DNA from: Haloarchaeobius sp. HME9146
GTDB lineage: Archaea; Halobacteriota; Halobacteria; Halobacteriales; Natrialbaceae
Direction: 5' to 3'
Length of the DNA stretch: 64,000 bases
NCBI RefSeq assembly: GCF_025399835.1
Contig: NZ_JAODVR010000001.1
Span: 744,001 to 808,000 of the forward strand
Positions 1-64,000 of this stretch are shown here, piece by piece. The notes under the pieces are model-generated. The model saw only the letters and a program-made list of their open reading frames with translations, was not told the DNA's origin and searched no databases. How positions within the stretch are numbered: the stretch's first letter is position 1; each line of letters opens with the position of its first letter. Position numbers and translations under genes: made by a program.

Positions 1-417
1 GACGACCCGCTCGACGACCTGTTCGACTCGGTCGAGGAGAGCGCGGCGACCGGGTCGGCGGGCCGGACCGACCCCGAGTACGACGGGTTCGACGCCGACG
101 ACCTCGCGGACTTCAAGCGCGGTGCGCGCAAGGACCGTGTCGAGAACAACTCGTTCGGCGTGGGCGTCGAGACCCCGACCGAAGACGACCGGCTCGCGGC
201 CTACGGGGCGGCCATCGACGCGGGTGGTAACCTCTCGGTCCGGGGACTGCTCGACGACGACACCTTCGTTCCGACGTTCCCGGCGGCCGACCAGGACGAG
301 GTTCGCATCGCCTACGACGACGGGTGCGACCTCGACGCGCCGCCTGCCGCCGAGATAGAGACCGACGAGGGGTTCGTCTGGGTGAACGCGGACGGGCTCT
401 CACTGGACGACGACTGA
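1..417 (+). CDS. C-terminal part of an acidic protein of unknown function
   Basis: The reading frame is open from the first base and ends at TGA 415-417, so this is the last 138 residues of a gene that begins before the window. It is rich in Asp and Glu, as expected for a haloarchaeal soluble protein. It has no signal, membrane segment or cysteine cluster in the visible part. A predicted helical stretch with a basic patch (DFKRGARKDRVENNS) is followed by a folded-looking region. I do not recognise the family. It runs toward the methyltransferase gene on the other strand and stops 11 bases before that gene ends. Confidence 0.7.
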   Translation, partial: DDPLDDLFDSVEESAATGSAGRTDPEYDGFDADDLADFKRGARKDRVENNSFGVGVETPTEDDRLAAYGAAIDAGGNLSVRGLLDDDTFVPTFPAADQDEVRIAYDDGCDLDAPPAAEIETDEGFVWVNADGLSLDDD

Positions 418-428
418 CTCGCGGGCGC

Positions 429-1139
429 TCACTTCGGGACGGCGACACAGGGCGTGTCCCGGCCGACGAAGGAGTGGTGTCTCGCACCGACGAGCGCCCA
501 GTAGTCGCGGGGGCGGGTCCCGAGCAGGTCCTCGATGTGCCGGTACGACAGCAGGTTGTCGCCCTCGACCACGTGCCGGAACAGCTCCCGGCGTGCGCCC
601 GTGAACTCGCGGTCGAACCGGGTGTGGGTGTAGCGGTTGGGATAGTTGAAGACGAGCTGGCCGCCCGGCCGCACGTGGTCGTACATGGCCCGGACGGCTG
701 TCTCGGCGTCGTCGACGAAGTAGAGCGTGGCCATGCAGTACACCAGGTCGAAGGTCCGGCCGGTACCGAGCTCGGGAAGGGCATCGACGGCGAAGTGAAC
801 GTTGTGGAAGCCGAGTTCGTCGGCCAGCCGGCGGTTGTCCTCGATGACGGACGCGGAGACGTCGTAGCCGTAGAACTCGGTGTCGGGGTAGCGGACCGCG
901 AGTTCGAACAGGTCGACGGCGGGACCACAGCCGACCGAGGCGACCGAGGCGGGCCCGCCGAGGGTGCGCTCCGCGCTCGGTGGCCAGTGACGGTCGATGA
1001 AGCGGGCCAGCAGGCCGGGCATCGCCTCGCGGCCGATGTAGGCCACGCGGTCGTAGTCACCGGTCGAGTAGAAATCCTCCCAGCGTGTGGCCGCCCCCGG
1101 GTCGGCCCACGTCGCGTCGGTGATGGCGTTCTCGGACAT
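429..1139 (-). CDS. class I SAM-dependent methyltransferase
   Basis: A 236-residue protein with a Rossmann methyltransferase core. SAM-binding motif I is seen as ASVGCGPAVDLFELA, followed by an acidic motif II (TEFYGYDVSA). The motif IV/V region reads FDLVYCMATLYFVDDAE and is followed by GGQLVFNYPN. The substrate cannot be told from sequence; the fold is that of small-molecule methyltransferases. It is a clear paralog of the next gene (1209-1862) in the same direction, with the shared stretches YCMATLYFVDD and LVFNYPNR, so the pair is a tandem duplication. It starts at ATG 1139, with 69 bases between the two genes. Confidence 0.85.
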   Translation of the reverse strand: MSENAITDATWADPGAATRWEDFYSTGDYDRVAYIGREAMPGLLARFIDRHWPPSAERTLGGPASVASVGCGPAVDLFELAVRYPDTEFYGYDVSASVIEDNRRLADELGFHNVHFAVDALPELGTGRTFDLVYCMATLYFVDDAETAVRAMYDHVRPGGQLVFNYPNRYTHTRFDREFTGARRELFRHVVEGDNLLSYRHIEDLLGTRPRDYWALVGARHHSFVGRDTPCVAVPK

Positions 1140-1208
1140 ACTACTCTGAATGCGACGATCAGTGATAACGGGACACCGGGAGTGCGGGAGTCCCGCCAGG
1201 GAAGGAGA

Positions 1209-1862
1209 TTACGCGGGTGCCGGTTTCCGGACGAACACCGCGGGACTGCGCCGGGTCGCGTAGGTTTCGTCGCGAGCACCGACGGCCGTCCAGTAGCTCC
1301 GTGGGCGGCGGCCGAGGACGGCCTCGATGGCGTCGTAACTGAGCAGGTTCTCACCGCGGGCGACGCGCTCGAACGCCTCGCGCTTGTGTTCGGGTGCCTC
1401 CTCGCGGACCCACGTCCGGGTGTGGCGGTTCGGGTAGTTGAAGACGAGGTGGCCGCCGGGGGCCACGGTGTCGTAGAGTTCGGCGAGGGCGCGCTCGACG
1501 TCGTCGACGAAGTAGAGGGTCGCCATGCAGTAGACCAGGTCGAACTCGCGGTCGATGGCGAGGTCGGGGAGCGAGTCGACGGCGAAGTGGACGTTCGACA
1601 GGCCCGCCTCGGCGGCGTGTTCGCGGTTCGCCTCGACCACCGACGGGGCCAGGTCGTAGCCGTAGAACTCGGTCTGGGGGTAGCGTGGAGCGAGCTCGAA
1701 GTCGACGAGGGCCGGGCCACAGCCCACGTCAGCGACCGTGTCGGGGACGCCGACGCGCTCGATGAACGTCTCGAGGTGTGCCGGCATGTCGTCGCCGCCG
1801 ACGTAGGCCCCGCGGTCCCAGTCCGTGGCGGCGTAGAAGTCCGCTTCCCAGTCGAAGGGCAT
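1209..1862 (-). CDS. class I SAM-dependent methyltransferase (tandem paralog)
   Basis: Motif I is DVGCGPALVDFELA and the acidic motif is TEFYGYDLAPS. YCMATLYFVDDVE and LVFNYPNRHT match the downstream paralog. I start it at ATG 1862 (MPFDWEADFYAATDW), because this aligns with the paralog N-terminus and gives 217 residues. The frame stays open upstream to 1922, but that part consists of an exact-period 27-bp repeat (9 residues per unit, LT..LL.PA), so it may be either a short repetitive leader peptide or non-coding. The substrate is unknown. Confidence 0.82.
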   Translation of the reverse strand: MPFDWEADFYAATDWDRGAYVGGDDMPAHLETFIERVGVPDTVADVGCGPALVDFELAPRYPQTEFYGYDLAPSVVEANREHAAEAGLSNVHFAVDSLPDLAIDREFDLVYCMATLYFVDDVERALAELYDTVAPGGHLVFNYPNRHTRTWVREEAPEHKREAFERVARGENLLSYDAIEAVLGRRPRSYWTAVGARDETYATRRSPAVFVRKPAPA

Positions 1863-1884
1863 GCGTAGCCATGACAGAGCGGGG

Positions 1885-1960
1885 CGCAATAGCGTTGCGG
1901 TCAGAGCAGGGACCAATAGCATTGTGGTCAGCTCGGGGCGCGATAGCCTTGCAGTCGGGT
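1885..1960. repeat. three tandem units of 27 bp upstream of a methyltransferase gene
   Basis: The cores AATAGCGTTGCGGTCAG, AATAGCATTGTGGTCAG and GATAGCCTTGCAGTCGG start at 1888, 1915 and 1942, exactly 27 bases apart. They lie 26 to about 100 bases upstream of the chosen start codon of the minus-strand gene 1209-1862. Because 27 is a multiple of three, the block could be read as a 9-residue peptide repeat in frame with that gene, or it could be a set of regulator-binding iterons. Confidence 0.75.
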
Positions 1961-2054
1961 CCTATCCAGGGTCTTTCGACACTGTTGGCTATCCGTCTTG
2001 GAAAATATAACGACCACAGAAAGAATTAAATGTATTTAGAACCAGTTAGGAATA

Positions 2055-2660
2055 ATGGTTGTTGGGGAATCTGACACGAACGAGGCGGAGGCCGAGGGGT
2101 TGTCCGACGTGCTCGACGCGTTCGACGTCGACACGGCGGACGAGGTCGTCGAGGCGAACGACACGGGGTCGAGCGACGACGCGGTCGCCGTGGTCGAGAC
2201 GATACTCGGAGACCTGGACGAGCCGGTCTCGACCGGGGAGGACGAGGAGCTGGACCACGACGCCGAGGGCACGGGTGACGACGAACCCACCGGCCTCGAC
2301 GGCGCGTTCGCCGACTTCGAGGCCGATGCCGAGCCCGGCGTCGAGACGATGGCGATGATGGGGACGATAGAGACGGCCGGGACGATGGAGACGGCCGAGA
2401 CAGCCGGGACGACCGGGAGGGGAGAGCAAGTCAGCGCGACGCTGGTACGGGTCCCCAACGAGGCGTTCGGGTCGGCACCGGTTGCGGGCCGACCCGGCGA
2501 CGAGGACTACGACACCGCCCACGACGAGTTCAAGGCGCTCGCCGAAGAGATGGACACCGACGACGTGGACGTCGAGGAGCTCGACCTCTCCGAGTTGACC
2601 CTCGGCGAACCGATGTCCGCATCACAGCTCGCCGAGGGCCTCCCCGAATCCGACGACTAG
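2055..2660 (+). CDS. acidic protein of unknown function, paralog of the next gene
   Basis: A 201-residue, very acidic protein without signal peptide or membrane segment. An N-terminal block LSDVLDAFDVDTADEVVE and a C-terminal block (HDEFKALAEEMDTDD, then ELDLSELTLG) recur in the downstream gene at 2784. The middle is a low-complexity Thr/Glu/Met stretch (TIETAGTMETAETAGT, about residues 95-115). I read the two genes as a tandem duplication with diverged linkers. An AT-rich promoter-like stretch (GAAAATATAAC) lies about 50 bases upstream of the ATG. I do not recognise the family; the conserved terminal blocks suggest short interaction motifs around a disordered linker. Confidence 0.75.
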   Translation: MVVGESDTNEAEAEGLSDVLDAFDVDTADEVVEANDTGSSDDAVAVVETILGDLDEPVSTGEDEELDHDAEGTGDDEPTGLDGAFADFEADAEPGVETMAMMGTIETAGTMETAETAGTTGRGEQVSATLVRVPNEAFGSAPVAGRPGDEDYDTAHDEFKALAEEMDTDDVDVEELDLSELTLGEPMSASQLAEGLPESDD

Positions 2661-2783
2661 GACACGCGATTCGCCCGGAGTTCCTTCTTGGCGCGTTCCT
2701 CTCGCGGTCGCCCCCACGAAAACATCTCGAAATTGAAAGGAGCCGTGCGAGGAATTAACTACCAGTAGGCTGAAACCGTAGCC

Positions 2784-3419
2784 ATGCCAACCCGGGAGTC
2801 CGAGCCGAACACCGGGTCGACGGGCGAACTGTCGGACGTCGTCGACGCGTTCGACGTCGAGACGGTCGAGGAGGTCATCGAGGACAACGACACCGGCGAC
2901 AGCGAGGTCGCCGACCCCGACGCCGTCTTCGATTCGCTCCTCGATGCCGACGGGTCGACCACGGCCGAGGAGCGCCGGCTCGACCACGAACCGCCGGTGA
3001 CCGAACTCGACGGGGCGTTCGCCGCCGTCGAGACCGAACTCGACCACGACGAGGCACCCGACCGTCTCGGCCGCTGGCTCGCGTACGACGGGTTCGACTT
3101 CGCGGACGAGCAGGCCGCACCCACGGCGACCCCCGGCCCGAGCGCCCACGAGGAGTTCAAATCGCTCGCCGCCGAGTCGGAGACGGTCGACCTCGACGAC
3201 CTCGACCTCGACGACCTGGCGCTCGGGGACGGGACCGTCGCGGCCTCGCTCGACATCGACATGCCGGCCGAGGAGGACTCGCTCGCCGAGGCGATGCTGG
3301 CCGGCGACGAGGAGGTTGAGGGAGGCGAGACCGACGTGGGCGAGACCGGTGGTGGCGACAGCACCGGGGACGACAGCGGCGAGGACGCCATCGACGAGAC
3401 CGGCTTCGACTGGGACTGA
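2784..3419 (+). CDS. acidic protein of unknown function, paralog of the previous gene
   Basis: A 211-residue acidic protein. LSDVVDAFDVETVEEVIE near residue 16 and HEEFKSLAAESETVD followed by DLDDLALGDG match the upstream paralog. The end (last 40 residues) is Gly/Asp/Glu rich and probably disordered. The upstream regions of the two paralogs also look alike: GGAATTAACTACCAGTAGG here against AGAATTAAAT...ACCAGTTAGG there, so the promoter seems to have been duplicated with the gene. No enzyme motif is visible. Confidence 0.75.
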   Translation: MPTRESEPNTGSTGELSDVVDAFDVETVEEVIEDNDTGDSEVADPDAVFDSLLDADGSTTAEERRLDHEPPVTELDGAFAAVETELDHDEAPDRLGRWLAYDGFDFADEQAAPTATPGPSAHEEFKSLAAESETVDLDDLDLDDLALGDGTVAASLDIDMPAEEDSLAEAMLAGDEEVEGGETDVGETGGGDSTGDDSGEDAIDETGFDWD

Positions 3420-3648
3420 GTCGGGCCGTCTCACGGCTCCCGAAGGCTTTTCTTCGGTCACGCGAACATCTGGGGTATGGCAGCCGAATCCAGCCATCGT
3501 GGTATCGCACGCCAGCACTGCGACAGCCCCGGGTTCGGCTTTTTCTTCGCGGTGTAGGCACGGCGGACTCGGCCGGGGCGGTCTCGGCGGACGAAATCGT
3601 GCGCTTCGGAATAGCTAACTGACTGACCCGAGGAAGCAGACACAAGAG

Positions 3649-5151
3649 ATGCAACTAGCAGCGACACAGGCCGCGGTCCTCGAAACCGCGAGCGCGACCG
3701 ACCCGAAGTCGGTCGTGGCGCTGGCCGACGAGCTGGGCGAGAAGCCCGAGTCGGTCGCGGGCGCGGCCTTCGACCTGGAAGCACAGGGCCTCCTCACCAT
3801 CGAGGAGCGAACCACAGAACACGTCGAACTCACCGACGAGGGCGAGCGCTACATCGACGAGGGCCTCCCCGAGGTCCGCCTGTACGAGGCGGCCGTCGAG
3901 GTCGGCGCGACCGACGAACCGGTGTCGATGGGGCAGGTCATCGGGGCGTCCGGCCTCGGCGACCTCGTCGACATCGCGCTCGCGAACTACGCCCGGAAAG
4001 GGTATGGGGAAATCGACAGCGGCGAACTCTCCGCGAACGCGGACGCCGACCCCGCCGACGACGAGGAGGCGCGGGCGCTGTCGGCCCTGCAGGCCGGCGA
4101 GTCCGTGACCGATTCGGGCGTCCTCGACCAGCTCGAGCGCCGCGGCCTCGTCGAGCGTGTCGAGCAGACAGACCGGCTCATCACGCTCACCGAGGCGGGC
4201 GTCACCGCCATGATGGAGGGCGTCGAGGTGGCCGAGTCCGTCGGCCAGCTCACCCCCGAGCTGCTCACAAGCGGCGAGTGGCAGGACGTCGAGTTCGCCG
4301 AGTACAACGTCGAAGCCGACGCCGAGACGCTGTACGGCGGCAAGAAGCACATCCTCCGCCAGACTGCGGATAGGGTCAAGGACGTACTCGTCGGGATGGG
4401 CTTCCAGGAGATGGAAGGCCCGCACGCCGACGCCGAGTTCTGGATCAACGACTGCCTGTTCATGCCCCAGGACCACCCTGCCAGAACGCACTGGGACCAG
4501 TTCGCGCTGGACGTCCCGCCGATGCAGGACCTCCCCGAGGACCTCGTCGACCGCGTCGAGGACGCCCACAAGAACGGCGTGGGCGAGGACGGCGACGGCT
4601 ACCACTCGCCGTGGACCGAAGACGTGGCACGCGGGGTCGACCTCCGCGGGCACACCACCTCGCTGTCGATGCGCTACCTCTCCGGCGAGGCCGTCGGCGA
4701 CCTCGAACCGCCCCAGCGGTACTTCAGCGTGGAGAAGGTGTACCGCAACGACACGCTCGACGCGACCCACCTGCTGGAGTTCTTCCAGATCGAGGGCTGG
4801 GTGATGGCCGAGGACCTCTCGGTCCGTGACCTGATGGGCACGTTCACCGAGTTCTACGAGCAGTTCGGCATCACCGACCTGCAGTTCAAGCCCCACTACA
4901 ACCCGTACACGGAGCCGAGCTTCGAGCTGTTCGGCGAACACCCGCGCACGGGCGAACTCGTCGAGATAGGCAATTCGGGTATCTTCCGCGAGGAGGTGCT
5001 CCGCCCGCTCGGCGTGGAGTGCGACGTGATGGCGTGGGGGCTCGCCCTCGAACGCCTGCTGATGCTCACGCATGGGTTCGAAGACATCCGAGACGTGCAC
5101 GGGACGCTGTGTGACCTCGACTTCCTGCGGAACGCGGAGGTGATTCGCTAA
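3649..5151 (+). CDS. pheS: phenylalanine--tRNA ligase alpha subunit
   Basis: The 500-residue catalytic subunit of PheRS, which charges tRNA-Phe. An N-terminal part with winged-helix-like repeats (about residues 1-190) is followed by the class II synthetase core. Motif 2 is seen as RYFSVEKVYRND. The phenylalanine pocket region reads FKPHYNPYTEPSFELFGEHP, and motif 3 is GLALERLLMLTHG near the end. Length fits the archaeal/eukaryotic type. Its stop codon overlaps the pheT start by one base (TAATG), so the two are co-translated. The 229 bases before it (3420-3648) hold no gene that I can support. Confidence 0.97.
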   Translation: MQLAATQAAVLETASATDPKSVVALADELGEKPESVAGAAFDLEAQGLLTIEERTTEHVELTDEGERYIDEGLPEVRLYEAAVEVGATDEPVSMGQVIGASGLGDLVDIALANYARKGYGEIDSGELSANADADPADDEEARALSALQAGESVTDSGVLDQLERRGLVERVEQTDRLITLTEAGVTAMMEGVEVAESVGQLTPELLTSGEWQDVEFAEYNVEADAETLYGGKKHILRQTADRVKDVLVGMGFQEMEGPHADAEFWINDCLFMPQDHPARTHWDQFALDVPPMQDLPEDLVDRVEDAHKNGVGEDGDGYHSPWTEDVARGVDLRGHTTSLSMRYLSGEAVGDLEPPQRYFSVEKVYRNDTLDATHLLEFFQIEGWVMAEDLSVRDLMGTFTEFYEQFGITDLQFKPHYNPYTEPSFELFGEHPRTGELVEIGNSGIFREEVLRPLGVECDVMAWGLALERLLMLTHGFEDIRDVHGTLCDLDFLRNAEVIR

Positions 5152-6911
5152 TGCCAGTCGTAGACGTCGACCCCGACGAACTGAGAAGCCTGACCGGCCA
5201 CGACGAGAAATCGGACGAGGAACTCAAGGAGGACATGTTCGGCCTCGGCCTCGAGTTCGAGGGCGAGACCGAAGACGGCGAGTTCCAGCTGGAGTTCGCC
5301 CCGGACCGCCTCGACCGCCTCTCCGTCGAGGGCGTCGCGCGTTCGCTTCGCTACCAGTACGGCGACGACCGCGGCGTGTACGTCCCGAAGACGAACGACC
5401 CGGACTGGACCATCGAGGTCGACGAGTCCGTGCCCGACGAACGCCCGTACGTGACTGGCGCGGTCATCCGCGGTGTGAACCTCAGCGAGTCGGCACTGGA
5501 TTCGCTCATCCAGCTGCAGGAGAAGCTGCACGCGACGATGGGCCGAAAGCGCGTCAAGGGTGCCATCGGCATCCACGACCTGACGATGCTCAAAGGCACC
5601 TCCGCCGGTGAGGACGGCGGCAACAGCATCCAGTACGTCGGCGTCGAACCCGACGAAGACGTGTTCGTCCCGCTCGACTCCGACGTGGAGATGACGCCCG
5701 CGGAGGTCCTGACCGACCACCCGACCGGCGAGAAGTACGCCGACGTCATCGCCGACTACGAGCGCTACCCGGCCATCTACGACGACATCGGGCTGTTCTC
5801 GTTCCCGCCGGTCATCAACGGCCGCCGGACCGAGGTGAGTACGGAAAGCCGGGACCTGTTCGTCGAGCTGACCGGCACCGACCAGTGGACCATCGACAAG
5901 ATGTGCAACATCATCTGCTACGCGCTCGACGCCCGCGGCGCGACCATCGAGGAGGTCACCGTCGACTACCCCGACAAGGACGTCTACGCCGGGGACAAGG
6001 TGGAACTGGTCGCGCCCGACGTCGACCTCGTCCGCCCGAACTTCGAGACGAGCGACAAGACGGTCCGGCACAGCCGTATCGAGTCGCTGCTCGGCATCAA
6101 CCTCGACCCCGAGGAGGTCGTGGACCTGCTCGAACGCGCGGGACTCGACGCCATCCAGGCAGAGAACGATGACGGTGAACTCGTCTACGAGGTGGACGTG
6201 CCGCCGTACCGCGTGGACGTGCTCCACCCGCTCGACATCGTGGACGACGTGGGCCGTGCCTACGGATTCAACGAACTGGAGCCGACGTACCCCGAGGTCG
6301 GGACTGTCGGCGGCCGCCACGAGCGAACCGGGCTCGAGGACGCGGTCCGCGACCAGCTGGTGGGACTGGGCTTCGAGGACATGCTCAACTTCCACATGAT
6401 AAACGAGCGCGAGAACTACGAGCGCATGCGCCTCGACCCCGACGCGGACGACTGCCTGGGCGCAGGCCAGCCCGTGACCATCACGGAGCCCTACAGCGAG
6501 GACTACACGATGGTCCGCTCGTGGGCGCTCCCGTCGCTCATGATGGTGCTGGAGAACAACACCCACCGGTCGTACCCGCAGGACATCGCCGAGGTCGGCT
6601 TCGCCGCCCACTACGACGACTCGGTGGACACCTACGTCGCGGAGCGCCGGACGGTCGCCGGGGCACTGGCTCGTCACGACGCCTCCTACGAGGACGCGAA
6701 GGCCCGCCTGCAGGCGCTCGCGCGCAACTTCGAGGTCGAGCTGACGACTCCGCCCACGACCCACCCGTCGTTCATCGACGGCCGGACCGCCGAGGTCCGC
6801 ATCGACGGCGAGGTCGCCGGTGTGGTCGGTGAGGTCCACCCGGCGGTGCTCGTGGAGCACGATCTGGAGGTTCCGGTGACCGCGTTCGAGTTCGACCTGG
6901 ACGCGCTGTAG
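5151..6911 (+). CDS. pheT: phenylalanine--tRNA ligase beta subunit
   Basis: A 586-residue beta subunit of PheRS that forms the heterotetramer with PheS. The B3/B4 editing module is visible (GRKRVKGAIGIHDL; INGRRTEVSTESRDLFVELTG). It is followed by the B5 domain (VRHSRIESLLGI ... VDVPPYRVDVLHPLDIVDDV) and the catalytic-like C-terminal domain. As in other archaeal proteins, the bacterial N-terminal EMAP-like and C-terminal anticodon-binding extensions are absent. It overlaps pheS by one base, marking a two-gene operon. Confidence 0.97.
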   Translation: MPVVDVDPDELRSLTGHDEKSDEELKEDMFGLGLEFEGETEDGEFQLEFAPDRLDRLSVEGVARSLRYQYGDDRGVYVPKTNDPDWTIEVDESVPDERPYVTGAVIRGVNLSESALDSLIQLQEKLHATMGRKRVKGAIGIHDLTMLKGTSAGEDGGNSIQYVGVEPDEDVFVPLDSDVEMTPAEVLTDHPTGEKYADVIADYERYPAIYDDIGLFSFPPVINGRRTEVSTESRDLFVELTGTDQWTIDKMCNIICYALDARGATIEEVTVDYPDKDVYAGDKVELVAPDVDLVRPNFETSDKTVRHSRIESLLGINLDPEEVVDLLERAGLDAIQAENDDGELVYEVDVPPYRVDVLHPLDIVDDVGRAYGFNELEPTYPEVGTVGGRHERTGLEDAVRDQLVGLGFEDMLNFHMINERENYERMRLDPDADDCLGAGQPVTITEPYSEDYTMVRSWALPSLMMVLENNTHRSYPQDIAEVGFAAHYDDSVDTYVAERRTVAGALARHDASYEDAKARLQALARNFEVELTTPPTTHPSFIDGRTAEVRIDGEVAGVVGEVHPAVLVEHDLEVPVTAFEFDLDAL

Positions 6912-6979
6912 TCGCGCTTCGGTTCTCTTTTCGGTGCACCGGTCGCGGGAGCGGAGCGCGACGCCCGGGGAAAATAGTG

Positions 6980-7042
6980 TAGTCGAATCGTGTAGTCGAA
7001 CCGTGGACTCGAATCGTGGGTTCGAATCGCGGAGTCGCCGTG
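6980..7042. repeat. 13-bp tandem repeat between convergent genes
   Basis: TCGAATCG, TCGAACCG, TCGAATCG, TCGAATCG and a diverged TCGCCGTG start at 6983, 6996, 7009, 7022 and 7035, an exact 13-bp period over five units. The array fills most of the space between the pheT stop and the stop codon of the convergent surface-protein gene at 7045. Its role is unknown; a position between two gene ends fits a spacer or transcription-end function. Confidence 0.8.
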
Positions 7043-7044
7043 AT

Positions 7045-9825
7045 TCAGGCGCGGCGGTGACCGACCAGGACGGTTCCTGCAAGCGCGAGCAGTGCCAGTA
7101 GTGCACCGAACCCGGGCGAGCCATCGGTCGAAACTCCCGTTCCCGAGGTGCCGTTGCTCGCCACTGTGGTCTCCGTTTCTCCGGCAGTGGCCGTCGAGTC
7201 GGTCGGTTCGCCAGTGGTCGCTCCGGCTGTCTTCTCGTCGGGGCTTCCCTCCGTCCCTTCGTCGGCGCCTCCCTGCGCGGTGGTCGTCTGTTCCTGTTGC
7301 TCGGTGTCCGACTGGTCCGACCCGCTCTCGACGGTCAGGTCGACGGACGCGACCGCGGTGGTGTCGGCGCTCTCGAACGACAGGGTGTACGTTCCGGGCG
7401 GAACCCCGGCGGCGTCGGCGGTCACCGTGGTGTCGGTGCCATCGACCGCGATGCGGGCGTAGTCCGGGTCTGAGTCGTCGTCATCCGGCGAATCGACGGG
7501 TTCGCCAGCGCCGAGGATGGCGACGAGATCGGTCGGGGAGAGGGATGCCGACGTGACGTGGAGCGTGTAGCCGTCCCGGTTGCTCGACACGTCGAGCGTG
7601 GCCGTCGTGGTTCCGTCGTCGCCGACGTTCTCGACGGTGGTCTGGTCTGCGCTGGCGGCGAGTGCCTGCTCGGTGGCGGTGAACGTGACCGTGGTGTTCT
7701 GCTCGCTGACGAGCCGGTAGGCACCCGGGTCGAGGTCTACCGTCTCTACCGTGAGGGACCCGTCGTCACCGGTTGCGAGCTCGGCGACGAAGGGCCAGGT
7801 GTCGCCGTCCTGTTGCTGGAGTTCGACGGTCGCGTTGGCGTCGAAGGTGTCGGTCTCGAGGAGTTGCCCACGCCAGAGTCGGCCGGCGTCGGTCGTCGAC
7901 TGATTGTCCGTGTCCGCCTCGTCGTCGACGAGTTCGAACTGTCGCTCGACCCCGTCGTCATTCACGACGCGGAAGGTTCCGGGGGCGAGGCTGTCCGTCT
8001 CGACGAGGAGAGTGCCGGCGCTGTCGGCGGTGAGCTGGGCGACGAAGGCCCAGGCGTCGCCGTCCTGTTGCTGGAGTTCGACGGTCTCGTCTGCGTCGAA
8101 GGCGTCGGTTTCGAGGGTCTGACCGACCTCGTGGGGGCCGTCGGAGAGTGAGACGGTCTCGCCGGTCGAGCCGTCGTTCTGGTCCGAGCTACCATCGTCG
8201 CCGGTACTGCCGTCGTCTCCGGAGCCACCGTCGTCACCAGTGCTACCATCGTCGCCGGAGCTACCATCGTCTCCAGAGCCGCCGTCGTCTCCGGAGCCGT
8301 CGTCGCCCTCTCCGGCGAGGAGGTCGAACGTCAGTTCGGTGCCGCCGTCGGCCACGAGGCGGAAGGTGCCGGGTTCGAGGTCGACCGTCTCGACCGTGAG
8401 GGACCCGTCGTCGCCGACGGCGAGTTCGGCCACGAAGGGCCAGGTGTCGCCGTCCTGCTGCTGGAGTTCGACGGTGGTGTTGGCGGCGAAAGCGTCTGTC
8501 ACGAGCGTGTCGCCGACCTCGTGGGGGCCATCGGAGACGTTCGTCACGTTCCCATCGGTGACGGTAAGGTCGAGCGAGTCGGCCGCCGGCGTGTCCGCGC
8601 TGGTGACCGAGAGCGTGTAGTTCCCCGGGCTGACGCCGGTGAGGTTGGCCACGATGTCGGTATCCGTGCTCGCGTTCGCGATGGTGACGTAGTCGGGCTC
8701 GGTGTCCGCGTCGTCAGGGTCGTCTTCGAGGCTCCCGGCGGCGAGGACGGTCGCGAGGTCGGTGGGAGACAGGTTGTCGGCCGTGATGTGGAGGGCGAAG
8801 CCGGTCCGGTTGCTCGCGACGTGCAGCGTGGTCGTCGTCTCGGTTCCGTTCGTCTCGACGACAGTCTGCTCTGCCTGGACGTCCAGCGTCTGCTCGGTGA
8901 CGGTGAAGCCGACCTCGGTCCCGTTGCCGTCGACCAGCCGGTGCTCGCCGGTCGTGTGGCCGAGGGTGTCGATGGTCAGGTTCCCGGTGCCGTCGGCGGT
9001 GTCCTGGCCTTCGGTGACCCAGTCCGTGCCGTTCCATCGCTGGACGTCGACGGTCGTGTCGGCAGCGAAGGCGGTGGTCTCGAGGAACTGGCCGCGCCAG
9101 AGGCGGCCGGCGTCGACGGTGGTATTGTCGTCGCCGTCGTCTCCGCTGGAGTCGGTGACAGAGAGGTCGAGGCTGTCGGATTCGCCCGTATCTGCGACCA
9201 CGAACGAGAACGTGTAGGGACCGGTCGCGACGCCGCTGAAGTTCGCCGTGACCGTCGTCGATGTACTCGCATTCCGGAGCACGACGTAGTCGGGGTCGGT
9301 GTCGTCGTCCGTGGGGTCGTCTTCCAGTGTCCCGGCGTCGAGGACGCCCGCGAGCTCGGCCGGTGTCAGGTTGTCGGCCGTGACCTGCACGTCGTAGCCG
9401 ACACGGTTGCTATCGAGGGCCAGCCCAGCACTGGTGTTGTTTCCGCTGGTCTCGACGGTCGTCACGTTCGACCCGGTGGCGAACGCTTGTTGTGAGACGG
9501 CGAACTCGAGGACCGTCCCGTTCCCGTCGGTCAGGCGGTAGTCGTTGGTCTCGAGGTCGGCTGTCTGGATGGTCACGTGGCCGGTCTCGTTGGGTGGTGC
9601 CTCCGAGACGAACTGCCAGCCAGAACTACCCTTCCGCTCCAGTTCGACCGACGCGTTGGTGTCGAAGGCGTCGGTCTCGAGGACCTGGCCGGCCCAGTAG
9701 CGACCACCGTCCTCGATGGGCGGGCTGGTGGTCGCGGTGACGGCGGGGATGGCGGCGGTCGCGACGAGCGATACGGCAAGTACCAGTGCGAGTAGCTGAC
9801 TCGCGCGGAGAGGGCTCAGTGTCAT
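7045..9825 (-). CDS. large repetitive secreted surface protein with PGF-CTERM-type tail
   Basis: A 926-residue protein. It has an N-terminal signal peptide (hydrophobic LLALVLAVSLVATAAIPAV, cleavage near residue 30) and a C-terminal PGFGALLALLALAG hydrophobic segment ending in GHRRA, the tripartite signal for archaeosortase processing and lipid anchoring. Between them are three long copies of a two-part module. Part A begins with a GR.W.GQ.LET..F motif; part B carries LSPTDL..VL.AG...D and a DPDY motif. There are also two shorter part-A copies. An acidic linker of GDDGS/GDDGG units lies about residues 505-550, and the stretch before the tail is Thr/Ser/Gln rich. Many N-X-S/T sequons suggest N-glycosylation. 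It is probably a cell-surface or S-layer-associated protein; no catalytic motif is seen. Confidence 0.88.
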   Translation of the reverse strand: MTLSPLRASQLLALVLAVSLVATAAIPAVTATTSPPIEDGGRYWAGQVLETDAFDTNASVELERKGSSGWQFVSEAPPNETGHVTIQTADLETNDYRLTDGNGTVLEFAVSQQAFATGSNVTTVETSGNNTSAGLALDSNRVGYDVQVTADNLTPAELAGVLDAGTLEDDPTDDDTDPDYVVLRNASTSTTVTANFSGVATGPYTFSFVVADTGESDSLDLSVTDSSGDDGDDNTTVDAGRLWRGQFLETTAFAADTTVDVQRWNGTDWVTEGQDTADGTGNLTIDTLGHTTGEHRLVDGNGTEVGFTVTEQTLDVQAEQTVVETNGTETTTTLHVASNRTGFALHITADNLSPTDLATVLAAGSLEDDPDDADTEPDYVTIANASTDTDIVANLTGVSPGNYTLSVTSADTPAADSLDLTVTDGNVTNVSDGPHEVGDTLVTDAFAANTTVELQQQDGDTWPFVAELAVGDDGSLTVETVDLEPGTFRLVADGGTELTFDLLAGEGDDGSGDDGGSGDDGSSGDDGSTGDDGGSGDDGSTGDDGSSDQNDGSTGETVSLSDGPHEVGQTLETDAFDADETVELQQQDGDAWAFVAQLTADSAGTLLVETDSLAPGTFRVVNDDGVERQFELVDDEADTDNQSTTDAGRLWRGQLLETDTFDANATVELQQQDGDTWPFVAELATGDDGSLTVETVDLDPGAYRLVSEQNTTVTFTATEQALAASADQTTVENVGDDGTTTATLDVSSNRDGYTLHVTSASLSPTDLVAILGAGEPVDSPDDDDSDPDYARIAVDGTDTTVTADAAGVPPGTYTLSFESADTTAVASVDLTVESGSDQSDTEQQEQTTTAQGGADEGTEGSPDEKTAGATTGEPTDSTATAGETETTVASNGTSGTGVSTDGSPGFGALLALLALAGTVLVGHRRA

Positions 9826-10008
9826 CGTCGGGGACGTCCCACCGCTGGGCAGCCAGACCGTGACAGCCAGCGAGCAGGGCGCATTCTCGAAAAATTTTCA
9901 CCCAACATATTTGTAACTTGTTGTGTCTCTCTGCTGGGATTCGGTCGGTCTTCCTTGGGGACGAGCGAGAGAACGAATGCTCGGAATGCTGGCGCTCTAC
10001 GTGGCCGT

Positions 10009-11064
10009 CTACAGGTCCGCCCCGACCGCGGCCTCGACGGAGTCGAACCCGTCGCGTTCGAGCAGGTCGAGCAGACCGCGGTTGATGTCGCGCGCGAGGG
10101 AGGGACCCTCGTACACGAGGCCGGTGTAGAGCTGGACGAGCGAGGCCCCGGCGCGAATCTTGTCGTAGGCACCCTGGGCGTCCGAGACGCCACCGACGCC
10201 GACGACCGGGACGTCGACGCGCTCGGCGACGAAGCGGATCATCTCGGTGGCGCGGTCCTCGATGGGCGCACCCGAGAGCCCGCCGGTCTGGGCTGCATTG
10301 GGACTCCGAAGCGAATCCGGGCGTTCCGTGGTCGTGTTGGTCGCGACGACACCGTCGAGGTCGAGGTCGGTCACGATGTCGAGGGCGTCCTCGATGGCCG
10401 GCTCGGGGAGGTCGGGTGAGAGCTTGACGAGCAGGGGGGAGGCACCCGCGTCCTTGACTGCACCGAGGATAGCCTCCATCTCGTCGCGGTTCTGCAGGTC
10501 GCGCATCCCTTCCGAGTTCGGGCAGGAGACGTTGACGACGAAGAAGTCACCGCCCTCGGCGACCTGTTCGTAGGTGTAGCGGTAGTCTTCGGGGGCCTCC
10601 TCGGCCGGCGTAGATTCGGAGAGGGCGATGTTGACGCCCACGGGGATGTCCGGGCGGTTCAGCTCTCGGAGGCGGCGGCCGACGCGGTCGGCACCCTGGT
10701 TGTTCAGCCCCATACGGTTGACGATGGCGCGGTCCTCGCGCAGCCGGAACATGCGTGGGCGCGGGTTGCCCGGCTGTGCTTCGGCGGTAACGCCACCCAC
10801 CTCGATGTGGCCGAATCCGAGCGCGGCGACCGCCCGCGGGACCTCGGCGTTCTTGTCGAAGCCCGCGGCGACGCCGACCGGGGTGGGGAACGTCTGGTCG
10901 AACACGTCGACGTGGAGCCGGTCGTCGTCGATTCGATATCGGCTCGCGAGTGCTGTCTCTACTGGTGTGTCCTGTACCGCCGACAACAGTCCGTGGACCG
11001 TGTTGTGCGCTGTCTCTGCGGGCAGCGCGAAGAACAACGGCCTGGCGACGTCGTAGAGAGTCAT
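10009..11064 (-). CDS. pyrD: dihydroorotate dehydrogenase, class 2 type
   Basis: A 351-residue FMN enzyme that oxidises dihydroorotate to orotate in pyrimidine synthesis; class 2 enzymes are membrane-associated and use quinone. The N-terminal helical extension (LYDVARPLFFALPAETAH) is typical of class 2. FMN and substrate motifs are VGVAAGFDKNAEV, VNRMGLNNQGAD, VVATNTT and GVGGVSDAQGAYDKIRAGAS, then LYTGLVYEGP. The catalytic loop reads NVSCPNSEGMRDLQ. The position of the class 2 catalytic serine is taken here by cysteine, which is the base used by class 1 enzymes. Overall length and the N-terminus still support class 2. Confidence 0.95.
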   Translation of the reverse strand: MTLYDVARPLFFALPAETAHNTVHGLLSAVQDTPVETALASRYRIDDDRLHVDVFDQTFPTPVGVAAGFDKNAEVPRAVAALGFGHIEVGGVTAEAQPGNPRPRMFRLREDRAIVNRMGLNNQGADRVGRRLRELNRPDIPVGVNIALSESTPAEEAPEDYRYTYEQVAEGGDFFVVNVSCPNSEGMRDLQNRDEMEAILGAVKDAGASPLLVKLSPDLPEPAIEDALDIVTDLDLDGVVATNTTTERPDSLRSPNAAQTGGLSGAPIEDRATEMIRFVAERVDVPVVGVGGVSDAQGAYDKIRAGASLVQLYTGLVYEGPSLARDINRGLLDLLERDGFDSVEAAVGADL

Positions 11065-11130
11065 CTACGCATCAGGGGGATACCGACCCGTAAAAGCGTC
11101 CCGAAGCCCCGGCGACCGATGGTACGTTGC

Positions 11131-11328
11131 TTAGAACTCGTGTTCGACCTCGTCCTTGTCTGCTTTCTGGATGATAATCTTGTCCTCTCGCACGCGTACG
11201 AAGACCTCGTCTCCGATCTCCATGCCGGCGACCGCCAGCTCGTCTTCGTGGAGGTTGATGTGCACGTTGTGGTATTCCCCGTTCTCGTCTTTGGCACCAC
11301 TCGGGCTCAACTTCTTTTTCCGTACCAT
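11131..11328 (-). CDS. AbrB/SpoVT-like small DNA-binding protein
   Basis: A 65-residue protein beginning MVRKKKLSPSGAKDENGEY and holding a beta-rich core (LAVAGMEIGDEVFVRVREDKI) that fits the swapped-hairpin AbrB/MazE fold. Such proteins are common as free-standing transcription factors in haloarchaea. The gene is divergent from the MC1 gene with about 240 bases between start codons. A TATA-like CTTATGTATG (minus strand) lies about 35 bases upstream of its ATG. The target is unknown. Confidence 0.8.
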   Translation of the reverse strand: MVRKKKLSPSGAKDENGEYHNVHINLHEDELAVAGMEIGDEVFVRVREDKIIIQKADKDEVEHEF

Positions 11329-11572
11329 CGCGGTAGTCTATCTCGTGTGTTCGCCACAGGACATACATAAGTGTTTTCTACGGCTGAACACACGGCGACA
11401 CGTCACGCGCACAGAACATTCCACGGGTGGAATCCGGCCCAAAACCGGGAATCAGGAGACGGGACCGACCCTGGTTTTGGGGCCCGTATATAAACACATC
11501 GTCGCCGTCACCCGTTTTCGGGGGATATCTTTATGACGGGTCGTGTGTTGCCTTGACATGGAGGGAAAAATC

Positions 11573-11878
11573 ATGGTACGTGAAGATGGTAAGCGAAACT
11601 TCGCGCTGCGTGAACAGAACGGCGAAACAAGTGTCTTCTCGGGTAACACCCCACGACAGGCAGCGCTGAAGGCTGCGCGGCGACTCGAACCGGCACCGAG
11701 TGAGGGCGATGCTGACCGCATCGAGCTCCGACTCCGCGAGAAAGGCACCGACAAGGTACACATCTACGAGGGATGGGCCTGGCGCGAGACCGCGCCGGAC
11801 GACAAACCGGACTGGATGCCGAGCGAGATCACCGAGGCGAACGTCTCCAAGAAGGGTATCGAACACCTCGAAGAGTGA
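11573..11878 (+). CDS. chromosomal protein MC1 (non-histone)
   Basis: About 101 residues of the MC1 family, the monomeric DNA-bending chromatin proteins of methanosarcinas and haloarchaea. Conserved family stretches are RNFALREQNGETSVFSG, TPRQAALKAARRLEP, RLREKGTDKVHIYEGW and DDKPDWMPSEI. I start at ATG 11573 because GGAGG sits 8 bases before it. An in-frame ATG at 11558 would add five residues. Two TATA-like boxes precede it: TATATAAA at 11487 and TTTATG near 11530. It sits directly upstream of the rRNA operon and points the same way. Confidence 0.93.
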   Translation: MVREDGKRNFALREQNGETSVFSGNTPRQAALKAARRLEPAPSEGDADRIELRLREKGTDKVHIYEGWAWRETAPDDKPDWMPSEITEANVSKKGIEHLEE

Positions 11879-12127
11879 CGTCGGGTGCTCGAGCGCGACT
11901 CGCGCGAGTACACGCGAATCAACAACCGTTTTTAGGAGGACACCGCACTCAGTCGTACGCGGTTCACACCCGACCAGACCTGACGCGACCAGCGAGGGAT
12001 GACCGGTCGGCCTCCACCCGCGTCACATCGTTCTGACCACCGACCTCGGAGCGGCTGCACTGTCGTGACTGTAGTTGCCCCTGTGTGACCGCTGTCTCAC
12101 GTCAACAGGTTCTCACACCGCGCGCAG

Positions 12128-12144
12128 TTCGACGAGGTTAAATG
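12128..12144 (+). promoter_or_regulatory. rRNA promoter box 1
   Basis: TTCGACGAGGTTAAATG resembles the two boxes downstream at 12291 and 12424. The common pattern is TTCGAnG, three or four bases, then an A/T core, as in known haloarchaeal rRNA promoters. It lies about 520 bases upstream of the 16S start. This is inferred from sequence only. Confidence 0.6.
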
Positions 12145-12290
12145 TCTCACCCTACTCTCTCAGAATGTGAACGACGTGGCGCTCAGCGCCACTCCCTCCG
12201 GCCGTGACCCGGCACGGAGGCAGGCACGTTTCCAGCGCGGTCGGCATCGACACGCTGGTCCCGTCGAGGAACCCTCGATGTCGGACTCGA

Positions 12291-12307
12291 TTCGATGCCC
12301 TTATACG
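12291..12307 (+). promoter_or_regulatory. rRNA promoter box 2
   Basis: TTCGATGCCCTTATACG shares the TTCGAnG element and an A/T core with boxes 1 and 3. It lies about 360 bases upstream of the 16S start. Confidence 0.65.
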
Positions 12308-12423
12308 TACGAGCACGCTGGGATGAGAACGCAGACAGCACACACGCGATTCGGGACGCGTTGAACTCGTGTCCCAATCTCGGGCCATGTCCGCCGAGGT
12401 CGTCTCGGTGGACGCACGCGAAC

Positions 12424-12440
12424 TTCGATGGGTTTAATAC
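12424..12440 (+). promoter_or_regulatory. rRNA promoter box 3 (closest to 16S)
   Basis: TTCGATGGGTTTAATAC is the box closest to the haloarchaeal rRNA promoter consensus in the region. It lies about 225 bases before the 16S start and upstream of the left processing arm, so transcripts from it would contain the full pre-16S stem. Confidence 0.7.
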
Positions 12441-12520
12441 CTGTCTCGAAGTACGTTCAGGTCCGAAAGGAAATGAGGATTCCACCCCTGCGGTCCGCCG
12501 TATACGATGGAATCTGATGT

Positions 12521-12578
12521 TAGCCTTGGTAGTTCGGTGACGCCTGATCGGCCACGCCGGTCGGTTCACCGAACATGG
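12521..12578 (+). other. left arm of the pre-16S processing stem
   Basis: AGCCTTGGTAGTTC (ending 12535) is the exact reverse complement of 14202-14215. CGGTTC-ACC-GAACATGG (12562-12578) pairs with CCATGTTC-GAC-GAACCG (14160-14176), leaving a 3x3 unpaired site. This encloses the 16S gene in the long stem cut by the splicing endonuclease in archaea. The 3x3 site is where a bulge-helix-bulge cleavage motif is expected, although my pairing gives a symmetric loop. Confidence 0.75.
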
Positions 12579-12649
12579 ACCACGCAATGCAATGGATACA
12601 CCATTCACATGGTGTACCCGCCAAGCCCCCCGAGCATCAGCTCGGGAGC

Positions 12650-14121
<1,472 letters not shown>

Positions 14122-14159
14122 ACAGACCGGGACCGGGCAGTACGCCCGGCCCACCTTAT

Positions 14160-14215
14160 CCATGTTCGACGAACCGCCGTCGTGCCCGTTCAGGCACCTT
14201 TGAACTACCAAGGCT
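14160..14215 (+). other. right arm of the pre-16S processing stem
   Basis: CCATGTTCGACGAACCG (14160-14176) and GAACTACCAAGGCT (14202-14215) are complementary to the arm upstream of 16S at 12521-12578. The arm lies between 16S and tRNA-Ala, so cleavage here frees pre-16S from the rest of the transcript. Confidence 0.75.
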
Positions 14216-14240
14216 GATATTGTACCCCCGATTTGGGGGT

Positions 14241-14312
14241 GGGCCCATAGCTCAGTGGTAGAGTGCCTCCTTTGCAAGGAGGATGCCCTGGGTTCGAATC
14301 CCAGTGGGTCCA
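14241..14312 (+). tRNA. tRNA-Ala(UGC) in the 16S-23S spacer
   Basis: A cloverleaf with a 7-bp acceptor (GGGCCCA with TGGGTCC) and discriminator A. It includes the G3-U70 pair that marks alanine tRNAs. The anticodon arm CCTCC-TTTGCAA-GGAGG gives anticodon TGC, and the T loop is GGTTCGAATCC. CCA is not encoded. A tRNA-Ala in this spacer is usual for Euryarchaeota. Confidence 0.98.
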
Positions 14313-14462
14313 TCTCATCGAAACCGGTTCGAATCGTTCCCCTTAAGTGTGGGACGACGGAACCGTGTTTCGAAGACAGAACCGATGCACCATCCCGTGC
14401 AAGCGAGGGTGGGAAGGGTCGAACGTGCGCCAAGAAGACTACTTGGCTGCGTAATGAAACCG

Positions 14463-14480
14463 TGTGTAAACGCAATCCAG
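14463..14480 (+). other. left arm of the pre-23S processing stem
   Basis: TGTGTAAACGCAATCCAG is the exact reverse complement of 17489-17506, beyond the 23S 3' end, giving an 18-bp stem that encloses the 23S gene. A second short pairing (TGGACC here with GGTCCA downstream) continues inward after an unpaired section, where the endonuclease site is expected. Confidence 0.8.
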
Positions 14481-14527
14481 ACGTCCACTGGACCTTTCAC
14501 CAGGTAACAGTGAACGTCCCACTCAGC

Positions 14528-17441
<2,914 letters not shown>

Positions 17442-17488
17442 ACCGCATACTGGGATCTTCACCACATGGTGGAAGGTCCAGGCGTTAA

Positions 17489-17506
17489 CTGGATTGCGTT
17501 TACACA
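17489..17506 (+). other. right arm of the pre-23S processing stem
   Basis: CTGGATTGCGTTTACACA pairs perfectly with 14463-14480 upstream of 23S. It lies between 23S and 5S. Confidence 0.8.
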
Positions 17507-17565
17507 CTGGTTTCAATGACCACCGATATTGGATCGTTGTCGCGGTTCGATTCCGCGGATCGGCG

Positions 17566-17687
17566 TTAAGGCGGCCAGAGCGGTGAGGTTACACCCGTAC
17601 CCATCCCGAACACGGAAGTTAAGCTCACCTGCGTTTGGGCGAGTACTGGAGTGCGCGAGCCTCTGGGAAAATTCATTCGCCGCCTCC
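17566..17687 (+). rRNA. 5S ribosomal RNA
   Basis: Begins TTAAGGCGGCCAGAGCGG, contains CCCGTACCCATCCCGAACAC and GAGTACTGGAGTGCGCGAGC, and ends CGCCGCCTCC complementary to its start. The length of about 122 nt is normal for a haloarchaeal 5S. It follows 23S after about 125 bases and is followed by a strong hairpin. Confidence 0.97.
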
Positions 17688-17699
17688 ATTCATACTACA

Positions 17700-17727
17700 A
17701 GCCACACACCCGTCGGGGTGTGTGGCT
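17700..17727 (+). terminator. hairpin after the 5S gene
   Basis: AGCCACACACCC, a GTCG loop, then GGGTGTGTGGCT form a perfect 12-bp stem followed by TTCTTC. It lies 12 bases after the 5S end and before tRNA-Cys. It may end transcription of the rRNA operon, or it may be a processing hairpin if tRNA-Cys is co-transcribed. Confidence 0.6.
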
Positions 17728-17848
17728 TTCTTCATTTATAGCCGGGGAGTACCGACAGCGGTCGGCGCTCTCCGGGTGCGTTCGGACACCCAGTGGCAAC
17801 ACCGTATCGCTACGTTTAAACGCCAGAAAGCAGTACTATCTGTTGCGT

Positions 17849-17924
17849 GCCAAGGTGGCAGAGTCCGGCCGAACGCAGCGGCCTGCAGAGCCGCCCATCG
17901 CCGGTTCAAATCCGGCCCTTGGCT
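17849..17924 (+). tRNA. tRNA-Cys(GCA)
   Basis: Acceptor GCCAAGG pairs with CCTTGGC, and the discriminator is T, the known identity base for cysteine tRNAs. The anticodon arm GCGGC-CTGCAGA-GCCGC gives GCA, and the T loop is CGGTTCAAATCCG. It lies downstream of 5S, its usual place in haloarchaeal rRNA operons. Its 3' end is duplicated at 24100-24121, marking it as the target of the integrated element. Confidence 0.97.
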
Positions 17925-17925
17925 T
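17904..17925 (+). repeat. attL: tRNA-Cys 3' end
   Basis: GTTCA-AAT-CCGGCCCTTGGCTT, the T-loop to 3' end of tRNA-Cys, recurs at 24100-24121 as GTTCA-GGG-CCGGCCCTTGGCTT (19 of 22 identical, last 14 exact). The full tRNA remains on this side, as expected when an element integrates into a tRNA 3' half. Confidence 0.85.
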
Positions 17926-17992
17926 GATACCTCCTTTATACAGTTAGTTCAAAGCCATACCTCGACAACCCTCGCCGGTGTGGATCACCGCG

Positions 17993-18635
17993 TCATTTCC
18001 ACCACGGATCCCTGTATCTGATTATTGCCACATCTTCGACGTGCATGACTCCACGGATGAAATCAAAGGTCTTCGCAACCCCGCCGAATATGTTGCCATT
18101 CTCCCGGTAATTCGTGGGGAGGATGAGACACCCAATCTCAATTCTATGCCTTTTTACGGTACGCCTGAGCTCTATTGATGAATTTCAAGAGGTCGTCACT
18201 TACGCGCTTGCGCTCGCTTTTCTCTATCTCGATAGCAATGCGGTTCTCAGCGTGATAGAGGTCAACGCTGTGGTCGAAGTTCTTGTCTTTCCAAATCTCA
18301 GTTGCCGAGTATCGTCCGGATTCGGGTGCTTGTTCGTACTCATACTCCGGAAGCGAATTAGCAATCTCGTTGTCGAAGGCTTGCAGTTCATGACGACTCT
18401 CGATTTCGACGAAAGCGGTATCTCGGATCCCAAGATACCTTCCCACGAACGTATAGCCAGGCGACTTGGTGAGGCTGGCCTTGATACCGAACGGTTCATC
18501 GACGTTCACGACGGCGAGAAGAAAATCTCGGACCACGCGAAGTTCGGTCCAGAGCGCGTCAAAGTGTTGAGGCGGTTGCCACGCTGCCGGCAGTGCTCAA
18601 CCGAGGTAATCACCGGTTGCCGGGTAAGACCTCAT
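17993..18635 (-). pseudogene. broken restriction-endonuclease gene, BamHI/BglII-like
   Basis: From ATG 18635 the frame reads MRSYPATGDYLG and meets a TGA (18597-18599). It then continues with ALPAAWQPPQHFDALWTELR and a long coding-like stretch to about 18150. A run of five A (minus strand, 18151-18155) then shifts the frame. After the shift it reads RHRIEIGCLILPTNYREN and ends near 17993 with IIRYRDPWWK. The whole is about 214 codons, the normal size of small type II enzymes. The core VDLYHAENRIAIEIEKS fits the D...ExE active site seen in BamHI/BglII-type nucleases. A shorter product from GTG 18536 to 18144 (130 residues) could still be made but would lack the C-terminus. Confidence 0.7.
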
Positions 18636-18811
18636 CTTCGTGGGGAGCGGCAAGGTCTAGCTCAACGTCCTGATAGGTTTAACGCTGCCAGCGTGAGTGG
18701 GCACAGCTGTTTGTTGTCGTCTGGTTCGATGTGTGGCTACAAGATAACCCCGCATCCACAATGGTGGGAACGTTATAAACGAATCGAACGAATTAGTTCA
18801 ATTAGTCTGAT

Positions 18812-18822
18812 ACTTTTTAAGC
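18812..18822 (+). promoter_or_regulatory. TATA-like box of the nuclease gene
   Basis: ACTTTTTAAGC lies about 30 bases before ATG 18850. With the usual archaeal TATA-to-start distance of about 26 bases, transcription would begin at or just before the start codon and give a leaderless mRNA. Short AATTAG repeats lie just upstream. Confidence 0.5.
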
Positions 18823-18849
18823 GGGCACAGGCGGTACGTCCAGCTACCA

Positions 18850-20037
18850 ATGCAGGATATCTGGGATGTCATCGACGTTGATACCTATCTCGCGTCGATC
18901 GTCAACGAGGACAATATTGAGGAACACCTGATCCAAGAAGCCCGATGGAAGGTATCTTACCGAGACACTCAGTTCAATCAGCGTGGTATGATGGACCGGT
19001 ACCACCGTGCCATGGAACTTGACGAAAGATCTCTGGACTGGGAGGACCTCGGTGTCTCCGACCAAGCTATCGAAACCCTAGGAAATAACGGCATCACACA
19101 ACAGCAGCTGCACCAGTTCTTTGCCCACCCGACCATCCTCACAGCAAACAACAACCTGTTCGAACACTACCGAACCCTTGCCGGTGTCTCCGACAACCGG
19201 CTCCGCGACATAGGAAGTGTCCGGTCCGCCGTTCGCCAGCTTCGGAACGACAACCAGAGGGTCACAGAAACCGAGGAACTCCGCCGGCTTTGTAGGTTCT
19301 TCAACTCCTTGATTAGCACATGGGCATCCAGCCTCACCGACGACGATCCAGAGGCACGGGCCCTGATTAGCGTTGCTTTGACCGAGGGCTCGGCAATCGA
19401 AGGTTCCTCGCGGAACGCTGGTGGGAGAAAAGCCGTGGTCAATGTTGGATCTGTTATCGTTGAGGACCTGTGGGAGCACGACCAATTGGAGTCGTTCCGG
19501 TTCAAACTCACATCTGGCGATAGCTTCAAAACCGTACCGGTCTCCTTAGTCGGAGAGGAACACACCATATCGGAGATCTCCGGTGCATACGCCATTGAGA
19601 AAATCACTGCAACCAACGGTGGTGAGGTTGCGTTCACCGAGCCTGATATGATCGTGCGGTCTCCACGGGGTGTTGAGGGATTCGGCGAGATCAAGGACCG
19701 AAAGGACACCAGCAACCAGTGGGAGGGTTGGCTACCGCTAATCAGAAGTAAACTTGAGGACTTCAAGGATCGGAACCCAGATGCGAAACGGATTATGATC
19801 CAGCCAGTCTATACCGAACGCATGATCCACGGTGAGCGCGGTAGTGATGCACGGGACGTCGGAATCCGCGACTTCATTCTGGAAGACGACCTGCTGGATG
19901 TCCCGTTCAACATGAGCCAGATGCTCGCAGACGAAGACGTCAGAGACTTCTTCGGTAGCTACATCCGCTACCTCATGGGTCTGACTGACAGCTTCGAGTA
20001 TCGACGGGTACCAGAAACAGCCGACTCTCAGGGTTAG
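18850..20037 (+). CDS. PD-(D/E)XK restriction endonuclease (putative)
   Basis: A 395-residue protein without signal or membrane segment. A PD-(D/E)XK active site is visible as EPDMIVRSPRGVEGFGEIKD, giving Pro265-Asp266 and Glu280-X-Lys282. The N-terminal 200 residues are helical and unlike any family I can name. The gene converges on the C5-cytosine methyltransferase, and the two overlap by 4 bases at their stop codons, a common type II restriction-modification layout. It should cleave the sequence that the methyltransferase protects. The recognition site cannot be told from sequence. It uses fewer GC-rich codons than flanking chromosomal genes. Confidence 0.75.
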   Translation: MQDIWDVIDVDTYLASIVNEDNIEEHLIQEARWKVSYRDTQFNQRGMMDRYHRAMELDERSLDWEDLGVSDQAIETLGNNGITQQQLHQFFAHPTILTANNNLFEHYRTLAGVSDNRLRDIGSVRSAVRQLRNDNQRVTETEELRRLCRFFNSLISTWASSLTDDDPEARALISVALTEGSAIEGSSRNAGGRKAVVNVGSVIVEDLWEHDQLESFRFKLTSGDSFKTVPVSLVGEEHTISEISGAYAIEKITATNGGEVAFTEPDMIVRSPRGVEGFGEIKDRKDTSNQWEGWLPLIRSKLEDFKDRNPDAKRIMIQPVYTERMIHGERGSDARDVGIRDFILEDDLLDVPFNMSQMLADEDVRDFFGSYIRYLMGLTDSFEYRRVPETADSQG

Positions 20038-21167
20038 TCGCTGAAGGCGTTCTCCAACGTCGCCTGCCGCGCACCTTTCTCCTCGATCGGATACCATTGC
20101 TTGACCTCTTCCGCAATCGCTTCCCCCAGTTTCGGCGGCACCGCGTTCCCATTCTGTTCATACCACGAGATAAATGAGCCCTGGAACTCCCAGTCGTCGG
20201 GGAATGACTGCAGCCGAGCTGCTTCACGGACAGTGATGTTCCGGTTCTGCTCCGGGTGGACGTACCGGCCGCATGACGGTGTCGAAGATTTTCGGGTTAT
20301 CGTACCGGCCGGTCGGTCCCAGTGCATCCGGCCATACGTATCACAGAACGATCCCAGATCGCCGTTTTCGGCCCTTTTCTTCATTGAGTCCAGCCAGTAC
20401 TCGTCCTGATATGGTTCGGGAATATCCATCCAGGACCCGCCGTCATTCGGAACCAGGTCCAACATTTTGACGATTCGATCGGTGTGGTTGGGGGCCCGAT
20501 GCATCGGATCGTCCGGATCCTCTTCCCCGGCCTTAACGGGTGGCAGATCCTCGATTGCATCCCGAACTGTACGGTGGTCATCAACGTTTGGACTAGGTAG
20601 CTCAACTTTACGGCTGTCTTTTCGAGCAATGATAATTGCCCGGTTCCGGCGTTGCGGCACCCCGAAGTCTGCCGCGTTAAGAATATCTGACTTGACTAGA
20701 TAGCCGGCGTCTTTCAGAATCTCGTAGGTCCGGTTCCAGTACTTCTCCTTCGATCCCCGGATCAGTTCGGGAACATTTTCCATGACGAAAAACTCGGGTT
20801 CCATCTCGACAGCGAGCTCAGCGCTGAACGAAACCAGCGTGTTCCGCTCGTCATGGTCATAGTCATCCTTGTTACGGTGCTGGCTGAAACCCTGGCATGG
20901 CGCACAGGAGATCAGGACATCTAATTCTCCCTTGCTGACACCGAACTCGTCAAGGAGGCCGTCAGCAGTGTAATTTGTAATATCTCCAATAATTGGTTCG
21001 GTCCCGATGTTGTGCCCGTAAGTTTCACAGGCGTTTTCGTTCTGATCGATTGCGCCGACGCAGTCGAATCCCACCTGTTCGAAACCCTGGCTCATACCGC
21101 CGCACCCGCTGAAAAGGTCTACGTATTGAAGGTCGTCCAGTTCGTCAGTGACGTTTCTATCCGACAT
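20034..21167 (-). CDS. DNA (cytosine-5-)-methyltransferase
   Basis: A C5 methyltransferase with the ordered motifs intact. Motif I is DLFSGCGGMSQGFEQ, and motif IV APCQGFS holds catalytic Cys91. Motif VI is ENV (130-132), motif VIII QRRNRAIII, motif IX REAARLQSFPDDW and motif X GNAVPP. I start at ATG 21167 (MSDRNVTDE), because TTATAA at about 21204 would place transcription start near 21180, downstream of the other in-frame ATG at 21197. From 21167 the protein has 377 residues; the longer form has 387. It is the modification partner of the convergent nuclease and generates 5-methylcytosine in the host DNA. Confidence 0.95.
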   Translation of the reverse strand: MSDRNVTDELDDLQYVDLFSGCGGMSQGFEQVGFDCVGAIDQNENACETYGHNIGTEPIIGDITNYTADGLLDEFGVSKGELDVLISCAPCQGFSQHRNKDDYDHDERNTLVSFSAELAVEMEPEFFVMENVPELIRGSKEKYWNRTYEILKDAGYLVKSDILNAADFGVPQRRNRAIIIARKDSRKVELPSPNVDDHRTVRDAIEDLPPVKAGEEDPDDPMHRAPNHTDRIVKMLDLVPNDGGSWMDIPEPYQDEYWLDSMKKRAENGDLGSFCDTYGRMHWDRPAGTITRKSSTPSCGRYVHPEQNRNITVREAARLQSFPDDWEFQGSFISWYEQNGNAVPPKLGEAIAEEVKQWYPIEEKGARQATLENAFSD

Positions 21168-21331
21168 CGATTCTTCAACTGTATTTTCACCGGGCATGTG
21201 TCTTATAACCTCTGCTGTTGACGGGTCCTAGTGGTAAAGAACTTTCTAGTATTATTCGACTCAAAAGTCCAATTAGGCCTTCAAGCGCTCTTTCGTGCAA
21301 TTATTACAATAGAGGCATCCAGTGCCTATGT

Positions 21332-21511
21332 ATGGAAAAATACTTGCTCAACGTGACCACAATCCAGCAGGGCCATAAGATGCAGCTGGTGAAAGAGGTC
21401 CGCGAGAAATGGGGTGAGGACATGACAGAACCGGGTGGTAAGATCGCGTTCTACGAAGATGACGACGGTAACATCATTATTGAACCCGCGGGTAAGCCTG
21501 GCGAGGATTGA
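21332..21511 (+). CDS. AbrB-like small protein
   Basis: A 59-residue protein starting MEKYLLNVTTIQQGHKMQL, followed by VREKWGEDMTEPGGKIAFYE and DDGNIIIEPAG. The pattern of a beta strand, a Lys-rich turn, a 'gdkv'-like acidic stretch and a final strand fits the AbrB/MazE DNA-binding fold. It overlaps the glycosylase gene as TGATG, so the two are translated together. It is a candidate regulator of the restriction-modification genes, divergent from the methyltransferase. Alternatively it is an orphan antitoxin-like protein; no toxin gene is adjacent. Confidence 0.65.
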   Translation: MEKYLLNVTTIQQGHKMQLVKEVREKWGEDMTEPGGKIAFYEDDDGNIIIEPAGKPGED

Positions 21512-22302
21512 TGAACGCGACCGCAACGTTACCGTTCGGTCAAACCACAACAAGCTACGAGGAGCTACTGGACACTACCGATATCGATGCGGCCTCGGAT
21601 ATCGCATCCAACTTCGGAGTTACCGACCCGAAAGCTTCGACTGACGCATTTCTTCGGCAGGTACCCCACCTGCTCTCCTGGCTTGCAGAATACGGTCGCC
21701 AGTATCCATGGAGGGACACGAAAGACCCATGGAAGGTGTATCTTACCGAGATACTGCTACAACGTACCAACGGTAACGCTGTTGCTACCATCTACGACGA
21801 TGTCCTTGATCGCTTCCCGTCGCCATGTAGTCTTGACCGTGCAACAGATGAAGAGATCCAGCAAGTCGTCTACTCATTAGGATTGGTCGATAACCGTGTA
21901 AAGACCCTACGCAGTATCGGAACCACGTTCTGCAACGAATACAATAATAACGTCCCCGATGCACTTGAGAAGCTCAAAGAACCGTGGGGCGTCGGAAACT
22001 ACTCCGCACGAGCTACCCAGCTGTTTGCCAGAGACCGAGCACTTGCCCTGGTCGACGCAAATATTATAAGAGTCATCGAGCGGGTTCTGGATTTAGAGAT
22101 GCCCCAACAACCCCACAAAGACGACGATGTATACCGGTTCATGGAAGCTCTGACGCCGGATACACCGGAATTGGCCCGCGCATTCAACCTGGCACTGCTC
22201 GACCTCGGTGCCCTCATATGTACACCGACCAATCCAGCATGCGAATCGTGCCCTATTAACGAGTGCTGCACATACTATATGAAAACAAAGCTGGTCAAGT
22301 GA
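21511..22302 (+). CDS. T:G / U:G mismatch DNA glycosylase, Mig-type (HhH-GPD, FeS)
   Basis: A 263-residue member of the endonuclease III/MutY superfamily. The helix-hairpin-helix reads WGVGNYSARA. The position that is Lys in endonuclease III is Tyr164, as in the thermophilic archaeal Mig enzyme that removes T from T:G. The catalytic Asp182 follows in ALVDANIIRVIERV. Four cysteines (237, 244, 247, 253) match the C-X6-C-X2-C-X5-C FeS cluster. An N-terminal 45-residue extension is unassigned. The start at ATG 21511 is set by the TGATG overlap. Next to a C5 methyltransferase its likely job is to repair T:G mismatches left by deamination of 5-methylcytosine, the role that Vsr plays in bacteria. 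Confidence 0.88.
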   Translation: MNATATLPFGQTTTSYEELLDTTDIDAASDIASNFGVTDPKASTDAFLRQVPHLLSWLAEYGRQYPWRDTKDPWKVYLTEILLQRTNGNAVATIYDDVLDRFPSPCSLDRATDEEIQQVVYSLGLVDNRVKTLRSIGTTFCNEYNNNVPDALEKLKEPWGVGNYSARATQLFARDRALALVDANIIRVIERVLDLEMPQQPHKDDDVYRFMEALTPDTPELARAFNLALLDLGALICTPTNPACESCPINECCTYYMKTKLVK

Positions 22303-22305
22303 TCT

Positions 22306-22728
22306 ATGAAGTACTTCTGGCTCAATCAAAAGGACTCAGATAGCAGTCCATACAAGGACGAGGAGGGACAGGTCTACCACTACCGTGAGTACACACCGGG
22401 CTACAAGCAACTTTCGACTGGTGACCGGTTCGTCTACTACCGACCTGGCAAACATGTCTTGTTCGGGACCGGAACAATCGGAGATGTCGAACAACGGGAG
22501 TGGGGCATGGGAGATGGGACAGAAACCCACATCGAGTACTACGCCCACATCGAGAACTATCGGCCGTTCGACCCTGAACTCAATGTCAGGGAGATTAAGA
22601 ACCAGATATCGTTCCTTCAGGACCGCAATGGACTATCTGGAGTACCGCAAAATAGTATCCGCCGTCTCGATAAAGATGATTTCTTGACAATTATTGAAGC
22701 GGCTGGTGTCGAACTGTTCGATGTCTAA
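22306..22728 (+). CDS. EVE/PUA-like domain protein (possible modified-base reader)
   Basis: A 140-residue protein beginning MKYFWLNQKDSDSSPYKDEE. It has a beta-rich core (QLSTGDRFVYYRPGKHVLFG, then GTGTIGDVE) that resembles EVE/PUA-type domains found alone or fused to restriction endonucleases, where they bind modified bases. The last 40 residues are helical (VREIKNQISFLQDRNGLSG). It starts 3 bases after the glycosylase stop and is in the same operon. A role in sensing 5-methylcytosine or in guiding the glycosylase is possible but inferred only from context. No nuclease motif is seen. Confidence 0.6.
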   Translation: MKYFWLNQKDSDSSPYKDEEGQVYHYREYTPGYKQLSTGDRFVYYRPGKHVLFGTGTIGDVEQREWGMGDGTETHIEYYAHIENYRPFDPELNVREIKNQISFLQDRNGLSGVPQNSIRRLDKDDFLTIIEAAGVELFDV

Positions 22729-22801
22729 ACTGATTGGCCCTATTGGAATAGTTAAAATTACGGTGTGGATAGTCGCGAGAAAGATAACAAATGTAGACAT
22801 T

Positions 22802-24034
22802 CTATTCGCCGACTCTCATTCGTTCGAGAAGCGCCGTCTTCACGTCCGGGTCGTCGAGGAGGCTGTCAATGGTCTCGATTTTCTCTCGTATGCTTGTGTC
22901 CTCCGGGTCCGTTTCGGCGTAGTCCTGTTTCACGTCGTCCTGTATTTCCTCAACCTGGCTGCCGCCTCAACGCGCATGGCTTGACCACAGCGGGAACAGA
23001 AGTGCGCTCGCGCTTCTCCTAATACCCACACCGGGGGACAGGGAACCGGTCCGATATGCTCGGTCTCCCTTCGTCGACATCGAGACCATGGAGCCTCGCC
23101 AGTTCGTTGTCGGTGTCCTCGCCGAAGATGGTAACGTACCGGCTGGCGGTCGCGAACCGCGGACCCACCCGTGTCGCTGTTTGAGGTGTGCCTGGCTCAG
23201 CCCTTTGCTGGCGTGGTAACTCGCGCTACTCTTGCGGAAGTTCGTCAGCGTCACCGGTTTGCCCACGCCGGCGCGGTCGGCCGGCTTCTTGAACATCTTA
23301 GTGAGCAGCCGATAACTGATACCCTCGGGCTCGGTCAGTTTCGACCACAGTGGGGCGTCGAGGTCCGACGGCTCGGGGTGTTCGTCGAGCCAGTCGCGCA
23401 CGTAGGGGGACGCTCGGAATCAGTAGTACCGTCCGGCTGCTTTCCGCCGGCCGTCACCCGGAGTCCGTGTTCGTGGTCCGTGACGTCCCCGACGGTGAGG
23501 TCGCTGAACTCGAACCCATGAAGCCCAGCGTCGAACTGGAGTGCAATAGCAGCGGCATCGCGCCTTGTTTTGTCGGCTCAATCATCGGGATGACGTCCTT
23601 GTTCCAATCGAGCATGTTCCCAGGCTTGGGTGCCGGGTCGTAGTTCCTCGACGTACTGGATGGAATCCAGTTGAGGGAAGCGGGCGGTTCGTCGGGGTCG
23701 CCCCCCACGCCGTCGTCGGTGACACGGCAGCCGAACACTTTCAGCGCCACACGGTAGTCCTGATTTATTTCCTCGGTGTTGTAGCCCCGATTAATCCAGC
23801 GAACGATGGCCTCGGCGTCCGGTTTTTCGATCAGCGCCGTGTTAATGCTGCCCACCCGTTTCGCGATGGTGAGAACGTGGCGTAGCAGTTTGACGTGCCG
23901 GTAGGTGGAGTAGTTCGAGTGCAACAGCGTCAGCGCGTCGTCGAACGCCGGAGGGCGTCACGGTCGTCCTCGCTAACGTCGGCTTCCTCTATTCGGTCGC
24001 GTAGGTTTTTTAGTTGGACCTCCAGGGAAGTCAT
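22802..24034 (-). pseudogene. tyrosine integrase gene broken by several frameshifts
   Basis: The start ATG is at 24034 (MTSLEVQLKNLRDRIEEADV). Coding-like pieces follow in changing frames. LHSNYSTYRHVKLLRHVLTI belongs to the core-binding domain and DAAAIALQFDAGLHGFEFSD to the start of the catalytic domain. YRLLTKMFKKPADRAGVGK, TNFRKSSASYHASKG and RFASRYVTIFG hold the Arg and Tyr regions. A zinc-ribbon-like FCSRCGQAM and the tail LLDDPDVKTALLERM end at TAG 22802. Frame changes occur near 23955, 23560, 23410, 23160 and 22950. It is the integrase of the surrounding element and lies next to attR. Confidence 0.85.
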
Positions 24035-24099
24035 GATTACCCTACGTGACCACTTCAAATATCGTTACTAATTGGCCTTGAGCTCGACTTATTTAGCCA

Positions 24100-24121
24100 G
24101 TTCAGGGCCGGCCCTTGGCTT
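24100..24121 (+). repeat. attR: partial copy of the tRNA-Cys 3' end
   Basis: GTTCA-GGG-CCGGCCCTTGGCTT matches attL at 17904-17925 in 19 of 22 positions, with the last 14 bases exact. The following TCTTTCG is T-rich, as expected for the original tRNA trailer now displaced by 6.2 kb. GC content rises again right after it. Confidence 0.85.
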
Positions 24122-24192
24122 CTTTCGAATTCGATTCGTGAGCGACCGGTCTCGACTTCAGGCCGCGTCGTGGCGACAAATCTTCCGAGTCG

Positions 24193-25239
24193 TCACGCCC
24201 AGTCGAGCCCGCTCGGCTCGACCGGCGCAGGCAACGGACTCGTCGGCAGCTCCGCGTCTAGCTCGGGGTCGTTGTACCCGCCGGGGGCCACGTCGTTGGG
24301 GGCGTCGGGGTAGAACAGCGAGGCGAGCGCCTGGATGTGGCCGCGCCCGACCACGAGTTCGAACTGGCCGCCGCCGTACATCGTGATGTCTCGTTCCACG
24401 CAGTAGTCGATGGTGTCGAGCAGGGACTCGACGGTGCCGAACCGCGAGGGTTTGATGTTGAGCCACCGGGGCTCGAACGGGAGGGATTCGACGCTCTCGA
24501 TGCCGGTGATGGGGTAGTCCCAGCTGACGCGGGCTTCGTGGTCGTCGAAGATGTGTCGAGTGTCGTCGGTGATCCCAGGGTCTTCGATGACGCTGTCCGG
24601 GAACCCCTCGACGACGCGCCGGTAGAGCTCGGGGTCCGGTTCCTGGTCGACGCTCGTACCCTCGTAGAGGCCCTTGAGGTCGAGGACCCGGACCGCCCCG
24701 GTGTCGGCGAGGCTGGCGACGAGGTCGTCGTCCCAGTCGGGGGTCGGGTCGAGTTTGAACTCGGCGTCGGGGAAGACGCGCTGGATCGCGTCGATGCGGT
24801 CGAACGTCGGCGGGTCGCCGAGGCGGGTGCTGACGATGAAGCGGACGGGGTCGTAGGACCGCCCGAGTGCCTCCCCGAGCGAGGTTCCGGCCTGCTTGAG
24901 CGCGAGGTCGAGGGCGGCGCTCTCGACGGCCCAGCGCCGGTAGTGGTGGGCGGTGTCGCGTTCGGGTGGCTGCGGGAACAGCGAGACGTCGTCGAGGAAA
25001 GCGGAGAACGTTCCGTGCGTGTACGTGCCCGCGAAATCGAAGTCGTGGTTCTCGATGAGGGCGTCGTGGTCCGGGGTGTCGTAGGTGACGTCCTCGCCAC
25101 GGCCGACGTGCCCGTCGCCGTGGAGTTCGAACACCGTCGAGACGCGGGTGAAGTCACTGGAGGTGTCGCGTTCGTGTCGGGTCAGCTCGTAGCTGTCGAT
25201 GTTGAGGGTGAGGTCGGCCAGGGCGTCGTACAGTCCCAT
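24193..25239 (-). CDS. enolase-superfamily protein
   Basis: A 348-residue protein starting MGLYDALADLTLNIDSYEL. A barrel typical of the mandelate racemase/muconate cycloisomerase branch is suggested by spaced motifs: FKLDPTPDW, VRVLDLKGLYEG, SVIEDPG, RWLNIKPSRFG and MYGGGQFELVVGRGHIQALA. These positions correspond to the strand ends that carry metal ligands and acid/base residues. The substrate is unknown. I start at ATG 25239, because the upstream 34 codons of open frame are unlike protein and overlap the promoter of the divergent gene. Confidence 0.75.
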   Translation of the reverse strand: MGLYDALADLTLNIDSYELTRHERDTSSDFTRVSTVFELHGDGHVGRGEDVTYDTPDHDALIENHDFDFAGTYTHGTFSAFLDDVSLFPQPPERDTAHHYRRWAVESAALDLALKQAGTSLGEALGRSYDPVRFIVSTRLGDPPTFDRIDAIQRVFPDAEFKLDPTPDWDDDLVASLADTGAVRVLDLKGLYEGTSVDQEPDPELYRRVVEGFPDSVIEDPGITDDTRHIFDDHEARVSWDYPITGIESVESLPFEPRWLNIKPSRFGTVESLLDTIDYCVERDITMYGGGQFELVVGRGHIQALASLFYPDAPNDVAPGGYNDPELDAELPTSPLPAPVEPSGLDWA

Positions 25240-25371
25240 GGACTGATGATTGGGCAGACAGGGAGAAGGGTCTACCGCCGACCCGGTTCCAGACGGCTGT
25301 TCGCGAGTCGGCGAAAGGGAGCCAGTGACGGTCGGTCTCACCGGTTGAGAGAGTTAGTAATCGTTATACGC

Positions 25372-25388
25372 GGGGCGTACTACGCCCC
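25372..25388. promoter_or_regulatory. 17-bp palindrome before a membrane-protein gene
   Basis: GGGGCGTA-C-TACGCCCC has perfect 8-bp arms around one base and lies 4 bases before ATG 25393. A TATA-like GTTATACG ends just before it. The position between TATA and start codon fits an operator for a repressor, or a hairpin in the mRNA leader. Confidence 0.55.
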
Positions 25389-25392
25389 ACAC

Positions 25393-26250
25393 ATGCAACG
25401 ACGAGCAGCGGCGGCGTACGTCGCTATCTTCCTCGTACTCATAACGGGGGCGTACGCGTTCATCACGATCGCGGAAGCACCCGAGGTGGGTCTCGAGAAC
25501 CCGGATGCCACGTTGAAATCGGGAGACACCATCACGGTCGACGGTCGCCAGTACAACGCGACCGAGGTCTCGGCGAGTGAGTCGTCCGGTGGCGGCCACG
25601 GCGGCGGTGGCGGCGTCACCTACACGGCCAAGCTGGTCTGGGTGAACGAATCCGCGACGGCCTCCGAGACGTGGACGAACAACACGACGGTCACCTTCGA
25701 GGACGCGACCTACCGCGCGTTCATCGCGAACACGTCCTCGCCGAGCGAGGTCACGCTCCGCTGGGAGCCCGGTGACCAGTACAACGCCCAGTGGGTCAAC
25801 GGCACCCAGTACATCGACGGCGACCTCGACAAGCCGGACCGTCAGGCCGTCACCGTCGAGGAGTTCATCGCGTCCTCGAACAACAGCTCCATCCAGACGC
25901 GCACGCTCGACGTCTCCGGGGAGACGATGACGTTCAAGGGCAACCAGAGCACGGTGACGCGCGCACCCGAGACCGTCACCTTCACCTGGACCTCACCCAC
26001 GGAGAACGAGGTCTCGTTCGGCCAGAACGCGAACGTGTCCCTCAACGGTGTCGCGTACGCTGCGCACTTCCCGACCGATGACTCGGTCGAGCTCAAGCGT
26101 GGCGAGTCCGCTCAGCAGTCCCTCGCGGCATCCATCGAGACCCAGCACCGCTTCAAAGAGCGCATCAACGGTGTCTGGGGCGTCGTCCTCGTCGGTGGCA
26201 CCGGCCTCATCCTGCTGGTCGGCTTCGCGTTCCTCCCGCGCAAGGAGTAG
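25393..26250 (+). CDS. membrane-anchored extracellular protein of unknown function
   Basis: A 285-residue protein with one hydrophobic segment at each end: YVAIFLVLITGAYAFITI at residues 9-26 and GVVLVGGTGLILLVGFAFL near the C-terminus, followed by PRKE. The region between is rich in Thr, Asn and Ser with many N-X-S/T sequons and a Gly/His cluster (SSGGGHGGGGG) around residues 65-75. It is probably outside the cell and glycosylated. I do not recognise the family. The start is fixed by the promoter and palindrome immediately upstream; the frame is open further back but covers the divergent gene. Confidence 0.75.
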   Translation: MQRRAAAAYVAIFLVLITGAYAFITIAEAPEVGLENPDATLKSGDTITVDGRQYNATEVSASESSGGGHGGGGGVTYTAKLVWVNESATASETWTNNTTVTFEDATYRAFIANTSSPSEVTLRWEPGDQYNAQWVNGTQYIDGDLDKPDRQAVTVEEFIASSNNSSIQTRTLDVSGETMTFKGNQSTVTRAPETVTFTWTSPTENEVSFGQNANVSLNGVAYAAHFPTDDSVELKRGESAQQSLAASIETQHRFKERINGVWGVVLVGGTGLILLVGFAFLPRKE

Positions 26251-26416
26251 CGCGACTCGTCTTCTTCGGTAGCGACCGTTTCTTCACGGCTCGACTGTGC
26301 TCCCCGAGCCTTGCGTTCGGGACCGTTCTGGGATGTCGAGTCGAACAGACCGGTGTCTCGCCTGGGCTGTCGTCGTGTGTCTCTCCGGCCTCGAAAAAAG
26401 TGTAACAGCGTCGCGG

Positions 26417-28732
26417 TCAGTCCTCGCCGCTCGGCGTCGGTGAGTCTTCGAGCTGTCGGTCGGCAGGCGTCTCCGTGGCTGCGGCCTGGCCGTCGACGTC
26501 GGTCTCGAAGCGGTCGAGCGCGTCGCTCAGCTGTCTCGCCTGCTTGGCGAGGCCGTTCGCGTTCTTCGTCACCGAGGACAGCGCCGAGGTCTGTTCCTCG
26601 GTCGCTGCGGCGACGCTCTCGGTCTCGGCGGTGGTCTCTTCGGCGATACTCGCGGCGTCTTCGACCATCGAGACGACCTCCTGGGTCGTCATGGACTGGC
26701 GCTCCGCCACGGTCGAGATCTCCTGGACGCCGTCGTTCGTCTTGCGGGCGTACTCGGCGATCTCGTCGAGTGCGTCGACCGCGTTCTCGACGGCATCGAC
26801 GTGCGTCTCGATGCTGGCTGCGGTCGTCTGCACCTCGTGTGCGGTGCGGTCGGTCTCGTCCTGCAGGTTCTCGAGGCTGCCTTCGATGGACTGGACCGCT
26901 TCCTTCGTGTCCTGGGCGAGGTCTTTGACCTGCTGGGCGACGACGGAGAACCCTTCCCCGGACATCCCGGAGCGGGTCGCCTCGATGTTGGCGTTCAGCC
27001 CGAGCATGTTGGTCTGGTCGGCGACCTCGGAGATGAACTCGATGAGCTCGTCGATCTGCTCCATCTCGGCCTCGAGCGATTCGATGGCGTCGACGGCGCG
27101 CTCGGACTTCTCCTCTATCTCGCGCATCCCGGCGATGGCCTCCTGTGCGGCCTCCCGGCCGCGGTTCCCGGTCTCGGCCGTCAGTTCGGCGATGTCTGCG
27201 ACCTCGTTCGAGGAGACGGCGACCTCCTCGATGGTGGCAGAGAGGTCACTCATCTCCTGTGAGACCTCCTGGAAGCGGTTGCTCTGTTCCTCGGCACCGT
27301 CGGATATCTGCTGGGTGGAGGCCGTGACCTGCTGACTGGACTGCTGGACCTCTTCGGCCCCGGCGACCACCTGTTCACTCGCGGCGGCGACGTCGGTCGC
27401 GAACGCGTTGATGTGGTTCAGGGTCTTCTCCATCCCGGCGACCATCGCGTTGAAGTCGGTCGCGATCTGCTCCATCGCCTCGCTCTCGCTCTGGGTGTTC
27501 ATCCGCTGGGTGAGGTCACCCTTGGCGATGGCCGAGAGGGTGTCACCGTACTCGGTCGCCTTCTGCTCCAGGTGGCGGTTCATCTGCTCGGCCTCGCGGC
27601 GGCGGCGGTCGGCGGCCTCGCGGGCCTCCTTCGCCTCCGTGATCTGTTCGCGGAGCGAGTCGCGCATCTCCGCGAGCGTCGCGGCGAGTGTGCCGATCTC
27701 GTCGGTCCGCTTGGACTCGATGTCGGCGTCGAGGTCGCCGTCACGCATCTGGCGGGCACCGCCGGCCAGCGAGCGCAACGACTTCGTGGTGCTGCGGCCG
27801 ATGGTGACGCCGACCAGACCGAGCGAGACCAGTGCGACGGCGATGAGGCCGCCGAGTCCCTCGCGGACGGTCGAAGTCAGCGCGTAGGCGTTCGATGTGG
27901 GGGCGTGGATGAGGACGACCCAGTTCGTCGAGTCGAGCGACGCGTAGCCGACCAGTTCACCGTCCTGTGTCTCCTCGACACCGGAGGGGTTGCCCGCCGC
28001 CCGGTCGAGGACCAGTTGCTGGTTCTGGTCGGTGAGGTTGGCCCCGCTCTCGGGTGATGCGACGACGGTTCCGTCGGTCGTCACGACGCGGGTGAAGCCC
28101 TCGGCGACCGGCTGTTCGAGCTCGGTCGTTTCCCCGGTCGGGTTGATCATGAACACGACGACGCGGTTGTCGACCCGCGGCACCGGCGTGAGCACGGCGA
28201 CGACGGGGAAGTCAGCGACGGGGATGCTGAACGGCTTCGAGACGTACACTTCGTCGGGGCTCTCGAAGCCCTCCTTGAGTTTCGAGACGAACGGCGCGCC
28301 CTGTTTCGCGGGCTTGACGCCGACGAACTTGTCCTTCGAACTCGTGATGACCTGGCCCTTCGAGGTGTCGACGTAGTGGATGGCGACGACCTCGTCGGAG
28401 ACCTGGCCGTCGTTCACGAGTTCTTTCAACTTCGGTTGTATCTGTTCGGGGTCGTCCGTCTGGAGTTCGTACAACTCAGAGACGGTCCGGGCCTGGCGTT
28501 TGTTCCCCTTGATCCACTGGTCGAGTTCGTTCGCCTGCACCTGGGCGGCAAGCGACAGGTCGCCCTCGGCGTCCTGTTTGACCTCGGCCGCGGTCTGGGC
28601 CTGGACGAGGTAGCCGGCGACCAGCATGAGCAGGACGGCTCCGAGGAGCGCGAACCCGAGCTTTCTGGCGTAGCTCCGGCGCACCCATCCCCACGGCGTC
28701 GGGATGCCGGAGCTGTCTGTGTCTTCCGCCAT
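26417..28732 (-). CDS. methyl-accepting chemotaxis transducer with extracellular sensor
   Basis: A receptor of about 771 residues. The first transmembrane helix (LGFALLGAVLLMLVAGYLV) is followed by an extracellular sensor of about 240 residues, probably dCache type (VAIHYVDTSKGQVITSS; WVVLIHAP). A second membrane helix (LGGLIAVALVSLGLVGVTIG) and HAMP regions come next. The signalling coiled coil contains the conserved hairpin ADQTNMLGLNANIEATRSG, contacted by CheA/CheW. GTG 28738 overlaps the stop of the upstream Tat-exported protein, while ATG 28732 (MAEDTDSSGIP) is a six-base-later choice that I prefer. The coupling suggests that the exported protein feeds a signal to this receptor. Confidence 0.93.
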   Translation of the reverse strand: MAEDTDSSGIPTPWGWVRRSYARKLGFALLGAVLLMLVAGYLVQAQTAAEVKQDAEGDLSLAAQVQANELDQWIKGNKRQARTVSELYELQTDDPEQIQPKLKELVNDGQVSDEVVAIHYVDTSKGQVITSSKDKFVGVKPAKQGAPFVSKLKEGFESPDEVYVSKPFSIPVADFPVVAVLTPVPRVDNRVVVFMINPTGETTELEQPVAEGFTRVVTTDGTVVASPESGANLTDQNQQLVLDRAAGNPSGVEETQDGELVGYASLDSTNWVVLIHAPTSNAYALTSTVREGLGGLIAVALVSLGLVGVTIGRSTTKSLRSLAGGARQMRDGDLDADIESKRTDEIGTLAATLAEMRDSLREQITEAKEAREAADRRRREAEQMNRHLEQKATEYGDTLSAIAKGDLTQRMNTQSESEAMEQIATDFNAMVAGMEKTLNHINAFATDVAAASEQVVAGAEEVQQSSQQVTASTQQISDGAEEQSNRFQEVSQEMSDLSATIEEVAVSSNEVADIAELTAETGNRGREAAQEAIAGMREIEEKSERAVDAIESLEAEMEQIDELIEFISEVADQTNMLGLNANIEATRSGMSGEGFSVVAQQVKDLAQDTKEAVQSIEGSLENLQDETDRTAHEVQTTAASIETHVDAVENAVDALDEIAEYARKTNDGVQEISTVAERQSMTTQEVVSMVEDAASIAEETTAETESVAAATEEQTSALSSVTKNANGLAKQARQLSDALDRFETDVDGQAAATETPADRQLEDSPTPSGED

Positions 28733-28734
28733 TG

Positions 28735-30084
28735 TCACGGGTTGGCCGGGGGCAACGCGCGAAGGTCACGCGGCGGCACCAGGTAGGTTCCACGGCTCTG
28801 CACCTTGAAGTGGCCCTGGATACCGTGGTCTTTCAGCTGGACCTCGGACTCGGCCGGGTCGGGGTCGTCGGCGTTCCAGTCGACGAACGCCATCGCCTTC
28901 CTGACGCTGATGAAGTCGTCGATGCTTCGCTGGTTCGAGATGAACTGGGTGTGGGCGCGACCACCGTCCGTCGAGGGGAAGTCACGGCGCAGGAGCAGCG
29001 GCCGGCCGTCCTCCCAGTCGGGGTCGTCGACACGGGCGCGGGCCAGCTTCTGTGCGTGGCCGACGACGCCCTTCTCCTCGGCGTCCTCGGCGGTCTCCGT
29101 GGCGGCCTCTCCCATCGACTTCTCGTCGCTGGGGGCACTCGTCGGTGCGAGTTCGCGGCCGAACCTGCCCGTCTCGTCGAGGGTGTGGCTCGGGCTGTAC
29201 ATCCGCTCGATGCGCTCTTCGATGTCGTGCTTGTTGTACCACTGCTTGACGTTGTTGTCGAGCAGCAGCGACACCTGCTCGGTGGTGCCGTCGGCGAAGG
29301 GCCCCTCCTGGATGGCCACGTCGTCCTCGCTCGGCTGGCTGTCGGTGAACAGCGACTTGAAGCCGAAGAAGACGGACGCGCCCTCCTCGATGGGGTTCTT
29401 GCCCTGGAGGTCCTCGTCCCACCGTTCCTTCGGGTTCCCGATGAAGCCGGTCCGGCGGTCCGTCTTCTCGAACACGCCCGAGAGGTCGGTCTCGACGTCG
29501 ACACCGTTCACCTCGTCGACGGCCCCGAACAGCGCCTCCTCGGCCTCCAGCAGCACGTGGGCGTGCTTGCTGGCGAGATGCAGGTGGGCGTCGGCGTGGT
29601 CGGCCGTTATCTGCCCGCTACTGGCGATGTCGGTCTCGTCGATGATGTCCTCGGGCGGCCGCATCCCGGTCCCCTCCGGGAGGTCCTCGTCGAACCGGTC
29701 GAAGTACGACAGGGAGTACCCGATGGTGAACATCAGGCCCTCGTTGTCCCACTCGTAGGCGTCTTCGAGCGTCCGGAGCGCGGCTTCGACCTGCTCGCGG
29801 TCGTCCTCGGTCGGGGTGCCGTCGCCGGTGTAGTCCAGCAGGAGCTGGAGGTGGTGCGCCGGCGTCTTCGCGAGGCCGGTCAGCCCGTTCTTCGGCATGA
29901 AGTCGTTCCAGGCGTACTGCCGTTCCGGCAGGCCCTCGGTGCTTCCCTGGAGCACCGGTTCCCCGCGGGCCTTGGCCGCGAACATCGCACTGGTCCCACC
30001 GATGGCGAGTGCGGTCTTCATGAACTCGCGCCGTTCTATCCCGTGGTCTTCGTCATCCGTCGACCTGCTGTGTGGACAGGGCAT
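28735..30084 (-). CDS. Tat-exported protein, possibly DyP-peroxidase-like
   Basis: A 449-residue protein with a twin-arginine signal (IERREFMKTALAIGGTSAMF). No lipobox follows, so it is probably secreted or loosely attached. The C-terminal stretch HTQFISNQRSIDDFISVRKA resembles the end of dye-decolorising peroxidase/EfeB-like proteins, and His-rich spans (DHADAHLHLASKHAHVL) could bind a metal or haem; both are my inference. It is followed directly, with overlapping codons, by a chemotaxis transducer gene, so the two are one operon. A TATA-like ACATATAAG lies about 25-30 bases upstream. Confidence 0.75.
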   Translation of the reverse strand: MPCPHSRSTDDEDHGIERREFMKTALAIGGTSAMFAAKARGEPVLQGSTEGLPERQYAWNDFMPKNGLTGLAKTPAHHLQLLLDYTGDGTPTEDDREQVEAALRTLEDAYEWDNEGLMFTIGYSLSYFDRFDEDLPEGTGMRPPEDIIDETDIASSGQITADHADAHLHLASKHAHVLLEAEEALFGAVDEVNGVDVETDLSGVFEKTDRRTGFIGNPKERWDEDLQGKNPIEEGASVFFGFKSLFTDSQPSEDDVAIQEGPFADGTTEQVSLLLDNNVKQWYNKHDIEERIERMYSPSHTLDETGRFGRELAPTSAPSDEKSMGEAATETAEDAEEKGVVGHAQKLARARVDDPDWEDGRPLLLRRDFPSTDGGRAHTQFISNQRSIDDFISVRKAMAFVDWNADDPDPAESEVQLKDHGIQGHFKVQSRGTYLVPPRDLRALPPANP

Positions 30085-30608
30085 GCTATGACAACCACAC
30101 TGTACTTATATGTAATAAAATTAATCACCAATCCACATGGCCTATGGTTTTATTACCCTTGGTCACCGGGCTTGCTTCAGTTCTGCCCTCACCCGACTGC
30201 AACGAAGCGGCGTCTAGAAGAATCAATTTACCAACTCACCCGTTACGATTAAAATCTTCTGGATGGGAAGCTATCGGACGGTGGTACGTCGGCGGATTCA
30301 CGGGGAGACGGTGAACGACTCCGAACCCGACGACAGGTCCGTGGTGGAAGAGCCGCTAGCCGCTTCGCTGCTCACGAATAGTTTGCAGCAAAAGCGGGCC
30401 GGGAGGGACTTGAACCTCACTCGCTCCGCGTTCGCTTCGCTCGCTGGTTCACGTTCTCCATGGCGTTTTCACTGCTCACTATCGTTCGCAGGAAAACGGG
30501 CCGGGAGGGACTTGAACTACGCCCAGACGTGCTCGCTTCGCTACGCTCGACTGGTCTCTTCAAGACCCTCAAACCGCTTCGCTCGTCACGTCCGTGACTT
30601 CGCAGAAG
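30085..30608. other. gene-free stretch with two copies of the tRNA-Lys 3' end
   Basis: No protein gene can be supported in these bases. The left part is AT-rich and contains the promoter of the Tat-protein gene. The right part holds two extra copies of the tRNA-Lys 3' end at 30394 and 30497. It also has several CGCTTCGCT-like short repeats. Confidence 0.7.

Positions 30609-30629
<21 letters not shown>
30394..30629 (-). repeat. three tandem copies of the tRNA-Lys 3' end
   Basis: CGGGCCGGGAGGGACTTGAAC occurs at 30395, 30497 and, within the tRNA itself, 30609 (plus-strand reading), spaced 102 and 112 bases. Similar A-rich bases precede each copy, so the match extends a little past the tRNA 3' end. 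The layout on the 3' side of the tRNA is that of attachment-site scars left by repeated integration and loss. Confidence 0.75.
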
Positions 30630-30682
<53 letters not shown>

Positions 30683-30776
30683 CGTACTGCGAAATTGTTC
30701 CGGCGACAGTTAAATGGTTATCGTTCTGTCGGGGCGTAGCGAGGGTGTTTTAGCGCCCCGTGTCTTGCTCGCAAAT

Positions 30777-32033
30777 ATGACCGCATTCGCCGGCTACGAC
30801 GAGGAGTTGCGGGCGTTTCTCGAGGAGCTGTTGCGATTCGACACGACCGATGGGGGTGAACTCGCGGCCCAGCGCTGGCTTCGCGAGCAGTTCGAGTCGT
30901 TCGGGTTCGAGACGTACGAGTGGGTGGCCGACGCGGACGAACTGGCCGCACACCCGTCGTTCCCGGACGACCCTGCCGAGATCGAGACGGTGGCCCGGCC
31001 GAGCGTCGCGGGTGTGGTCGAGCTCGGGGACCCGGAGGCGGGGCCGACCATCGTCCTGAACGGGCACGTCGACGTGGTGCCGGCGACCGAGAGCGCGTGG
31101 GACACGGACCCCTTCGAGCCGACGTGGAACGGGTCCGAGGTGACGGCACGGGGCGCGGCGGACATGAAATCGGGGCTTGCGGTGGCGGTGTTCGTGGCCC
31201 GCCATCTCGCCGAAGTGGGCGAGTTCGACGGGCGAATCGTGGTCGAATCCGTCGCCGGCGAGGAGGAGGGTGGTATCGGGGCGGCCGCGGCGGCACTGTC
31301 GAACCCGTACCCGTTCGACCGGGACGCAGCCATCGTCACCGAGCCGACCGAACTGGACGTGGTGACGGCGGTCGAGGGGAGCGTGATGATGGAACTCCGG
31401 CTGGAGGGCCGGTCCGCGCACGCGGCGACGCGCTGGCGCGGCGAGTCGGTGCTCCCGCACTTCGAGACCATTCGGCGGGCCTTCGCGGAGCTGGAGGCCG
31501 AGCGCGAGGAGCGCGTGACCCACCCACTGTACGAGGAGTTCCCCATCAAGTGGCCGGTGAGCTTCGGGACGGTCCAGGCGGGCAACTGGGCGTCGGCGGT
31601 TCCCGACGAGCTGGTCGCACAGGTCCGTATCGGCGTCGCCCCGGGTGAGACGGTCGCCGACGTGGAGGCCGAGTTCCGCGAGCGCCTCGAATCGGTCGCC
31701 GAGGAGAGCGAGTGGCTCAGCGAACACCCGCCCGAGTTCGAGCGCTTCTCCATCCAGTTCGAGTCGGCCGAGGTCGACCCCGAGGAGCCGGTCGTCGGGG
31801 CGGTCCAGGCCGCGGCCGCGGCGGCAGGACTGGAGCGCGAGCCACGCGGCGCGACCTACGGGGCGGACAGCCGACACTACGAGGAAGCAGGCATTCCGAC
31901 GGTGCTGTTCGGGCCGGGAAGCATCGAGCAGGCGCACTTCCCGAACGAGACCATCGACTTCGAGGACGTGCTGACGGCGGGGTCGGTACTGGTCGATGCA
32001 GTCGAGCGGTTCTGCCGCGAGAATCAGCGGTAG
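30777..32033 (+). CDS. M20-family metallopeptidase / deacylase (ArgE/DapE type)
   Basis: A 418-residue zinc hydrolase. Metal-site motifs are visible in order: NGHVDVVPA (His), ARGAADMKSG (bridging Asp), ESVAGEEEGG (catalytic and metal Glu), VTEPTE, and YGADSRHYEEAGIPTV with a C-terminal His (EQAHFPNE). It belongs to the acetylornithine deacetylase / succinyl-diaminopimelate desuccinylase group; the substrate is unknown. The ATG at 30777 follows an inverted repeat CGGGGCG...CGCCCCG (30730-30760) flanking a T-rich promoter-like core. Confidence 0.9.
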   Translation: MTAFAGYDEELRAFLEELLRFDTTDGGELAAQRWLREQFESFGFETYEWVADADELAAHPSFPDDPAEIETVARPSVAGVVELGDPEAGPTIVLNGHVDVVPATESAWDTDPFEPTWNGSEVTARGAADMKSGLAVAVFVARHLAEVGEFDGRIVVESVAGEEEGGIGAAAAALSNPYPFDRDAAIVTEPTELDVVTAVEGSVMMELRLEGRSAHAATRWRGESVLPHFETIRRAFAELEAEREERVTHPLYEEFPIKWPVSFGTVQAGNWASAVPDELVAQVRIGVAPGETVADVEAEFRERLESVAEESEWLSEHPPEFERFSIQFESAEVDPEEPVVGAVQAAAAAAGLEREPRGATYGADSRHYEEAGIPTVLFGPGSIEQAHFPNETIDFEDVLTAGSVLVDAVERFCRENQR

Positions 32034-32043
32034 TCCGCGAGAA

Positions 32044-32700
32044 TCAGAGGTACGCGTCGAGGGCGTCCGCGACGGCGTCGTCGACCGATTTGCTCTCGAT
32101 GGCGGCGTGTCGCCGGAGCTCCCGGTACACGTCCGCGGGGAGCGTCACGGTGAGTTCGCCGAGGTTCACGTCGTGTTCTGCCAGGGCGTCGTCGACGGGC
32201 ACACCGTCGTTGACGGCGCTGGCGATGGTCCGCACCTCGCGGACGGTGAGCTCGCCGTCGAGGGTTGCCCAGGCGAGCTGGAACCGTGCCTCGCCGCCGA
32301 CGCGGGCGATGTGCTTGGCGGCGGTCGGGGCGATGTGGCCCATCGCGACGTGCCGCCGGATGGACTGTGGCAGGTCGTGGACGCGGGCCCACTTCCGGAT
32401 GAAGGAGACCGTCGCGGGGTCGCCTGCGCGCTCGGCAGCGACCTTGTAGGACCCCGTGCCACGGACGAGGGCGGCACAGGCGGCGGCACCGCGCAGCATG
32501 TAGACGTTGTCGCTGCCGCCGACGGTGTTCTGGGCGAACTGGCGGACCGTCTCGGCCGCCTCGGCGACGCTCTCGGGGTCGTCAGGGTCGAACTCGACCG
32601 CGTCCCGGGCGCGCTCGCCGGTCACGGCGGGGTCGCCACGGATGACGGGCTCGCCGACCGGCGATTCGCGGCCGGCACCGGGTGGAGGGTCGTCTGTCAT
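32044..32700 (-). CDS. uncharacterised protein with HTH-like core and RHH-like C-terminus
   Basis: A 218-residue protein starting MTDDPPPGAGRE. The middle (SIRRHVAMGHIAPTAAKHIA, then LTVREVRTIASAVNDGVPVD) looks helical and DNA-binding-like. The last 40 residues (LTVTLPADVYRELRRHAAIE, then SVDDAVADALDAYL) have the strand-helix-helix pattern of a ribbon-helix-helix domain. I do not recognise a named function; DNA binding is inferred from these patterns. It is convergent with the peptidase gene, 10 bases apart. Confidence 0.75.
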   Translation of the reverse strand: MTDDPPPGAGRESPVGEPVIRGDPAVTGERARDAVEFDPDDPESVAEAAETVRQFAQNTVGGSDNVYMLRGAAACAALVRGTGSYKVAAERAGDPATVSFIRKWARVHDLPQSIRRHVAMGHIAPTAAKHIARVGGEARFQLAWATLDGELTVREVRTIASAVNDGVPVDDALAEHDVNLGELTVTLPADVYRELRRHAAIESKSVDDAVADALDAYL

Positions 32701-32751
32701 AGACGTGGGTTTCTCGGCATCAGTGAAAAACACCTCGCTGGTGTGCGTGGG

Positions 32752-32919
32752 TTACTCCTCGTCGCGCTGATCGGAGAGGTGCTCCCATATCTCGGTACAG
32801 CCCGCGCCCACGTCGACGTCACGGAGGTGCTCGTCGTGGCGCTTCTTCTTGCCACGTCGCTTCGTTGGCTCTTCCTCTGTCTCGGCTTCGTGTTCGTGTT
32901 CGACGTCCTGCTGTGTCAT
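32752..32919 (-). CDS. small conserved-looking haloarchaeal protein
   Basis: A 55-residue highly charged protein: MTQQDVEHEHEAETEEEPTK, then a basic stretch KRRGKKKRHDE, ending HLRDVDVGAGCTEIWEHLSD. The C-terminal block HDEHLRDVDVGAGC looks like a conserved core with one cysteine. I start at ATG 32919; the frame is open further upstream, but that part does not look like protein. Function unknown. The 296 bases on to the next gene (32920-33215) show nothing else I can support. Confidence 0.65.
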   Translation of the reverse strand: MTQQDVEHEHEAETEEEPTKRRGKKKRHDEHLRDVDVGAGCTEIWEHLSDQRDEE

Positions 32920-33215
32920 CTGTCTCCCTCCGGTTCGTACAGCTCGGGAGCGACGTCTGCTGACGCGTGCTGGCGTTCGGGAGTCGACTCGTCTGTCATC
33001 GACCCTTCCTATGTCAGCTACAGGTATAACCCGCCCTGCAGCCACAATCGTGTCCGCCACTACCTGATACCGGATACTGCGGCCGGTATCTGTGACGCCG
33101 CTACGTCGGGCGATTCGGCCGCCTGCTGGTGGTTGGGGGCGCGGGCGGCGTCACCGACGACGCGAACCTTTGCACGAGGCGACGGAAGGAGGCGTCCCGA
33201 CGCCATACAGGAGGT

Positions 33216-33530
33216 ATGGCCACGCAACTACGGGTCCTCGACGACGGCGCGTGGATCAGCGTCAACAACGAGCGCCAGGTGCCAAACAGCGACATCTGGC
33301 CGCTCGCGACGACCGACTTCTGTGACTGTGACATCGCCTACGTGGTGCTCGAAGCGTTCACCGAGGTGGGGGTCAATCGCCACCTCGTCGAGGTGTGTGC
33401 GGTCGGGCAGTGCATCGACTGCGGGACCGAGGGATTCCTCGACTGGCTGCCGGTTGGCCGGGTCAGCGAGGGCGAATTCCATCCCTTCGACCCCACCCAG
33501 CTCCGGGCGACGCTCGAACCTGGCAAATAG
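33216..33530 (+). CDS. uncharacterised protein with cysteine pairs
   Basis: A 104-residue protein starting MATQLRVLDDGAWISVNNER. It has cysteines in two groups (DFCDCD around residue 38 and VCAVGQCIDCG around residue 70) that could form a zinc site. GGAGG stands one base before the ATG. No family recognised. It precedes the nitrite/sulfite reductase gene in the same direction with a gap of 75 bases, so co-expression is possible. Confidence 0.7.
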   Translation: MATQLRVLDDGAWISVNNERQVPNSDIWPLATTDFCDCDIAYVVLEAFTEVGVNRHLVEVCAVGQCIDCGTEGFLDWLPVGRVSEGEFHPFDPTQLRATLEPGK

Positions 33531-33605
33531 TTCCGGTAGTCGGGAGTACCGGGGCTACCTGACGAGGGAGGCGCTGGTTTAGTGCTAGAGACGGTATGCG
33601 TTTCT

Positions 33606-35384
33606 ATGCCGACTGACGTCGAGGAGTGGAAGTCCGAGCTCTACGGCACGGACATCCGCGCCCATATGGAACGGTTCGCCGAGGAGGGCTGGGACGCCAT
33701 CCCGGAAGACGAGCGAGACGCCTGGTTCGAGCGCTTCAAGTGGTACGGTCTGTACCACCAGCGCGCCGGACAGGAGTCTTACTTCATGATGCGTATCGGG
33801 CCGCCGGCCGGCGTGCTCGAACCCGGCCAGCTCCGCAAGATCGGCGAGGTCGCGAAGGAGTACTCCCAGGGTCCCGCCGAGAACCCCGAGTTCGGGAACG
33901 GCTGGGCCGACGTGACTACCCGCCAGGCCATCCAGCTCCACTGGATCAACATCGAGGACGTGCCCGCCATCTGGGACGAACTCGAATCCGTGGGTCTCTC
34001 TACCCTGCAGGCCTGTGGTGACTCGTGGCGCAACATCGTCGGCTGCCCCGTTGCCGGCAAAGACAAGCACGAGCACGTCGACGCGCTGCCGACCATCCAC
34101 GAGCTCAACGACCGCTTCAAGGGTAACGAGGAACACTCCAACCTGCCCCGGAAGTGGAAGGTCTCGGTGACGGGCTGCCGCGAGGGCTGTGGTCAGGGCG
34201 ACATCAACGACCTCGCACTCGAACCCGCCACGAAGGAGATCGACGGCGAAGCAGTGAAGGGCTACAACATCCGCGTCGGCGGTGGCCTCTCCCGGAACGA
34301 AGAGCGGTTCGCCCGCGACATCGACGTGTTCGCGACGCCCGAGCGCGTCGCCGACGTCTCCGGCGGTATCTCCGCGCTGTTCCGCGAGTACGGCGACCGC
34401 GAGAACCGCTACAACGCCCGCATCAAGTTCCTCGTCGACGAGTGGGGCACCGAGAAGCTCCGCGAGACCTTGCAAGACGAGTTCGTGGACTTCGAACTCC
34501 ACACCGCCGGCGAGGACCTGCGTTCGGAGTACACCTACAACGCCGGCTACGAGAAGGGCGGCCACCACGACCACGTGGGTATCCACGAGCAGGCGGACGG
34601 CAACTACTACGTCGGCCTGAACTGCCTCGTTGGCCGTGTCGGCGCGGACGACGTCATCGCGATGGCGGACGCCGCCGAGGAGTACGCCTCCGGTGAGGCC
34701 CGCCTCACCCAGCGCCAGAACATCATCCTCACGGACGTGCCCGAGGAGAACCTCGACGACCTGCTCGCCGAGGACGTCTTCGAGCACTACTCCCCGGACC
34801 CGCACCCGTTCATGCGCGGCTCCATCGCCTGTACGGGCACCGAGTTCTGCTCGCTCTCCATCGTCGAGACGAAGAACCGGCAGGTGCGCTACGCCCGCTG
34901 GCTGAAGGAGAACGTGGAACTCCCCAACGGTGTCGAGGACTTCCACATCCACCTCTCGGGCTGTACGGCCTCCTGCGCCCAGCCCCAGATCGCGGACGTC
35001 TCCCTGCGCGGCATGAAGACGCGCAAGAACGGCGAGCCCGTCGAGGCCCTCGACATCGGTCTCGGTGGCGGCCTCGGCGAGAACCCGCACTTCGCGGAGT
35101 GGGTCACCGAGCGCGTCCCGGCCGACGAGGTGCCGGGTGCCATCGAGAACCTGCTCGCGAACTTCGAGGAGCAGCGCGAGGGCGAGGAAAGCTTCCGCGC
35201 CTTCGTCGCCTCGCGCGACGCCGAGGAACTCGCCGAGCTGGTCGACCCCGAGGAGACCAGCTACGAGGACCCGTTCATGCACAACACGAAGCGGACGTGG
35301 TACCCCTACGCCGAGGACGACTCCATGGACGCGAGTCCCGCCCCGAACGCGGCGGACGGCACACCGCTGTCGGCCGACGACTGA
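33606..35384 (+). CDS. nirA: siroheme ferredoxin-nitrite (or sulfite) reductase
   Basis: A 592-residue enzyme with the duplicated nitrite/sulfite reductase half-domains. The siroheme and 4Fe-4S ligands are seen as ACTGTEFC (C-X5-C) and SGCTASC (C-X3-C) in the C-terminal half. The N-terminal half keeps TTRQAIQLHWI and the GCREGCGQGDIND region. Six-electron reduction of nitrite to ammonia is the known role of the haloarchaeal assimilatory enzyme. Sulfite reduction is the alternative, because the two activities are not separable from these motifs. No nitrate reductase or transporter gene is adjacent. The start at ATG 33606 (MPTDVEEWK) gives the usual length. Confidence 0.9.
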   Translation: MPTDVEEWKSELYGTDIRAHMERFAEEGWDAIPEDERDAWFERFKWYGLYHQRAGQESYFMMRIGPPAGVLEPGQLRKIGEVAKEYSQGPAENPEFGNGWADVTTRQAIQLHWINIEDVPAIWDELESVGLSTLQACGDSWRNIVGCPVAGKDKHEHVDALPTIHELNDRFKGNEEHSNLPRKWKVSVTGCREGCGQGDINDLALEPATKEIDGEAVKGYNIRVGGGLSRNEERFARDIDVFATPERVADVSGGISALFREYGDRENRYNARIKFLVDEWGTEKLRETLQDEFVDFELHTAGEDLRSEYTYNAGYEKGGHHDHVGIHEQADGNYYVGLNCLVGRVGADDVIAMADAAEEYASGEARLTQRQNIILTDVPEENLDDLLAEDVFEHYSPDPHPFMRGSIACTGTEFCSLSIVETKNRQVRYARWLKENVELPNGVEDFHIHLSGCTASCAQPQIADVSLRGMKTRKNGEPVEALDIGLGGGLGENPHFAEWVTERVPADEVPGAIENLLANFEEQREGEESFRAFVASRDAEELAELVDPEETSYEDPFMHNTKRTWYPYAEDDSMDASPAPNAADGTPLSADD

Positions 35385-35417
35385 GGTCGCTGGCACGCCA
35401 CTTCGTCGCGTCCCTCG

Positions 35418-36404
35418 TCACTGCGCGGCGAACAGCAGCAGTCGGCCGCTGACGAAGGCGAAGTACGCGACGACCATGTAGAACCCTTCTCTCCTGCCGA
35501 GACTTCCTTTCCCGAGCGTCCACACCCACCCCAGTACGACGACGCCGGCGAGTATCTTCACCGGGAGGTCCCACACCACGACGGCCTCGGGGACCTGGTA
35601 CGTCGAGATGGCCCCGCCGAGCCCGATGGCGAGCAGCGGGTTCACGATGTTGCTCCCGACGAGGGTCCCGACGGCGATGTCCGGTGCGCGCCGGCGCAGC
35701 CCCTCGAACACGGTCGAGAGTTCGGGTAGGGCCGACGCGAGCCCGATGGTGACGAGCCCGACCATCGACCCGCCGAGCCGGAGCCGGGCGACGATGATCT
35801 CGACCGTCTCGAGGACGACGTACGAGCCGACGACGACCCCGACCAGCCCGAGGAGCGCGATGAGCGCGTCGCGTCCCACGCGCTTGCTCTCGGGCTCCGG
35901 CGGCACCCCGCCGCGCTCGCGGTGCGTCACGGCGTAGTAGGTGTGAGCCACGTACGCCGCCAGCAGGACTAGCCCGTCGACCCGTGAGATGGTCCCGTCG
36001 AAGGCGACCGCCAGGACGAGCACGGACGCCAGGACCATCGGGACGAACGTCGAGGTGAGGAAGACCTGGCGAGGGCGATACCGGCCGTACCCCACGAGGA
36101 AGATACCGAACAGCAACAGCTGCTGGGTCACCGACGAGCCCATGTTCCCGCCGAGGACGGTCGCCGACGTGACCGTGTAATCGAGCGCCCCCGAGACGAT
36201 GCCGAGGGAGGCGATGACGTGCGAGCCGATCTCGGGGAGACTCGTCCCGACGGCGACGATGGTCACCCCGACGACCACGTCCGGCACGTCGTAGTGCTTC
36301 GCCAGCCGGATGAGCGCCCCGACCGCCGTCTGGGCACTCTTGACGAGTATCGCCAGGGCGAGTGCGCCCACGAGTAACGGCTGGAGCGTCGAGACGTCGA
36401 CCAT
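35418..36404 (-). CDS. sodium/calcium exchanger family membrane protein
   Basis: A 328-residue CaCA-family transporter with about ten hydrophobic helices in two inverted halves. The alpha-repeat signatures are VGVTIVAVGTSLPEIGSHVI with GGNMGSS in the first half and VTIGLASALPELSTVFEG with VGSNIVNPL in the second. These carry the conserved acidic and Asn residues that bind the cations. It probably exports calcium in exchange for sodium across the cytoplasmic membrane. Confidence 0.9.
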   Translation of the reverse strand: MVDVSTLQPLLVGALALAILVKSAQTAVGALIRLAKHYDVPDVVVGVTIVAVGTSLPEIGSHVIASLGIVSGALDYTVTSATVLGGNMGSSVTQQLLLFGIFLVGYGRYRPRQVFLTSTFVPMVLASVLVLAVAFDGTISRVDGLVLLAAYVAHTYYAVTHRERGGVPPEPESKRVGRDALIALLGLVGVVVGSYVVLETVEIIVARLRLGGSMVGLVTIGLASALPELSTVFEGLRRRAPDIAVGTLVGSNIVNPLLAIGLGGAISTYQVPEAVVVWDLPVKILAGVVVLGWVWTLGKGSLGRREGFYMVVAYFAFVSGRLLLFAAQ

Positions 36405-36470
36405 GGTTGTCCAGTCGGCGGACTGGTACTTGAGGGTTGTTCGAGACCGAAGGCCCCCGACTGGTTCGAC

Positions 36471-37610
36471 CTACCTGACGCTGACATCGCTGAAGACGGT
36501 GTTCGTCTTTCGACGCGCCGCCAGCTCCAGCGAGCCGTCGAACGGCGCAGGAGACACTCCAGTCGGTTTACTCCCGCGGGTGACCCCCAGATGGTGGTTG
36601 TCGGCCCAATCGCTCGATTTGTAGAGGTACGTCTCGACACCGGGTTCGATGGGTTCCTCCAGTGGCCAGTGGCCCCCGTCCTCCTCCCCGAACAGCTGGA
36701 CGTAACTCCCTGGTTCGAGCCGGACACCGGACTCGATGACCATCTTCACGTACCGGTCGTCGTCCGACAGCGTGGCTGCTACCTTCGGGACGCGCTCTCG
36801 CGCGGTCGGGAGCCACGACGGTTCGGTCACCGTGACCTCGCCGAGAGAGTCGAGCGTGAACTGGCTCGCGTATCGAATCTCGTTCCCGTCTCGTTCCTGT
36901 ATCTGGTAGGTCGCTTCGACGGACCGAACGACCGCGTTCTCGTCGATTTCGACCGTCGCTGAGAGTGTCTGAATCGTCCCCTGATGGTACCCGGGAATCG
37001 CCGACTCGTCTTCGACGGTGTCTGTCTCGACTTCCCAGACTGCGGGGTACTCCTCCTCGACCAGCGTCGGTTCGTTCCAGTCCCCAGCACGCAGCAGGGG
37101 TTCGAGCTCTTGTCCCCACGTTATCTCTTCGACGGAGTACCCCTCGCTGTCGTTCCCGTAGGTGTAGTGGTCACCCATGTCCTCGCGCCAGAGGGCGTCG
37201 GTACCCGACCGGAATATCTCGAACGGGGCTCCCCCATCGGTTCGCGTCCACGAGCCGAGCGCGGCTCTATCGTCGACTCGGTGCGATTTCTGCCACTTGA
37301 TGTGCGAGCGTTCGACGTCTATCTTCGACCACTTCGTCTGGAAGCTCGCGCTTGCGAGCGCCTGGGTGTGGAACGAATAGAGAAACCGACCGATACCGTC
37401 GTCTGAGAGGCCACTCGGATACTCCAGTTCGCCAACTCGGCCCGTCGTCGTCTGTGTCTCGGGCGCTGTCGCAGTCGCGGTTGCAGTGTCCGTCTTCGTA
37501 TCGGTCTGCACGGCTTGCGTCCCGGTCGTCGTTTCGTCGCCAGAACTCAACCGCAAACAGCCCGCAGCGGCCACTCCGGAGAGCGCCCCCAGCAACGCTC
37601 GTCGTTTCAT
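36471..37610 (-). CDS. exported lipoprotein of unknown function
   Basis: A 379-residue protein with an N-terminus MKRRALLGALSGVAAAGCLR, a twin-arginine-like start and a lipobox (AAGC), so Tat export and lipid anchoring are likely. A Thr-rich linker (TKTDTATATATA) of about 40 residues follows, then a folded acidic domain that is beta-rich and ends FSDVSVR. I do not recognise the family. The palindrome at 37620-37637 lies just upstream of its start codon. Confidence 0.8.
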   Translation of the reverse strand: MKRRALLGALSGVAAAGCLRLSSGDETTTGTQAVQTDTKTDTATATATAPETQTTTGRVGELEYPSGLSDDGIGRFLYSFHTQALASASFQTKWSKIDVERSHIKWQKSHRVDDRAALGSWTRTDGGAPFEIFRSGTDALWREDMGDHYTYGNDSEGYSVEEITWGQELEPLLRAGDWNEPTLVEEEYPAVWEVETDTVEDESAIPGYHQGTIQTLSATVEIDENAVVRSVEATYQIQERDGNEIRYASQFTLDSLGEVTVTEPSWLPTARERVPKVAATLSDDDRYVKMVIESGVRLEPGSYVQLFGEEDGGHWPLEEPIEPGVETYLYKSSDWADNHHLGVTRGSKPTGVSPAPFDGSLELAARRKTNTVFSDVSVR

Positions 37611-37619
37611 ACGCGAATC

Positions 37620-37637
37620 TATCAGGATATCTTGATA
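37620..37637. promoter_or_regulatory. near-perfect palindrome at a lipoprotein promoter
   Basis: TATCAGGATATCTTGATA is self-complementary at 16 of 18 positions and begins 10 bases upstream of ATG 37610 (minus strand). It is the most AT-rich piece of the intergenic region, so it may combine the promoter element with an operator. Confidence 0.45.
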
Positions 37638-37731
37638 AGCGTGCTGGCTGTCAGGTCCTCCCGGCCCCGCCACCCATCGCACACTCGCCGCCGACGAGCG
37701 GCCTAAGTGCCCTCGCACCCTGTGCCCGAAC

Positions 37732-38007
37732 ATGGCTGACCGACTGCTCAAGGTCAACGCGTACACGACCCTCGACCTCGTCGACGCCGAGGCGCGGGGC
37801 CACGACTTCACAGAGGAGGGCTTCTCGGTGGCGAACGTCACCACCGACGACGACGGCAAGGTCCTCCTGCAACTTGAACTCGACAACATGACGGAACAGA
37901 ACCTGCCGGCACACGTCGACGAACTCTCGCTCGACCCGGACCAGGCGCGGACGCTGGCGGCGGCGCTGGAGAAGAGTGCCGAGAAGACGGCCGGCGGCGG
38001 CGAGTAG
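37732..38007 (+). CDS. small haloarchaeal protein, DUF6360-like
   Basis: A 91-residue acidic protein starting MADRLLKVNAYTTLDLVDAE, with a beta-rich core (FSVANVTTDDDGKVLLQLEL) and a helical end (LAAALEKSAEKTAGGGE). The opening sequence resembles what I recall of the DUF6360 family; I cannot check this. No catalytic residues stand out. It runs convergent to the VOC-family gene, with only 2 bases between stop codons. Confidence 0.75.
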   Translation: MADRLLKVNAYTTLDLVDAEARGHDFTEEGFSVANVTTDDDGKVLLQLELDNMTEQNLPAHVDELSLDPDQARTLAAALEKSAEKTAGGGE

Positions 38008-38009
38008 TC

Positions 38010-38456
38010 TCAGATATCGAGCGTCCTGAACGGCGTCTCCGGCGGTGGGGAGCTCGTGTTGAGTTCCCACTCGACGCCGTTGGTGTCGACGACGAAGGCC
38101 GCCGACTCGCGCTGGTCGACGTCGCAGTCGAGGTCGCGGGCGCGGTCGCAGATGTCGCCGAGTTCTCCCTCGCTCACCGAGAGCGCGATGTGGTCGACGT
38201 GACCGCCGTCGGGAGCCGAGGGGTCGTGCGAGAGCGCCAGTGCGAGCCCGTCGCGGCCGACGAACGTCAGACCGGGCTCGACACCGGCGTCCCTGGCGTC
38301 GGGCCAGTCCACACCCTCTGGCAGGGCACCGAAGTCACCGTCGAGGCTGCCCTCTCTGAACAGCACATCGAGGTCGAACAGCTCACAGTAGTACGATTCC
38401 GCGGCGGCCACGTCGGGGACGGCGAGCGCAACGTGATGCAGGCCACCAATTGTCAT
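38010..38456 (-). CDS. VOC-family protein (glyoxalase/dioxygenase fold)
   Basis: A 148-residue protein with the vicinal-oxygen-chelate pattern. LHHVALAVPDVAAAESYYCE opens the first beta-alpha-beta-beta-beta unit, and GGHVDHIALSVSEGELGDIC opens the second. His and Glu positions at the strand starts could bind a metal. The tail VVDTNGVEWELNT is typical of the fold. The reaction cannot be told. Confidence 0.88.
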   Translation of the reverse strand: MTIGGLHHVALAVPDVAAAESYYCELFDLDVLFREGSLDGDFGALPEGVDWPDARDAGVEPGLTFVGRDGLALALSHDPSAPDGGHVDHIALSVSEGELGDICDRARDLDCDVDQRESAAFVVDTNGVEWELNTSSPPPETPFRTLDI

Positions 38457-38540
38457 ATCTAAGATAACGGACTGGACAGGTAAAAAGACCGTACCGGTGG
38501 TGGGTACGGCCGCGCCAGTTCGTGGGGCTCACCTGCCGTC

Positions 38541-38837
38541 TCAGAGCGACGGGTACCACGAGCTGGCGGCGCGCTGGACCGCCCGGAGGTAGCCGGACCA
38601 GGCGGCCAGTGGGGCGAACGCGAGCCCGGCACGGCCGCTGCGGCCGTCGGACTCGTCGAACGTCGGGCGGACCGTGACGGTCGCCTCGCACGACGGACAG
38701 TCGTACGCGGTGCCCGTGGGGTGGTCCGCGAGGACCCAGTCGCCGTCGATCGGGGACTCGTGGTCGCAGGCCGGGCAGAACAGCGTCGCCTTCGGTCGGC
38801 CGGCGCTGATGCCCGGGGTGGAGGATGTTGTGGGCAT
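38541..38837 (-). CDS. small zinc-ribbon protein of unknown function
   Basis: A 98-residue protein with two CxxC knuckles, FCPACDHESP and YDCPSCEATV, separated by about 28 residues, which fits a zinc ribbon. The C-terminal half (LAFAPLAAWSGYLRAVQRAA) is amphipathic. Function unknown. Confidence 0.72.
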   Translation of the reverse strand: MPTTSSTPGISAGRPKATLFCPACDHESPIDGDWVLADHPTGTAYDCPSCEATVTVRPTFDESDGRSGRAGLAFAPLAAWSGYLRAVQRAASSWYPSL

Positions 38838-38946
38838 ACGCGAGGCTCAGGGCTGGAAGAACAAAAGCACACGCTGAGGATGTCACACGTACGCAACAGG
38901 GCTGTTCACACGACTCTGGCGGGGGTCGCCCGGGCGGGTGACTGGC

Positions 38947-39804
38947 TCACGCGAGCGCCACGTCGAGCGAGAGCATCACCATCACGCCGACCATCGTCCC
39001 GAGGGTCGCGATGCGCTCGTTCCCGCGGGCGTGGGTCTCGGGCATGATCTCGTCGCTGATGACGAACAGCATCCCGCCCGCGGCGAACCCCATCGCGTAG
39101 GGGAGGATCGGCTCTGCCATCGAGACGGCGAGCGCGCCGAACAGCGCGAGCGGAATCTCGACCAGCCCGGCCCGGATACCCGCGAAGGCGGCGTAGAACC
39201 GCTTTCCGAGGCCGGCGTTGATAGCCGCGATGGAGACCGCCAGCCCCTCGGGGATGTTCTGGATACCGATGGCGAGCATGAGCGAGATGGCGTTGCCCAG
39301 CGCGCTCTGGCCGTCGACGGTCGCGCCCGGGTGGATGGCGGCCGAGCCGAAGCCGACCCCGACCGCGAGTCCCTCGGGCATGTTGTGCAGCGTGATGGCC
39401 ACGATGAACAGCAGGACTGAGGCGACCCGGGCGTCATCGCCGCGGCCCTCCATGCGCTTTCGCCCGGTGATGGCGACGTGGACGTGAGGCACCCACTCGT
39501 CGGCCCGGTCGAGCAGCGCGACGCCGGCGAAGAAGCCGACGACGACGGGGAACAGGTTCCCGCCGGCGAGTTCGATACCCGGCAGGATGAGGCTCGTGAA
39601 GCTCGCCGAGAGCATCACGCCGGCGGCGAACCCGAGCGCACCGTCGAGCGAGCGCTGTGACGGGTCTTCCCAGACGAAGACGAGTAACGCGCCGAGCATG
39701 TTCATCCCGGCGATGACGAGGCCGCCGACCAGCCCCCAGAGCAGGGCGCTGTGGCCGAACCACAGGGTGAACTGCTGTTCGACGCTCGCGACGAATCCCG
39801 GCAT
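38947..39804 (-). CDS. ZIP-family metal transporter
   Basis: A 285-residue membrane protein with about eight hydrophobic helices. The signature of helix IV reads TLHNMPEGLAVGVGFG and that of helix V reads IGIQNIPEGLAVSIAAI, giving the His/Glu metal site of ZIP carriers. A His-containing loop (WVPHVHVAITG) lies between helices III and IV. It probably imports zinc or a similar divalent metal. Confidence 0.93.
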   Translation of the reverse strand: MPGFVASVEQQFTLWFGHSALLWGLVGGLVIAGMNMLGALLVFVWEDPSQRSLDGALGFAAGVMLSASFTSLILPGIELAGGNLFPVVVGFFAGVALLDRADEWVPHVHVAITGRKRMEGRGDDARVASVLLFIVAITLHNMPEGLAVGVGFGSAAIHPGATVDGQSALGNAISLMLAIGIQNIPEGLAVSIAAINAGLGKRFYAAFAGIRAGLVEIPLALFGALAVSMAEPILPYAMGFAAGGMLFVISDEIMPETHARGNERIATLGTMVGVMVMLSLDVALA

Positions 39805-39871
39805 TCGTCCGGGGCTACTCGGCCGCCAGAAAAGAACGTTGCTACCCCGTCGTCGTCGTGCAGTCGGGGCC

Positions 39872-40729
39872 CTATTCCCCGGCTTCGGTGAGCCGCGCCA
39901 GCTCGTCGTCGGTCAGGTCGATGGCCGACGCCGCGACGTTCTCCTCCAGGTGCTCGATGCTCGACGTGCCCGGAATCGGCAGGGTCACGTCGGAGTGGTG
40001 GAGCAGCCACGCCAGCGCGATCTGCTGGCGCGAGGCGTCGTGGGCCTGTGCCACGTCGTCGATGGTATCGCCCACCGAGTCGAGGTCGCCCGCACCCAGC
40101 GGGAACCACGGGATGAAGCCGATGCCGTACTCCTCACACGCCTGCAACACGTCCTCGTCGTCGCGGTGACCGACGTTGTACTGGTTCTGGACCGTCGCTA
40201 TCTCGACGATGTCGCGGGCCTGGTCCAGTTGCTCGACCGTGACGTTGCTCACGCCGACGTGGTCGACGACGCCGTCGTCCTTGAGTTCGGCGAGGGCCTG
40301 TATCGAGTCCTCGAAGTCGGTGTCCGGGTCGGGCCGGTGGTACTGGTAGAGGTCGATGCTCTCGACGCCGAGGCGGTCCAGACTGCAGAGGTGCGCATTT
40401 CTCAGATAGTCCGGGTCGCCCATCGGCAGCCAGTCGCCATCGCGGTTCCGCAAGAGGCCGCCCTTCGTCGCCACGACCAGGTCGTCCCGTGTCGTGTCCA
40501 GCGCCTCGGCGATGAGGCGCTCGGAGACCCCCGGGCCGTAGGAGTCCGCGGTATCGATGAGGTCCACACCGAGGTCGACCGCGTGCTGGAGCACCTCGTG
40601 GGCGTACTCCTCGTCCTCGGGTCGGCCGATGATGTCCTCGCCCGTGAGGCGCATCGCGCCGAAGCCGAGTCGCTTGACCGTGTATTCGCCGCCGATGTCG
40701 AAGGTGTCCGCCTGATTCTGGACTGGCAT
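39872..40729 (-). CDS. aldo/keto reductase
   Basis: A 285-residue NADPH-dependent reductase. The barrel's catalytic Asp and Tyr lie in GVDLIDTADSYGPGVSE, the Lys in LVVATKGGL and the His in IDLYQYHRPDPD. The cofactor-binding end is seen in LPIPGTSSIEHLEENVAA. I start at ATG 40729 (MPVQNQADTFDIGGEY), as upstream open frame is unlike protein. It is closest to bacterial oxidoreductases of the YdhF/PLR kind; the substrate is unknown. Confidence 0.92.
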   Translation of the reverse strand: MPVQNQADTFDIGGEYTVKRLGFGAMRLTGEDIIGRPEDEEYAHEVLQHAVDLGVDLIDTADSYGPGVSERLIAEALDTTRDDLVVATKGGLLRNRDGDWLPMGDPDYLRNAHLCSLDRLGVESIDLYQYHRPDPDTDFEDSIQALAELKDDGVVDHVGVSNVTVEQLDQARDIVEIATVQNQYNVGHRDDEDVLQACEEYGIGFIPWFPLGAGDLDSVGDTIDDVAQAHDASRQQIALAWLLHHSDVTLPIPGTSSIEHLEENVAASAIDLTDDELARLTEAGE

Positions 40730-41210
40730 AGGTGTGGGTAAGAAATCGGGTTCTGGACTGAAAGGTATCCGTGTCGCGGTGGATTGGGAGGGGGAATGAG
40801 GCGGTGGGTGCTGGACTGGGAATCTGGCGTGCGCGGCCGAGCGTGGTGAGCGCGAGGCGACGGCGTCGCCTCGACGCGAACGGGGAGGAACGACCCGTGA
40901 GCTAGTGAACCCGCGAGGCGGAAACGCGCGAGGGATGAGGACCACAGTGGAGCGAAACGGAGTGGAGCAGAACGAGGACCGCAATCGGCTGGGGAGGGTG
41001 TGGTGCGGTTGCGGTGTGGCGGTGCTGTGCGGTGGCGGTTTCCAGTGCCACCAGCGCGAGTGAACTGCTAGTCGAAACAACCAGTTCTTCGAGTCGTGGA
41101 GACGGATTCGTCCAATCTCGCGCCAATCGCGACGCCATGCGATTTCCACCCTGGCAGCACTTCCTCCAGCAGTACGACCTTCAACCCTCGCCACCTACAC
41201 AACACCCAAC
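40730..41210. other. 480-bp gene-free intergenic region
   Basis: No protein or RNA gene can be supported between the divergent reductase genes. It contains GC-rich low-complexity DNA with G-rich runs, a perfect 21-base palindrome at 40853-40873, and the promoters of both neighbours near its ends. Confidence 0.7.
40853..40873. repeat. perfect 21-base palindrome
   Basis: CGAGGCGACG-G-CGTCGCCTCG has 10-bp perfect arms around a single base. It stands about 125 bases upstream of the aldo/keto reductase start and 340 bases before the dehydrogenase start. It could be a protein-binding site or a hairpin. Confidence 0.6.
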
Positions 41211-42179
41211 ATGAGCAAGTGGACCCTGGCCGACATGCCCGACCAGTGGGGGAAGACCGTCATCGTCACCGGCGCAAACAGCGGCCTCGGCTTCGAGGTC
41301 ACGAAGGCGTTCGCGGAGAAGGGCGCGACGGTCGTCATGGCCTGCCGGAGCGTCGAGAAGGGCGAGCAGGCCGTCACGAAGATCCAGCAATCGGTCCCGA
41401 ACGCGGACCTCGACGTGCGCGAGTGCGACCTCGCCTCCCTCGAATCGGTCCGGGTCTTCGCCGAGGCGTTCAAGGAGGACTACGACGAACTCCACGTCCT
41501 CTGCAACAACGCGGGCGTCATGGCCATCCCCCGGCAGGAAACGCAGGACGGCTTCGAGATGCAGTTCGGCGTGAACCACCTCGGACACTTCGCGCTGACG
41601 GGGCACCTGCTCGACACGCTCCACGAGACCGAGGGCGAGACCCGGGTCGTCACGCAGTCCAGCGGCCTGCACGAGCGCGGCGAGATGGACTTCGAGGACC
41701 TCCACGGCGAGCAGTCCTACGACGAGTGGGACGCCTACGCCCAGAGCAAGCTGGCGAACGTCCTCTTCGCCTACGAGTTCGACCGGTTGCTCGACGAGGC
41801 CGAGATAGAGAACGTCCTCAGCGTGGTCTGCCACCCGGGCTACGCGGCGACGAACCTCCAGCGCCGCGGCCCCGAGCAGTCCGGGTCGACCCTGCGACTC
41901 TGGATGATGAAAGCCGCGAACGCGGTGCTGGCGCAGTCCGCGGCGAAGGGGGCGCTGCCGATGCTGTACGCCGCGACCGCTTACGACGTTGCCGGCGGCG
42001 AGTACGTCGGGCCGGGCGGGCTCATGGACATGCGGGGCTACCCCGAGAAGCAGCGTTCCAGCGACCGGTCGTACGACGTGGGAACTGCAGAACGGCTCTG
42101 GGAGGTCTCGGAGGAGCTGACGGGCGTCGAGTACGACTTCGGCGTCCGGGCGACGCTGGACGGTCGAGAGGGGCGGTGA
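41211..42179 (+). CDS. short-chain dehydrogenase/reductase
   Basis: A 322-residue SDR enzyme. The nucleotide-binding motif is VIVTGANSGLGFEV, and the NNAG motif is LCNNAGVMAIP. The catalytic Ser lies in VTQSSGLHE and the Tyr/Lys pair in YAQSKLANV. Length and the pattern after the Tyr (SVVCHPGYAATNL) fit the retinol-dehydrogenase/protochlorophyllide-reductase-like group. The substrate is unknown. Confidence 0.92.
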   Translation: MSKWTLADMPDQWGKTVIVTGANSGLGFEVTKAFAEKGATVVMACRSVEKGEQAVTKIQQSVPNADLDVRECDLASLESVRVFAEAFKEDYDELHVLCNNAGVMAIPRQETQDGFEMQFGVNHLGHFALTGHLLDTLHETEGETRVVTQSSGLHERGEMDFEDLHGEQSYDEWDAYAQSKLANVLFAYEFDRLLDEAEIENVLSVVCHPGYAATNLQRRGPEQSGSTLRLWMMKAANAVLAQSAAKGALPMLYAATAYDVAGGEYVGPGGLMDMRGYPEKQRSSDRSYDVGTAERLWEVSEELTGVEYDFGVRATLDGREGR

Positions 42180-42180
42180 C

Positions 42181-43623
42181 TCACGCCATCGCGCCGCGGA
42201 GCACCTTCGCCGCGGTCAGGATGGGGTCCCACACGGGCGCGAACGGCGGGGCGTACGCGAGGTCCGTCCGTTCGAGTTCGGGGACCGTCGCGTCCTGTTC
42301 CAGCGCCATCGCGAGCACGTCGATGCGGATGGCGGCCCGGTCCGCGCCGACGATGGTCCCGCCCAGCAGGCGTTTCGAGTCGCGGTCGGCGACCAGGGTG
42401 ACGGTCGTCTCGGCCCCGCCGGGGTAGTACCCCGACCGCGAGCGCGAGGTGATGGTCTCCGAGACCGGGTCGAACCCGTGCTCGCGGGCCGTCTCTACGT
42501 CCGTGATACCGGTCCGGCCGCACTCCAGGTCGAACGCCTTCACAACGGCGGTGCCGGCGATGTCGCCGACGGGTTCGGGGTCGTCGTCGGTACCTGCGAC
42601 GGTCTGGCCGATGGCGCGCCCGGCCCGGTTCGCGGTGAGGCCGAGGGGCACCCAGTCGGGGTCGCCCGTGACGGCGTGGCGCATCTCGGCCACGTCGCCG
42701 GCGGCGTAGACGCCCTCGACGTTCGTCCGGCCGTAGTCGTCGACCGCGATGGCACCCGAGTCCCCGATGGCGACAGGCGTGTCCTCGATGATGGCCATGT
42801 TCGGCCGGATGCCGATGCCGACCAGCGCCATCTCCACGGCGATGGCCTTCCCGTCGAAAGCGATGGCCTCGACGGTCCCCTCGCTGTCACTCCGGATGCC
42901 CTCGACCTCGCTGTTCATGTGGAGGGTGACCCCCTGCTCGCGGAGGTGGTCCTCGACGCGTTCGGCCACGGGCTCACCGAACGGTTTCAGGACGTGCTCG
43001 CTGCGCTGGAACAGGTGCACGTCGAGGTCGTGCGCCGAGAACGCCTCCGCCATCTCGATGCCGACGTAGCCGCCGCCGACGATGGCGACCGACTCCGGCG
43101 GTTCCATGTTGCCGTAGTGGGTCACCTCGGCCTCGTCGACGTAGGGTTCGCCACCGATGTCGGCGACGGCGTCGGTTTCGGGGCCGAGCAGGAACGCCCG
43201 TGTCCGGGCCGCCGAATCCAGCCCGTGCATGGTGAACGCGCCCTCGCAGCCCGCGCCGTCGATGGGGCTCGTGACGGCGTGTGCCCCGGTCGCGACGAGC
43301 AGGTCGCCGTACGGTTGCTCGAACGTCTCGTCGTGGCTCCCGCGAACCGTCACGGTCTGTGCGTCGGTGTCGACCGACAGCACCTCGTGGTGGCGTTTCA
43401 GGTCGATGCCACGGTCGGCGACGTCCTCCGGGGAGAGCGACAGCAGCCGGTCGAGCGATTCGACCTCGCCCTTGACGAAGTACGGCGTCCCGCAGTGGGC
43501 GTAGGACACCCACGACCCCTTCTCGAAGACGACGACCTCGCGGTCGGGGTCCTCGCGTTTGCACTTGCTCGCGGCGCTGAGGCCAGCCGCGTCACCGCCC
43601 ACGACGACGAACGGGTCTGTCAT
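42181..43623 (-). CDS. FAD-dependent NAD(P)H oxidoreductase, CoA-disulfide reductase / NADH oxidase type
   Basis: A 480-residue flavoprotein. The FAD-binding start is VVVGGDAAGLSAASK and the active-site Cys lies in SYAHCGTPYF. The NAD site is VAIVGGGYVGIEMAEAF and the second FAD site is VYAAGDVAEMRH. The single Cys near residue 44 is the mark of CoA-disulfide reductases and NADH oxidases. It probably keeps low-molecular thiols reduced or disposes of oxygen. It converges with the dehydrogenase gene, with stop codons next to each other. Confidence 0.9.
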   Translation of the reverse strand: MTDPFVVVGGDAAGLSAASKCKREDPDREVVVFEKGSWVSYAHCGTPYFVKGEVESLDRLLSLSPEDVADRGIDLKRHHEVLSVDTDAQTVTVRGSHDETFEQPYGDLLVATGAHAVTSPIDGAGCEGAFTMHGLDSAARTRAFLLGPETDAVADIGGEPYVDEAEVTHYGNMEPPESVAIVGGGYVGIEMAEAFSAHDLDVHLFQRSEHVLKPFGEPVAERVEDHLREQGVTLHMNSEVEGIRSDSEGTVEAIAFDGKAIAVEMALVGIGIRPNMAIIEDTPVAIGDSGAIAVDDYGRTNVEGVYAAGDVAEMRHAVTGDPDWVPLGLTANRAGRAIGQTVAGTDDDPEPVGDIAGTAVVKAFDLECGRTGITDVETAREHGFDPVSETITSRSRSGYYPGGAETTVTLVADRDSKRLLGGTIVGADRAAIRIDVLAMALEQDATVPELERTDLAYAPPFAPVWDPILTAAKVLRGAMA

Positions 43624-43661
43624 ATCTAGTTCCTCTCACGAGGAGGCAAAGACAGTTCCCC

Positions 43662-44624
43662 CTACTGATACGGGCTGTGTCCACATGCCCCGCCGACCGA
43701 CAGCACCCACTCGCCACCGATCGTCGCCTCCCCGGCCGCCGGGTCTGCGAAGGTCGCCCACTGGCCGACGTCGACGATGTCCTGGGCACATGCTGGCCGG
43801 TCGTGGGTCGCCGAGGACCCGACCTCGTAGGCCACGGTGTGGCCGCGCACATCTCTCGGTAGTGTCGGGGTCGTCCACCGGTACACCGCCGGATCGGTGT
43901 CACCGTCGAGCCGGAGGGAATCGGCCGACCGGGGTTCGTAATCCTGGACCGCCACGAGTGGGTCGGCTCGCTCGTGTCGGTCGTACTCCCCGTAGTCGTG
44001 TGTGACGGTGAGCGAGACGGCTTCCGCGTCGCTGTCCCACCCGTGGGCGTTGACGCCTGGAATGAGCGTCTGTGACTGTTTGAGGCCGAACCAGCCGTTC
44101 TCCTGGGCAGCCCTGTACTGGACGTGCAGCTTCCCGAAGGGTTCCCGCAGGTAGGTGACTTCCGTGTCGAGCCGTGCCCAGTCGTCCGGGGACCTGTCGG
44201 TTCTCGTGCGCTGTCGGTTCCAGAACTGCGTCGCCTGGTCGTGTGTCCGTGGGGCGTCGCCGGGGCTTCCTGCGATTCCGACGAACTCGCGCAGGTGGCC
44301 GGCCGCGACCGTGTCGATGACGTGGGCAGTGATGCGGTGGGTTCCGTCGAGCGACGGCCGGGCCTGGAGGGTCATCCGCCCGTCGTCTGCCCCGACGGCT
44401 TCGAGGGCGTCACGACGCCGTTCGTCGAGTTCGGTCGGGCTAATGTGCTGGTCGTACGACCGGACGGCTCGCGTCGCTCCCGTCCCACTGTCGTGTCTGG
44501 AGAAGACGTCCGCAGTGCTTGAAGCACCGGTACTCGGGAGTCCCGAGGTGGTGGGAACGAGGCTGGTCGCCGCGAGCCGGCTCAGAACGCTACGTCGAGT
44601 CGTGGAGGGACCGTTGTCGTGCAT
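43662..44624 (-). CDS. exported protein of unknown function
   Basis: A 320-residue protein with a twin-arginine-type start (TTRRSVLSRLAATSLVPTTS). The mature part is acidic with no clear lipobox. A Trp/Tyr-rich middle (FGKLHVQYRAAQENGWFGLK) and a C-terminal section with two cysteines (DRPACAQDIVDV; VGGACGHSPYQ) that may form a disulfide are visible. No family recognised. Confidence 0.7.
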   Translation of the reverse strand: MHDNGPSTTRRSVLSRLAATSLVPTTSGLPSTGASSTADVFSRHDSGTGATRAVRSYDQHISPTELDERRRDALEAVGADDGRMTLQARPSLDGTHRITAHVIDTVAAGHLREFVGIAGSPGDAPRTHDQATQFWNRQRTRTDRSPDDWARLDTEVTYLREPFGKLHVQYRAAQENGWFGLKQSQTLIPGVNAHGWDSDAEAVSLTVTHDYGEYDRHERADPLVAVQDYEPRSADSLRLDGDTDPAVYRWTTPTLPRDVRGHTVAYEVGSSATHDRPACAQDIVDVGQWATFADPAAGEATIGGEWVLSVGGACGHSPYQ

Positions 44625-44806
44625 CGTACTCGAAGGACCTGTGTCCAGTTCGTCTCGACGTTCGGAACCACTGCTGAAAAACCTGTCTGGAAAAATATGT
44701 TCCTCTGACGGTCGCTCGGTACCTCCCGCTCACGTCGGATGATACCCGACCGAGGGGGGCAACTTCACCGGTCGAGTTATTTCATCCCGTCTCATTGTCG
44801 GACCAG

Positions 44807-45682
44807 ATGCCTCACGTCGCCTTCGCAACCAGCGCCGACTCTGCCGACCTGACCGACGACGACCGACAGCTCGCGGCCGCCCTTCGCGAGCGCGACGTGA
44901 CCATCGACCCGGCCGTCTGGTCCGACGAATCCGTCGACTGGGTGGACTACGACGCCGTCCTCGTCCGGTCGTGCTGGGACTACCACAGTCGAATCGGCGA
45001 GTTCGAGGACTGGGTCACGGCGGTCGCGGCGGAGACGACGCTCTGGAACACACCGTCGACCATCTGCTGGAACAGCCACAAGTTCTACCTGCGCGACCTC
45101 GCGGGCCGTGGCATCGAGACGGTTCCGACCACCTACGTCTCGGGGGCGGATAGCAGGTCGCTGGAGGCGATTCTCGACGCCAACGACTGGCGCGAGGCCG
45201 TCGTCAAACCCGCCGTGAGCGCCGGCACCGACCAGATCTGGCGGACCGACCGGGCCCGTGCGGACTCGCACCAGGAGCGCTTCGAGAGCCTGCGGGACCA
45301 CGAGGACATCCTCGTCCAGCAGTTCGTCCCCGAGATATCAGATGGCGAGTGGTCGCTCGTCTTCGCCGACGGTGCGTACACCCACGGCGTCCTGAACCGT
45401 CCCGAAGCGGGCGATTTCCGGATACTCGACCATTTCGGGGGCAGGCGGCCCGTCGAGTCGCCACCTCCCGACGTTCAGGAGGCGGCAGGGGCGGTCGTCG
45501 CCGCCGCGACCGACGAACTCGGTGAGGTCCCACTGTACGCCCGCGTCGACGGTCTCGAGGTGGACGGGACGTTCACCCTGTTCGAACTCGACCTCGTCCA
45601 GCCGTCGCTCGGTTTCGACCGCCACCCGGCCGCGGCAGGGGTGCTGGCGGACGCCGTGGTTGAACGCCTCGACGAACTGTAA
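44807..45682 (+). CDS. ATP-grasp enzyme (peptide or amino-acid ligase type)
   Basis: A 291-residue protein with an N-terminal pre-ATP-grasp segment (DYDAVLVRSCWDYHSRIGEF) followed by the ATP-grasp fold. EAVVKPAVSAGTDQIWR holds the nucleotide Lys, ILVQQFVPEISDGEWSLVF follows, and FTLFELDLVQPSLGFD carries the metal-binding acidic residues. It resembles small glutathione-synthetase-like ligases such as those of cycloserine synthesis; the substrate is unknown. ATG 44807 is preferred over an upstream in-frame TTG. Confidence 0.82.
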   Translation: MPHVAFATSADSADLTDDDRQLAAALRERDVTIDPAVWSDESVDWVDYDAVLVRSCWDYHSRIGEFEDWVTAVAAETTLWNTPSTICWNSHKFYLRDLAGRGIETVPTTYVSGADSRSLEAILDANDWREAVVKPAVSAGTDQIWRTDRARADSHQERFESLRDHEDILVQQFVPEISDGEWSLVFADGAYTHGVLNRPEAGDFRILDHFGGRRPVESPPPDVQEAAGAVVAAATDELGEVPLYARVDGLEVDGTFTLFELDLVQPSLGFDRHPAAAGVLADAVVERLDEL

Positions 45683-45750
45683 TCTGGGTTTCTGAGTTGT
45701 CTGACGCCCCGACACGACCGTTTAGTGTCTTGAGCCACTTCTGTACGGGT

Positions 45751-46836
45751 ATGGCAACCCTGGCCACGGATGCGGAGCGCGACGCGTTCGCCGAGCGGCT
45801 CATCGGAGCCCTCGCCGGCGCGTTCGACGTTTACGCCATCTACATCGGCGATACCCTCGGGCTCTACCACGCCCTCGCCGGTGACACCCCCCTCACGGCA
45901 GCCGACCTGGCGGCCGAGACAGCCACCCACGAGCGGTACGTCCGCGAGTGGTGCGAACAACAGACGGTCTCCGGCATCCTCACCGTCGACGACCCGGCGA
46001 AATCGGCCGAGGACCGCCGGTACGCCCTCCCCCCGGCCCACGTCGAGATACTCACCGACCTGGAGAGCGAGCGCTTCATGGCACCGTTCGCCCAGCTGTT
46101 CGTCGGTGCCACGAGCCCGATATCGGCCGTCGTGGACGCCTTCCGGACGGGCGAGGGCGTCCCACGCGAGGCGTACGGCGACGACTACCGCGAGGGCCAG
46201 GGACGGCTGAACCGCACGGCCTACCTCGACCTGCTCGGGCGCGAGTGGATCCCCTCGATGCCCGACGTGGACGCCACCCTCCAGCTGGAGAACGCACGGG
46301 TCGCCGACGTGTGCTGTGGCCACGGGTTCGCCGGTATCGGCGTCGCCGACACGTACCCGACGGTCCACGTCGACTCCTTCGACACCGACGAGGCTGCGGT
46401 CGAGTCGGCCAGGCGTCACGTCGCCGAGTTCGGCCTGGTCGACCGGGTCGACGTCCAGCAGGAGGACGCGGCCAGTCTGCGCACCGACGACCACTACGAC
46501 CTCGTCCTCGCGTTCGAGTGCATCCACGACCTCGCGGACCCGGTCGGTGCACTCACCGCGATGCGTGACCTCGCCGGCGACTACGGGACCGTCCTCGTGA
46601 TGGACCGCCGGGTCGGCGACGGTTTCGGCGACGAACTGGAGTACGACTGGCTCACCTACGGCTGGAGCATGCTCCACTGTCTGCCGGTCGGGATGGCCGA
46701 ACAGCCGTCGGCCGAGACCGGCGCGGTCATGCGTCCGGACACCCTGCGGCGGTACGCCGAGGAAGCCGGGTTCGACCGGGTCGAGGTGCTCCCCATCGAA
46801 CACGAGCGCAACCGCTTCTACCGCCTGTACCCCTGA
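45751..46836 (+). CDS. SAM-dependent methyltransferase with helical N-terminal domain
   Basis: 361 residues. The N-terminal winged-helix-like part (LGLYHALAGDTPLTAADLAA; THERYVREWCEQQ) is typical of small-molecule O-/C-methyltransferases. The SAM motif reads DVCCGHGFAGIGVA: a Cys replaces the first Gly of the usual D.G.G.G pattern, while the downstream paralog (50589-51674) has DVGCGHG. FDLVLAF-like motif IV and GTVLVMDRRVGD follow. The two paralogs have the same length, so this is a duplication now separated by five other genes. The substrate is unknown. Confidence 0.88.
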   Translation: MATLATDAERDAFAERLIGALAGAFDVYAIYIGDTLGLYHALAGDTPLTAADLAAETATHERYVREWCEQQTVSGILTVDDPAKSAEDRRYALPPAHVEILTDLESERFMAPFAQLFVGATSPISAVVDAFRTGEGVPREAYGDDYREGQGRLNRTAYLDLLGREWIPSMPDVDATLQLENARVADVCCGHGFAGIGVADTYPTVHVDSFDTDEAAVESARRHVAEFGLVDRVDVQQEDAASLRTDDHYDLVLAFECIHDLADPVGALTAMRDLAGDYGTVLVMDRRVGDGFGDELEYDWLTYGWSMLHCLPVGMAEQPSAETGAVMRPDTLRRYAEEAGFDRVEVLPIEHERNRFYRLYP

Positions 46837-46854
46837 CCTTCTCCCGATTCGTCG

Positions 46855-47535
46855 CTATTCGAGCCTCGCGACCAGTTCGTCGAAGCCGTCGACCGCGAGG
46901 TCCGGCTCGTCGCCGAAGGGTTCCCACGGGTTGTCCTTCCGGTTCACCCAGACACCCTGCATCCCGGCGTGTTGAGCGCCCAGTACGTCGAACCAGCCCG
47001 CGGTGACGTGGGCGATCTCGTCGATGGACGTGCCGGTGCGGGCCGCGGCGTGGCGGTACAGTTCGGCGTCGGGTTTGAACACTTCCACCTCGTGGGCGCT
47101 GACGACCCCGTCGAGCAGGTCACCGATGTTCGCGTGTTCGACCATCGAATCCAGCATCTCCGGGTTCCCGTTCGAGACGACGTAGGTGTCGTAGCCGGCG
47201 TCTCGCAGGCGTTCGATACCGTCGCGAACGTCGTCGAAGACGTCCAGTTCGTGGTACACCGCCAGTATCTCGTCGCGTTCGTCTTCGGTGACAGCCACGT
47301 CGTGGGCGTCCAGTGCGTACGTCAGGGCGTCGCGGTTCACCTCGTAGAACGGCTTGTACACGTCGACGTGGTTGCCGACGAAGGTGTATTCGAGCGACCG
47401 GGCGCGCCACAGTCTGGACACCGGTTCCGGGTCCTCGACGCGGGCGGCGAGGGCGTTCTCGGCCGCATCCACGTCCACCAGCGTGCTGTAGGAGTCGAAC
47501 GTGACCGTCGACACCTGTGACCGGTCGAAGCTCAT
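46855..47535 (-). CDS. HAD-superfamily hydrolase, haloacid dehalogenase type II-like
   Basis: A 226-residue HAD protein. The nucleophile Asp lies in VTFDSYSTLVDVD, motif II Ser/Asn in DTYVVSNGNPEML, the Lys in VEVFKPDAELY and the acidic motif IV in VTAGWFDVLGAQHAG. The SYSTL variant and the helical cap after motif I fit (S)-2-haloacid dehalogenases; the real substrate may be another small acid. Its ATG overlaps the stop of the upstream aldo/keto reductase gene (ATGA), so the two are one operon. Confidence 0.88.
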   Translation of the reverse strand: MSFDRSQVSTVTFDSYSTLVDVDAAENALAARVEDPEPVSRLWRARSLEYTFVGNHVDVYKPFYEVNRDALTYALDAHDVAVTEDERDEILAVYHELDVFDDVRDGIERLRDAGYDTYVVSNGNPEMLDSMVEHANIGDLLDGVVSAHEVEVFKPDAELYRHAAARTGTSIDEIAHVTAGWFDVLGAQHAGMQGVWVNRKDNPWEPFGDEPDLAVDGFDELVARLE

Positions 47536-48509
47536 ACGTCACCGATGTCGCGGTTCCAGACGGGCGTGATGGGCGCTTCGAGGCGCTCCATCTCCTCGTC
47601 GGTCAGGTCCACGTCCAGTGCGCCCACGTCCTCGTCGAGGTGGTCGACCGACTTCGGGCCGACGATGGGGGCGTCGACGAGTTCCTTGTGCAACAGCCAC
47701 GCGAGGCTGACCTGTGTCGGGGTCGCGTCCTTCTCGTCTGCGAGTTCCCGCACCACGTCGAGTACGGCCCAGCCGTCCTCGGTGAAGCGCTCTCGCGTGT
47801 ACTCGTCGGTCGCGGCGCGGCCCTCCTCGGGCTTCTCGCCGCGCTCGTACTTGCCCGAGAGGAACCCGCCGGCGAGGGGCGACCACGGGATGACCCCGAT
47901 ACCCTGGTCCCGGCACGCGGGCAGGACGTTCGCCTCCTCGTGGCGGTCGACCAGGTTGTACTCGCACTGCATCGAGACGAAGCGCTCGTAGTTCTCCACG
48001 TCGGCCTCGTACAGCGCCTTCGTGAACTTCCAGGCCGGCATCGAACTCGCACCGACGTACCTGACGACGCCCTCGTCGACGAGGTGGTCGAGTGCCGAGA
48101 GCGTCTCCGAAATCGGCGTCTCGTCGTCCCAGCGGTGGATCTGGTAGAGGTCGATGTAGTCCGTGCCCAGCCGGTCGAGGCTCGCCTGCGCCTGATCGAG
48201 GACGTGCTTTCGCGAGAGGCCGCCGCCGTTCGGGCCGTCGCGCATCGGGAAGTACACCTTCGTCGCGATGGCGAGTTCGGAGCGGTCGTACTCCTCGATG
48301 GCCTCGCCGAGAATCTCCTCGCTCTCGCCCGTCGAGTAGATATTTGCCGTATCGAAGAAGTTGATGCCGCGCTCTCTGGCGCGGTCGATGACGTCGAGGG
48401 ACTGCTCGCGGTCGTGGGTCATCCACGGCTGACTGGTGCCGAAGTTCATGCAGCCGAGACAGAGGCGCGAGACCTCCAGGCCGGTCTCGCCGAGTCGTGT
48501 GTACTCCAT
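47532..48509 (-). CDS. aldo/keto reductase
   Basis: A 325-residue enzyme. RLCLGCMNFGTSQPW opens the barrel; GINFFDTANIYSTGESEEIL holds the catalytic Asp/Tyr, LAIATKVYFPM the Lys and IDLYQIHRWDDETP the His. The C-terminal NADPH site is VGPKSVDHLDEDV. It resembles the bacterial YghZ/general-stress AKR group. It overlaps the HAD gene downstream by four bases. Confidence 0.93.
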   Translation of the reverse strand: MEYTRLGETGLEVSRLCLGCMNFGTSQPWMTHDREQSLDVIDRARERGINFFDTANIYSTGESEEILGEAIEEYDRSELAIATKVYFPMRDGPNGGGLSRKHVLDQAQASLDRLGTDYIDLYQIHRWDDETPISETLSALDHLVDEGVVRYVGASSMPAWKFTKALYEADVENYERFVSMQCEYNLVDRHEEANVLPACRDQGIGVIPWSPLAGGFLSGKYERGEKPEEGRAATDEYTRERFTEDGWAVLDVVRELADEKDATPTQVSLAWLLHKELVDAPIVGPKSVDHLDEDVGALDVDLTDEEMERLEAPITPVWNRDIGDV

Positions 48510-48599
48510 GGGGATGGAGTCGTGCGCCGGGCAGGTGTAGGTTGGGTTGGCGGTAGTCCCAGCGTCTTCCCACCCGGCAGAATCGCTTATCTCCTCATA

Positions 48600-49454
48600 T
48601 CACGGGTACAAGACGGTTGTCGGGCCCTGCCCGGGTCGCATACTCCGTGTCTCGTTCTTGGCCTCACTCACCCAGTCCGGCTTCGTGACGTCGACCGGTC
48701 CCGGCGTGATCTCGAGATAGAACCTGTTACCCATCTCCGCATAGGCGTTGACGATCAATCCATCGCCTCTGACTGTGAAATTCGCTGTCGGGGCCGTGTA
48801 CTGGAAGTACCTTGTACCGTCTTCAGTCCACGTTTCATCGAGCGTGAAGTTGCCTTCTCCCTGTTCGACAATCTGGGTCAGCAGATTGGCGATTCCACTT
48901 CCTGCGTGTGCCGTCTCGAAGTCCTGGTACTCCTGCCGCATATACGAAACGTCCGAGGAGCCAGCCTGCGACCGCCGTCTGAACGAGTCACCCGATTCGT
49001 TCAGGAACGCGACCAACTCTGTCGGCGCAGATTCGTCGGGGGTCCGTACTGGATACGACAGCCGTCGCGTAGTCCGCCGTTTTTCATCGATGTCGCTTTT
49101 CATCTCCAGTCGACTGTACTCGGCCCACCGGGAACTCCCGTTGTCGTATTCGACCTCCGTTCGCTGCATGTACCGTATGGAGTAACTGACAGTCGAGATG
49201 ACTGAAACGTGTTCGTCTATCAGTCTGGACGCGTTCGTCACCCCCGATTTGCCGACACCGGCCGGATACGCGCCAGCCGGCAGGGTCGACTCCGTGGACG
49301 TGTCAGTCACTGTCTGTCCTTCTGTCGAATGCGTATCCGACGCTTCGACGGCAGTGGTCCCGGTGTCACTGGTGGGTGTCTGTCCCAGTCCCGCACACCC
49401 CGCAGTCACGACCATCAGACCAACCAGGAAGAGAGCGGTCAGTTTCGTGGTCAT
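48600..49454 (-). CDS. exported lipoprotein of unknown function
   Basis: A 284-residue protein with a Sec-type signal and lipobox (ALFLVGLMVVTAGCAGLG), a Thr/Ser/Asp-rich linker and a beta-rich mature domain with several N-X-S/T sequons. The layout (conserved Tyr/Arg strands such as YSIRYMQRTEVEYDNG) resembles other outer-surface haloarchaeal lipoproteins of unknown role. ATG 49454 is chosen because the signal peptide starts there. Confidence 0.78.
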   Translation of the reverse strand: MTTKLTALFLVGLMVVTAGCAGLGQTPTSDTGTTAVEASDTHSTEGQTVTDTSTESTLPAGAYPAGVGKSGVTNASRLIDEHVSVISTVSYSIRYMQRTEVEYDNGSSRWAEYSRLEMKSDIDEKRRTTRRLSYPVRTPDESAPTELVAFLNESGDSFRRRSQAGSSDVSYMRQEYQDFETAHAGSGIANLLTQIVEQGEGNFTLDETWTEDGTRYFQYTAPTANFTVRGDGLIVNAYAEMGNRFYLEITPGPVDVTKPDWVSEAKNETRSMRPGQGPTTVLYP

Positions 49455-49509
49455 GCCCGGAATTGTTATCTGGTATACAAAAACGTTCTGCCCGGTAGAC
49501 AGTATCTCC

Positions 49510-50403
49510 CTACTCGGTGTGGGTCGACCCCGACGACCTGTCCGTACACTCGTCCGCACCGGCCTCGATGGGTTCCGAGCGCTCGCGATAGGTCTCGAAC
49601 ACGCGCTCTGCCCACCCCCTGGCGATGGCGGAGTCGGTGTCCACGAACACCCGCATGGTCCCGGTCTCGTCGTCGTAGCCCCCGATGGCGACCCGGTCGT
49701 CGAAGATGGCGAGCCCGTAGGGGAGAGCGTCTCGAGTCCGCAGGGTGAGGTGTCCAGCGTCGATGGCCTCGCGGGCGCGGTCTGGGTAGGCCTCGAACAG
49801 GTTCTCGACGACGGTAGGGAGGTACAGTATCTCGGTCTCGACCCCGTCGAAGAGGTGCTCGTACACGCTCGCCAGCCCCGGCGGGGCCATGTGGGTAGTG
49901 TTGAACCCCCGGAACGTCTCCGTCCGCTCCAGCAGGGAGACGAACCGGGCGACCGGTCGGTACGGGTCCGCTGGGGTGGCGGTCGTGACGGTCGCGTCGG
50001 CGAACGGCCCGACGACGAACTCCTGGTGGTCCTCGCAGATGACGTCGAGCAGCGGCGCGAGCGACGACCCGGCCCGCAGGTTCCGGTCGAACGTCACCAG
50101 CTGCTCGGCGTACACCTGCCCCTTCCCGGTCAGCCGGAAGTGGTCGTCCTCCCGGACCGCCAACCCCTCTTCGGCGAGCCAGCGAGTGAACCGGTGGCTC
50201 GTCGCCCGGGAGACGTCGAGTTCGGCTTCGATATCCCGGCGGTCCAGCGGCCCCGAGAGGAGGGCTTCCAGCACCTCGCGGTGCCTGACGACGGCGACGA
50301 GGTCGTCGGTCGGCAGGCGCTCGTCCGCTCCGGCGGCCGGCGTCGGCTCGGCCGCGAGTTCGAGGGTCGTCTGCAGTATCTCGTCGAGTATCTCGTTCGG
50401 CAT
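49510..50403 (-). CDS. winged-helix transcriptional regulator, FilR1-like
   Basis: A 297-residue protein. The N-terminal winged helix (VRHREVLEALLSGPLDRRDI; LDVSRATSHRFTRWLAEEGL) is followed by a middle and C-terminal sensor region (LLYLPTV-like strand, ENLFEAYPDRAREAID). This pattern is common in haloarchaea and resembles the FilR1-type regulators. It is divergent from the methyltransferase at 50589, with 185 bases between starts, so control of that gene or of itself is likely. The ATG at 50403 gives the shortest frame that keeps the whole HTH. Confidence 0.85.
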   Translation of the reverse strand: MPNEILDEILQTTLELAAEPTPAAGADERLPTDDLVAVVRHREVLEALLSGPLDRRDIEAELDVSRATSHRFTRWLAEEGLAVREDDHFRLTGKGQVYAEQLVTFDRNLRAGSSLAPLLDVICEDHQEFVVGPFADATVTTATPADPYRPVARFVSLLERTETFRGFNTTHMAPPGLASVYEHLFDGVETEILYLPTVVENLFEAYPDRAREAIDAGHLTLRTRDALPYGLAIFDDRVAIGGYDDETGTMRVFVDTDSAIARGWAERVFETYRERSEPIEAGADECTDRSSGSTHTE

Positions 50404-50588
50404 CGGTGGTCCTCCCCGTGGCGTTTCGTGATACTTGTTCACACAGCTGGTTAGCTCTATCTCCGTTTCGTGGGTCGCCACTGGGACACACGTGACCGGC
50501 CTCTTCGTTCACGCCCTGAGACGGTTCTCATGGCCCGTACACCGTCTCGGTAAGTGACTATAGAGTGTCACGTCTCCTCTCGGTAGCC

Positions 50589-51674
50589 ATGGGACAGACG
50601 ACCACCCAGGCCAGCAAGGAACAGTTCATCGAGCGCTTCGTGGATGCCGTCGACGGTGCATTCACCATCTACGCGATATTCCTCGGCGACCGGCTCGGCT
50701 ACTACCGCACCCTCGCCGAGGCGGGCCCACTGACCACCGCCCAGTTGGCGGCCGAGACCGACACCCACGAACGCTACGCCCGCGAGTGGTGCGAGCAGCA
50801 GGTCGTGACCGACGTGCTCACCGTCGACGACCCGGGACTCCCGGCCGAGTCTCGCCGGTACGCCATCCCCGAGTCGCGCGTCGAGCCGCTGACCGATGCC
50901 GACAGCCTCGACTTCCTCGCCCCGCTGGCACAGGTGTTCGTCGGCGCGGCTGCACCCATCGAGGCGGTGCTGGCGGCCTACCGGACCGGTGATGGCGTCC
51001 CCTTCGACGCCTACGGGCACGAGATGCACGAGGGGCAGGGGCGGATGAACCGCGCCGCGTTCCTCCACCAGCTCGGCCAGGAGTGGCTCCCTGCGCTCGA
51101 CGACGTGGACGAACGCCTGCGGTCGGTCGGTGCCCGGGTCGCCGACGTGGGCTGTGGCCACGGGTACTCGGCCATCGGCATCGCCCGGTCGTATCCGACC
51201 GTGACCGTCGACGGGTACGACCTCGACGAGGCCTCGGTCCGGGCAGCCCGCGAGCACGTCGCCGAGGCGGGGCTCGAAGACCGGGTGACGGTCCACCAGC
51301 GGGACGCGGCCGAGGCGACGACCGACGAGCCCTACGACCTCGTGACCGCCTTCGAGTGCGTCCACGACATGTCCGACCCGGTCGGCGTGTTGCGGACGAT
51401 GCGCGACCTCGCCGGCGAGGACGGGACCGTCCTCGTGATGGACGAACGCGTCGGCGACACCTTCGGCGAGGAGGCCGACTTCGACTGGATGATGTACGGG
51501 TGGAGCATCCTCCACTGTCTGCCGGTCGGGCTGGCGGACCAGCCCTCGGCTGCGACCGGGACCGTCATGCGAGCCGGGACGCTCCGCGAGTACGCCGACG
51601 CCGCCGGCTACGACCGGGTCGAGGTGCTCCCCATCGAGAACGACTTCTTCCGGTTCTACCGGCTCACGCCGTAG
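50589..51674 (+). CDS. SAM-dependent methyltransferase, paralog of 45751-46836
   Basis: 361 residues, the same length as its paralog. The N-terminal helical domain reads LGYYRTLAEAGPLTTAQLAA and THERYAREWCEQQ. The SAM motif is the normal form DVGCGHGYSAIGIA, then VDGYDLDEASV, YDLVTAFECVHDMSDPVG and GTVLVMDERVGD. The C-terminal IEN.F.RFYRL matches the paralog's end. The ATG at 50589 follows a short spacer to the divergent regulator. The substrate is unknown. Confidence 0.9.
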   Translation: MGQTTTQASKEQFIERFVDAVDGAFTIYAIFLGDRLGYYRTLAEAGPLTTAQLAAETDTHERYAREWCEQQVVTDVLTVDDPGLPAESRRYAIPESRVEPLTDADSLDFLAPLAQVFVGAAAPIEAVLAAYRTGDGVPFDAYGHEMHEGQGRMNRAAFLHQLGQEWLPALDDVDERLRSVGARVADVGCGHGYSAIGIARSYPTVTVDGYDLDEASVRAAREHVAEAGLEDRVTVHQRDAAEATTDEPYDLVTAFECVHDMSDPVGVLRTMRDLAGEDGTVLVMDERVGDTFGEEADFDWMMYGWSILHCLPVGLADQPSAATGTVMRAGTLREYADAAGYDRVEVLPIENDFFRFYRLTP

Positions 51675-51729
51675 TGCGCCGCTAGCCTCGCATTTTATAC
51701 TGGATTGCCTCGCTGTGGCGCGTATACAC

Positions 51730-52590
51730 ATGGCACGACCCGCGCAGCCACACCGAACCGACCAGTTCGTCACGGTCGCCGACACCGAGATTCACTATTC
51801 GGCCTGGGGTGACCCCGACGACCCCGTCGTGGTGTGCGTCCACGGTCTCTCCCGGAACGGGCGGGACTTCGACCCGCTCGCCCGCGAACTCGCCGACGAG
51901 TACCGCGTCATCTGTCCGGACATGCCCGGCCGCGGGCTCAGCGAGTGGGCCGACGAACCCGACACCGAGTACGCGAAGGCTGGCCTCCGGGAGACCGTGT
52001 TGGGCTTTTGCGACGCGCTCGACCTCGAGGAGTTCCGCTACGTCGGCACCTCGATGGGCGGCCTGCTCGGGATTCCACTCGCGGCCGGTCCGCTCCGCGA
52101 CCGAATCACGCACCTGGTCTGCAACGACATCGGGCCGGTCCTCACCCACTCCGAGGTCGGCGTCGAACGCATCGTGGACTACCTGACGAACCCGCCGGTC
52201 TGCGACACCGTCTCCGAACTCGAGGCCTGGTACCGCGAGACCTACGCCACCGCGAACCCGAAGACCGACGCCCAGTGGCGACGGTTCACCCTGACCAGTA
52301 TGCGACGGCGAGACGACGGTCGCGTCACCCGTGACTACGACGAGCGAATCGTCGCCCCGTTGCTGCGCAACGACGAATCCGACGCCGAGGCGTGGGCGAA
52401 CTGGGAATCGCTGGACTGTCCGGTGTTCGTCGTCTGGGGCCGCGAGTCGGACATCCTGCACGAGGAGACGGTCGAGGAGATGCTGGAACGACGACCGGGG
52501 ATGGAACTGCTCGAACTCGACTGTGGACACCCGCCGGGGTTGAACGACGAGACACAGATTGCACCGATCAGGGACTTCCTGGCGGCGTGA
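51730..52590 (+). CDS. alpha/beta hydrolase
   Basis: A 286-residue hydrolase. The oxyanion region is VVCVHGLSRNGRDF, the nucleophile elbow is GTSMGGLLG (Ser), the acid lies in WGRESDILHEE (Asp) and the His in DCGHPPGLND. Length and motif spacing fit the 3-oxoadipate enol-lactonase/epoxide-hydrolase-like group. The substrate is unknown. Confidence 0.92.
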   Translation: MARPAQPHRTDQFVTVADTEIHYSAWGDPDDPVVVCVHGLSRNGRDFDPLARELADEYRVICPDMPGRGLSEWADEPDTEYAKAGLRETVLGFCDALDLEEFRYVGTSMGGLLGIPLAAGPLRDRITHLVCNDIGPVLTHSEVGVERIVDYLTNPPVCDTVSELEAWYRETYATANPKTDAQWRRFTLTSMRRRDDGRVTRDYDERIVAPLLRNDESDAEAWANWESLDCPVFVVWGRESDILHEETVEEMLERRPGMELLELDCGHPPGLNDETQIAPIRDFLAA

Positions 52591-52668
52591 CCCCCGCCAG
52601 TAGCCCGGCTCGTCTCCCGTTCGAACACAAGAGGTTTACTCTCACTATCTGTTCATGACGATATTCCG

Positions 52669-53694
52669 ATGCTACGTTCCCGCCGCTCCCTCCTCGGCAC
52701 GCTCGCGGGCCTCGCGGGGCTCTCGACGACGACCGCTGGCTGTCTCTCCTTCGGCGGTGGCCAGGACTACCGGTTCCTCGCGAGCGACCTCGACACGCCG
52801 CTGGGACGCGAGTTCCTCGTCGCGAACCCTGCCTCTCGGCGGGCCGAGACCCGGCTCGACTACACGGCCGAACGCAAGCAGGCGTTCGTGGACGAACTGT
52901 TCGAGACCGGGACGGTCACTGCCGTCCAGTGGCCCCTGACCGAACTGACGTACTGGGGCGACCACGCCCGCCCTCGCCCCGCGTTCGTCCTGCGAGACGG
53001 TGTCTACTACCACATCCACGTCGAGGAGGAACAGGTCGACCGGGACCGATGGCTGTTCGCGGTCGAACGAACCGACGACGAGCCAGCGGGAGACGCGACG
53101 GTCCTCCGGGAGCCATTCTCCTCGCTCTCGGAACGAGACGCGGCCATCGTCCAGGCAGCCCTCGACGCCATCTACGCCGGGAACGACGGGTTCCTCGGCG
53201 AACCAGAGTTCGACGAACTCCAGCCCGTCGAGTACCACGAGGGGATGGACCCGGACGCGAGCGAACTCGTTCCGTCGCCACCGTTCGAGTACGTCGAATA
53301 CGCCGAGGACTACTATCGTCCGGTCACGGACCGTCGGACGGTGTCGGTCCCGAAACGGACGTTCTCGCTCGAGCAGGTCGCCGACTCCGCGGAGGCGTTC
53401 GAGCGCTACGCCAACGAGACCATCCCCGACGTACGCTTCTCTGACGTGTCGGTCTCGGACGCCGAGCGCGAGGTGCTTGACGCGGTCGTCGACCCGGAGA
53501 ACTACTCCGGACACAACGAGGACCATCCCCTCTCCGACGGGCTGGCGTCGGCGCTGGCCCACCTCGGCATCCGGGCGCATCTGCGTCCCGCCAGCGAGTA
53601 CTCTGGGCGGGTCGAGTTCCGCAACGCGATCGCGGAGTACGAGGGCGACTGGTACCGGTTCGACCTGCTCGTGAACCCCAAAGACGTGAACTGA
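52669..53694 (+). CDS. Tat-exported lipoprotein of unknown function
   Basis: A 341-residue protein with RRSLLGTLAGLAGLSTTTAGC at its start, a twin-arginine signal ending in a lipobox. The mature part is acidic with many Tyr and Trp in beta-like strands (AFVLRDGVYYHIHVEEEQVD). No catalytic motif or family recognised. It follows the hydrolase gene after 78 bases, with a promoter-like gap. Confidence 0.75.
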   Translation: MLRSRRSLLGTLAGLAGLSTTTAGCLSFGGGQDYRFLASDLDTPLGREFLVANPASRRAETRLDYTAERKQAFVDELFETGTVTAVQWPLTELTYWGDHARPRPAFVLRDGVYYHIHVEEEQVDRDRWLFAVERTDDEPAGDATVLREPFSSLSERDAAIVQAALDAIYAGNDGFLGEPEFDELQPVEYHEGMDPDASELVPSPPFEYVEYAEDYYRPVTDRRTVSVPKRTFSLEQVADSAEAFERYANETIPDVRFSDVSVSDAEREVLDAVVDPENYSGHNEDHPLSDGLASALAHLGIRAHLRPASEYSGRVEFRNAIAEYEGDWYRFDLLVNPKDVN

Positions 53695-53760
53695 GAGGCG
53701 ACTGGAAGTCGTGTTACGAGACTCTCTCGGCGTCGCGTATCACAGGGAGCGCAGCCCCTC

Positions 53761-54993
53761 TCAGACCTCGACTGTCGACCCCAGCTCGGGTGCGGCCGCC
53801 TCGAACCCTTCCTCGCGCAACTCGGCGGCGAACCCGGCGCAGTCGTCGCCGTGGTTCACGAGGATGGGCGTGTCGCGGTAGGAATCCAGGAACTCTCGCA
53901 GGGCGTTCGCGTCGGCGTGGGCCGAGAAGTCGTACTGCTCGGTCTGTGCGGATATCGGCATCACCCGGCCGTCTATCTCCGCCCGGCCGTGTTCGAGCGC
54001 CTGGTGGCCCGGCGTGCCCTCGACCTGATATCCAGTAAACGCTATCTTGTTCACCGGGTGGTCCCGGATCTCGGGGACGTAGGTCATCGCGGGGCCGCCG
54101 TGGAGCATCCCCGAGGTCGTGATGATGACCGTGTTCTGCTTCGCGATGCGCTTTCGCTGCCCATCGCGGCCGGTGACGAACCGGGCGTGCCCACTCGCCC
54201 GTTTCAGCTCGTCGGCGTCACGCAGGAAGCTGGGATACCGGCGGAATATCTCGGTGACGTGCTTGCCCATCCCGTCGACGTAACAGCCGATGTCGTGGGC
54301 GGCGCAGACGCACATTATCTCCTGGGTGCGGCCGATACCGAAGGCAGGGACGACGACCGTGCCGCCCTCCCAGATGGTCGTCTTCAGGCTCTCGGCGAAG
54401 CGCTGTTCGATTTCGGGCCGGGGGTCGCGGTAGGTGTCGGCGTAGGTCGCCTCCGTGAGAACCACGTCGGCGTCGGGGCGGTCCCGGGAGCCGGCGAGCA
54501 GGCGCTGGTTCTCGGTGTGGAAGTCGCCCGAGTACAGCAGTCGTGTCTCCCCGTCGTCGACGAGGACGTGCGCACTGCCGGGGATGTGGCCCGCGTTGAA
54601 GAACGTCACCTCGTAGCCCGCGGCCTCGAACGGGACGCCGTAGGCGTGGGTGTGCGACACCTGCGTGAGTCGCTTCAGTTCGGCCTCGGTGAACGGGCAG
54701 TCGTAGGTCCCGCCGTTGAGTTTGAGCGTGTCCCGCCCGAGCACCTGCGTGAGTTCGGCGGTCGGCGGCGTCCAGTGGACCGGGGGGCGCTCGTTGCCCG
54801 ACAGCAGGGCCGGGATGGTGCCGACGTGGTCGAGGTGGCCGTGGCTCACGACCACGGCATCGGGCGTCGGCTGGTCGACGGGGTACTGCGGGGGGTTGCC
54901 CGAAGCCATCCCGAAATCGAGCAAGAGCGAATCGTCGACGAGGATGGCACTCCGACCGATCTCGCCCGCACCGCCGAGGAACCGTAGCTGCAT
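53761..54993 (-). CDS. beta-CASP metallo-beta-lactamase nuclease (CPSF-like)
   Basis: A 410-residue zinc nuclease. The MBL core is seen in SHGHLDHVGTIPALL, followed by HIPGSAHVL and YSGDFHTENQRL. The beta-CASP and RMM part continues with VVLTEATYAD and ends QYDFSAHADANALREFL and PILVNHGDD. This family processes RNA 3' or 5' ends in archaea. There are no N-terminal KH domains, so it is the short form. Its substrate within the RNA pool cannot be told. Confidence 0.92.
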   Translation of the reverse strand: MQLRFLGGAGEIGRSAILVDDSLLLDFGMASGNPPQYPVDQPTPDAVVVSHGHLDHVGTIPALLSGNERPPVHWTPPTAELTQVLGRDTLKLNGGTYDCPFTEAELKRLTQVSHTHAYGVPFEAAGYEVTFFNAGHIPGSAHVLVDDGETRLLYSGDFHTENQRLLAGSRDRPDADVVLTEATYADTYRDPRPEIEQRFAESLKTTIWEGGTVVVPAFGIGRTQEIMCVCAAHDIGCYVDGMGKHVTEIFRRYPSFLRDADELKRASGHARFVTGRDGQRKRIAKQNTVIITTSGMLHGGPAMTYVPEIRDHPVNKIAFTGYQVEGTPGHQALEHGRAEIDGRVMPISAQTEQYDFSAHADANALREFLDSYRDTPILVNHGDDCAGFAAELREEGFEAAAPELGSTVEV

Positions 54994-55056
54994 CTGTCTC
55001 CACCTTGCTGCTGGAGGTGTTTCCCTTCGTCGGTTCGGAACGTCCAGCCGACGGGC

Positions 55057-55338
55057 TCAGAACGTCCCGTTCTCGCGCTGGCTGCGCCTGACGGTGAAGT
55101 ACTGGTACTCGTCGCCGTAGGCCAGCGCGAGCGACCCGAGCCACCAGTTCCAGCGCTCGACCACGTCACCCTCGGGTGCGTCGCGGAGGTTGTCCACGAT
55201 GACGTCCGACGTGAGCTCGTGGCCCGCGTCCCGCCGGTACTGCCCGGAGTCGTGGAGGTCCACTGCCTCGCGCACGACGACGTGGGCCTGTCCGCCGAAC
55301 TCGCGTTCGAGCCGGAGCTCGAGTCGGCCGGGTTGCAT
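55057..55338 (-). CDS. small haloarchaeal protein of unknown function
   Basis: 93 residues starting MQPGRLELRLEREFGGQAHV. VVREAVDLHDSGQYRRDAGH is followed by a Trp-rich stretch RWNWWLGSLALAYGDEYQYF. No signal or membrane segment is seen. The aromatic cluster suggests a compact alpha/beta fold. It lies between the nuclease and the S6e gene and is divergent from S6e. Confidence 0.68.
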   Translation of the reverse strand: MQPGRLELRLEREFGGQAHVVVREAVDLHDSGQYRRDAGHELTSDVIVDNLRDAPEGDVVERWNWWLGSLALAYGDEYQYFTVRRSQRENGTF

Positions 55339-55422
55339 GGTCGCTGGTTCGGCGGCGGGTGACTTACCTTTCGGGGTGGTTTCGACGGAGTTTTGAACGA
55401 CGGTGAACGAGTTGGGAGCACT

Positions 55423-55845
55423 ATGGCGAGTTTCAACGTCGTCGTTGCGGACCCCGAGACGGGCGCGACACACCAACTCGAAGCAGAGGAACAGGACGCC
55501 AACCGATTCATCAACAAGGAGATCGGTGACGAAGTCGACGGCGCCGCCGTCGGCCTCGACGGCTGCACGCTCGAGATCACGGGCGGCTCCGACGCCGCCG
55601 GTCGCCCGATGCGTGCCGACATCGCCGGCCCGAACCTCAAGGAGGTCCTGATGAAGGAGCGCTCCGTCGGCTACAAGCCGGACCGTCCGGGCCAGCGCAA
55701 GCGCCTGACCCTCCGCGGTCGCGTCGTCTCCGACGAGACCAGCCAGATCAACACGAAGGTCGTCTCCGTCGGCGACAAGAGCGTCCCGGAGCTCCTCGGC
55801 CTCGAAGGCGGCGAGGACGAGGACGAAGACGCAGACGAAGAGTAA
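55423..55845 (+). CDS. rps6e: 30S ribosomal protein S6e
   Basis: 140 residues, archaeal form without the long eukaryotic C-terminal tail. Conserved stretches are FNVVVADPETG, KEIGDEVDGA, GGSDAAGRPMRAD and GQRKRLTLRGRVVSDETSQI. It ends in an acidic tail (GEDEDEDADEE), as halophilic versions do. The ATG at 55423 is chosen because the family starts at this point. Confidence 0.97.
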   Translation: MASFNVVVADPETGATHQLEAEEQDANRFINKEIGDEVDGAAVGLDGCTLEITGGSDAAGRPMRADIAGPNLKEVLMKERSVGYKPDRPGQRKRLTLRGRVVSDETSQINTKVVSVGDKSVPELLGLEGGEDEDEDADEE

Positions 55846-55989
55846 GACCACCAGACGGGTCCGTCCCGAGCGCGTCGTAGGTCTCCTGAGGGTCACTCCC
55901 TCGGCGCGCGCTCGCGGCCCACGACACTTCTTTCGCGCCCTTCCCCGGCGAGCGACAGGTATTCCAGCCGTGACGGTCCATTGGTACGT

Positions 55990-56421
55990 ATGGCTGATCG
56001 CGTTTCTTCCGATGCAGTGCCGACGGTGCGAGCGAAGTTACAGAAACACGGAGCGACCGACCGACTCAGAATCGAACTCCCGGCCGAGGAGGCCGAGAAG
56101 TTCCCCGAAGGCGAGGTCGTCCGGATGATGCTCGATGGGAAAGAGCGCCACGCCCGCATCGAATCGCACCTGACGAGCGAGGGGCTGGTCATCGCCGGTG
56201 TCTTCGACACGCCGTCGGCCGCCCGCGAGAAGAGTGGGGACGACCGACTCGCCGAGTGGTGTTCGAAGCACAACCGCAGCGCTGGCGGGTCGGTGCTGGT
56301 CGACATCATCGAAGACGCGTTCCAGTACGGCGTGCGGGCCCCGGGAGACCGCGCGTTCTACACCGCACTGGAGAAGCCGAGTGATAGTCTCGCGTCTATC
56401 GCTGAAGATATCGAAGATTAG
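55990..56421 (+). CDS. uncharacterised haloarchaeal protein downstream of S6e
   Basis: A 143-residue acidic protein starting MADRVSSDAVPTVRAKLQKH. A beta-rich N-terminal half (DRLRIELPAEEAEKFPEGEV) is followed by a helical part ending SIAEDIED. No signal or membrane segment is seen. It could be a DNA- or RNA-associated small protein, but nothing in the sequence proves it. Its stop overlaps the convergent regulator gene by four bases. Confidence 0.78.
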   Translation: MADRVSSDAVPTVRAKLQKHGATDRLRIELPAEEAEKFPEGEVVRMMLDGKERHARIESHLTSEGLVIAGVFDTPSAAREKSGDDRLAEWCSKHNRSAGGSVLVDIIEDAFQYGVRAPGDRAFYTALEKPSDSLASIAEDIED

Positions 56422-56921
56422 AGCCGGGGGAGGAACGAGTAGAGCAGATAGCCGAACGCGAGGTGCTGGAGCATGGTGCGTTCGACGGTCACGCGGACCT
56501 GGTGTTCGTCCTCGATAGAGTACTCCTTGGTGCGGACCTTCTTGTGCATGCGAAGCGTGTCTTCCTCTTCGAGCTGGTGCAGGCTGGGGTAGACCGTCCC
56601 CGGGCTCAGCTGGGCGTCGAACAGGCGCGTGAGGTCCGAGATGAGCTCTTTGCCGTGGGTCTCCCCGCGAAGGGAGATGAGCATGAGCAAGATCTCGTCG
56701 AGGTTCTCCTTGATGATCGTCTCCTCGAAGTCCGCGTGGTCGGTCGGGAGCGCTTTCTCGACCGAGTCGAGCATCTCGTCGAGCTCTCGCTCGACGGATT
56801 TGTCGTCGACCTTGTGGGCGGACCCGATGGTCAGTTCGTACTGTTCCTCGCCACTATCGTCACCGGTGGCAGCTGCCGTGAGGTCGCTGAACACCGACTG
56901 GGAATCGGAATCGTCGTACAT
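56418..56921 (-). CDS. PadR-like winged-helix regulator near the archaellum genes
   Basis: A 167-residue protein. An acidic N-terminal arm (MYDDSDSQSVFSDLTAAATG) is followed by the winged helix ILLMLISLRGETHGKELISD with the recognition part AQLSPGTVYPSLHQLEEEDT and the wing VRTKEYSIEDEH. This is the PadR pattern. It lies behind the archaellum operon in the same direction, separated by the ArlD-like gene and an AT-rich gap, so a role in archaellum control is likely but inferred. The ATG at 56921 is set by the family start of the acidic arm. Confidence 0.82.
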   Translation of the reverse strand: MYDDSDSQSVFSDLTAAATGDDSGEEQYELTIGSAHKVDDKSVERELDEMLDSVEKALPTDHADFEETIIKENLDEILLMLISLRGETHGKELISDLTRLFDAQLSPGTVYPSLHQLEEEDTLRMHKKVRTKEYSIEDEHQVRVTVERTMLQHLAFGYLLYSFLPRL

Positions 56922-57208
56922 ATTGTCGTCACCTTTTGGCCTTCTCCGAACGGACGTAAGGGGCCTCCACCAGGAGCCTCGAGCCGCGTCCAGATACTGA
57001 ATAGATGCTAGGAGTCCTCTGCAATAAGTCAATCGGCCAACCAACATTCTATGACATAAGTGTAATGGCCGAGAGGCGCTGGAATTCGCTAGTCAGGAAA
57101 TGCAGTAAATTACAGTCTCAGGTACTCGAAACTCTAAAATTCAGAATTGGTGATTTCTGTCGGTACTGCCGATACTCGCAGCATGTATCAGAAATATTTT
57201 ATGGCTCG
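56922..57208. other. AT-rich spacer between regulator and ArlD-like gene
   Basis: 287 bases with no gene, clearly richer in A and T than the surroundings (for example ACTCTAAAATTCAGAATTGG near 57131). It should hold the promoter of the minus-strand regulator at 56921 and the 3' end of the ArlD-like transcript. Confidence 0.65.
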
Positions 57209-57655
57209 TCAGTCGTCACCGATGGCTTTGATTATCTCCTGTCGAGGGGGGTCCTGGTCGTCGAGGTCCTTCTCGACCCGTCGTTCCGCGAGCCGGGCGA
57301 GCATCAGGTGCTCTTCGAGGTCGTCGTCTGCCATCCTGGCGATGTACTTGAGCGACCGGGCGTGGGTCCCGAAGGGTGTCCCCGAGAGCGTCTCCAGGGG
57401 GTACTCCAGTGTCGCCGGTTCGTCGTACTTCCTGTTGTGGATCTCGGCCAGCGACAGCCCGCGGATGTACGTCACCATCGCGTTCCGGACGGTCGAACTG
57501 ATCCAGCCGAGGTGTTCGTAGTAGCGCAGGCAGTTGAGCGCCCCGCTGGTCCCGAACGTCTCACCGAGGTAGCGAGCCCACTCCATGGTGGCCTCCATGG
57601 CCGCCGGAGTGCTGGGCATCGACCGCAGATACGGTTTCTCGGTGTGCAGTGACAT
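57209..57655 (-). CDS. arlD: ArlD/E-domain archaellum accessory protein
   Basis: 148 residues beginning MSLHTEKPYLRSMPSTPAAM. The conserved FlaD/E region is present: WARYLGETFGTSGALNCLRY and EHLGWISSTVRNAMVTYIRG. These proteins form part of the cytoplasmic ring around the archaellum motor and link it to the chemotaxis adaptor CheF in haloarchaea. The gene is separated from arlJ by about 93 bases in the same direction. The arlCE gene at the front of the operon carries a related domain. Confidence 0.85.
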   Translation of the reverse strand: MSLHTEKPYLRSMPSTPAAMEATMEWARYLGETFGTSGALNCLRYYEHLGWISSTVRNAMVTYIRGLSLAEIHNRKYDEPATLEYPLETLSGTPFGTHARSLKYIARMADDDLEEHLMLARLAERRVEKDLDDQDPPRQEIIKAIGDD

Positions 57656-57748
57656 CCGTGTCTCCTACTGGAATCCTCGGTCCATATCGGTATAAAAGCT
57701 CTTGCCATATCGAGCACTGAGTCGCGGGCTGTGTCGCGCCGGGGCGAC

Positions 57749-59464
57749 TCAGACGGAGATGAGCGCGTCGACGACGTAGCGGGTCAGCTCGGCCGTGAGC
57801 GCGCCGGTCCACGTGAGCGCCACGAAGTGGACGTACCCACTCAGCATGTGGCCGCGGTCGGTCACCCGGATCATGATGGACGAGAGCACCGCGTTGAGTA
57901 CGATGGTCAGGATGAGCAGGAACTCGATCATCTGCACGTCGTACTGCTTCGTCGACAGCAGGAAGCTCATCTGGCTCGCGCTCAGGTTCATGTCCTCGGT
58001 TATCTGCATCAGCAACTCGACGACCTCCAGCCCGACGAAGAAGGAGAACACCGAGGCGGCGGTGAGGCCGTACAGGACCCCGATGAGGGTCGTGGTCGCC
58101 TGCTGGCGCTGTTCGCGCACCTTCAGAACCTCTCCTAAGTTGCGGGAGATGACCTGCCCGAGCATCTTCGGGTCCCCACCCATCCGGCGGCCCTCGACGT
58201 ACATGTCGCCGAACTTCTGGATGAGGTACGAGCCGGTCTCTGCGGCGAAGAGGGCCCACGACCGCGTCGAGTCGATGCGGATGTTCAGGCGCTTGTACAG
58301 GTTGTCGATGTTCTTGGTGAGCGAGCCGAAGTCCTTCTTGCGAAGGGTCTCGAGGACGTTCCCGGTCGAGGTCTGCTTGACCGACTCGACCGCCCCGAGC
58401 GCCCGGATGAAACTCGGGAACTCGCTGTCGCGGTCCTGGACCTTCTTCTCCTCCCTGCGGACCAGCCAGCCCGGGATGAGCAGGGGCGTCACCGGGATGG
58501 CCGCCATGATGGGCAACGGGAGGATGTCGCTCTCGATGGGAAGGTAGCCGAGCAGGATACCACCGACGACGGCGAAGGAGACGATGGAGAGGCCACCACC
58601 GACCACCATCGCGGGGAGGGCGCGCTTGAGCGGGTAGTCACCGGCAGTCTCCTGGATGTACCACACCGGGTCGTACGGCGAGATGGTGTGGATGGCGTAG
58701 ACGAACCCGGCCTGCACGATGACGAACATCCCGATGACCGCCCCGACCGCGAGCGTCGGGTTGACCCCCACGAGGACGGGGAGGACGATGGCGAACACGA
58801 GGACGAACGCGGTCGACAGCATCATCGACAGGTAGAGCTCTTTCATCACGTCCAGTTTGTTCAGGTCCGCCTCGTACCGGATGACGAACTGCTGGATGAT
58901 GCTCTCCTGTTCGTCGATGAGGAACTCCGAGATCTGCTGGCCGCCGCCGATGGTGTACGCGAGGCGTTCGAGGAAGTCAGAGAGCAGGGGGGAGTTCACC
59001 TGCCGGGCGCGCATCCGGCAGGCGTCGTCGAGGCTCTGGTTCCACGTGTCCACCAGCGCGACGAGGTAGCCCATCTCCTCGGCGAGCGCCTGGTACTCGT
59101 CCTCCTCGGCGAGGGTCCGGAATATCTCGACGCGATTGATGTTCGTCATCGAGAGGACGGTGATGTGGGTCAAGAACAGGTGAAAGCGCTGCCGGATCTG
59201 CTTGCGCTGTCTGTCCTGGACCGCTTTCGGATAGAGCAGTGCCGCGACCACGGAGAACAGTCCGAGCAGGACGAGCGGGCCGCCGACGGTCAGCGAGAGC
59301 GACAGCGCGACCGTGATGGCGATGGTCCCGACCGCGAACACGAACGACGGCAGGACGATGATGAGCAGGTACGTCCGAACCGGCATCTCCATCCGCCGGT
59401 AGGCCTCCTGGATGGAGGAGATGAGGGCGTTCACGTCGCCGGGCTGTTGGGTCGCGGTTGACAT
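57749..59464 (-). CDS. arlJ: archaellum membrane platform protein ArlJ (FlaJ)
   Basis: A 571-residue polytopic membrane protein with two T2SSF-like halves. Hydrophobic segments cluster at residues 25-75, 215-330 and 460-570 (for example LYLSMMLSTAFVLVFAIVLP and LIGVLYGLTAASVFSFFVGL). The loops contain the conserved basic/acidic pieces that contact the ATPase. It anchors the archaellum filament in the membrane. It follows arlI after 2 bases. Confidence 0.95.
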   Translation of the reverse strand: MSTATQQPGDVNALISSIQEAYRRMEMPVRTYLLIIVLPSFVFAVGTIAITVALSLSLTVGGPLVLLGLFSVVAALLYPKAVQDRQRKQIRQRFHLFLTHITVLSMTNINRVEIFRTLAEEDEYQALAEEMGYLVALVDTWNQSLDDACRMRARQVNSPLLSDFLERLAYTIGGGQQISEFLIDEQESIIQQFVIRYEADLNKLDVMKELYLSMMLSTAFVLVFAIVLPVLVGVNPTLAVGAVIGMFVIVQAGFVYAIHTISPYDPVWYIQETAGDYPLKRALPAMVVGGGLSIVSFAVVGGILLGYLPIESDILPLPIMAAIPVTPLLIPGWLVRREEKKVQDRDSEFPSFIRALGAVESVKQTSTGNVLETLRKKDFGSLTKNIDNLYKRLNIRIDSTRSWALFAAETGSYLIQKFGDMYVEGRRMGGDPKMLGQVISRNLGEVLKVREQRQQATTTLIGVLYGLTAASVFSFFVGLEVVELLMQITEDMNLSASQMSFLLSTKQYDVQMIEFLLILTIVLNAVLSSIMIRVTDRGHMLSGYVHFVALTWTGALTAELTRYVVDALISV

Positions 59465-59466
59465 GG

Positions 59467-61128
59467 TCAGATGGTCGCGCCGAGGTCGGCGGTCCGGATG
59501 GGGATGCCCTCCATCCCGTCGCGCTGGAAGTCGGCGATGAACTCGTTCACCTCGTGGTAGCCGAGGATGTCCGCGTCCATCGCGCGCCGGATGAGTTCGG
59601 CGCGCTTGTCGAGTTCGTCGTAGATGAGCCGGGTGTCCTGGTAGCCGAGCAGCTCCGCGATCTGCTCTTCGAGCACGTAGGAGTTGTTCCGGCCGGTGAA
59701 GTCGACGTTGTCCTCGCGGGGGTCCCAGTTGAACGCCTGTCGCGTGACGACGCCGCCCTCGTAGTCGGAGTAGCCCTCTATCTCCTGGACCGACGTGACC
59801 CGGCGAAGCACCTTGTCACCCTGCTTGACGCGGTTCTGGAACAGCGCCACGTCGCAGTTGTCCATGAACGTCTCGGGGACGTTGATGGGCGCGCCGGTGA
59901 ACCGCTGGATCATCGAGACGATGTCCGAGGCGTGGAACGTGAGCATCACCGGGTGGCCGGTCTGGGCCGCCTGGAACGCCATCTGGCCCTCCGCCCCGCG
60001 GACCTCCCCGACGATGATGTAGTCGGGGCGCGAGCGCAGCGCGGCCGCGACGAGGTCGAACATGTCGACGTCCGCGCCGTCGTCGCCCGAGCCCTCACGC
60101 GTGAGGAGTTGCTGCCACGTCTCCTGTGGCGGCTTCACCTCGGCGGTGTCCTCGGCGGTGTATATCTTCGAGTCGTTCGGGATGAACGAGAGGCTCGCGT
60201 TGAGCGTCGTCGTCTTCCCCGACGCCGTCTCCCCGACGACGAACACCGTCTGCTCGTTCTCCAGGCAGAGCCAGAGGTACGCGCTGAGTTCGGGACTCAG
60301 GGTGCCCCACTTCGTGATCTGGAAGATGGAGAGCGGAATCTCCTCGCCCTGACGGATGGTGAGCGACGGGCCTTTCACCGAGACGTCGTCGGAGAAGATG
60401 ATGTTGACACGCGACCCGTCCGGGAGCGTCGAGTCGATGATGGGGTGCGAGTCAGACACCGGCGTGTCCATCCGCTCGCCCATGTTACGGATCCAGTTCT
60501 GGAACGCCTCCAGCGAGCCGAAGTCGACGTTCGTGCCGACCATCCCGTAGGTCCCGTGGTCGATGTCGCACTGGTGCGGGCCGATGACGTGGATGTCCTC
60601 GTTCTCCGGGTCCTGCATGACGGGGTCGAGCGGGCCGAGGCCGACGATGTCGCGCTGCAGGTGGTAGCGAAGCGAGTGGTAGGTCTGCTGGTCGACCGTG
60701 ATGTTCCCGCCGAGTGCCCCGCCGATGCCGCTGATGGCCCCGCCGACCGAGACGACCTCGTTCAGGAGGCCGTCGAGGTGCTTCTCGAACTCATCGTTCT
60801 CCGAGGGCGCTGGCCGGGTGACCGACCGGTCGAGGATGCGCTGGCGGACCTGCGCGTACAGGTCGCGCTGTTGCTCCGAGAGCGTCGGTTCGATGCAGTA
60901 GTAGGTGGTGTCGATACCGAGGTCGCCGAAGACGTGGACGAACACGTCGTCGGCCACCTGGTAGCAGACGTTCGGTCGGTCCGATTTGTAGTCGCCGGGG
61001 TCGTCGACCAGCGTCGGGTACTCCCCGAACTCCGCGCCGAACTCCTGGAGGTGGTCCATCAGGTGCAGATGCTGTTCGGCCTGCTGGCGCAACTCCGAGG
61101 ACATCCGGGTGGTGCCGTACTCCGCCAT
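59467..61128 (-). CDS. arlI: archaellum motor ATPase ArlI (FlaI)
   Basis: A 553-residue type II/IV secretion-family ATPase. The N-terminal domain is followed by the Walker A motif FVVGETASGKTTTLNA near residue 300, the Asp box YTAEDTAEVKPPQ, Walker B PDYIIVGEVRGAEG and the His box VMLTFHASDIVSM. It drives assembly and rotation of the archaellum. It lies between arlH (overlap-type spacing of one base) and arlJ. Confidence 0.97.
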   Translation of the reverse strand: MAEYGTTRMSSELRQQAEQHLHLMDHLQEFGAEFGEYPTLVDDPGDYKSDRPNVCYQVADDVFVHVFGDLGIDTTYYCIEPTLSEQQRDLYAQVRQRILDRSVTRPAPSENDEFEKHLDGLLNEVVSVGGAISGIGGALGGNITVDQQTYHSLRYHLQRDIVGLGPLDPVMQDPENEDIHVIGPHQCDIDHGTYGMVGTNVDFGSLEAFQNWIRNMGERMDTPVSDSHPIIDSTLPDGSRVNIIFSDDVSVKGPSLTIRQGEEIPLSIFQITKWGTLSPELSAYLWLCLENEQTVFVVGETASGKTTTLNASLSFIPNDSKIYTAEDTAEVKPPQETWQQLLTREGSGDDGADVDMFDLVAAALRSRPDYIIVGEVRGAEGQMAFQAAQTGHPVMLTFHASDIVSMIQRFTGAPINVPETFMDNCDVALFQNRVKQGDKVLRRVTSVQEIEGYSDYEGGVVTRQAFNWDPREDNVDFTGRNNSYVLEEQIAELLGYQDTRLIYDELDKRAELIRRAMDADILGYHEVNEFIADFQRDGMEGIPIRTADLGATI

Positions 61129-61129
61129 C

Positions 61130-61858
61130 TCAGGCCACCGTCCGGTTCACGACGGTCATCCCACGACCCTGCTGGACGTTGAAGCCGATGGAGTCGTCGA
61201 CCGGGTCCCGCATGTTGGTGAACCGGCGCACCCGGATGGTCCGTCGGATGGCCTGTCCCACGGTCTCGGTCTCGATCTGTAAGAACACGTCCGCGACGCT
61301 CCGGATGGGCAACAGCGCCTTCTCCGTGACGGCCTCGGGGTCGACGGTCAACACGACCGACTTCCCCTTCTTGGTCATCCCCTGCAGATAGGTGAGGACG
61401 CTCTCCATCTTGTGGTCCTCGTCGCCGACGCCGGTGATGGCGTCGAACGTCGGGTCGTTGCGCAAGAACGCGCTGAAGGCGTCGACGATGATGACGTCGC
61501 CCTGCCACAGCAGGCTGGGCTGGGTCAGCCGGGAGAGCAGCTCCCGGCGGTCGCCGTTGCGGTGCGTGTCCACGTCCGCGGTGAGGAACAGCACCTTGCC
61601 CGACAGCAGGTGGTCGACCACGTCGTACGACAGCGAGTGCATCTGTCGGATGAACTCACCAGCCGTGAGTTCCGTCGAGACGTAGCCGACGTAGGCGTCT
61701 TCGGACGCGACGCCGTACGCGATGCGCTGGCTCAGCACCGATTTTCCTGCACCGTCGACGCCTTCGACGAGGACGATGCTGCCTTCGGGGATGCCGCCCC
61801 CGAAAGCGTGGTTGACGCGGTCAGTGTCGGTCAGTCCGAGCGAGTAGTAGTCGTTCAT
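61130..61858 (-). CDS. arlH: archaellum ATP-binding protein ArlH (FlaH)
   Basis: A 242-residue RecA/KaiC-like protein. Walker A is LVEGVDGAGKSVLSQR and Walker B is WQGDVIIVDAFSAFLRND; a KaiC-type Ser/Thr region follows. It binds ATP and forms a ring that regulates ArlI. The start ATG overlaps the arlG stop as ATGA, so the pair is translationally coupled. Confidence 0.96.
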   Translation of the reverse strand: MNDYYSLGLTDTDRVNHAFGGGIPEGSIVLVEGVDGAGKSVLSQRIAYGVASEDAYVGYVSTELTAGEFIRQMHSLSYDVVDHLLSGKVLFLTADVDTHRNGDRRELLSRLTQPSLLWQGDVIIVDAFSAFLRNDPTFDAITGVGDEDHKMESVLTYLQGMTKKGKSVVLTVDPEAVTEKALLPIRSVADVFLQIETETVGQAIRRTIRVRRFTNMRDPVDDSIGFNVQQGRGMTVVNRTVA

Positions 61859-62307
61859 ACGTAGAATTCGAACACCTCCTCGTCGCCGTTCACGATGATG
61901 ACGACGCGGTGCGCTCCGGTCGCGAGGCTCCGGTCCAGGTCGAGTTGTGCGACGTTGCCCGGCCGCCACTCGCTGCCGTCGATGACGGTCAGCGAGCGGT
62001 CGCCATCGGTCACGTACTGGCCGTCGACGAGCACGTCGACGTTGCTCGTCTCGTTCGGCAGCCGCTGGTTCCCGGTGTTCTTCACCAGGAGCGTGATGGT
62101 GTCCGAGCCGTCGTCGTACACCGCGGTACTGCCGGGGTCGGAGATGATGTCGACCTCGGTGTCTATCTTCTGTGCCGCGTCCGCACTCTTGGCATCTATC
62201 GAGCTACTCACCTCGCCGACGTTGGTCACCATGGTCCCGGCGACGCTCACCGCGATGAGCATCGCGGCGATGAACATGATGAGACTCGAGACTGATGTGC
62301 TTGCCAT
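61855..62307 (-). CDS. arlG: archaellum stator protein ArlG (FlaG)
   Basis: 150 residues with one N-terminal membrane helix (SLIMFIAAMLIAVSVAGTMV) and an extracellular beta-sandwich (GSDTITLLVKNTGNQRLPNE; WRPGNVAQLDLDRSLATG). With ArlF it forms the stator that binds the S-layer. Its stop overlaps arlH; its start lies one base after the arlF stop. Confidence 0.94.
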   Translation of the reverse strand: MASTSVSSLIMFIAAMLIAVSVAGTMVTNVGEVSSSIDAKSADAAQKIDTEVDIISDPGSTAVYDDGSDTITLLVKNTGNQRLPNETSNVDVLVDGQYVTDGDRSLTVIDGSEWRPGNVAQLDLDRSLATGAHRVVIIVNGDEEVFEFYV

Positions 62308-62308
62308 C

Positions 62309-62743
62309 TTACACCTCCGTTATCGTTTCCGCCACGCCGTACTCGGTCACCACCTTCACCCGGTCCGGGGTGGTGGTGATGCCGGTCAGTTCGAACTCGA
62401 GGGACTCGCCCGGCATCCAGAGGACCCGGCCGGAATCACCCTCGACCCGCGTCGTCGCGTCGGTCCGGTAGACGCCGTCGACCAGCAGGTCCGTCTCGTT
62501 CACCGAAAGGGTGCGAGAGCCGGTGTTCGTGACGTTCACCGTCAGGGTGTCCGCGCTGGCGTTGTACGTCACGTTCGTCACGTTCATGTCCGTGTTCCGC
62601 CGTTCCAGCTCGCGCTCGCCGCGGTCGTCGACCGCGGTCGTGACCCGCTCGTTCGCGCTCTCGAGGACCGGGACGGCCGTGCTCACGGTGAGGAGCACGC
62701 CCACGAACAGGATTGCCGCCGCGCCACTGATACTCAGTCCCAT
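62309..62743 (-). CDS. arlF: archaellum stator protein ArlF (FlaF)
   Basis: 144 residues with an N-terminal membrane helix (ISGAAAILFVGVLLTVSTAV) and an extracellular beta-sandwich (DTLTVNVTNTGSRTLSVNET). It holds the archaellum motor to the S-layer. N-X-T/S sequons suggest glycosylation. It starts 2 bases after the arlCE stop. Confidence 0.94.
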   Translation of the reverse strand: MGLSISGAAAILFVGVLLTVSTAVPVLESANERVTTAVDDRGERELERRNTDMNVTNVTYNASADTLTVNVTNTGSRTLSVNETDLLVDGVYRTDATTRVEGDSGRVLWMPGESLEFELTGITTTPDRVKVVTEYGVAETITEV

Positions 62744-62745
62744 GG

Positions 62746-63936
62746 TTACAGTCCGGTGTCGTCCATCGTCTCCTGGACCGCGCTGAGCTTCATGATGTAC
62801 TCGTAGCTCTCGGCGTGGTCCTCCGCGTTCAGTTCTTCCGGGTCCCGACTCGGGTCCACGTTGAGGTCGAGGTCCGGTCCCGAAAGGACGCCCTCGAGGT
62901 ACGATTTCACCGCGGGCGATATCCACCCGATCTCCTCGTAGTAGGCGATCGCCCGCAGGGTCGCCGCGGGCCCCGCGCTGGTCACCAGGTCGGTCAGCCA
63001 CTCGAACACGATGATGTCCGTCGCGTACGTGTCCGCGAGGCTGGGCAGCGTCGCGTCGGAGCCGACACCTTCGGCGGCGACGAACGGGTCGGTCGCCTCC
63101 GTCACCTGGTCGGCTCCGTCCTCCCGGTCGTTCTGTGCAACGTCCTGTTCGGCGGTGCTCATCTCGGCGTCCTCCGATTCGGACGTGGTCTCGACCTGTA
63201 TCTCGTTGTCCGGTTCATCTGCTTCTTCTGGGCTATGCGTCTGTACTGTTTCGCCGTCGTCATCGTGTTCCTCGTGGTCGGCTTCGACCGCCGAATCGGC
63301 CGCCTGCTCCGCTTTGAGGTCGTCGAACGACACCGCGTCGCCGTCCTCGTCGTCCTCGTCCGCGGTGGAGTCGGTCGGTTCAACGGGGACCTCGTTGTCG
63401 TCCCCGTCTACACCGTCCTCGTCCGCGTTTTCGCCGTCCTCGTCGTCCTCCTCGCCGGCCGGCATCCCGGCCGGTTCGTCGGTCTCGGTGGCGAAGCCGA
63501 ACCCCTCGGCGTCTTCGTCCATCGCCGCGCCGGGCTGCCCGCCCTCCATGAACGGGTTCGCGCTCGCGGTCAACTGGTCGTAGATGCCGAGCAGCTGGCG
63601 GACCGTGTCGTTCACGTCTTCGATGCGATCGGCGACTTGCTCCTGAGAGCCCTGGATGCCGTCCAGCTGGTTCTGGGACTGGCTCAGGTCCTCTTCCATC
63701 CCGTCGATACGCTGTTCGAGCGTCTCGATCTGCTCTTCCTGGTCGAGCTCGTCGATGGAGACACGGGTGTTCTGTGGCTGGGGGCTCTGGTTGCCCTGTC
63801 CGGGCATGCCGCCCTGTCCAGCCTGTGAACCGCCTGCCGACTGCTGCTGCTGGTTCTGGCCGGCACCGGGGGCGGTCCCCCGTGCCTGATTGCCGCCCGA
63901 ACCGAGGAAGTCGGCGAGGATGTCTCGAAGTCCCAT
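62746..63936 (-). CDS. arlCE: fused archaellum protein ArlCE (FlaC-FlaE)
   Basis: 396 residues. A Gln/Gly-rich start (QARGTAPGAGQNQQQQS) and a coiled coil (LEQRIDGMEEDLSQSQNQLD) form the ArlC-like part. A long acidic linker (DEDGENADEDGVDGDDNEVP) joins it to a C-terminal ArlE domain with FEWLTDLVTSAGPAATLRAI and YYEEIGWISPAVKSYLEGV. It sits at the base of the motor and, in haloarchaea, relays chemotaxis signals. It is the first complete gene of the arl operon in this window. Confidence 0.93.
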   Translation of the reverse strand: MGLRDILADFLGSGGNQARGTAPGAGQNQQQQSAGGSQAGQGGMPGQGNQSPQPQNTRVSIDELDQEEQIETLEQRIDGMEEDLSQSQNQLDGIQGSQEQVADRIEDVNDTVRQLLGIYDQLTASANPFMEGGQPGAAMDEDAEGFGFATETDEPAGMPAGEEDDEDGENADEDGVDGDDNEVPVEPTDSTADEDDEDGDAVSFDDLKAEQAADSAVEADHEEHDDDGETVQTHSPEEADEPDNEIQVETTSESEDAEMSTAEQDVAQNDREDGADQVTEATDPFVAAEGVGSDATLPSLADTYATDIIVFEWLTDLVTSAGPAATLRAIAYYEEIGWISPAVKSYLEGVLSGPDLDLNVDPSRDPEELNAEDHAESYEYIMKLSAVQETMDDTGL

Positions 63937-63945
63937 GTCGTGTCG

Positions 63946-64000
63946 TTAGTACTCGTCTTCGCTCGTGTGCGAGCCGTCGTCTCTGCGACGTAGTGCGAGT
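63946..64000 (-). CDS. 3' end of a minus-strand gene (partial)
   Basis: On the minus strand an open frame enters from the window edge and ends at TAA 63948-63946, nine bases before the arlCE start. The visible residues end RRRDDGSHTSEDEY. The acidic end and position at the head of the arl operon make a real upstream gene plausible, but only 17 codons are visible. Confidence 0.35.
   Translation of the reverse strand, partial: LALRRRDDGSHTSEDEY

Follow-up and report, generated by a model that had tools for sequence, protein, structure and literature searches.

The segment between positions 17912 and 24121 of the window is supported as an integrated mobile element lodged in a tRNA-Cys gene. The window is the whole stretch of DNA that was analysed, 64,000 nucleotides of a haloarchaeal chromosome (genome G000, that of the source species itself; C1:744001-808000). 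Very probably, an integrase inserted the element into the tRNA gene and has since decayed, while the cargo would cut unmethylated DNA, methylate the host and repair T:G mismatches. Elements integrated in tRNA genes are already well known, and the island is a further tRNA-integrated defence island. It offers a clean empty-site case of a small defence island that reaches a haloarchaeal chromosome and is fixed once its integrase decays. Its most interesting part is a glycosylase gene with an EVE-fold partner, which may represent a portable accessory.

Insertion at the tRNA-Cys gene

The integration target is the only tRNA-Cys gene of the genome (anticodon GCA, plus strand, 17849..17924, detected with ARAGORN), which is intact and restored as attL. 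Sequence comparison places the attL core, CCGGCCCTTGGCTT, at 17912..17925 and an identical attR core at 24108..24121, both on the plus strand; the chromosome picks up again at 24122. The preliminary description reported that the tRNA 3′ end at 17904-17925 (GTTCAAATCCGGCCCTTGGCTT) recurs at 24100-24121 (GTTCAGGGCCGGCCCTTGGCTT) with 19 of 22 positions matching and the last 14 bases exact, and recomputation gave the same values. The 22-bp repeat proposed there thus stands as a 19/22 match over that span, while the exact duplication is 14 nt long. A direct repeat of this kind, in which the far boundary copies the 3′ end of the tRNA, characterizes tRNA-integrated elements. A match to the tRNA suffix of at least 14 nt within the next 7.6 kb arose in only 1 of 5000 first-order Markov resamplings.

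Beyond attR lies a conserved enolase-like gene (24193..25341, minus strand), which is outside the island and was found near tRNA-Cys in all five congeners sampled. In one of these, G069, TTCTTTCGTACTCGATCCGTGAGCGAC and then the enolase-like gene come immediately after the tRNA-Cys gene (505-580); the window has TTCTTTCGAATTCGATTCGTGAGCGAC at the end of attR. When the flanks of the window were joined without 17926-24121, they aligned with G069 as a single HSP running through the join, over 2748 columns and with 86.6% identity. The join in G069 is exact, as in the empty site of a tRNA-integrated element. The proposal that one element had split tRNA-Cys from its original downstream DNA is therefore borne out, by the very comparison with relatives that had been suggested for it. 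In the four other congeners (G081, G056, G037 and G009), two different genes spanning 1.9 kb separate tRNA-Cys from the enolase-like gene. From reading of their sequences they look like genes for a metallo-β-lactamase/lamin-tail protein and a DUF3006-like protein. G069 consequently stands for the state before insertion in the G000/G069 lineage alone. Taken together, the empty site in G069 and the different genes of the other four congeners indicate that the island was inserted in the lineage of the window's species. The repeat and the empty site are read directly from the DNA, and an integrase presumably made the insertion.

The genes between the repeats are of lower GC content than their surroundings, as had been noted from the sequence. 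The cargo genes have a GC of 0.50-0.54 and a GC3 of 0.57-0.65, compared with 0.65-0.68 and 0.89-0.92 for the flanking genes; the integrase remnant has a GC of 0.61. Searches with Pfam, NCBIfam and PADLOC, and of four pieces against PHROGs, revealed no viral structural genes in the island, and no replication genes were recognised in it.

The layout resembles that of tRNA-integrated haloarchaeal proviruses and elements such as Humcor2, in tRNA-Pro, and SNJ2, which have att cores of 13-14 nt (PMC7911831, PMC8371274). In these, as in the island, the tRNA is intact at one end, a short copy of its 3′ terminus marks the other, and the integrase gene sits beside this distal copy. The island differs from them in its tRNA-Cys target, its size of only 6.2 kb, the absence of recognised viral or replication genes, its integrase pseudogene and its cargo of defence and repair genes. 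No direct precedent for tRNA-Cys elements was found in the literature searched.

The integrase remnant and a related element

The integrase remnant beside attR, already remarked on in the preliminary description, proved on alignment with intact relatives to be a full-length, multiply frameshifted pseudogene (22820..24036, minus strand). It was delimited by tblastn with the intact relatives L119, L127 and L133, whose alignments extend over almost all of the protein, from about 24017 to 22820, and consists of several frame segments with stops. The XerA model matches one piece of it (E = 0.002). Its start faces attR and lies about 60-70 nt inside it, so that a tyrosine integrase gene, though a pseudogene, adjoins the att site. 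Related sequences were found in 46 of 121 sampled genomes of the same family (the window's own counted), with intact relatives mostly of about 400-430 aa and about 45-55% identical to the window integrase over the N-terminal piece. The integrases of the Halorubrum viruses BJ1 and Humcor1 are about 40% identical to its readable N-terminal piece. They differ in that the window integrase is broken and its element targets a tRNA; the target reported for BJ1 is a coding gene (PMC8371274). No integrase relatives were confirmed in viral contigs.

A second tRNA-Cys element was recognised in genome G017. The same 14-nt core is present at both of its ends, 50,358 bp apart (50.4 kb), with tRNA-Cys at one end and an intact integrase gene at the other, at attR, the place that the pseudogene occupies in the window. 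It carries Dnd-type defence cargo, with a Dam-type methyltransferase and proteins resembling DndF, DndG and DndH. tRNA-Cys is thus a repeated entry port for defence cargo, in G000 and in G017. Just upstream of 14 of 19 related integrase genes we found a stretch resembling a tRNA end and, after it, GGTTCAAAGC or GGTTCAATGT, a motif present in 17 of 1077 background windows. For the G017 integrase, the upstream stretch is the tRNA-Cys end itself, and the motif occurs in inverted orientation on both inner sides of the element. By comparison with these relatives, among which G017 has GGTTCAAAGC, AGTTCAAAGC at 17946..17955 (plus strand), about 20 nt inside attL, may be the corresponding arm site of the window element. 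No right-hand counterpart was recognisable there. Judging from their placement in the relatives, motifs of this type would be integrase-binding arms.

The following course of events would account for these features. The element would have carried, in its attP, 14 nt copied from the 3′ end of tRNA-Cys. Recombination of this attP with the tRNA gene of the chromosome, by an integrase of haloarchaeal virus or element type, would have left the tRNA whole on the left side and placed the 14-nt copy on the right. The integrase gene would have decayed after the insertion. Because of this decay the element is probably fixed, and it is probably now immobile, excision as a circular form being unlikely with a broken integrase.

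The restriction-modification pair and the glycosylase operon

Five cargo frames, encoding the endonuclease, the methyltransferase, an AbrB-like protein, the glycosylase and the EVE protein, are intact; the integrase and a nuclease-like gene are broken. The latter (17993..18536, minus strand) carries the motif VDLYHAENRIAIEIEKSERK and a frameshift near 18142. It has no Pfam match; related genes were found in 28 of 195 genomes (the window's own counted), and intact relatives are about 195-230 aa long.

The presence of restriction-modification genes, claimed in the preliminary description, was confirmed by family assignment. The gene at 18850..20037 (plus strand) encodes an XcyI-like restriction endonuclease of 395 aa (PD...GEIKDRK) that matches PF09571 with E = 2.3e-4. 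Taken alone this protein falls under the Pfam threshold, and it is the orthologue in G249, 57-58% identical, that clears the PF09571 gathering score. The gene at 20034..21197 (minus strand) converges on that of the endonuclease, with which it shares 4 nt at its 3′ end, and encodes a DNA cytosine-5 methyltransferase of 387 aa (PF00145, E = 4e-70; TIGR00675). Such adjacency is that of a type II system, and the pair is kept together in G249, where the methyltransferase is 75-77% identical. There the pair is accompanied by no integrase, glycosylase or EVE gene, and no tRNA gene lies within the 19 kb examined. The glycosylase-EVE operon is a module distinct from this pair, and the two were joined in the island. 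No endonuclease homologues were detected in a scan of genome contigs or in plasmids, and no solved structure matching the endonuclease by sequence was found; an AlphaFold2 model built from two sequences reached a pLDDT of 43 and was uninformative.

By homology, the XcyI-like endonuclease would cut unmethylated DNA and the 5-methylcytosine methyltransferase would protect the host. The system shares the endonuclease family PF09571 with XcyI systems, and differs from them in that its partner is a 5-methylcytosine methyltransferase and that site counts do not support CCCGGG. This putative site was taken from the XcyI family and examined through palindrome avoidance counts. Its value in this genome is 0.74, compared with 0.68-0.80 in island-free congeners. 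As CCCGGG is avoided no more than in those congeners, the system may recognise another site, or the cassette may have been acquired recently or be inactive. Another candidate, GGCGCC, has a value of 0.12 in this genome, but it is equally low in the island-free G081 and G056 and is therefore uninformative on the recognition site.

The remaining cargo forms a coupled operon on the plus strand. Its first gene (21332..21511) encodes an AbrB/MazE-like small protein of 59 aa, with matches to PF04014 and TIGR01439 (E = 0.006 each) that are both under cut-off. Its stop overlaps the start of the next gene (TGATG), which encodes a HhH-GPD [4Fe-4S] DNA glycosylase of 263 aa (21511..22302). The best PDB match of the glycosylase is 1KEA, the structure of Mig.MthI, with E = 4e-33, ahead of MutY proteins. 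Mig.MthI comes from Methanothermobacter and is a glycosylase acting on T:G mismatches (EMBO J 1996, as cited in PMC2714593), and the determinants of specificity are A50 and L187 in Mig, which correspond to V45 and Q182 in E. coli MutY (PMC2714593). The window glycosylase has Gly at position 50 and Leu at position 187, and retains Y126, D144 and the four Fe-S cysteines. It thus carries Mig-type residues where Mig departs from MutY, and position 187 is Leu or Phe in thirteen long-form homologues. These residues predict the thymine-glycosylase specificity of Mig.MthI and not that of MutY. Like the window glycosylase, Mig.MthI has an m5C methyltransferase for a neighbour. Unlike Mig.MthI, the window protein has an N-terminal extension of about 50 residues, the Gly for Ala replacement at position 50 and an EVE-fold partner, and it belongs to a mesophilic halophile.

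The third gene (22306..22728) encodes a predicted modified-base reader of EVE/YTH fold, 140 aa long. Its match to Pfam EVE is sub-threshold (E = 0.011). The AlphaFold2 model (pLDDT 83) was compared with known structures using Foldseek, the best match being 2P5D (E = 4e-5), followed by the N-terminal domain of an archaeal McrB and by YTH domains. By model, the protein therefore adopts a PUA-like modified-base reader fold. Homologues were found in four of 292 genomes, three of them directly downstream of the gene for this glycosylase; the fourth lies 9 kb from a shorter-form glycosylase gene, in a defence neighbourhood. No glycosylases are mentioned in a survey of EVE contexts (PMC7641849).

An m5C methyltransferase gene is located near 14 of 17 other haloarchaeal loci that carry the long-form glycosylase or parts of it. 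The other neighbours differ: DrmA, DrmB and DrmMII-like proteins (DISARM) at some loci, BsaWI-like and EcoRII-like endonucleases at another. We found no direct precedent for a glycosylase with DISARM in the literature searched. The methyltransferase linkage and the Mig-type residues support, but do not prove, a role of the glycosylase in the repair of deaminated 5-methylcytosine. The operon of regulator, Mig-type glycosylase and EVE reader would then remove thymines derived from deaminated methylated cytosines. More tentatively, and at somewhat less than even chances, the small regulator and the Mig-type glycosylase, with the EVE reader in some loci, could form a portable haloarchaeal defence accessory that joins unrelated 5-methylcytosine systems (XcyI-type, BsaWI-like and DISARM), the EVE protein leading the glycosylase to methylated sites. 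If so, methyl-based immunity travels carrying its own mutation control. The recurrence of the predicted T:G glycosylase, sometimes with the EVE reader, beside unrelated m5C defence systems suggests that haloarchaea commonly offset the mutations caused by 5-methylcytosine through a repair gene that hitchhikes with the defence system.

Alternative histories and functions

That the repeat is a chance resemblance, or the segment ordinary core DNA 3′ of tRNA-Cys, is extremely improbable. Such a reading could appeal to the four congeners in which tRNA-Cys and the enolase-like gene are separated by other genes, but those genes differ from the ones in the island, and none of the five congeners carried the island genes there as core DNA. 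The resampling makes the repeat improbable by chance, and both the exact empty site and the alignment of G069 contradict core DNA. A history in two steps, in which decay reduced an old tRNA-Cys element to its integrase and its two ends before the restriction-modification and glycosylase cassette was captured into it by other means, deserves more weight, although we consider it rather less probable than its negation. The unlike GC contents of the integrase and the cargo suggest that the two may have come in separate steps; the endonuclease-methyltransferase pair stands alone at the unrelated site in G249, with no tRNA in the 19 kb examined, and a broken nuclease gene occupies the left end of the island. 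However, G069 has nothing of what lies between the att copies and thus offers no intermediate, and no inner repeats of a second insertion were noticed.

The function of the operon may also be read differently, with the glycosylase and the EVE protein serving defence, by excision of modified bases from the DNA of incoming viruses, and not acting as a repair accessory. Glycosylase defence exists, Brig1 acting on T4-type modified cytosine (PMC11078745), EVE-fold readers act in modification-dependent restriction (PMC7641849), and the operon sits among defence genes. We nevertheless regard this function as unlikely: the frequent linkage to m5C methyltransferases and the Mig-type residues of the glycosylase are better suited to the repair of deaminated 5-methylcytosine.

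Repeats and elements at other tRNA-Cys genes

Immediately after tRNA-Cys, genera of the family other than that of the window have a unit of ~100–115 bp, either single or repeated in tandem (loci L031–L037 and L039). Each unit contains an inverted copy of the T-arm, GGATTTGAACC, and at its end the final 24 nt of tRNA-Cys are repeated almost exactly. These units could be serial integration scars, or else a different type of repeat. In the congener with the empty site (G069), repeated stretches resembling antisense tRNA ends (GGGCCGGGAGGGACTTGAAC) are placed past the genes downstream of that site, beyond ~2600 in L026. Within C1:1876000–1931000 (L134–L136), the relative G017 carries a 50.4 kb tRNA-Cys element with an intact integrase; the cargo of this element includes a Dam methyltransferase and DndF/G/H-like genes.

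An interrupted glycosylase gene

The gene of G080 for the long-form relative of the island HhH-GPD glycosylase (L088:6113–8755) is split by ~1.8 kb of other sequence.

GGCGCC avoidance

Across the window and loci L185–L189 and L195–L197, GGCGCC is strongly avoided in the genome of the window (G000) and in congeners G081 and G056, at 0.08–0.12 of expected, and is not strongly avoided in congeners G069 and G037. The avoidance in the former three genomes has no relation to the island.
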